Source: a virus. Taken from it: a stretch of DNA of 31,089 bases. The DNA lies in the IMG/VR virus record IMGVR_UViG_3300010300_000060, positions 1-31,089 of that record; one strand, written 5' to 3'. A model generated the notes under the pieces. That model searched no databases. It saw nothing but the letters and a program-made list of their open reading frames with translations, and was not told where the DNA came from. A program made the position numbers and the translations under genes. How positions within the stretch are numbered: the stretch's first letter is position 1; each line of letters begins with the position of its first letter. Below are positions 1 to 31,089 of the stretch, one piece after another.

Positions 1-3000
1 GTAGGTTTTACAACTGCTGGAACATCAGGTGTTCATAAGTTTGCAACTCAATCAAAAAATACTTTATCGGAAATAAGAGTATTAAATTCTGGCGAAAATT
101 ATGAAAATAGAAAGTTAAGAGTAAAACCATCAGGAATATCTACATTTTTCAATACAATTAATTTTAAAAATCATGGTTTTGAAGATGGTCAAGTAGTTGA
201 ATATTCAAATACAGTTAGTTTAGCATCAACAATCGCAAACAAAATTAATGGTATAAGCACTGATAATAAATATTACATTTTAAAAGTAGATGATGACTCT
301 TTTAAATTAGCAGACGCTGGAATAGGTGCAACATCTCCAGATAATTATCAAAGAAGAGTGCCTGTTGGATTAGGAACAACCGCTGGAGAAGGATATCATG
401 TTTTTAGTTTCCCAGAAATTAATTTAAAAGTAGAATATTCCTCAGTTGGTTTAGGATCAACACAATTTAAAGGAACGATTAATGCTACTCCAATTATAAG
501 GGGATCAATTCAAGATGTATATGCATATGAAACTGGATCTGATTATGGATCATCAATTTTAAATTATGAGAATAGCCCAACTATTTCTATAAAAAATGGT
601 AAGAATGCAAGTTTATTGCCAGTTATTGTTTCTGGAGAGATAAAATCAGTATCAATTTTAGGCGGAGGTAGTGAATATTATTCTATTCCCGATTTAGTTG
701 TAAATGGAACTGGATCTGGTGCTAGTTTAAAAGCTGTATTGACAAATAATAAAATTAGTGATGTAGTTATTATTAATCCAGGAACTGGATATTCTTCATC
801 TAATACAACTATTACTGTAAATTCATCAGGAAAAGGTGCCTTATTTGGTGTTGATGTTAGATCTTTAACTGTAAATAAAAATTTAAAATTTACAGATATA
901 AATGATAATTTTTATGAATCCAATGAATTAATTTTAAAAGCAGATAATGGTCTAAAATATTCAATAAGTGGATATACTGATTCATTAAAAGAACAGTTTT
1001 CTGATACTAATTCTAGTATTCATTCGCCAATTATTGGTTGGGCATATGATGGAAATCCAATTTATGGGTCTTTTGGATATAGTGATCCATTAGATAAAAC
1101 TAGTGATGTTAAATCAATTACTCCAGGATACACTAAAAGTTTAACTCATATCGAAAATAGACCATCAGGATTTGAATTAGGGTTTTTTATAGAAGATTAT
1201 AAATTTACAAATTCTGGTGACTTAGATGAATACAATGGAAGATTTTGTGTAACAGAGGAATTTCCTAATGGAACTTATGCGTATTTTGCAACTTCCATAG
1301 AAAATGCTGAAGGTGTTTTCGATGGCGTATTCCCATATTTTATTGGTGATAGATACAGATCTAAATTATTAATAGAAAATAAGACATTAGATCAAGATTT
1401 TGATTTTAATTCATCTAATTTGATAAGAAATACTTTCCCATATAAAGTTGGAGATGTTAATGCGGATTATGATTTTATTGTAGAATCTAATGAATTAATT
1501 AATCAAGAGTTGGTAGTAGAATCTGTTTCTTTTGGGCCTTTGGAAGATTTTGAAATTATAGAGTCTGGAATTAATTATTCGGTAAATGATGTATTAAATT
1601 TCGATGAAAGTGAAACTAGTGGGGGTGGATTAATAGTAAGAGTTTCAAAAATTAAAGGAAAAGAAATTGATAATTTACAAACTTCATATGTTACTTATGA
1701 AGATTCAATTTTTGTTCGGAGAAAGAATGAAATAGATGTTTTTGTTCTTCCTAGACATGAGTTTAATGATCTAGATTATGTGAATATTTCAGGATTTTCT
1801 ACTAATTTTTCTTATTTAAATGGAAATTATCAAATTGGTGTTACAACATATCTTTCCACAATTACCGTTGATATTCCAACGACAGTTGGCGTAATAACGG
1901 ACATTTACGTTTCTAATATTCCAAAAAATATTTCTATAGGAAGTAGCGCAGAAATTGGATCTGAAGTATTTAAAATTTTAAATATATTTGATAGAAATAA
2001 TATTATAAGAGTTCAAAGAAGTTCTGTAGGAACATCTCATACTGCAACATCAAGAATTAATTTTATACCAAATAAGTTTACTTTCACTAAAGTTGGTGAT
2101 GATTTCGATTCTAAAGTAAATGATGTAGTATATTTTAATCCAAAAGAATCTGTAGGTGTTGGAACTACTTCAGGATTAACAACATCGGCTACTTTTAATA
2201 TTGGCATTCAAACGAATAATACTATTTCTATTCCAACTCAATCAATATTTTTGCCGGGTCATCCATTTAAAACAAATCAGGGAATATTCTTCAACAAACC
2301 AGCTTCTGCAGCATCTATTTCAGTAGCAAATACATCAACAAGCACACCTTTTGATCTTCCTGGAGTTGGAACAACTATATTTGTAATTAAAAAATCTGCA
2401 GATCATATAGGTTTGGTAACTGAGGTTGGATTAACTACCAACACAAATGGATTATATTTTATTAATAATGCAGATGATAATTCTCAATATTATTTCGAAA
2501 GTGATTTTACGCAAATAACTGGAGATATAAAAAAGATAACTACAAAAGTTACTCTTTCTACAACTCACACTTTAAAAACAGATGATATAATTTCATTAAC
2601 TGTAAATCCTTCATTGAATGTTGGTATTGGAACATCAACCAAAGTCAATATTTTTAAAAACTTCAACAATACAATATCAGTTGGAAAAAATTATTTTAGA
2701 CTTTATGATATATCAACAGATAATAAAAATTATCGTTTTGAATCATCAGTAAAACATAATTTTAAAACAGGTGATAGAGTTATTTACAATTCAGCAATTT
2801 ATCCCACTAGCATTTTAAAGAAGGCTAATGGAGAAGAGATGGAAAACTCTTCTTTCTATGTAAAAGTAATTGATGATTATAATGTTATTCTTGTCGAATC
2901 ATATAGCGATTTATCTAAAAATTCTATTAGTGGAGAAAGTTCTTTAAATCTTTATTCACCTAGCGTTTCATCTCATGTTGGATCATATTATAGTATTTTA

Positions 3001-6000
3001 GCATTAGTAAATCCAAAAATAGAAGTAGTAAAGAACAACGATTTGGTATTTGACTTAACAGATTCTTCTTTAACTGGATATAATTTAAAAATATTCTATG
3101 ATAAAGATTTTAAAGATGAATTTATTTCAACAGGATCTACTTCAATATTCAGCGTTTCTGGAGTAGGAACTGCAGGAGTTTCTACAAACGCTTCACTGAC
3201 ATTAAATTATGGCGCAAATATTCCAGAAAAATTGTATTATGCTTTAGAGAAATCTGGAAGTATCAGCACAGTAGATAAGGAAGTTTCTAACTACTCTGAA
3301 ATATCTTTTGTTAATAGTCACTATAAAGGTTCTTATAAAGTAACTTCTGTAGGATCTACTACTTTTGACATATCTTTAACAAAAGATCCAGAAAGAGATT
3401 CTTATTCAAAATCTGAATGCGATAGTCTTAAATATGATACATCTTCTTTAAATGATACTGGTGGAGTATCAAAACTTGCAGTATTATCTTTTGGAGATAA
3501 TTATACAAAAATACCAGAATTTATTGATATAACTTCAACTAATGGTTCTGGCGCTTATGTTATTGCCAAATCTAATACAATTGGAAAAATTAATCAAGTT
3601 AGAATTATAAATGAGGGATTTGAATACTCTTCCGATAAAACATTGTCTCCAGAAACTTCAATATCTAATTCAATAGTACTTGAAGATTCTAATCAAATTT
3701 CATCTATTGATGTATTATCGGGAGGTCAAAATTATACATCTGCTCCAGATTTAATTATTATTGATCCAGAAACACGAGAAGTATTTTCTCAAGGAATATT
3801 AAAAGCAAATCTATCTGGAAATTCTATAGAATCTGTGGAGGTAGAACAATCTCCGAAAGGAATTCCATTTAGAGCAGATGTTAAGGCAGTAAACAATACA
3901 AATGGAATTGGCATACAAACATTTTCTGTTTCATCAGGAACAGTTATTACTTGCAAATTAATAACACCATCTGCAGGATTTGGTGCATTATCTCCTTTCT
4001 CTATTGGTGATAAAATTTTTGTAGAAGGATTTGAAAAAGAAGGCTCTGATGGTTCCGGATTCAATTCCGAAGATTATGGTTATGAATTCTTTACTGTTAC
4101 TAATTTTAGTTCTGGTGGTCCTGGAGTTGCAGCAGAATTAGAATACAATTTAACTGGATTTACAACAAATGCTGGAGTAGCAAAAACTGTTTCAAATAGT
4201 TATGCTTCTATAGTTAATTTTAATAAATATCCACAATTCTCAGCAAATTTGGAATTTTCCAAATTTATAATAAATGAAAAATTACAAGTTAAGGTTGAAT
4301 CTAACTTTATTGAAAGTGATCTTAAAGTAACAGAGATTGGCGATAATTTTATAAAAGTATCTGGATCATATTATTTAAAAACATCAGATAAAATAAGAGG
4401 AACAATATCTGGTTCTATTGCAACAATAAATGAAATAAATTCATATCAAGGTAATTTAATCATTGATTCCAAGTCAAGGAGAGATTATGGGTGGTCTGAT
4501 GATATTGGAAAATTAAATCAAGATACGCAAGTTATTGCAGATAATGATTACTATCAAAATCTTTCCTATTCAGTCAAAACAAAAAAAACATGGGATGATA
4601 TTTCTAGCCCAGTAAATAAAATTCTTCATACTGCTGGGATGAAGAATTTTGCAGATACAGAAATTATTAATAGTGTTGGTATAACGACAAAACCAGTATC
4701 AGACAGATTTGATAGTTATATCACAGAATTAGTTGATATATCAAGTGAAAATAGAGTTGATACTATTAATTATTTTGATTTAGTTAAAGATATTGAAATT
4801 TTTAGTTCTTCAAATAAGTCAAAATTTATAAAATTAAACAATAAAAAACTGACTGATTATATAAAATCAGTAACAAATAGAGTATTAAAAATTGACGATA
4901 TCAGTGAATTTTTCTCATCTTCAGAATCGGATTTAGATATTTTTACAAGGATAGAAGAAATACCTGCATCTAGAGATTATACTAGGTATTTGGTTCAAGT
5001 AACTAATAATGATTTCACTCAAGTTCAACTTGAAGAATTAGTTGTATTGAATGATGATGCAAGAAATACTTATTTACTAGAAAAAGCATCGATTTCAAAT
5101 ACTATTGGTTTTGGTATAACAACTTCAGATTATGTTAATACTGAAAATAGATTAGGCAATTTTGAAGTTATTGAAGAACTTGGAGCAGTATATCTCAAAT
5201 TTTCTCCAATTGACGAATATAATACAGACTATAAAGTTAAATTTATTTCCAATAAGTTTTCTAATTTTGCAGGAGTAGGAACAACATCTATAGGTTCAAT
5301 TGACATTACATCAACTTCTCATGCTGTAGGTTCTGGTTTAACACAGACATTAAGTCAAACTTCCGGTAAAACAGCAATTTATTCTCAAGTTTATTTGACA
5401 GACAATGTAACTTTAGAAATGAATTATGTTGAAATTTACGTTGACTATGATGGAACAGATGTAAATTTCACAGAACTTTTTATGGATAGTGATGAAGATA
5501 ATTTTAGTGCCAATCCAATAGGGTTATTTACATCTTATGTTGATGGTGGAGGAATTTTAAAATTAGATTGCGAAAATCTATCAAATAATTCTATTACTTT
5601 ACAATCAAGAAATATTGAATTTGCATCTGTAGGTATTGCATCGACATATAGATTTAAAGCTCTTAATCAACCAGATGAATCTGAAAGAACAATTTTATAT
5701 GAAGCAAAAGATATTTCTTCATCTTCTTCCGAAATAGAAATAAATTCTTTGAATATTAACTTATTCAGCTCACTAAAATCTACTATTAGAGTAGATGATG
5801 GTAGTTCTAGTGCTCTGCATCAAGTCATGTTTATTCATGACACTAACAATGTTTATACGGTTCAATATCCTTTTATTTCTATAGGAAGCACTACTGGAAT
5901 TGGAACTTTTGGTGGAGAAATAAGTGGTTCCGAAGCAAAACTTAAGTTTTATCCAGATTCTGCAGGAACATTTAATTTATTGAGTTTTAATGAGAAATTT

Positions 6001-9000
6001 TACTCATTTACTGATTTAAATTCATTAAATTCACCTTTACCTTTAAAATATGGTGATAATAATCAAATAGAAGATTCAAATTATGTAGTAACTCAATATT
6101 TGTCTAAAGGTAGTCAAGATGTTTTCAATTTCAAATTAAATTATGAAACTACTCCAATTTTCATGAAGGTTTTTGATCCAACAAATACTACTGTTTTAGA
6201 TCCAACTACTAGTGAATTTACAATACCAAATCATTTCTTTAATACTGGAGAAGAATTGACATATAGATATAAGTCTTCCTTTATAGGTGTTACTCCATCA
6301 TCTATTTTATCTGGCGGTGTTGGAATTGGATCAACAGTTTATGCAATAAAAACAAGCAATTCAACATTTAAGTTGGCAGCAAGTAAGTCAGATGCAGATT
6401 CTGGAACTTCTATTAGTTTTTCGTCAGTTGGATCTGGAAATGCTCATGAACTTGAAATGGTTAAGAAAAATGAAAAAGCTTTAATAGTAGTTGATAATTT
6501 AGTTCAAGCACCAATTTCATACGCATTATTAAGTTATACAATTGATAATGGAGGAAGTGACATTAATTCCGGTGTAACAACAATCGCATTGAGTGGAATA
6601 TCTTCTATTTTTCCAAAAGATATTTTAAAAATTGATGACGAATATGTTAAAGTTGAAAATGTTGGTTTTGGAACTTCAATTTCCGGTCCGATTTCTTTTG
6701 CAGGATCTTTTCCACTTGTTGAAGTTGAAAGAGGATTTGTTGGGTCTTCAGCAACGTCTCACAGTGATGGTAGTGTAGTTGATTTATATAGAGGTTCATT
6801 CAATATTGTAGGAGATGAAATTTGGTTTACAGAACCTCCCAGAGGGGTTCTAGAGGAACAAGCATTTATTGATGATGATAATCTTCCAGAACCAGTTTCT
6901 AGTTTTTCTGGAAGAGTTTTCTTGAAAAAAGATTATTCTAATAATCAAATATTCGATAATATTTCAGATAACTTTACTGGAATAGGTCAAACTTATGAAA
7001 TGACTGTTGGTGGAGCATCTACTAGTGGAATTGGATCAGATGGATCTAGATCTATTGTTTTTCTTAATGGCATTTTCCAATCACCAACAACAAATAATAA
7101 TCCAAATGGAAATTTTGAGTTGCAAAATGATTCAAATGCTGGAATTACTACAATTATATTCTCAGGTATTACTTCAGCAAATGGTTCAATTATCACTAGC
7201 GAAAGTGATGTAAATGTAAATGAAGTTCCTAGAGGAGGATTGATTGTTTCATTAGGATCTACTCCAGGTTTAGGATATGCTCCACTTGTAGGTGCTTCTG
7301 TTAGACCTATAATTGGTGCTGGTGGAGCAATATCTGATATTGTAGTTGGATTAGGAACGACTTCTGAAATTAAATCAATAAGTAATCCATATTCTATAAG
7401 CACTGCTTCTTATGACAATGTTACTGGTGTTTTAGAAGTTACTACAGTAAATCCACATAATTTTGGCGGATCAGATCTTCAAGTGTATTTGGAAAATTTA
7501 GAATTTTCTTGCGATTCTTCACATTTGGGAGTAACAACAACTATTTTCCCAGATGGAAGCAGCCCTTATGGAACAAAATTCCCAGTTATTGGAATAACAT
7601 CCGAAAATACTTTTAGTGTTAGAGTTGGAACTAGCACGATTACTCATAATTATGTTGGAATGGGATCCGCATATCGTTGGTATAATTTGAATTCTGGATC
7701 TGGATATAGAAATTCAGTTTCTATAGGAATAACTGATTTAGGAGAAACTCCTGGAAGTGGTGCTGTTATAACTGCTTCGGTAGGAGCTGGTGGAACTTTA
7801 TCATTCGCAGTTTCTTCTCCAGGATCTGGATATTCAACAGAAACTACCTTTATAGAAGTTCCTGCGCCATCATACGATAATTTAGAGGTTACTGGAGTAT
7901 CAAGAAGAGGTATTGGTTCTACTACTGATACTGGAATTGGATTATTGCTTAATGTAGAAGTTGGAGCATCTTCCACAACAGGTATTGGTTCAACATTATT
8001 CCAAATTTCTAATTTTAATATTACAAGATCTGGATATGGATTTAAGCCAGGAGATGTTATAACTCCAGTCGGATTAGTAACTGCTGCTGGTCTATCAGAA
8101 CCTATTGAACAGTTCCAATTGACAGTTTTGGATACATTTTCCGATCAATTCTTTGCATGGGATTTTGGGGAACTGGATTACATAGATTCTATTAAAAGTT
8201 TGCAAGATGGAACTAGAAAATTATTCCCATTATATTATCAAAATCAATTACTCAGCTTTGATATAGACTTATCAGATTCCGATTCTCAATTAATTGATGT
8301 TGATGCTCTTTTAATAATCTTCGTAAACGGAGTTTTACAAGAACCTGGATCTTCTTATGTGTTTAATGGCGGAACTTCTTTCACATTTACATCTGCACCA
8401 AAAGAAAATGATGATGTTAGAATTTATTTCTATAGAGGAAGTTCTAATGATAGTGGATTGATTAATATCAATGAGACTATTGAAATAGGAGATGAAGTTA
8501 GGATAATTAAAAATAATAATTTGTTGGGATTAACCACATCCCAAGACAATAGTAGAACAATTTCTAATATTGTATATTCTGATCAAATTGAAACAGTTCT
8601 ATATGGTGGTAGTGGCATTGATGATATCAATTTAAAACCTTTATCATGGTCTAAACAAAAAAGAGATAAAATAATTGATGGAGTTTATCAATATAAAACT
8701 AGAGACATATTAGAACCTCAAGTATATCCAACATCTAAAATAATAAAATCCATAACCTCTGGAGATACTACAATTTATGTTGATAGTGTAGACTTGTTTA
8801 ATTATGAAACACCTTCTTCTTTTGACGCATCAATAATTTCTGGTGATCCTGATCCTGTTTCTGCTGCAGTTACTGCAATTGTTTCTTCAAGTGGAACTAT
8901 TCAGTCTTTATCGATTACAAACCCTGGAAGTGGATATACTGGATCATCAATAAGTGCTAAAATTTCAGCTCCATCAAAAATTGGAGTTGGAATTGGAACA

Positions 9001-9627
9001 ACTGCAACTGCTACTATAACTGTTTCTGGAGGATTTCTAACAACTCCAATAACAATTACAAACCCAGGATTGGGATATAGTCAAACAAATCCACCTCAGG
9101 TATTAGTTGCTCAACCAGCACCAATGCATGAATCTTTAACAAATATTAACACTTTCCAATATAATTCTGGAAATATTACTGAAATTGGAACTAGATCTGG
9201 ATTTGGTGGAGCATCTTTAGGAGTATACTTTGTTTTAGATGATGTTACAAATCTTTCTACAGGTGATTACATTCATATTTCCGGAACATCTGTTGGGAAT
9301 GGAGTTACATCCGTAATAATATCTGATTCAAATATTATTGGATTAGGAACTACATGTGTTGATAATATTTACAGAATTTCTGATGTTAATTTAGGAATAA
9401 ACAGCATTACTTGCAACATTCTATCAACAACTGATACTACCGGAATACAAACATCTGGAAATTATTCCGGAAAGTTCTCTTGGGGAAGACTTTCTTCTGT
9501 CACTAGATCTACAACTAATCCAATATCTTTAGATATTTCCGGATACCAAGTTGATGTTGGATTAACCACTTTCCCAACTATTCAAAGAAGAAGTGAAGGA
9601 TTGAGGAATACTGGTGCGTTGTCTTAA
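1..9627 (+). CDS. Giant virion structural protein with YHYH-like domain, 5' end outside window
   Basis: The reading frame is open from the first base, so this is the C-terminal 3208 residues of a larger protein; a GTG at 358 is only an internal valine. Around residues 336-455 is a YHYH-like domain (SPIIGWAYDGNPIYG, then DLDEYNGRF, PNGTYAYF and FPYFIG), although the YHYH tetrapeptide itself is not seen. The rest is modular: GxGY repeats (NPGTGY, NPGSGY, NPGLGY), segments of the form H-x-F-x-T-G (HNFKTGDRVIY, NHFFNTGEELTY), NGVLQEPGSSYVFNGG-type modules near 8.3 kb, and many GIGTT/GVGTT turns. The end (FSWGRL ... FPTIQRR) resembles the C-terminus of large cyanophage structural proteins. No catalytic domain or membrane segment was seen. 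Lying directly upstream of gp8, it occupies the place of T4 gene 7, so a baseplate or peripheral tail role is inferred from position only. It is very AT-rich. Confidence 0.85.
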   Translation, partial: VGFTTAGTSGVHKFATQSKNTLSEIRVLNSGENYENRKLRVKPSGISTFFNTINFKNHGFEDGQVVEYSNTVSLASTIANKINGISTDNKYYILKVDDDSFKLADAGIGATSPDNYQRRVPVGLGTTAGEGYHVFSFPEINLKVEYSSVGLGSTQFKGTINATPIIRGSIQDVYAYETGSDYGSSILNYENSPTISIKNGKNASLLPVIVSGEIKSVSILGGGSEYYSIPDLVVNGTGSGASLKAVLTNNKISDVVIINPGTGYSSSNTTITVNSSGKGALFGVDVRSLTVNKNLKFTDINDNFYESNELILKADNGLKYSISGYTDSLKEQFSDTNSSIHSPIIGWAYDGNPIYGSFGYSDPLDKTSDVKSITPGYTKSLTHIENRPSGFELGFFIEDYKFTNSGDLDEYNGRFCVTEEFPNGTYAYFATSIENAEGVFDGVFPYFIGDRYRSKLLIENKTLDQDFDFNSSNLIRNTFPYKVGDVNADYDFIVESNELINQELVVESVSFGPLEDFEIIESGINYSVNDVLNFDESETSGGGLIVRVSKIKGKEIDNLQTSYVTYEDSIFVRRKNEIDVFVLPRHEFNDLDYVNISGFSTNFSYLNGNYQIGVTTYLSTITVDIPTTVGVITDIYVSNIPKNISIGSSAEIGSEVFKILNIFDRNNIIRVQRSSVGTSHTATSRINFIPNKFTFTKVGDDFDSKVNDVVYFNPKESVGVGTTSGLTTSATFNIGIQTNNTISIPTQSIFLPGHPFKTNQGIFFNKPASAASISVANTSTSTPFDLPGVGTTIFVIKKSADHIGLVTEVGLTTNTNGLYFINNADDNSQYYFESDFTQITGDIKKITTKVTLSTTHTLKTDDIISLTVNPSLNVGIGTSTKVNIFKNFNNTISVGKNYFRLYDISTDNKNYRFESSVKHNFKTGDRVIYNSAIYPTSILKKANGEEMENSSFYVKVIDDYNVILVESYSDLSKNSISGESSLNLYSPSVSSHVGSYYSILALVNPKIEVVKNNDLVFDLTDSSLTGYNLKIFYDKDFKDEFISTGSTSIFSVSGVGTAGVSTNASLTLNYGANIPEKLYYALEKSGSISTVDKEVSNYSEISFVNSHYKGSYKVTSVGSTTFDISLTKDPERDSYSKSECDSLKYDTSSLNDTGGVSKLAVLSFGDNYTKIPEFIDITSTNGSGAYVIAKSNTIGKINQVRIINEGFEYSSDKTLSPETSISNSIVLEDSNQISSIDVLSGGQNYTSAPDLIIIDPETREVFSQGILKANLSGNSIESVEVEQSPKGIPFRADVKAVNNTNGIGIQTFSVSSGTVITCKLITPSAGFGALSPFSIGDKIFVEGFEKEGSDGSGFNSEDYGYEFFTVTNFSSGGPGVAAELEYNLTGFTTNAGVAKTVSNSYASIVNFNKYPQFSANLEFSKFIINEKLQVKVESNFIESDLKVTEIGDNFIKVSGSYYLKTSDKIRGTISGSIATINEINSYQGNLIIDSKSRRDYGWSDDIGKLNQDTQVIADNDYYQNLSYSVKTKKTWDDISSPVNKILHTAGMKNFADTEIINSVGITTKPVSDRFDSYITELVDISSENRVDTINYFDLVKDIEIFSSSNKSKFIKLNNKKLTDYIKSVTNRVLKIDDISEFFSSSESDLDIFTRIEEIPASRDYTRYLVQVTNNDFTQVQLEELVVLNDDARNTYLLEKASISNTIGFGITTSDYVNTENRLGNFEVIEELGAVYLKFSPIDEYNTDYKVKFISNKFSNFAGVGTTSIGSIDITSTSHAVGSGLTQTLSQTSGKTAIYSQVYLTDNVTLEMNYVEIYVDYDGTDVNFTELFMDSDEDNFSANPIGLFTSYVDGGGILKLDCENLSNNSITLQSRNIEFASVGIASTYRFKALNQPDESERTILYEAKDISSSSSEIEINSLNINLFSSLKSTIRVDDGSSSALHQVMFIHDTNNVYTVQYPFISIGSTTGIGTFGGEISGSEAKLKFYPDSAGTFNLLSFNEKFYSFTDLNSLNSPLPLKYGDNNQIEDSNYVVTQYLSKGSQDVFNFKLNYETTPIFMKVFDPTNTTVLDPTTSEFTIPNHFFNTGEELTYRYKSSFIGVTPSSILSGGVGIGSTVYAIKTSNSTFKLAASKSDADSGTSISFSSVGSGNAHELEMVKKNEKALIVVDNLVQAPISYALLSYTIDNGGSDINSGVTTIALSGISSIFPKDILKIDDEYVKVENVGFGTSISGPISFAGSFPLVEVERGFVGSSATSHSDGSVVDLYRGSFNIVGDEIWFTEPPRGVLEEQAFIDDDNLPEPVSSFSGRVFLKKDYSNNQIFDNISDNFTGIGQTYEMTVGGASTSGIGSDGSRSIVFLNGIFQSPTTNNNPNGNFELQNDSNAGITTIIFSGITSANGSIITSESDVNVNEVPRGGLIVSLGSTPGLGYAPLVGASVRPIIGAGGAISDIVVGLGTTSEIKSISNPYSISTASYDNVTGVLEVTTVNPHNFGGSDLQVYLENLEFSCDSSHLGVTTTIFPDGSSPYGTKFPVIGITSENTFSVRVGTSTITHNYVGMGSAYRWYNLNSGSGYRNSVSIGITDLGETPGSGAVITASVGAGGTLSFAVSSPGSGYSTETTFIEVPAPSYDNLEVTGVSRRGIGSTTDTGIGLLLNVEVGASSTTGIGSTLFQISNFNITRSGYGFKPGDVITPVGLVTAAGLSEPIEQFQLTVLDTFSDQFFAWDFGELDYIDSIKSLQDGTRKLFPLYYQNQLLSFDIDLSDSDSQLIDVDALLIIFVNGVLQEPGSSYVFNGGTSFTFTSAPKENDDVRIYFYRGSSNDSGLININETIEIGDEVRIIKNNNLLGLTTSQDNSRTISNIVYSDQIETVLYGGSGIDDINLKPLSWSKQKRDKIIDGVYQYKTRDILEPQVYPTSKIIKSITSGDTTIYVDSVDLFNYETPSSFDASIISGDPDPVSAAVTAIVSSSGTIQSLSITNPGSGYTGSSISAKISAPSKIGVGIGTTATATITVSGGFLTTPITITNPGLGYSQTNPPQVLVAQPAPMHESLTNINTFQYNSGNITEIGTRSGFGGASLGVYFVLDDVTNLSTGDYIHISGTSVGNGVTSVIISDSNIIGLGTTCVDNIYRISDVNLGINSITCNILSTTDTTGIQTSGNYSGKFSWGRLSSVTRSTTNPISLDISGYQVDVGLTTFPTIQRRSEGLRNTGALS

Positions 9628-9648
9628 AACTAATGCTTATTGATCGAT

Positions 9649-9656
9649 TATAAATA
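9649..9656 (+). promoter_or_regulatory. T4-type late promoter TATAAATA
   Basis: An exact TATAAATA octamer, the T4 late-promoter -10 element recognised by gp55-RNA polymerase, lies in the 48-base gap between the giant gene and gp8, 19 bases before the ATG at 9676. It probably drives gp8 and the genes after it. An upstream TTG at 9640 would put the octamer inside the coding region, which argues against that start. Confidence 0.75.
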
Positions 9657-9675
9657 TAGAAAAAACTATATTCAC

Positions 9676-11277
9676 ATGCCTGCATTAGTAACAGATAAAT
9701 TTAGAATAATTAATGCAACGAGTTTTATTGATTCTGTTAATGACTCGTCGAACTCTTTTTATGTTTTTGTGGGATTATCTAATCCGTCTGATCCTAGTGG
9801 AGGATATGGAAGAGATAGTGATTGGGATTCCAATACACCAAGTCCTATTGATAATGTTGATTATTTAAATCATTATAAGTCAACAATTCTTTTTGGTAAA
9901 AAAATTACCTCTGCTAATATAAAAAGAGCAGTTAGAAAGATCACTTGGTCTTCTGGAACAACATATGAGATGTATCGATCTGATTATAGTATTTTAAATC
10001 CATCTCCAGTTTCTGGATCTTTAAGACTACATGATGCAAATTATTATGTTGTAAATTCAGATTTTAGAGTTTATATCTGTATTGATAATGGAGCTTCTGG
10101 AATTAATACTAGAGGCAATTCTTCTCAGGTTGAACCAACTTTTACTGATTTAGAGCCTTCTAAATTAAGTGATGGATATACTTGGAAGTATCTATACACA
10201 ATATCTCCAAGTGATATTGTAAAATTTGATACTATTGAATATATTACTTTACCAAATAATTGGTCAACTTCAACAGATCCTCAAATTTCTTCAATAAGAG
10301 ACAATGGAGACTCTAGTGTAAATAACAATCAAATTAAAAAAGTATATATTGAAAATCAAGGATCTGGTTATAATAAAGTAACAGGAGATACTGCAAATAT
10401 TATAGGAGATGGATCTGGTGGAGAAGTTTCATTAGTAGTTACATCGAATAAGATTACAGATGTCATCGTTACTTCTGGAGGAAAAAATTATACTTATGGA
10501 ATAATAGATTTGCAAACATCAACAGACAATATTCCAGGAACGTATGCAAATTTGATTCCAATAATACCACCATCAAAAGGACATGGATATGATTTATATG
10601 AAGAATTGGGAGCGGATAGAGTTTTAATTTATGCAAGATTTGATGATTCAACTAAGGATTTTCCAATAGGTACACAATTCTCACAAATTGGAATATTAAA
10701 GAATCCAACTATTTTCGATTCTACGGGAGTTTCAACATCACTTTATACATCAAGTGAATTTTCTGCAGTTTATTCTGCAAAAGTTAATAATGTTACTGGC
10801 GCAAATACTTTGACTCCGGGAGAAAAGATACGTCAAAATGTAACTGGAGGCGTATCTTATGCATATGTTGCGTCATTTGAGCCTTTAAATTCTCAAGGAA
10901 CAGAAGGAATTCTAAAATATTATAGAGATAGATCTCTCTATTATAATGGTGGTGGTGGATCAAATCATCAAGATTTTATCGGAATTAATACTTTTGTTGA
11001 TAGTAATGGATCTTTACTCAAATTTGATAACAGTAGTACATCTAGTCAAATATCATCAATTGATGGAGGCTTTACAGCATCTATTGATGAAACTTTTAGT
11101 GGAATAACAACTACGGTTACAAATAGCATAATAAATTTGGGAGTAGAATTTAATAATGGAATTGCAGAACCTGAGATAAATAATAAGTCAGGAAGCGTAA
11201 TTTATATTGATAACAGGGAAACAATTGCGCGAAATGCTAGACAAAAAGAAGACGTTAAAATTATCCTAGAATTTTAA
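9676..11277 (+). CDS. 8: Baseplate wedge protein gp8
   Basis: This is the T4-like gp8 baseplate wedge subunit as found in marine T4-like phages; in T4, gp8 joins gp10, gp7, gp53, gp6 and gp25 in the wedge. The N-terminus (MPALVTDKFRI, FYVFVGLSNP, then TPSPIDN, HYKSTILFGKKI, TYEMYRSDYS and YICIDNG) matches my memory of cyanophage gp8. I chose the ATG at 9676 because it starts this conserved block and leaves the late promoter outside the gene; the frame also opens at a TTG at 9640. The product is 533 residues, longer than T4 gp8 (334), and residues ~220-285 hold GxGY-type repeats (NQGSGY, SGGKNY) that may be an insertion relative to T4. The stop is followed after two bases by the next gene. Confidence 0.8.
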   Translation: MPALVTDKFRIINATSFIDSVNDSSNSFYVFVGLSNPSDPSGGYGRDSDWDSNTPSPIDNVDYLNHYKSTILFGKKITSANIKRAVRKITWSSGTTYEMYRSDYSILNPSPVSGSLRLHDANYYVVNSDFRVYICIDNGASGINTRGNSSQVEPTFTDLEPSKLSDGYTWKYLYTISPSDIVKFDTIEYITLPNNWSTSTDPQISSIRDNGDSSVNNNQIKKVYIENQGSGYNKVTGDTANIIGDGSGGEVSLVVTSNKITDVIVTSGGKNYTYGIIDLQTSTDNIPGTYANLIPIIPPSKGHGYDLYEELGADRVLIYARFDDSTKDFPIGTQFSQIGILKNPTIFDSTGVSTSLYTSSEFSAVYSAKVNNVTGANTLTPGEKIRQNVTGGVSYAYVASFEPLNSQGTEGILKYYRDRSLYYNGGGGSNHQDFIGINTFVDSNGSLLKFDNSSTSSQISSIDGGFTASIDETFSGITTTVTNSIINLGVEFNNGIAEPEINNKSGSVIYIDNRETIARNARQKEDVKIILEF

Positions 11278-11279
11278 AA

Positions 11280-14200
11280 ATGGCTCAAAAAACAAATCTT
11301 AATGTAAGCCCTTATTTTGACGATTTTAATGAACCAAATATTGGTGGCAGAGACAATAACTATTATAAGGTATTGTTTAAACCGGGGAGACCAATACAGG
11401 CTAGGGAATTAAATACTCTTCAATCAATACTTCAACATCAAGTAGAATCTTTTGGTAGTCATATTTTCAAAGAAGGATCTTTAGTAATACCTGGAAATAT
11501 AACATATGATGATTCACTATTTGCTGTAAAGTTAAATTCAACTCAATCTGGAGTTGATCTATCTTTATATCTTTCTCAATTAATTGGCAAAACTATTACT
11601 GGAGATTCTTCAGGAGTTACTGCTACTGTTCAATTAGTTCAATTGACAAATAGTGAAGTTGAATACCCAACAATTTATGTAAAGTATATAAATTCAAATA
11701 ATAATTTTGAACTTGCTCAGTTTGAAGATAATGAGCAACTTACAGCATCTGAATTAATTACTTATGGTGGGAATACTATTGCAGCAAATACAGTTTTTGC
11801 TACAACAATCAATTCAGAATCAACATCAACAGGATCTGCAGTTTCTATTGGAGAAGGAGTTTATTTTGTTAGAGGATCTTTTGTTAAAGTAAAAAAACAA
11901 ACAATAATATTAGATTATTATACAAATACTCCATCATATAGAGTCGGATTAAGAGTAACTGAAAAAATAATAACGGCTAAAGATGATTTTTATCTTTACG
12001 ATAATGCAAAAGGATTTAATAATTATGCTGCTCCTGGAGCAGATAGATTTAAAATTGATTTAACTTTAACTAAGAAATTAATAACAGATAAAAATGATAC
12101 TGATTTTATAGAATTATTAAGACTTAAAGATGGTGCTATTAAAAAAATAGATGTTAGAACTAGTTATAATATCATAAGAGATTATTTGGCGCAAAGAACT
12201 TATGATGAATCGGGCGATTATACTGTAAAACCATTTGAAATAAGCCTTAATAATTCTTTAAATAATTACCTTGGAAATAATGGAATTTTTTCGCAGGGAG
12301 AGACTACTGAAAAAGGCAATACACCATCAGATGATTTGATGTGTATTAAAGTATCTCCTGGAAGAGCTTACGTTCAAGGGTATGATGTTGATAAAACAGG
12401 TATAGAAATTATTGATGTTGCTAAAACTAGAGAAACTCAGAATGTAGAATCAGTAAATATCCCATTTGAAATGGGGAATATGATTCGTATTAATAATGTT
12501 TCCGGATCTCCATTACAAAAAGGAATAATTAATTTACAAAGTGAAAGAAAAAATAGCAATGAGACATCTGCCGGAATTACTGTAGGAAATGCCAGGGTTT
12601 ATTCTTTCAACGTTACAGATGCAGCTTATTCAGATTCTTCAACAAATTGGGATTTATATTTGTATGATATTCAAACATACACTGAATTAACATTAAATCA
12701 ATCTGTTTCTAGCACAGAGGTTTTTGCGACTTCTTATATAAAAGGAAAAAATAGTGGTGCTAGTGGATATGCAGTTAATGCTGGTTCTGGAACATCTGTT
12801 ATAAACATAAGAGAAACTTCTGGAACATTTTCAGTTGGTGAGCAAATTTATATTGATGGCGTAGATACTATTTCAAGAACCATTAAATCCTTTAAAGTTT
12901 TTAATGGTTCCGATATAAAATCAGTTTTCCAATCAACATCAGTAACTGGATTTACAACTGCTTTTGTTGCAGATGTTCAACTTGATAGAGTTTTAAGACC
13001 AGGAACTCTTACAGTTACTGGTAGTGATGGTTTAAGTGGAGTAGCTTCTGTTTCTTCTCCGAATACATTTAGTGGAATAAAAACTGGAGATATTATTAGA
13101 TATCAGGTTCCTGGATCAACTGTAGAAACATATAATAAAGTTGATAGTATAGACACTTCATTGTTAACAATGAATGTTGTTGGCGTATCTACAGTAACTA
13201 ATGTTTGTGAAGGTGCTGTAGCCATAGGAACTTTTTCTGGAAATTATAGTGTTGGTGCATCTAGAATTAGAAATGAGGAAGAAGGATACTTATATGCACG
13301 AATTCCAAATTCAAATGTTTCAACAGTATATTTAAATGGATCTACAATTTCTTTTTCTGCCGACTCAAATACAACTTTTACAACGTCTGCTTCAGGAACT
13401 TTAACTGTAGATACTGGCAATTTCAATTTAGGTATAAATTCAACAACCGCATTATTTGAAGCTTTTGATGAAGAAAGATATTCAATATTTTATACAGATG
13501 GTCAGATAGAAAATTTGACTAGCGATAAAGTTGAAATAGATTTAGTTAATAATAGAGTAACTTTCAATAATATAAGAGCAAGTGAAAGTGTCTCTAATAT
13601 TAAAGCAACTTTTGTAAAACAAGGAATTCAAAGTAAAGTAAAGCAATATAATAGAAGTCAAACATTAGATATAACCTTATCTAAAGATAAGAATTCTGGA
13701 GTTGGAGTTAATACATCTTTAAATGATGGATTAACATTTAGCAATTATTATGGATTGAGAGTTCAAGACGAAGAAATTAGTTTAAACTATCCAGATGTTG
13801 TAAAAATTATTGCTGTGTATGAATCTTTAGATACTTCAGCTCCAGTTTTGGATAAAGTAACTTTTAGTTCATTACTAGATGTTGACACAAATGCAATTAT
13901 TGGCGAAAATATTATTAGTGATACTAGTAAAACAGTCGCTAGAATTGTATCAAAACCGACAACAGATACCTTGGGAATTGTTTATTTAAATGAGGGAACT
14001 TTTACTACTAATGAGGAAGTTAGATTTGAAGAGTCTGGATTGATTGGAAATGTTAGTTCTATAATTAATGGCGAATATAGAGATATAAGTAATAAGTTTG
14101 TGTTGGATGGAGGTCAACGAGATCAATATTATGATTATTCAAGAATTGTAAGAGAAGGGAATCAAAATCCACCTTCAAGAAGACTTCTAATAATATTCGA

Positions 14201-17200
14201 TCATTACACAATTCCAGATGGAGATACTGGAGATGTATTCAGTGTCAATAGTTATGGTGGAGAAAGATTTTTATCAGATATTCCAAATATTGGAATGAAT
14301 GAAGTTAGAGCGTCAGATACATTAGATTTTAGACCTAGAGTTCAACAATTTTCAGGATCTAGTGCTTCTCCATTTGATTTTAGTTCTAGAAATTTTGCAA
14401 GTACTCCAAAGATTATTGTTTCTCCAAATGAGAGTGCTTTAATCGGTTATGATTTTTATCTTGGAAGAATTGATAGATTATATCTCGATAAGACTGGATT
14501 ATTTAAAGTAATTCAAGGAAATCCAGCAATAGCTCCATTGCCACCAAAAAATCCTGATGGAGCAATGCTTATTGCAAGCATAAACATCCCACCATACCTC
14601 TATAACCCCTCTAACGCTGGTGTTCAGATGGTGGATAATAGAAGATATACAATGCGTGATATTGGCAGGATAGAAGACCGTGTAGAGGTCTTAGAGAGAG
14701 TAACTTCTCTGTCACTACTTGAATTAAACACTCAGACTTTACAAATTAGAGATGCTCAAGGATTTGATCGCTTCAAGAGTGGATTTTTTGTAGATGACTT
14801 TAAAAATCGTGATTTTGCAGATCCGTTATCAAGAATTGGAATTGATCAAGAAAATTCAGAATTAAATACTCCACTAAGAAGTAATAGTTTAAGTTTAAAA
14901 CCAATTACTGCACAAAATATAGCAGATAATCAAATTGATTATACTGAAAATTATGTTCTTTTAGATTCAAATGTTCAAAAATCTGGAGAAGCAATAACTT
15001 TAAAGTATGAATCGATTGATTGGCTAGAGCAATCTTTTGCAACTAAAGTTGAAAATGTAAATCCATTCCAAGTAGTTAGTTATACTGGAACAGTGACTTT
15101 GGATCCTTCAGAAGATAGTTGGGTCAGATTGAGAAGAAGACTTCCCAATAGATCGGTTAATGGTGGATTTTTTATAGTTGGTGGAGGTGGAGCTTTTAGA
15201 TGGTCTATTCAGTCTGTAACTAGAGATGTTGTTGTTGCATCTGGTGCTGAAGAATTTATGAGATCTAGAAATGTTAAGTTCAGTGCTGTTAATTTAAAGC
15301 CGCTTACTCGTTATTATCAATTTTTAGATGGCGTAAGTGGAGTAGACTTTATTCCAAAATTGGTTGAAATTGCAAATGACTCAACATTGGAAAATTATGG
15401 AGCTTCTGGAGCATTTACTGTAGGTGAAACGGTAGTAGGATCATTTAATGGTGAAAATTTAATTAGTTTTAGAGTTGCAAATTCAAATCATAAAATAGGC
15501 CCCTTTAATAATCCAACATATACTTTTACTGCAAATCCATATTTAAGTTCTGAAAATATTCCTTCATCTTATAGTGCTTCTTCAAAAACTTTGAATATTG
15601 ATATAGCATCAATGTCAGAGGAAGTTCAAGGTCTATACTTTGGATACCTGGTCAAGGGAATGAAATTAGTAGGTCAAACGAGTGGGTCTGTTGCTTATGT
15701 GAAAGATTTAAAATTGGTGTCTGATTTTAATGGATTTTTAGAAGGTTCTTTCTTCTTAAGAAATCCATACGTAGATCCACAACCTGCTGTTAAAGTTGAA
15801 ACAGGAACAAAAGTTTACAAATTAACAAGTAGCGCAATTAATGCAATTCCATTACCAGGAAGTAAATTAATATCTTCTGGAGAAACTCTTTATAGATCAC
15901 AGGGTATTTGGCAAGATAGGCAATTTGTAACTACAACAACATTTGTTGGCATATACTATGATCCTCTTGCACAATCATTCTCTGTTGGTGGCGTTGTTCA
16001 GGCTCCGGGAATAGGAACTAGAGATGATGATCAGGATGGTGTTTTTCTTACTGCTGCCGATTTATTCTTTGCAAATAAAGATCCAGGCAATGCTCCTGTA
16101 ACTGTTCAAATTAGAACTATGGAACTTGGAACTCCAACAAGTGTTGTCTTAGGCAAAGAAGTTGTTTTAAATCCAGATCAAATTCAAACATCAAGAGATG
16201 CTAGTGTTGCAACTCGTGTGACATTTGAATATCCAATATATCTTGCTCCAGGTGCAGAATATGCGATTGTTTTATTAGCACCACAATCAGATCAATATGA
16301 GGTTTGGGTTGCAGAGATGGGAGAAAAAACCATTGAAACTGCAGAGTTACCAGATTCTCAAGCAATTAGATATGCTCAACAGTTTGCTATTGGTAGTTTG
16401 TTCTTATCGCAAAATGGAACAATTTGGACGGCAAATCAATATGAAGATATGAAATTTAAGCTTTATAAAGCTAAATTTACATCTTCTGCAGGAAGTGCAT
16501 TTTTCCATAATCCGACATTAGATGAAAGCAATGATTATGTTCCAACTTTAGAGTCTGATCCAATTACAATTCTACCAAGAAGAGTTAATTTGGGAATTAC
16601 TACTCTCACTGATGATTCTTTAATAGGAATCTTAACCACTGGTAGAAAAGTATCTAGCACAAGTAAAACATACAATTATGGAACAATTGTTGGTAGAGGA
16701 TCTTCTGTAACTGATGTTGCCATTACTGATGGCGGTTCAAATTATACTACCACCAATCCAGTTAGCACTTTTGCAATTACTGGAAATGGTAGTGGATTAA
16801 CTTTGAATATGACTGCTACTAACGGTATAATTGATGGTGCAACTCCAGTTGCATTTGGAAATGGATATCAAGTTGGTGACGTTGTTGGTATTCAAACAAG
16901 CACAGTTTCTCCACCCGCTGGTAGAGAAGCAAGAATTACAATTACGGGAATTGGAACAGGATCAGACACATTATACTTGTCAAATGTTCAAGGTGAAGAG
17001 TTCTCTGGAACTTTAACATATTATGATAATAGTGGAACCGTTCAAACTGCTACAGGAATTAATATTGATTCTTCAACTCCTGTTGGTGGAGTAAATGATG
17101 GAAATTATTTTAGAATTAATCATTTAAATCATGGCATGTATTCGAGTACAAACAAAGTTACAATTTCTGATGTAATTGGAGATATTAAACCAGCAAAATT

Positions 17201-18473
17201 ACAAAATGCATTATTAGCTACTGATACAACTATCAATATTGGATCCGCTTCAACATCAAATTTCGCAAATTTTGAAGGTCAGTCGGTTCCGGGTGGATAT
17301 ACTGGTTATATAAAAATTGAAAATGAGATTATCAAATATGAAAGTGTTGGGGCAGATACTTTAGAAACAATTACTAGAGGTCAAGATGGAACAATTGCCC
17401 TAGATTATCCAGCAGGAACTTTGGTTTACAAATATGAGTTGGGTGGAGTTTCTTTAAGAAGAATTAATACAACTCATAATGTAAGTAATACTGATATTGA
17501 CATTGATAGTCACTATGTAGAATTTAACAGAAGTGGTTCAGTTATATTGCCACAATCAAATAACAATGAAAATAGAAGTTCAGATGGATCAACATCAGGA
17601 ACTCCACAGTTGTCATTCAATCAAAATCTTGTATGTGGAAAATCTATCGTAAAATCAACTGAAAATATTATTTTCAACCAAGTCAATCCTCATGTAGACG
17701 TACTTACACCAGGATCGTTTACTTCTGTAGGGTCTCAAATTAGAACAGTTAGTGGAACTAGTGTAAGTGGAAATGAAGTTCCATTTGTTGATCAGGGTTA
17801 TGAAAATGTGGAAATTGGTGTTGAAAATAGACTTACTTCGTCTAGAATAGTATGCTCACAAATTAATGAAAATACTCATCTATCATCATCATTAAGAAAT
17901 AAATCTTTTACATTAAAGGCAGATCTATCTTCTACAAATGAGAATTTATCTCCTATTATTTTCTGGAAAACATCTTCTGTAGAATTTTCTAGCAACACAT
18001 TGAATAGACCAATAACAAATTATCCTGGAGATGATCGTGTAAATCTTATTCAAGGTGATCCACATGCTGCTGTTTATATTTCAAGACCAGCAATGCTATC
18101 CAATCCAGCAACCTCATTGAAAGTTATAGTTTCTGCATACAGACATTCTTCAGCAGATTTTAGAGTTCTTTATAGTTTGATAAGACCAGATTCTGCAGAA
18201 GTTGAACAATCTTTTGAACTATTTCCAGGATATGATAATTTATCAATAGATAATAATACTGACGGATTCTTAGATGTTATAGATGAGTCTAAAAACAGTG
18301 GATTGCCTGATATAGAAATGCCTTCAAGTTTGGAAGATGAATTCTTAGAATATGAGTTTAGTGTAAATAATCTTCCAAGTTTTACTGGATATAGAATTAA
18401 AATAGTAATGTCTGGAACAGATCAAGCACATGCCCCAAGATTTAGAGATCTAAGAACCATAGCATTAGCATAA
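11280..18473 (+). CDS. Giant DUF4815-type virion structural protein
   Basis: A 2397-residue structural protein. The N-terminus (NLNVSPYFDDF, NYYKVLFKPGRPIQARELN, LQSILQHQVESFG, FKEGSLVIPG) is the signature I associate with DUF4815 proteins of tailed phages. Residues ~1110-1160 (NRRYTMRDIGRIEDRVEVLE) look like a short coiled coil in the most conserved part. Residues ~1560-1690 (DPLAQSF, GVFLTAADLFF) and the C-terminus (RIKIVMSGTDQAHAPRFRDL) are also family hallmarks. Near residue 1800 are GxGY-like repeats, and near 2015-2065 an E-I-I-K-Y-E ... TRG module also seen in the giant upstream protein. Between gp8 and gp13 it occupies the place of T4 genes 9-12, so a role in baseplate periphery or fibres is inferred. 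The stop TAA shares its last A with the next ATG. No Shine-Dalgarno sequence is evident. Confidence 0.8.
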   Translation: MAQKTNLNVSPYFDDFNEPNIGGRDNNYYKVLFKPGRPIQARELNTLQSILQHQVESFGSHIFKEGSLVIPGNITYDDSLFAVKLNSTQSGVDLSLYLSQLIGKTITGDSSGVTATVQLVQLTNSEVEYPTIYVKYINSNNNFELAQFEDNEQLTASELITYGGNTIAANTVFATTINSESTSTGSAVSIGEGVYFVRGSFVKVKKQTIILDYYTNTPSYRVGLRVTEKIITAKDDFYLYDNAKGFNNYAAPGADRFKIDLTLTKKLITDKNDTDFIELLRLKDGAIKKIDVRTSYNIIRDYLAQRTYDESGDYTVKPFEISLNNSLNNYLGNNGIFSQGETTEKGNTPSDDLMCIKVSPGRAYVQGYDVDKTGIEIIDVAKTRETQNVESVNIPFEMGNMIRINNVSGSPLQKGIINLQSERKNSNETSAGITVGNARVYSFNVTDAAYSDSSTNWDLYLYDIQTYTELTLNQSVSSTEVFATSYIKGKNSGASGYAVNAGSGTSVINIRETSGTFSVGEQIYIDGVDTISRTIKSFKVFNGSDIKSVFQSTSVTGFTTAFVADVQLDRVLRPGTLTVTGSDGLSGVASVSSPNTFSGIKTGDIIRYQVPGSTVETYNKVDSIDTSLLTMNVVGVSTVTNVCEGAVAIGTFSGNYSVGASRIRNEEEGYLYARIPNSNVSTVYLNGSTISFSADSNTTFTTSASGTLTVDTGNFNLGINSTTALFEAFDEERYSIFYTDGQIENLTSDKVEIDLVNNRVTFNNIRASESVSNIKATFVKQGIQSKVKQYNRSQTLDITLSKDKNSGVGVNTSLNDGLTFSNYYGLRVQDEEISLNYPDVVKIIAVYESLDTSAPVLDKVTFSSLLDVDTNAIIGENIISDTSKTVARIVSKPTTDTLGIVYLNEGTFTTNEEVRFEESGLIGNVSSIINGEYRDISNKFVLDGGQRDQYYDYSRIVREGNQNPPSRRLLIIFDHYTIPDGDTGDVFSVNSYGGERFLSDIPNIGMNEVRASDTLDFRPRVQQFSGSSASPFDFSSRNFASTPKIIVSPNESALIGYDFYLGRIDRLYLDKTGLFKVIQGNPAIAPLPPKNPDGAMLIASINIPPYLYNPSNAGVQMVDNRRYTMRDIGRIEDRVEVLERVTSLSLLELNTQTLQIRDAQGFDRFKSGFFVDDFKNRDFADPLSRIGIDQENSELNTPLRSNSLSLKPITAQNIADNQIDYTENYVLLDSNVQKSGEAITLKYESIDWLEQSFATKVENVNPFQVVSYTGTVTLDPSEDSWVRLRRRLPNRSVNGGFFIVGGGGAFRWSIQSVTRDVVVASGAEEFMRSRNVKFSAVNLKPLTRYYQFLDGVSGVDFIPKLVEIANDSTLENYGASGAFTVGETVVGSFNGENLISFRVANSNHKIGPFNNPTYTFTANPYLSSENIPSSYSASSKTLNIDIASMSEEVQGLYFGYLVKGMKLVGQTSGSVAYVKDLKLVSDFNGFLEGSFFLRNPYVDPQPAVKVETGTKVYKLTSSAINAIPLPGSKLISSGETLYRSQGIWQDRQFVTTTTFVGIYYDPLAQSFSVGGVVQAPGIGTRDDDQDGVFLTAADLFFANKDPGNAPVTVQIRTMELGTPTSVVLGKEVVLNPDQIQTSRDASVATRVTFEYPIYLAPGAEYAIVLLAPQSDQYEVWVAEMGEKTIETAELPDSQAIRYAQQFAIGSLFLSQNGTIWTANQYEDMKFKLYKAKFTSSAGSAFFHNPTLDESNDYVPTLESDPITILPRRVNLGITTLTDDSLIGILTTGRKVSSTSKTYNYGTIVGRGSSVTDVAITDGGSNYTTTNPVSTFAITGNGSGLTLNMTATNGIIDGATPVAFGNGYQVGDVVGIQTSTVSPPAGREARITITGIGTGSDTLYLSNVQGEEFSGTLTYYDNSGTVQTATGINIDSSTPVGGVNDGNYFRINHLNHGMYSSTNKVTISDVIGDIKPAKLQNALLATDTTINIGSASTSNFANFEGQSVPGGYTGYIKIENEIIKYESVGADTLETITRGQDGTIALDYPAGTLVYKYELGGVSLRRINTTHNVSNTDIDIDSHYVEFNRSGSVILPQSNNNENRSSDGSTSGTPQLSFNQNLVCGKSIVKSTENIIFNQVNPHVDVLTPGSFTSVGSQIRTVSGTSVSGNEVPFVDQGYENVEIGVENRLTSSRIVCSQINENTHLSSSLRNKSFTLKADLSSTNENLSPIIFWKTSSVEFSSNTLNRPITNYPGDDRVNLIQGDPHAAVYISRPAMLSNPATSLKVIVSAYRHSSADFRVLYSLIRPDSAEVEQSFELFPGYDNLSIDNNTDGFLDVIDESKNSGLPDIEMPSSLEDEFLEYEFSVNNLPSFTGYRIKIVMSGTDQAHAPRFRDLRTIALA

Positions 18474-18673
18474 TGATTCCAGTAAAAGGTCATCCACATT
18501 TATACCGAGATGAAAAATCCGGTGCTATAATTAATTGCGATAATCAATCTTATCATCAATATATAAACTCTGTGAACGTTCGTAAGTCACAAAGACAGGA
18601 AATTGATGATTTAAAAAAAGATATCGCAGAAATAAAATCATTATTGAGGGAGATTGTAAATGGATCCAGATAA
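18473..18673 (+). CDS. Small conserved phage protein with C-terminal coiled coil
   Basis: A 66-residue protein resembling a small conserved protein of T4-like cyanophages (start MIPVKGHPHLYRDEKSGAII). Residues ~36-62 (RKSQRQEIDDLKKDIAEIKS and on) show a heptad pattern, so a short coiled coil is likely. The start codon overlaps the preceding stop by one base (TAATG), which suggests translational coupling to the giant gene. Function unknown; the place between the DUF4815-type gene and the neck genes suggests a virion or assembly role, which is inference. Confidence 0.75.
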   Translation: MIPVKGHPHLYRDEKSGAIINCDNQSYHQYINSVNVRKSQRQEIDDLKKDIAEIKSLLREIVNGSR

Positions 18674-18830
18674 AATTAAACTAGAAAAAATGAATAAATT
18701 ATTTGAATATGAAAAATTATCTAGAATGATTGATGATCTTAGCCAAGATGAACTTAAAGATTTTGCAAAATGTTATTTGAAGCTTTATTTAAAGCAGCAG
18801 GAAACTCTTAGTTTTTTAGGAAGACTTTAA
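18660..18830 (+). CDS. Small acidic/helical phage protein (56 aa)
   Basis: A short frame beginning with ATG at 18660, inside the end of the preceding gene (14-base overlap), and ending with TAA at 18828-18830. The 56-residue product starts MDPDKIKLEKMNKLFEYEKL and ends ETLSFLGRL. It is probably all alpha-helical, with an acidic middle (IDDLSQDELKDF) followed by YLKLYLKQQ. A gene of this kind, with a YEKLSRxID stretch and a YLKLYLKQQE end, commonly accompanies the 66-residue neighbour in cyanophages, as I recall them. The function is unknown. It is easy to miss because of its size and overlap; the late promoter that follows immediately after its stop supports a gene boundary here. Confidence 0.65.
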   Translation: MDPDKIKLEKMNKLFEYEKLSRMIDDLSQDELKDFAKCYLKLYLKQQETLSFLGRL

Positions 18831-18831
18831 A

Positions 18832-18839
18832 TATAAATA
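18832..18839 (+). promoter_or_regulatory. T4-type late promoter TATAAATA
   Basis: An exact TATAAATA octamer lies in the 33-base gap, 24 bases before the ATG at 18864. It is followed by TCTAAA, and the same ATAAATATCTAAA string recurs at the candidate promoter near 26281. It probably drives the 111-residue protein, the fibre-like protein, gp13 and gp14. Confidence 0.75.
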
Positions 18840-18863
18840 TCTAAAGGTATATTAAAGTGAATA

Positions 18864-19199
18864 ATGGCGGTATATGTATCCAATATTGTAATTGAGCAGG
18901 GGTTTACTTTTGACACTTCGTTTCAATTAGAGGATACTAGAACTAATAATCCATTAGATCTCAGCACGGCAACACCCTTTGCGCAGATGAGGAAACATCC
19001 TGCTAGCTCTACTTCTGTTTCATTTGCAACATCAGTAACTTCTCCGGAGCAGGGTATTGTTTCAATTTCACTTACTTCGTCACAAACTCTAGATTTAAAG
19101 CCAGGTAGATATGTTTATGACATAAAACTGCTTAATTATGGTAAAGAATTTAAAGCTGTTGAGGGAGCAGCATTAGTAAGAGCAGGAGTAACAAGGTAA
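18864..19199 (+). CDS. Small virion structural protein, possible beta-sandwich adaptor
   Basis: A 111-residue protein beginning MAVYVSNIVIEQGFTF. Alternating hydrophobic strands, a segment of the type LDLSTATPFAQMRKHPASS, and an end of the form LKPGRYVYDIKL resemble the BppU N-terminal type of small beta-sandwich that anchors receptor-binding proteins in other phages. That likeness is fold-level pattern recognition and uncertain. It directly precedes the fibre-like gene (one base between stop and next ATG) and follows a late promoter, so the two may be made and assembled together. No signal peptide or membrane segment. Confidence 0.7.
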   Translation: MAVYVSNIVIEQGFTFDTSFQLEDTRTNNPLDLSTATPFAQMRKHPASSTSVSFATSVTSPEQGIVSISLTSSQTLDLKPGRYVYDIKLLNYGKEFKAVEGAALVRAGVTR

Positions 19200-19200
19200 C

Positions 19201-20142
19201 ATGTCTAACATTATAAACGACAGAATTGGCTCTCAAAATGTAATTCGTGTTTTATCTAATGCTTCTGCGCCACCAACAAAGTTAATTAATTTAACTGACG
19301 TAGATTCTACAATCACCGATGATGGTGTTCTTTTAGTTTGGGATCTCCCAACAGAAACATTCATCATGACAAGTGTGATTGATAACAATCTCACTATTTC
19401 TGATGAAGATTCTTCATTTGGAACAACGTCAGGTGCTTTTGTAGTATCTGGTGGTGTTGGAATAGGCAAGAATTTGTTTATTGGTGGTGATGTTTCAATA
19501 TCAGGAATTACTACATTTGAATCTCGTATAGATTTAAATTCTTCATTAGATATACAAGATGATTTAGTTGTAAATAGAAATTTTAAATCAGTAGGAATTA
19601 CAACACTTTCATCAAGTGGTGGCATAACAACTACTGGAGGTAATTTTTTCGTCGGATCAAATGCATCTGTTGCAGGAAATTTAAGAGTTGATGGAACGTC
19701 AGAATTTATAGGTGTCGTAACATTCCGAGGAGGAACTATAAATCTTGGCGATGAAGATACTGATGATATTGTAATTGGTGGAGAATTTGCATCAAATTTA
19801 AACCCAACTACTGACAATCTTTATGATCTAGGTATTGAAGGAAAAAGATGGAGAAATGCTAGATTTTCCGGGTTCACTACTACAGGAACTTTATTTACAA
19901 ATGGAGTATCTACTCTTAATGGAAACGTAGTTGTTACTGGATTTGTAACTGTAACCGAGGGATTATATTATGATCTTGATGATTATAATTCTCCAAATGG
20001 AATTGGATATTTTGCACCTGGTGGAAAATTAACAAGTTCAACAAACGTTGCTGCTGGAATAGATACTAGTAATTCATTGTTAACTGTAAATGAATCTGGT
20101 GTTCCCGTTTGGACGTCAACAATAGATGGAGGTTGGTACTGA
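19201..20142 (+). CDS. Fibre-like structural protein at the wac (fibritin) position
   Basis: A 313-residue protein. The N-terminus (MSNIINDRIGSQNVIRVLSN) is followed by a compact region and then by beta-rich repeats of about 20-25 residues (SGGVGIGKNLFIGGDVSISG, VAGNLRVDGTSEFIG) typical of trimeric phage fibres. Residues ~200-224 carry the YDLGIEGKRWRNARFSG motif, common in phage fibre and whisker proteins. It lies immediately upstream of gp13, exactly where T4 encodes fibritin (wac), so a neck-whisker or short-fibre role is plausible; there is no recognisable sequence match to T4 fibritin. The stop TGA overlaps the ATG of gp13 by one base. A Shine-Dalgarno-like GGAGG for gp13 lies within the last codons. 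Confidence 0.75.
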   Translation: MSNIINDRIGSQNVIRVLSNASAPPTKLINLTDVDSTITDDGVLLVWDLPTETFIMTSVIDNNLTISDEDSSFGTTSGAFVVSGGVGIGKNLFIGGDVSISGITTFESRIDLNSSLDIQDDLVVNRNFKSVGITTLSSSGGITTTGGNFFVGSNASVAGNLRVDGTSEFIGVVTFRGGTINLGDEDTDDIVIGGEFASNLNPTTDNLYDLGIEGKRWRNARFSGFTTTGTLFTNGVSTLNGNVVVTGFVTVTEGLYYDLDDYNSPNGIGYFAPGGKLTSSTNVAAGIDTSNSLLTVNESGVPVWTSTIDGGWY

Positions 20143-20987
20143 TGGCACAACCAAGCACTAGGCAAGAGTTAATAGATTATTGCCTGAGAAAATTAGGAGC
20201 TCCAGTACTCGAAATAAACATAGATGATGATCAAATTGACGATTTAGTTGATGATGCTCTTCAATATTTTCATGAGAGGCATTTTGATGGTGTTGAAAGA
20301 ATGTATCTCAAATATAAAATTACTCAAGATGATTTGGATAGAGGAAGAGCAAGTGGAACTACAGGAGTAGGCATTGCAACAACCACAGGAACATCATCAA
20401 GTATTCCTGGTTATGGAGCAACAACGTTTAATTTTTATGAAACTTCCAATTTTATACAAATACCCGATTCTGTAGTTGGTATAGAAAAAGTTTTTAAATT
20501 TGATACCAGTTCAATATCTGGTGGAATGTTTAGCATTAAATATCAATTATTTTTAAATGATTTATATTATTTCAACTCAGTCGAATTGTTACAATATTCT
20601 ATGACAAAATCTTATCTAGAAGATATAGATCATTTGTTGACTACAGATAAGCAGATAAGATTTAATAAGAGACAAAATAGAATGTATTTGGATATTGATT
20701 GGGGATCACAATCAAAAGACAATTTTTTAGTCATAGATTGCTATAGAATTTTAGATCCAAATGATTTTTCAAAAGTATACAATGATAGTTTTTTGAAGAA
20801 ATATTTGACTGCTCTAATGAAACGTCAATGGGGTCAAAATTTAATAAAATTCCAAGGCGTTAAACTTCCTGGAGGAATAGAACTTAATGGAAGACAACTT
20901 TATGATGATGGTGAGAGAGAATTGGATGCGATTCAGAGAAGAATGGCAATGGATTATGAACTTCCTCCATACGACTTTATTGGATAA
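20142..20987 (+). CDS. 13: Neck protein gp13
   Basis: This is the T4-like gp13 head-completion/neck protein, which with gp14 closes the filled head and makes the site where the tail joins. The start MAQPSTRQELIDYCLRKLG, the acidic DDDQIDDLVDDALQYFHERH stretch and the end YELPPYDFIG are hallmarks. I chose the ATG at 20142 (281 residues; T4 gp13 is 309) because GGAGG at 20128-20132 is well spaced before it and the conserved block begins there; a further in-frame start at 20109 would add residues that only overlap the preceding gene. Residues ~75-100 hold a low-complexity Thr/Ser/Gly loop (TTGVGIATTTGTSSS). It is followed two bases later by gp14. Confidence 0.9.
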   Translation: MAQPSTRQELIDYCLRKLGAPVLEINIDDDQIDDLVDDALQYFHERHFDGVERMYLKYKITQDDLDRGRASGTTGVGIATTTGTSSSIPGYGATTFNFYETSNFIQIPDSVVGIEKVFKFDTSSISGGMFSIKYQLFLNDLYYFNSVELLQYSMTKSYLEDIDHLLTTDKQIRFNKRQNRMYLDIDWGSQSKDNFLVIDCYRILDPNDFSKVYNDSFLKKYLTALMKRQWGQNLIKFQGVKLPGGIELNGRQLYDDGERELDAIQRRMAMDYELPPYDFIG

Positions 20988-20989
20988 CA

Positions 20990-22087
20990 ATGCCTTTAAA
21001 TCCATTTTTTCAGCAAGGATCTCCTCCAGAACAATTTTTGATTCAGGATCTCATCAATGAGCATTTGAAAATTTATGGTGTAGATGTTTATTATTTGCCA
21101 AGAAAAATATTTCAGACTGACGATATTATTAGAGAAGTTCAGTCATCTAAGTTTGATGATAGTTTTCTTCTAGAGGCATATATTAATAATTATGAGGGAT
21201 ATGCTCCTGGTAGTGATATTATGTCAAAATTTGGAGTTACATTGAAAAATGAAGTTAGTTTAACAATATCACGAGAACGATATGAAGAATTTATTGCACC
21301 ATTTTTAGAAGGTATAACTTCAGGTATTCGTGAAGGTAGAATTACTGACTTTGATTTTGGAGATTTAATTTCAAGACCAAAAGAAGGTGATTTGATCTAT
21401 TTTCCTTTGGGAGAAAGGTTATTTGAAATTAAAAGAGTTGAACATGAAAAACCTTTTTATCAATTGGGAACAAATTATATCTACGAATTACAATGTGAAT
21501 TGTATGAATATGCAGACGAAATTATTGATACTACAATTGAAGAAATAGATAATACGATTGAAGATGAAGGATATATTACTACAATAAAAGTAGTTTCTCG
21601 CGCCCAAAATGCTTCTGGGGTTGCAGCAACTTCTACTGGATATATTAGAGAAATATTTTTAAATAATGATGGATATGGATATACCTCAACACCTTCAGTA
21701 GTTATATCTCCATCTTCATTTGGTCAAAATGCTTCTGCAGTTGCTATTACTACATCTATTGGCGGTGTTCAATCTATATCTGAAATAAGATTATTAAATG
21801 CTGGTAGTGGTTATACAGAACCTCCAACTATAAGTATTATTGGTGGTGGAGGAGTAGGAGCAGCTGCTACATGTTCGATTGAAAAAGTTAGTGCTGGTGT
21901 CAATGCAGTTAGTGTATCTGGTGGAACTGGATATTTGGCAATTCCATCTGTAACATTTAGTTCTCCTGGCGATCCAGATGCGTCTGCAGCTGAAGTATCA
22001 AATACAATTACTACAGATATTTCATTTACATTTGACTCTACAACATTAACGTTTGACTTAACTGCATACACTTTCGATTCTAATTAA
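20990..22087 (+). CDS. 14: Neck protein gp14 with repeat-bearing C-terminal extension
   Basis: T4-like gp14, partner of gp13 in the neck. Residues 1-~190 are the conserved core (MPLNPFFQQGSPPEQFLIQD, YGVDVYYLPRK, GDLIYFPLGERLFEIKRVEH, YELQCELYEYADE). At 365 residues it is longer than T4 gp14 (256). The extra part, about 197-340, contains two to three GxGY repeats (NDGYGYTSTPSVVI, NAGSGYTEPPTISI, SGGTGYLAIPSVTF), like those in the giant proteins and in the 227-residue protein downstream. It ends with a Thr/Phe/Asp-rich tail (TFDSTTLTFDLTAYTFD). The extension may project from the neck as a decoration; that is inference. No terminator is visible after the gene. Confidence 0.9.
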   Translation: MPLNPFFQQGSPPEQFLIQDLINEHLKIYGVDVYYLPRKIFQTDDIIREVQSSKFDDSFLLEAYINNYEGYAPGSDIMSKFGVTLKNEVSLTISRERYEEFIAPFLEGITSGIREGRITDFDFGDLISRPKEGDLIYFPLGERLFEIKRVEHEKPFYQLGTNYIYELQCELYEYADEIIDTTIEEIDNTIEDEGYITTIKVVSRAQNASGVAATSTGYIREIFLNNDGYGYTSTPSVVISPSSFGQNASAVAITTSIGGVQSISEIRLLNAGSGYTEPPTISIIGGGGVGAAATCSIEKVSAGVNAVSVSGGTGYLAIPSVTFSSPGDPDASAAEVSNTITTDISFTFDSTTLTFDLTAYTFDSN

Positions 22088-22095
22088 AATAAATA
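22088..22095 (+). promoter_or_regulatory. Probable late promoter AATAAATA
   Basis: AATAAATA, one base from the T4 late consensus TATAAATA and matching the NATAAATA form described for marine T4-like phages, lies directly after the gp14 stop in the 27-base gap and 19 bases before the ATG of the fibre gene. The position matches that of the two exact octamers, but in sequence this AT-rich a chance match is possible. Confidence 0.5.
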
Positions 22096-22114
22096 AAAGA
22101 AAATCTATTAAATA

Positions 22115-24382
22115 ATGGCAAAACTAGGGATATTAACTGGAACAACTCCAAATGATGGCTCAGGAGATACTCTACTTCAAGGTGCCATCAAAATTAATAG
22201 TAATTTTAATGAGATTTATTCAAATTTTGGAGATGGATCCAATCTTACATCTCTAGTTGGATATGCAACTGAAGGGTATGTTGATAATGCAGTAGCAGAT
22301 ATAACTGTTGGTATTGTAACTAGTGGAGATCTTGTAGGATTTGCTACTTTAGGAGATATTGCTGGAGTATCTACTTTTTCTGGAGATTATAATGATTTAA
22401 TAAACACACCGACAATACCATCAGATACTGGTGATTTAACAAATAATGCCGGATTTGTAACTACAGGAAATTTATCCAATTATGTTCAGGAAGAACAAAT
22501 AATTGGATTTGTTACAGATGGATATGTAACAAATGCCCTTGTAGGGTATGCAACTGAAGCGTATGTAATTTCTCAGGGTTATGCGTCTACCTCATACGTA
22601 GATAATCAGATAGAAGAATATTTCACTTCAAATATTGTAGGATATGCAACTGAAGGATATGTCGATAATGCTGTAGTTGGATTTATAACCTCAGGAGCAT
22701 TAACTGGATATGCAACTGAAGGTTATGTAACAAATGCTCTTGTAGGATATGCAACTGAAGGATATGTTGATAATGCTGTAGTTGGATTTATAACATCTGG
22801 TGGGTCAGCTATTGGTTTGACTTCATTAACTGGTGCTGCAGAAGGAACATATGGAAATTCACTCAATACCCCACAAATAACAATTGATTCTACAGGAAGA
22901 ATTACAGATATTCAACAAATTGGAATTTCTGGAGGTGGAGGTGGAGGTGGATTTGGTATAAATGTTTATGATAATGGAGGGTCTGTAGGATTTGCAACTG
23001 ATATTTTCTTTAGAAATAATCTTGATGCAGTTTCTGCAGGAAATACAATTTATATTGATGTAACTGGAGTTGCTACTGAGGCATATGTAACAAATGCTCT
23101 TGTAGGATATGCAACAGAGGGTTATGTTGATAATGCTGTAGTTGGATTTATAACCTCAGGAGCATTAACTGGATATGCAACTGAAGGTTATGTTGATAGT
23201 GCAGTAGTTGGATTTGTAACTTCGGGTGGAAGTGTTGAATATGCTATTGTATCTGGAGTAGCAACAGTAGCAGGGATAGCAACTTATACTTCGGAATGGA
23301 TTCTTGGAGCATCTGGAACTGATCATTATACTTTTACTGGACCAGGTTTAACAGGAGCAGAGAATGATCCGGATATTTACCTTGTTAGAGGTCAAAAGTA
23401 TAAATTTAACAATCAAAATAGTTTAGGAGCACATCCTCTTAGAATTCAAACAACTCCAAATGGATCTACAGGAACTCAGTATGATGATGGAGTCACGAAT
23501 AACAATGCGGCAGGTCAATCTACACTAGAGATAGATGTTCAATTTGACGCTCCGGATATTCTTTACTATCAATGCACAGTTCACCCAAACATGGGTGGCA
23601 AAATTTTCATCGATAATAGTGGAACATCTTTGTATGTTGATGGAAATGCTGGTATTGGAACTACGAATCCAATAGCAAAATTAGATGTTCGTGGAGATGT
23701 TTACATTTCTGGAGTTGTTACTGCATCATCATTCTCCGGAAATGCATCATCAGCAGATTATGCAACAAACTCGGGTGTTGCAACTTATGCAGGATCTTCT
23801 GGTATTGCTACATACGCAACAAATGCTGGAATAGCAACTTATTCTGACTCTTCTGGAATAGCAACTTATGCTTCGAGTTCCGGAATAGCAACTTATGCTT
23901 CGAGTTCCGGAATTTCTACAGAAGTATCTGGAGGAATTGCATCAGTAACTCAATTATCAGTTTCTGGTGTTTCTACATTTACTGGGATAGCAACCTTTAC
24001 TCAAATTGGAATATCCACAACAAATCCTAAAACAAATTTCCAGACAGAAAGATATACAATTAAAACTGGATTTGGAACATATACTGCCTCTGCAGGAATA
24101 TCTACGGACATTGATAGTTTTACAATTTCCTCAAATGATTTTAGAACATCTGAATATACTTTACATTTTGAATATAATTCAAATATACAATCTCAAAAAG
24201 TTCTCGTAATGCAAAACGGAACTACTGCATATGCTCAAGAATATGCAATTATGTATCAACCAAATCAGATTGTTTCAGTTGGTGCAACTATTTCTGGAGG
24301 AGACTTAAAATTACAAGTTACTCCAGAAACCGGTGTCAATGGATTGACAACTTACAGATTTGTAAGAGGGGCGTTAATCTAA
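22115..24382 (+). CDS. Tail-fibre-like protein with repeats and a cupredoxin (copper-binding) domain
   Basis: A 755-residue fibre-like protein. Residues 1-45 (GTTPNDGSGD ... INSNFNEIYSNFG) are a start common in phage fibres. Residues ~49-265 and ~317-375 are YATEGYVDNAVVGF-type repeats with a Gly-rich linker between. Residues ~390-503 form a cupredoxin-like domain: His440 in GAHPLRI, then Cys487, His490 and Met493 in CTVHPNMGG. The C-x2-H-x2-M spacing is that of amicyanin, so a complete type-1 copper ligand set appears to be present. Then come GIGTTNP...LDVRGDV, a run of nine-residue GIATYAxxS repeats (~550-600) and a C-terminal domain (~630-755). There is no signal peptide, so it is not a secreted electron carrier. 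It follows gp14 and is separated by one base from a subtilase gene. Receptor binding or adhesion is inferred; the purpose of copper binding is unknown. Confidence 0.75.
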   Translation: MAKLGILTGTTPNDGSGDTLLQGAIKINSNFNEIYSNFGDGSNLTSLVGYATEGYVDNAVADITVGIVTSGDLVGFATLGDIAGVSTFSGDYNDLINTPTIPSDTGDLTNNAGFVTTGNLSNYVQEEQIIGFVTDGYVTNALVGYATEAYVISQGYASTSYVDNQIEEYFTSNIVGYATEGYVDNAVVGFITSGALTGYATEGYVTNALVGYATEGYVDNAVVGFITSGGSAIGLTSLTGAAEGTYGNSLNTPQITIDSTGRITDIQQIGISGGGGGGGFGINVYDNGGSVGFATDIFFRNNLDAVSAGNTIYIDVTGVATEAYVTNALVGYATEGYVDNAVVGFITSGALTGYATEGYVDSAVVGFVTSGGSVEYAIVSGVATVAGIATYTSEWILGASGTDHYTFTGPGLTGAENDPDIYLVRGQKYKFNNQNSLGAHPLRIQTTPNGSTGTQYDDGVTNNNAAGQSTLEIDVQFDAPDILYYQCTVHPNMGGKIFIDNSGTSLYVDGNAGIGTTNPIAKLDVRGDVYISGVVTASSFSGNASSADYATNSGVATYAGSSGIATYATNAGIATYSDSSGIATYASSSGIATYASSSGISTEVSGGIASVTQLSVSGVSTFTGIATFTQIGISTTNPKTNFQTERYTIKTGFGTYTASAGISTDIDSFTISSNDFRTSEYTLHFEYNSNIQSQKVLVMQNGTTAYAQEYAIMYQPNQIVSVGATISGGDLKLQVTPETGVNGLTTYRFVRGALI
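22638..22800 (+). repeat. In-frame repeat block, copy 1
   Basis: Coding repeats with the protein pattern GYATEGYV-DNAVVGF-ITSG-ALTGYATEGYV. Parts are nearly identical at DNA level to 23080-23225, for example the stretch around CTGTAGTTGGATTTATAAC. It is a candidate site for recombination or slippage that changes fibre length. Confidence 0.7.
23080..23225 (+). repeat. In-frame repeat block, copy 2
   Basis: Second copy of the GYATEGYVDNAVVGF block, just upstream of the cupredoxin domain. It shares the same order of motifs (YVTNALVGYATEGYVDNAVV, then ITSGALTGYATEGYV) with the block starting near 22638, with only scattered base changes. Confidence 0.7.
23855..23908 (+). repeat. Perfect 27-bp tandem duplication
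   Basis: Two adjacent identical 27-base units (23855-23881 and 23882-23908), each beginning GGAATAGCAACTTATGC and ending TTCGAGTTCC, encode GIATYASSS twice (residues 581-598). The flanking units of the same nine-residue repeat have diverged, so this duplication looks recent. Confidence 0.95.
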
Positions 24383-24383
24383 A

Positions 24384-26285
24384 ATGAAAACAACTACTGA
24401 TTTTATACAAAGAGAACTTGTATCAGAACTTCCTGATGATTCTCCACAATCTTATGAGGTTTATATAAAAAATGCTTCAGATTGGCAAGAAATTCACGAT
24501 TATATTATAAATGAAAATGAAATAGATGGAATACCAAATAGAAGAATTTCTTGCATTTCTGAAATGAAGTGTTCGAAAAAAAGATCCGTTTATGAAATGT
24601 CAAAGAATGAGGCAGAGATATTAAAAACACATCCAAAAGTTCAATTTGTCACACCATCAACTTTATATAATCCTAAAGTATTGGAACAAAGAAAGATTGA
24701 TGAGCAATTTGACAGGCATTTAGATACCAATAGATATAAAGATGATATTACAAATAGAAGAACAACTGGAGATCCTGGATCAGTATTAAATTTTACTCAA
24801 TGGGGATTGTCTAGACATTCATACACTTCAAATAATTATGGATCAAGCACTTTAATTAATGAAGATATTAAGTATTCTCTGACAGGAGAGAATGTTGATG
24901 TAGTTATTATGGATAATGGTGTTCGATGGGATCACCCAGAGTTTTTACTACCAGAATATACATCAGTTCCTGTCGGAGTTGCAACAGAAACTGTAAGTAG
25001 AGTCAGAGATATTTTAATTCACGGTCAAGATGAATATGGTATTGATTGGGCATCCGAAGGTTTAGTTGCTCCTGGAACAGGATCACTAGCAAATTATACT
25101 AAAGCAGAAGCATTGCAGAGTGAAACATTTAATACAACTCCGCCAAATACTGTATGGCACGGAACTCATGTTGCAGGAACTGCTGCAGGAAATCAATTTG
25201 GATTTGCTTTCAAGTCAAATATATGGAGTATTGCATGTGTCGATAGATCAGACCTTGGATTTTCAGATCCATCAGATGGATTTGATTATATCAAAGTATG
25301 GCATAAAAACAAACCTATCAATCCAGCAACAGGTAGAAAAAATCCAACTATTGTAAACGGCAGTTGGGGCCTTAGACAATTTGTTTCTTACGGAGCTCCA
25401 TATCAAGTAAATTTTAGAGGATCATCATATTCTTCTGGAGACATAGAAGGATCTAATTCATTTTTACCTCCAGTTTATAATATTTCTACACTTAGTGGTT
25501 ATTATCAATTTACTTCAGTTCATGCAACATCTCAAGCAACAGCTGATGAAATATTTGATGATCCTGATTGTAAAGATATATCTTTTGTCTTTTCTGCAGG
25601 TAATTCGGGAAATCCTAGTGGTAAGCAAGATATTTTTAATGGAGTTGATTATAATAACCAATTTACTAGCGGAACTTTTTATTATGGAGGTCAAGTTGCC
25701 GAAACTAGAGGTGCAGTAGATGAATATTTTAATCGTGCTGGAACTCCATCTATAGCACATCAGGGTCAAAATGATGCTCCCATTTCAGTTGGTTCTCTTG
25801 ATAATGTTGTAGTTACAAGTGGAATAACTTCAGAAAGAAAAAGTAATTTTTCAAATACTGGGCCAGCAATTGATATTTGGTCAGCAGGATCGAATGTATT
25901 AAGTTCATATGGAACTGGATATGCTGATCCAAGAAATGGAACGTATTTGAACGGTTATATAAGTGGAACAAGTATGGCAGCACCTCAGGTTACTGGAGTT
26001 ATTGCATTATATTTGGAATCAAATCCATCAGCTACTAGAGTTGATTCTAGGAATTGGTTATTAAAACATGGATCAGTTTTATTAGAAAATGGTCCAGGAA
26101 ATCCTATTCTAGATACTTATAAAAATGTCAATCCAATTGGAGCAGGAACTTCAGTTTCTTACTGGTCAGATACTTATGGATTGAAAGGAGCTACAGCAAG
26201 AATTTTATATAATCCATTTGCAAATAATACTAGACCTTCAATTAGTGGAGTAAATATTTCTGGCATATCGTTTAAACAATCATAA
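24384..26285 (+). CDS. Subtilisin-like serine protease (peptidase S8)
   Basis: A 633-residue S8-family protease. Catalytic Asp177 is in VVIMDNGVRWDHPEF, His259 in VWHGTHVAGTAAG, oxyanion Asn407 in FVFSAGNSGNP and the nucleophile Ser530 in ISGTSMAAPQVTG, so all key residues are present. Residues ~15-110 may be an inhibitor-I9-like propeptide. There is no signal peptide or membrane segment, so the protein is made in the cytoplasm, probably for the virion. Residues ~575-633 are a short extension. An SD-like GAGGGG stretch precedes the ATG, one base after the fibre stop. Possible roles are processing of fibre or head proteins, or attack on the host surface; all are inference. The T4 prohead protease gp21 belongs to an unrelated family, so this is not its equivalent. 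Confidence 0.9.
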   Translation: MKTTTDFIQRELVSELPDDSPQSYEVYIKNASDWQEIHDYIINENEIDGIPNRRISCISEMKCSKKRSVYEMSKNEAEILKTHPKVQFVTPSTLYNPKVLEQRKIDEQFDRHLDTNRYKDDITNRRTTGDPGSVLNFTQWGLSRHSYTSNNYGSSTLINEDIKYSLTGENVDVVIMDNGVRWDHPEFLLPEYTSVPVGVATETVSRVRDILIHGQDEYGIDWASEGLVAPGTGSLANYTKAEALQSETFNTTPPNTVWHGTHVAGTAAGNQFGFAFKSNIWSIACVDRSDLGFSDPSDGFDYIKVWHKNKPINPATGRKNPTIVNGSWGLRQFVSYGAPYQVNFRGSSYSSGDIEGSNSFLPPVYNISTLSGYYQFTSVHATSQATADEIFDDPDCKDISFVFSAGNSGNPSGKQDIFNGVDYNNQFTSGTFYYGGQVAETRGAVDEYFNRAGTPSIAHQGQNDAPISVGSLDNVVVTSGITSERKSNFSNTGPAIDIWSAGSNVLSSYGTGYADPRNGTYLNGYISGTSMAAPQVTGVIALYLESNPSATRVDSRNWLLKHGSVLLENGPGNPILDTYKNVNPIGAGTSVSYWSDTYGLKGATARILYNPFANNTRPSISGVNISGISFKQS

Positions 26286-26288
26286 ATA
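26281..26288 (+). promoter_or_regulatory. Probable late promoter CATAAATA
   Basis: CATAAATA overlaps the subtilase stop codon and lies 15 bases before the next ATG (26304). It matches the NATAAATA late-promoter form, and the sequence after it (TCTAAA) is the same as after the exact octamer at 18832. The spacing to the start is short, which would leave a short 5' leader. Confidence 0.55.
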
Positions 26289-26303
26289 TCTAAAAAATCT
26301 CAA

Positions 26304-26645
26304 ATGGCAGATAAAAATTTTGGCGTAAAAGATATAAATTTGATAGGTGCTTCAGGAACTCCAACTATTGAAAGTCCTAATAATTTAAATCTAAATGCAA
26401 CAACTGTCGCTATAAGTACTGATGTTAGTATTGGTGGAGAAGTTGTTTCGAATGTAATTGTTGGAACTGGATATTCTATAGGGATTGGAACTACATCAGC
26501 AACAACTTTACTAGATGTAAGAGGAGATGTAAGAGCCGGAATAGACACATCGAATGGACTGGTTTTAACATCTCCAAATGGAACTACTTTCAGAATAATA
26601 GTTGATAATTCTGGAGTTCTTTCAACAACATCAATAACTATTTAA
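26304..26645 (+). CDS. Small virion structural protein with GIGTT...LDVRGDV motif
   Basis: A 113-residue protein beginning MADKNFGVKDINLIGASG, then TPTIESPNNLNLNATTVAIS. It shares the GIGTTSATTLLDVRGDV motif with the cupredoxin fibre (GIGTTNPIAKLDVRGDV), which suggests either shared ancestry of a fibre segment or a common assembly partner. The C-terminus (SPNGTTFRIIVDNSGVLSTT) looks like the short end domain of small cyanophage structural proteins. Mostly beta-strand; no membrane segment. Function unknown; a decoration or fibre-adaptor role is inferred from motif and place. Confidence 0.7.
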   Translation: MADKNFGVKDINLIGASGTPTIESPNNLNLNATTVAISTDVSIGGEVVSNVIVGTGYSIGIGTTSATTLLDVRGDVRAGIDTSNGLVLTSPNGTTFRIIVDNSGVLSTTSITI

Positions 26646-26651
26646 TTAAAG

Positions 26652-27335
26652 ATGAGAACAGTTCCAGGATCGGGTGCAGTTGTAACCCCAAATTTTAATA
26701 TTGATTATGGTGTAGAATCATTTACTATTGTAAATGGTGGAACTGGATACGCAGCAACAGATCCTCCACAAATAAACATTTTAAATACACAACCACCAAC
26801 TATTTCCGGATCATTTTTTCCAGTAATTGTTGGTGGTGGAATTACAAATATTACAATTTTAGAACCAGGTAGAGGATATTTTCCTCTTGCAGTTGGTGTT
26901 ACTGCTGTTGGAATTGCATCTCTTGGAAGTGACCAAAACGTTGTTGCTGTACACATAATAAATCCTGGTATTGGATATACAGAAAACCCTTCAGTAACAA
27001 TTTCTGCAGCATCTACTACTGGTATTGGAACTTTCGTATTTAATGAAATTGTTACTGGTCAAACATCAGGAACAATAGCAAGAGTTAAAGATTTTAGAAC
27101 AGAAGCATCAAGTATTCCTGGAGTTCTTTCTTCTACAAACTTAAGAGTTGCAATAAATAGTGGTAAATTTATACCTGGAGAGATTATAGTAGGATCAATT
27201 TCTTCAGCAAGATACGCTGTAGAAGAATATGATGATAGTAGTCACGCAGATACCTACGATAGAAATGAAGAAATAGAATTGGAGGCTGATTCTATACTTG
27301 ATTTTACAGAATCCAATCCTTTTGGAGATTACTAA
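26652..27335 (+). CDS. Virion structural protein with GxGY repeats
   Basis: A 227-residue protein. Residues ~22-125 contain three GxGY-type repeats (NGGTGYAATDPPQI, EPGRGYFPL, NPGIGYTENPSVTI), the same type as in the giant protein and the gp14 extension. Residues ~130-195 hold a module (NEIVTGQTSGTIARVKDF ... GEIIVGSISSARYAV) that resembles segments in the DUF4815-type protein. The acidic end (EEIELEADSILDF, NPFGDY) is typical of a small conserved cyanophage protein next to gp15. Its TAA overlaps the ATG of gp15 by one base and a GGAG for gp15 lies just before, so the two are probably translated together. Function unknown. Confidence 0.75.
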   Translation: MRTVPGSGAVVTPNFNIDYGVESFTIVNGGTGYAATDPPQINILNTQPPTISGSFFPVIVGGGITNITILEPGRGYFPLAVGVTAVGIASLGSDQNVVAVHIINPGIGYTENPSVTISAASTTGIGTFVFNEIVTGQTSGTIARVKDFRTEASSIPGVLSSTNLRVAINSGKFIPGEIIVGSISSARYAVEEYDDSSHADTYDRNEEIELEADSILDFTESNPFGDY

Positions 27336-28132
27336 TGTTAGGAACTTATTTTTATCACGAAATTATTCGTAAAACAATTATTGGATTTGGAACTCTATTC
27401 AATAATATTTTTATTCGTCATGAGAATAAGGACGGATCGACTTTATCTGAAACTAAAGTTCCATTGGGTTATGGACCAATGCAAAAATATCTTGCAAAAA
27501 TTGAAGAGCAGTCCCAATTGGATAGGGCAATTGCTTTAGTTTTACCAAGAATGTCATTTGAAATGACATCTATTGCTTATGATCCAACAAGAAAATCTGG
27601 TATTACACAAACTTTTAAAGCCTCTGATGGTAACAATTTAAAAAAAGTTTATATGCCGGTTCCTTACAATATTGGATTTGAATTGAGCATTCTTACAAAA
27701 CTGAATGATGATGCTTTACAAATAGTTGAACAAATACTACCATTTTTCCAACCATCATTCAATTTAACAGTTGATTTAATCAGTTCAATAGGTGAAAAAA
27801 GAGATGTTCCGATTGTTTTAGATAGTGTAACATTTCAAGATAATTATGAAGGAAATTTTTCGACTCGTCGCGCTCTAATTTATACTTTAAGATTTACTGC
27901 AAAGACATACTTGTTCGGACCAGTTGCAGAAAGCACTGATGGATTGATTCGTAAAGTTCAAGTCGATTATCATTTAGACACCAATACTTCAACTGCAAAA
28001 CGAGAGATGAGGTATACTGCAGTTCCAGATCCAATTGATGCTGGTGTTGATGATGATTTTGGATTTACAGAAACTTTAGAATTTTTTAATGACTCTAAAG
28101 TTTATAGTCCAACATTACAAAGAGACGTATAA
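27335..28132 (+). CDS. 15: Tail sheath stabilizer and completion protein gp15
   Basis: A 265-residue homologue of T4 gp15 (272 residues), the hexameric tail terminator that caps the tail tube and sheath and is the docking point for the head. Matching features are the start (FYHEIIRKTIIGFGTLFNNI), the block FELSILTKLNDDALQIVEQI with LPFFQPSFN (T4: YELSIFTRYEDDMFQIVEQI), the FQDNYEGNFSTRRALIYTL region and PVAESTDGLIRKV. The start overlaps the preceding stop by one base, with GGAG 7 bases upstream. The gene is separated from gp14 by about 5.2 kb of other genes, unlike T4, where 14 and 15 are adjacent. Confidence 0.93.
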   Translation: MLGTYFYHEIIRKTIIGFGTLFNNIFIRHENKDGSTLSETKVPLGYGPMQKYLAKIEEQSQLDRAIALVLPRMSFEMTSIAYDPTRKSGITQTFKASDGNNLKKVYMPVPYNIGFELSILTKLNDDALQIVEQILPFFQPSFNLTVDLISSIGEKRDVPIVLDSVTFQDNYEGNFSTRRALIYTLRFTAKTYLFGPVAESTDGLIRKVQVDYHLDTNTSTAKREMRYTAVPDPIDAGVDDDFGFTETLEFFNDSKVYSPTLQRDV

Positions 28133-28137
28133 AAGTT

Positions 28138-28551
28138 ATGAGTAATTATGATCCTTTAAATGAAGCTTTGAATATTGATGGAGATATTGTAGAGGTAGAA
28201 AAAAATCATTTAGATATTTCTCCGGCAAGATCTGACGATATTCAGAAAGATTATGAGTATACGAGAGCAAATTTATATTCATTAATTGAAAAAGGTCAAG
28301 AAGCAATTAATGGAATTATGGAATTAGCAGGTGAGGGAGGAAGTCCTCGTGCGTATGAAGTTGCCGGTCAATTGATTAAAAGTGTTGCTGATACAACAGA
28401 CAAACTTGTTGATCTTCAAAAAAAACTTAAAGACGTTGAAGAAAATACAGTAAAAACCACAAATAATGTTACAAACAATGCAGTTTTTGTTGGTTCAACT
28501 TCAGATCTATCAAAACTACTTAAGCAAGGTTTTCTAAATAATAAGGAGTAA
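28138..28551 (+). CDS. 16: Terminase small subunit gp16
   Basis: A 137-residue homologue of T4 gp16 (164 residues), which forms rings, helps initiate packaging at concatemer DNA and stimulates the gp17 ATPase/nuclease. The diagnostic parts are the acidic N-terminus, DIQKDYEYTRANLYSLIEKG (T4: DLEDDYGVVRRNM), a long central helix pair (GSPRAYEVAGQLIKS, TDKLVDLQKKLKDVE) and the Asn/Val-rich end NNAVFVGSTSDLSKLL (T4: NATVFMGSPTEL). The gap after gp15 is five bases. The large subunit gp17 is not in the window and probably lies beyond the right end. Confidence 0.93.
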   Translation: MSNYDPLNEALNIDGDIVEVEKNHLDISPARSDDIQKDYEYTRANLYSLIEKGQEAINGIMELAGEGGSPRAYEVAGQLIKSVADTTDKLVDLQKKLKDVEENTVKTTNNVTNNAVFVGSTSDLSKLLKQGFLNNKE

Positions 28552-28560
28552 TAATTTCCG

Positions 28561-29697
28561 ATGGGTTGGTCAGAAAAATATAAAAAGTCAATTGATTGTG
28601 ATAATCCAAAAGGATTTTCTCAGAGAGCTCATTGCCAAGGAAAAAAGAAAAAAATGAATGAAGATCTTAGAAAGTGGTTTGGAAAAGGTGAAGAGGGTGG
28701 AGTAGGTGGTGGTGGATGGGATCGTTATAATGCAAAAGGAGAGCGTATTGGAAAATGTGCTCGGGAACCAGGAGAACCAAAACCAAAATGCTTATCTAAA
28801 GAAAAAGCTGCAAAAATGTCTAAAGATGAAAGAGCAGCAGCTGTAAGAAGAAAAAGAGAGAAAGATCCAGTAGCAGATAGACCAGGAAAAGGAGGATCTC
28901 CAAAAATGGTATCAAATAAAATTGGTGAAGAATTTCTTTACGAAAAAAACGTTCCAACTAACCCATCTTTATGGTCAAGAGCAAAATCATTAGCAAGATC
29001 GAAATTTGATGTTTATCCATCAGCATATGCTAACGGTTGGGCAGCAAAATGGTACAAAAAAAGAGGTGGTGGTTGGAAATCCTCAAATAGCAATAATGAA
29101 CAATTTTCAAATTGGAGAAAAGATTTAGAAGTAGAAAAAATTTCCGAAGAAAAAAGTCAAGATCATGAGTATTCAATGGCTCGTTCAGAATTATCCACAA
29201 TTGTTTCTGCAGCAAAAAGACTACGTAAAAAGATGAAAGGAGAAGGTCAACTAAAAGCATGGGTTCAATCAAAAATTACAAAGGCATCTGACTATCTAGA
29301 TACGGCTGCTGATTATGTTGATAGTGGAGAAATGAAAGAGCATGTTGAAAATATTCATGTTAATCCAATGTTTAAGATTGCAAATAAATTTTCTGATTGG
29401 AGATCAGAACTTGAACTTGATGAAGCAATTGATAAATCCAAAATGAAGTGTAATTCACCAAAGGCACAAGCAGTTGGAGACTCACTTACTGGAAAGTCTC
29501 ATGTTGTAAAAGCATGTGAAGGTGGAAAGGAAAAGATTATTCGTTTTGGTCAACGAGGTGTAATAGGTTCTCCAAAAAAAGAAGGAGAATCCAAGGAATA
29601 TGCTTCCAGGAGATATAAATTTCGAAAAAGACACGCAAAGAATATTGCTAAAGGCAGAATGTCTGCAGCATACTGGGCAAACAAAGTTAAGTGGTGA
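28561..29697 (+). CDS. Basic multi-module phage protein, possible DNA-associated virion component
   Basis: A 378-residue, strongly basic protein of at least three modules. Residues ~32-110 (NEDLRKWFGKG, GGGWDRYNAKGERIGKC) form a Lys/Gly/Cys-rich part; ~132-172 (NPSLWSRAKSLARSKFDVYP, SAYANGWAAKWYKKRGGGW) is a motif I recall from many phages (DUF5872-like); ~205-262 (LSTIVSAAKRLRKKMKGEG) is a helical module; ~293-378 (KMKCNSPKAQAVGD, RFGQRGVIGSPK, AAYWANKVKW) is another known phage piece. Each of the last two is preceded by a short FS(N/D)WR..LE motif (residues 182-190 and 277-285). AAGGAG at 28543-28548 is a good ribosome binding site. It lies where T4 would go directly to gene 17. Binding to packaged DNA is inferred from charge only. 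Confidence 0.7.
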   Translation: MGWSEKYKKSIDCDNPKGFSQRAHCQGKKKKMNEDLRKWFGKGEEGGVGGGGWDRYNAKGERIGKCAREPGEPKPKCLSKEKAAKMSKDERAAAVRRKREKDPVADRPGKGGSPKMVSNKIGEEFLYEKNVPTNPSLWSRAKSLARSKFDVYPSAYANGWAAKWYKKRGGGWKSSNSNNEQFSNWRKDLEVEKISEEKSQDHEYSMARSELSTIVSAAKRLRKKMKGEGQLKAWVQSKITKASDYLDTAADYVDSGEMKEHVENIHVNPMFKIANKFSDWRSELELDEAIDKSKMKCNSPKAQAVGDSLTGKSHVVKACEGGKEKIIRFGQRGVIGSPKKEGESKEYASRRYKFRKRHAKNIAKGRMSAAYWANKVKW

Positions 29698-29703
29698 AAT
29701 AGG

Positions 29704-30009
29704 ATGAAAAGTTTTCAACAATTTCTCTCAGAAAGCATCACCATCAATGGTGATTTCAATGGAACTCTCAATGTAGGAGGTTCTCAACCAGAACAGGCAC
29801 AAGAATCATTCTTTGCCGATGTTGTTTGGGAGGGTAAATTATATCGTCTTGAAGTAGAAGGAAAAATGTTAACTAGAAATGAATTGGCAGAGCAGATTCA
29901 AGGAGAATATCCTGGAGCAATTGTTCATCAAATTTATCCAGGAAATTCTCCTTCAAAAATCAAAAATGCACAAAGATATCAACCAGAAAGATTAAGTTGG
30001 AGTGACTGA
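29704..30009 (+). CDS. Small protein with T4-like capsid-targeting N-terminus
   Basis: A 101-residue protein that begins MKSFQQFLSE. This resembles the capsid-targeting sequence of T4 internal protein III (MKTYQEFIAE) and contains an L-x-E site (LSE) of the kind cut by the T4 prohead protease gp21. Residues 12-30 are polar; ~37-101 form a compact alpha/beta part (FFADVVWEGKLYRLEVEGKM, LAEQIQGEYPGAIVHQIYP). The basic-polar end is KNAQRYQPERLSW. It may be packed inside the head and processed; this is inference from the N-terminus. A TGATG overlap with the next gene and a GGAG just before it suggest coupling. Confidence 0.7.
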   Translation: MKSFQQFLSESITINGDFNGTLNVGGSQPEQAQESFFADVVWEGKLYRLEVEGKMLTRNELAEQIQGEYPGAIVHQIYPGNSPSKIKNAQRYQPERLSWSD

Positions 30010-31089
30010 TGGCACAGTGGAATAAAAATACCCAAGACTTTCTCAACCAGGAAAGGAGTCTCTTTGAGGTATATAATATTGCAGATCATTGGGGGAACCA
30101 AACAGATTGGAGACCTCAGTTTTCTAATAATAACAGATTAAAGGTTGCTCCATATCAGACAGTATTTTTCAACACCTTCCAATATGGAAAGGAATCTGAT
30201 GTCTGGGATGAGAGTGTAGTCGGAGTCGGTGCAACTGCTACTTATAATGCAAATTCCAGTAATGTAGTAATGCAGGTTGGTTCTGCATCTGGAAGTAAAG
30301 TAATTCGACAAACCAAGAATGTAATGAGATACATTCCTGGCAGATCTGCTACTCTTGCGTTTGCAATTCGTCTTGATACTCCACAGGTCGGTATTCGTAG
30401 AAGATTTGGATTGTTTGATGAAAATAATGGTGCTTACTTTGAGGATGATGGTGGCACTTATTCTTATGTAATTCGTAGTAATACAACAGGTATTGTTACA
30501 GAAACCAGAGTCACTAGAGACAATTGGAATGGTGAAAAGTTTGATGGTAATGGATATACTGGTGTAACTGCTGATGCAACAAAACAGCAGATGATTTCCA
30601 TCAACTATGAATGGTATGGTGCTGGTCTTGTAGAGTTTGCCTGGTTAATGAAAAATGAGACAATTGCATCTCACACATTTGAGAACTCAAATACTTTGGA
30701 TAATGTTTGGTGTTCTACTCCATTCTTACCCATTCGTGTTGAAATTGAAAATGTAACTGGTGTTGCAGGAACTCATTACCTGTATCAGGGTTCCAATTCT
30801 CTGATTCAGGAAGGTGAACCAGAGAAACTTGGTATTCTTGAAAGTGTTGCTAATCCGATTACTGGCACTACACTGGCAGATGCAAATACATTTTATCCAG
30901 TCGTAAGTCTCAGATTAAAATCTGGTTCATTGGCTGCTGTTGCTTTGTTAAGATCTCTACAAACAGCAACGAATGATAATACTAATGTCTATTGGAGATT
31001 GATTGAGAACCCAACATTAACTGGTGCAAGTTGGACAGATCATCCAGATCCAAACTCCTTTATCCAATACGACACAAGTGCTACTGCTA
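30009..31089 (+). CDS. Virion structural protein, 3' end outside window
   Basis: The frame starts with ATG at 30009, overlapping the preceding stop (TGATG), with GGAG six bases upstream, and stays open to the last base, giving 360 residues. The start MAQWNKNTQDFLNQERSLFE resembles a structural protein that cyanophages encode close to gp16/gp17. It is beta-rich: YQTVFFNTFQYGKE, RYIPGRSATLAFAIR, RRFGLFDENNGAYFED and ISINYEWYGAGLVEFAWLMK suggest a carbohydrate-binding-like or concanavalin-like sandwich, but I cannot assign a family with confidence. G+C is visibly higher than upstream (about 38-40% in two 60-base lines counted by eye, against roughly 23-33% elsewhere), with more C-ending codons such as CTC, ACC and TCC. 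Complete length and function are unknown. Confidence 0.8.
   Translation, partial: MAQWNKNTQDFLNQERSLFEVYNIADHWGNQTDWRPQFSNNNRLKVAPYQTVFFNTFQYGKESDVWDESVVGVGATATYNANSSNVVMQVGSASGSKVIRQTKNVMRYIPGRSATLAFAIRLDTPQVGIRRRFGLFDENNGAYFEDDGGTYSYVIRSNTTGIVTETRVTRDNWNGEKFDGNGYTGVTADATKQQMISINYEWYGAGLVEFAWLMKNETIASHTFENSNTLDNVWCSTPFLPIRVEIENVTGVAGTHYLYQGSNSLIQEGEPEKLGILESVANPITGTTLADANTFYPVVSLRLKSGSLAAVALLRSLQTATNDNTNVYWRLIENPTLTGASWTDHPDPNSFIQYDTSATA

Follow-up and report, generated by a model that had tools for sequence, protein, structure and literature searches.

What does a subtilisin-like protease do among the tail genes of a virus, and does it travel with the particle? The question is raised by a 633-aa peptidase S8 (subtilase) gene at positions 24384-26285 (+ strand) of IMG/VR record IMGVR_UViG_3300010300_000060, a marine virus of cyanophage type, whose analysed stretch of 31,089 nt is called the window here. 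A sequence-only reading had described the gene as an apparently active subtilase lying one base from a fibre gene, and had proposed that the enzyme could be carried on the virion and mature fibres, degrade host surface proteins at adsorption, or act inside the cell. We took up these claims with profile searches, structure predictions, and comparison with relatives in phage and metagenomic records.

The gene has an ATG start and no internal stop. Pfam PF00082 (Peptidase_S8) matched residues 168-561 (24885-26066, + strand) over profile positions 1-271 of 288, with an E-value of 5.2e-27 and 95.3 bits, far over the cut-off of 21.8. All four residues of the S8 catalytic set could be read from the translation, each within its motif: D177 in VIMDNG, H259 in HGTHVAGT, N407 in SAGNSG, and S530 in GTSMAAP. 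We evaluated their conservation in 103 aligned sequences, which are the window protein and 102 ORFs from IMG/VR loci and 15 phage records, with an identical copy (L002) and near-duplicates included. Since the Asp was kept in 102 of these sequences, the His in 103, the Asn in 103, and the Ser in 102, the catalytic residues are not there by chance. The full set was present in 101 of the 103, reaching down to about 25-30% identity; the exceptions were S-CAM1, where Glu replaces the Asp, and L108, which has no Ser in the ORF read. PF00082 was matched at E <= 1 by all 59 members of alignment A2. An AlphaFold2 model of the protease, built from a 59-sequence alignment, had a mean pLDDT of 85.7 and a pTM of 0.79, and its residues 116-612 aligned with aqualysin I over 272 of 276 residues (Z 33.4, 2.2 A) and, at Z 31.9, with proteinase K (2prk); the structural matches barely cover residues before about 115. 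The profile search and the structure prediction, both of which had been suggested as checks, agree with the initial assignment, and membership in peptidase S8 of the proteinase K/aqualysin I type is confirmed at the level of the predicted fold.

The window protein has the Asp/His/Asn/Ser motifs, the S8 profile, the predicted fold, and a probable N-terminal propeptide in common with the proteinase K/aqualysin I group. Unlike that group, it has no signal peptide, its gene lies in a phage tail-structural cluster, and its phage branch carries insertions between the motifs, including an NKPINPxTGxxNPT-like stretch in most members. The highest 15-residue Kyte-Doolittle mean within the first 45 aa was -0.26, and this lack of a hydrophobic stretch upholds the earlier remark that a secretion signal is missing. 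By a simple threshold, a hydrophobic N-terminus was likewise absent in 99 of 100 family members. Sub-threshold matches to the Pfam entry 2C_adapt were also seen in 22 of the 59 A2 members; in the window protein the match falls at aa 306-319 (WHKNKPINPATGRK), where there is no cysteine.

Ahead of the catalytic domain, a probable propeptide with I9-like topology occupies aa 20-95 (24441-24668, + strand). AlphaFold2 placed residues 22-91 in a separate beta-alpha-beta-beta-alpha-beta unit (block pLDDT 66-92), which is the topology of subtilisin propeptides. Comparisons at the sequence level gave PF05922 at E <= 1 in three of the 59 A2 members (best 0.056, sub-threshold) and in three of 12 whole records, each time on the protease N-terminus and below the cut-off, with the other nine records free of any match. 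An hhalign comparison with the BPN' subtilisin propeptide reached a probability of 14.6% (E 0.0018, 22 columns aligned), and in a profile search of the PDB the domain matched no propeptide. Because this sequence support for I9 is weak, we call the domain I9-like and not I9. Its predicted topology suggests that the protein is made as a zymogen. In S-T4 (L033 7007-8923), the annotated protease CDS begins at 7157, about 50 aa short of the ORF that opens at 7007. That ORF starts 1 base past the preceding gene, and a large part of the propeptide region therefore seems to be missing from the annotation.

Relatives of the window protease were found in cyanophage-type records. A tblastn search of 50,697 phage records identified 54 that hold a relative, and these are Synechococcus, Prochlorococcus, or 'Cyanophage' entries together with four 'Marine virus' entries. 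At least 80% of the protease was covered in 29 of the 54, and identity was below 60% in all. Their annotations range from hypothetical protein (often) through subtilisin-like serine protease and peptidase S8 family domain to baseplate wedge subunit and virion structural protein, and the P-SSM2 and S-SSM7 entries carry the note 'T4-GC 292, contains PF00082'. The window protein is a member of this group of cyanophage proteins (PHROG 9158/T4-GC 292; phrog_9158 E 3.8e-124), which PHROGs lists as of unknown function and for which we found no assigned role. One scan of IMG/VR contributed 25 loci to our set; the other, which found relatives in at least 562 of 600 stretches, supplied the best 80 loci. 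The 102 ORFs are what remained of 117 matches after removal of loci listed by hand as duplicate, truncated, or near-identical, and the set still holds near-identical loci (e.g., L083/L085/L086, L110/L112, and L095/L097) besides L002, which is identical to the window protein. A scan of genome contigs with a single narrow pattern returned eight relatives in 11 stretches, all on MAG or bin contigs, and is uninformative on a bacterial or prophage origin. Our literature search, whose coverage falls short of most subscription journals, found no paper describing a protease of the window type, GenBank annotations aside, and none for S-TIM54, S-SCSM2R, or Sf-CH8. The phage 'sheath subtilisin' named in a figure legend of PMC9004378, in the part of that paper available to us, is a different thing.

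The most regular feature of these loci is the spacing between the protease and the gene before it. In the window, the TAA stop of the fibre gene occupies 24380-24382 and the protease ATG begins at 24384, which leaves the single base that had been noticed at the outset, and such tight spacing recurs family-wide. Measured from the end of the nearest same-strand ORF of at least 80 aa to the protease ORF's first ATG, the upstream gap was -4 to +9 nt in 95 of the 97 measurable cases among the 102 ORFs. The downstream gap, taken by a slightly different rule (to where the nearest ORF with 60 aa or more starts), fell in that range in four of 96 cases and had a median of 21.5 nt. Pairing with the preceding, mostly fibre-like gene is thus systematic across the family. 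A purine-rich AGAGGGG lies inside the 3' end of the window fibre gene and would fit coupled translation of fibre and protease.

The upstream gene itself (22115-24382, + strand) encodes a 755-aa gp9-like fibre or connector, which matched phrog_677, 'baseplate wedge tail fiber protein connector', with an E-value of 1.1e-43. Its C-terminal beta domain (aa 653-755; 24071-24379, + strand) was modelled as part of a 140-aa stretch with a mean pLDDT of 84.6. The predicted domain matched T4 gp9 (1qex_A) with Z 13.1 and 1.9 A over 104 residues at 14% identity, in a tie with an Acinetobacter phage tailspike domain (Z 12.4), and the fold alone cannot separate the two. Predicted viral structures that matched the domain belong to fibre-type proteins of S-T4, S-SCSM1, P-SSM2, and S-TIM5, and tblastn placed matches to fibre aa about 656-751 right before the protease gene in many relatives. 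The likeness to T4 gp9, which joins the baseplate wedge to the long tail fibre, thus consists of the predicted C-terminal fold and the PHROG name; the window fibre differs in its length (755 aa against 288), in its repeats and cupredoxin-like domain, and in the protease gene that follows. On the strength of the gp9/tailspike fold match and the PHROGs connector match, the usual partner of the protease in the window's branch appears to be a gp9-like, spike-type protein. Among 100 upstream ORFs, which differ widely in length, the C-terminus was of the window's gp9-like type in 49, of a second type (DPxPGSGVIAEVITTG...) in 38, and of neither type in 13, a group that includes at least five ORFs that look spurious (L083, L084, L085, L086, and L117). 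Two points count against a gp9-like partner: 51 of the 100 upstream ORFs end otherwise, and a tailspike domain fits the fold about as well as gp9 does. Between the two main types, hhalign detected no relation (probability 0.2%); the window type alone was folded, and a common fold is possible.

On the other side of the protease lies a 113-aa gene (26304-26645, + strand), which tblastn identified as a stand-alone form of the N-terminal domain that opens the downstream gene in many relatives. Its first 38-78 aa were matched directly after the protease in, for example, P-SSM2, S-SCSM1, S-T4, and S-SSM7. In nearly all of 15 annotated phage regions, the protease had neighbours labelled as tail, fibre, baseplate, or structural genes.

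The sequence-only reading had placed the protease between gp14 and gp15, and it was suggested that this interval be compared across genomes. The flanking genes are as described: gp14, gp15, and gp16 are supported by Pfam and PHROGs, and gp13 by PHROGs. In the ORF at 20990-22087 (+ strand), gp14 (neck protein/head closure Hc2; PF11649 E 6.4e-28, phrog_460) is represented by its N-terminal part, without the usual C-terminus; the ORF matches residues 1-325 of gp14 in AG-345-L05, a single-cell virus in which the protein is intact (476 aa). The gp14 C-terminal part is found in a 227-aa ORF at 26652-27335 (+ strand), which matches phrog_460 positions 229-376 and the intact gp14 in L132. The last 94 aa of this ORF matched in 242 phage records, and among the 15 matches listed the named ones were neck protein/head closure and one virion structural protein. 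As the C-terminus of gp14 lies in the downstream ORF and AG-345-L05 has gp14 intact, a cassette of about 4.6 kb (22088-26651) evidently splits gp14 in the window. In AG-345-L05 the intact gp14 lies between gp13 and gp15, with the fibre-protease-cupredoxin set on another contig, and in S-SCSM1 gp14 adjoins gp15, with the protease about 155 kb further in the record, or about 69 kb the opposite way round the circle. The location is thus not conserved, and we rejected the gp14-gp15 position as a meaningful context for the protease; the cassette interrupts gp14 rather than sitting beside it. A chimeric assembly is an unlikely source of the split, as three other IMG/VR contigs (L002, L003, and L023) each overlap part of the arrangement.

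Whether the enzyme belongs to the particle can be judged best from S-SCSM1. In its record (MK867354.2), the protease homologue SSCSM1_228, the fibre gene upstream (SSCSM1_227), and the gene downstream (SSCSM1_229) are all tagged 'virion protein'. SSCSM1_228 has 1411 aa and is 52% identical to the window protein in its protease part, and the tag covers the whole protein with the detected part unspecified. According to the available part of PMC9602691, mass spectrometry of CsCl-purified S-SCSM1 particles identified 45 virion proteins, compared with 48 genes tagged in MK867354.2 by our hand count. The tagged set includes ORF91, ORF213, and ORF214, which that part of the paper lists among the detected proteins and regards as probably non-structural, and the tag is missing from several structural genes (e.g., SSCSM1_17, 209, 211, 215, and 245). 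Since it covers the former and leaves out the latter, the tag seems to mark detection. The idea of a virion-carried subtilase therefore finds support in one relative, through a tag given by the depositors of S-SCSM1. For S-CREM1, 14 virion proteins were detected, four of them structural, and in the material available to us the main text of that paper mentions neither 'protease' nor 'peptidase' (PMC9964418); with so few proteins, this absence carries no weight.

A further suggestion was that the protease and a cupredoxin fibre act together. The domain in question spans about aa 395-501 of the window fibre (23297-23617, + strand; AHPLRI...YYQCTVHPNMGG) and carries His, Cys, His, and Met in the order of a putative type-1 copper site. 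We take the domain to be cupredoxin-like and these four residues to be its putative copper ligands; a Pfam search of the fibre gave no match. Among 15 whole cyanophage records, hand-picked from the 54 protease carriers, 11 had a cupredoxin-like domain. It lies inside the protease polypeptide in five (S-H9-1, ACG-2014j, ACG-2014e, S-TIM54, and S-CAM1, the last weak with E 0.0014) and within 0.5 kb downstream of the protease in four (P-SSM2, Sf-CH8, S-SSM7, and S-SCSM2R); it is 4.8 kb away in S-SCSM1 and far off in S-H38. No match was found in the whole records of S-WAM2, S-T4, S-CREM1, and S-RSM4. Of the 14 cupredoxin matches, three are distant from the protease: one in P-SSM2 (25.5 kb), the one in S-H38, and one in ACG-2014e, which is weak. 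A strict motif applied to the 102 mostly partial loci found five domains fused to the protease and 16 more within 1.5 kb. The partnership thus recurs (nine of 15 records fused or within 0.5 kb), and the recurrent fusion is suggestive of joint action, but the domain occurs in 352 phage records and is common in cyanophage structural genes, for which reason we downgraded the link. These records include small-genome phages, among them the podoviruses P-GSP1 and P-SCSP2, and cyanomyoviruses outside the 54 protease-bearing records, such as ACG-2014d. Intact putative copper ligands in this domain are widespread in cyanophage baseplate and fibre proteins.

Other fusions were found in the protease itself. 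The S-SCSM1 subtilase is joined to Laminin_G_3 (Pfam, E 1.2e-25). The 2140-aa protein of S-TIM54 (L037 6995-13417) has a propeptide-like N-terminus, an esterase-like alpha/beta hydrolase stretch, a subtilase, and Ig domains and ends in a cupredoxin-like domain, and L083 joins the subtilase to about 1000 aa that resemble fibre repeats by eye and in which Pfam names no domain. We infer that the fused subtilases resemble particle adhesins more than soluble enzymes.

Our preferred explanation, to which we give an even chance, is that the window gene encodes a particle-borne zymogen of the proteinase K type, made and probably assembled with a gp9-like protein, that trims host surface protein at adsorption. 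Translation of the protease would be coupled to that of the preceding gp9-like baseplate/fibre gene, as the spacing implies, and the enzyme would probably bind the gp9-like protein during assembly. The propeptide-like N-terminal domain, judging from its predicted topology, may keep the protease latent until autoprocessing. At the baseplate periphery, it would then act as a protein-cutting counterpart of the tailspike depolymerases and trim host outer-surface proteins during adsorption. Tailspike and tail-fibre depolymerases cut polysaccharide and usually are the spike itself. The proposed logic is alike, a particle-borne hydrolase on a fibre that would strip the host surface, whereas the window enzyme is a peptidase and a separate, coupled protein. 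In the literature that we searched, no member of the family has a reported proteolytic activity.

When fibre maturation, host-surface degradation, and intracellular action were compared, surface degradation ranked as the most likely. The tight coupling, however, would be just as natural for an assembly or maturation factor. Such a protease would process the gp9-like fibre or other tail fibres, would be made beside its substrate, and need not stay in the particle. The near-constant spacing and adjacency to the upstream fibre gene and the recurrence of its C-terminal domains speak for this reading, as does a precedent in T4-like phages, where the chaperone or adhesin of a fibre can be encoded directly after the fibre gene (gp37-gp38). 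Although it is the chief rival, we consider it rather unlikely: the two upstream C-terminal types, with no detectable relation, and the very different lengths of the upstream proteins leave no obvious shared cleavage site, and the fusions to lectin, Ig, and fibre-like stretches look like a component of the particle and not a free processing enzyme.

These adhesion-domain fusions also weigh against an intracellular protease, injected or synthesised in the cell, that would attack host proteins or defences. The missing signal peptide would suit such a role, and some S8 peptidases are intracellular. Its tail, fibre, baseplate, or structural neighbours in nearly all of the 15 annotated regions, a start codon placed where the upstream gene ends, and the virion tag beside fibre proteins in S-SCSM1 nonetheless make it improbable. 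More improbable still is a scaffold, catalytically dead or with irrelevant activity, in which the fibre tip would use the subtilase fold for binding. S-CAM1, with its Glu for the catalytic Asp and its cupredoxin-like insert, and L108, with no Ser at that position in the ORF read, would fit a scaffold, but 101 of the 103 sequences retain the complete catalytic set. We rejected the idea that the subtilase takes the place of the prohead protease, as S-SCSM1 encodes both a prohead protease (SSCSM1_40) and the subtilase. The prohead protease of T4, gp21, is serine-type like the window enzyme but belongs to a family other than S8.

Particle-borne trimming of the host surface can be extended to a bolder proposal, which we put forward tentatively and with more doubt than confidence. 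The gp9-like connector, the subtilisin zymogen, and the cupredoxin protein would form a mobile cassette that arms the baseplate of marine cyanomyoviruses with a protease able to activate itself, the proteolytic match of a tailspike depolymerase. This enzyme would stay latent while still in the cell that produces it, become active in seawater, clear picocyanobacterial surface protein, and help to set host range. Surface-attacking enzymes carried on tailed phage particles are usually active on glycan or peptidoglycan. If abundant ocean viruses do couple a conserved and apparently active proteinase K-type enzyme to a connector of the baseplate, protein surface layers would be a barrier that phages digest. 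The surface-trimming explanation also supplies a reading for proteins whose database entries are largely hypothetical or of unknown function.

Several individual loci deserve mention for their structure. In S-CAM1 (L029 5987-8242), the cupredoxin-like insert lies between the Asp and His motifs of the protease with Glu at the catalytic Asp, and its Cys-His-Met piece precedes the remainder, as if the domain were permuted. The L108 ORF (4992-6671) stops before the Ser motif while the tblastn match runs on to 6919, which points to a frameshift or truncation. On the single contig of L090, two subtilase ORFs of the window family lie near each other (1110-3761 and 4956-6659), and the catalytic domain of one contains a long insertion.
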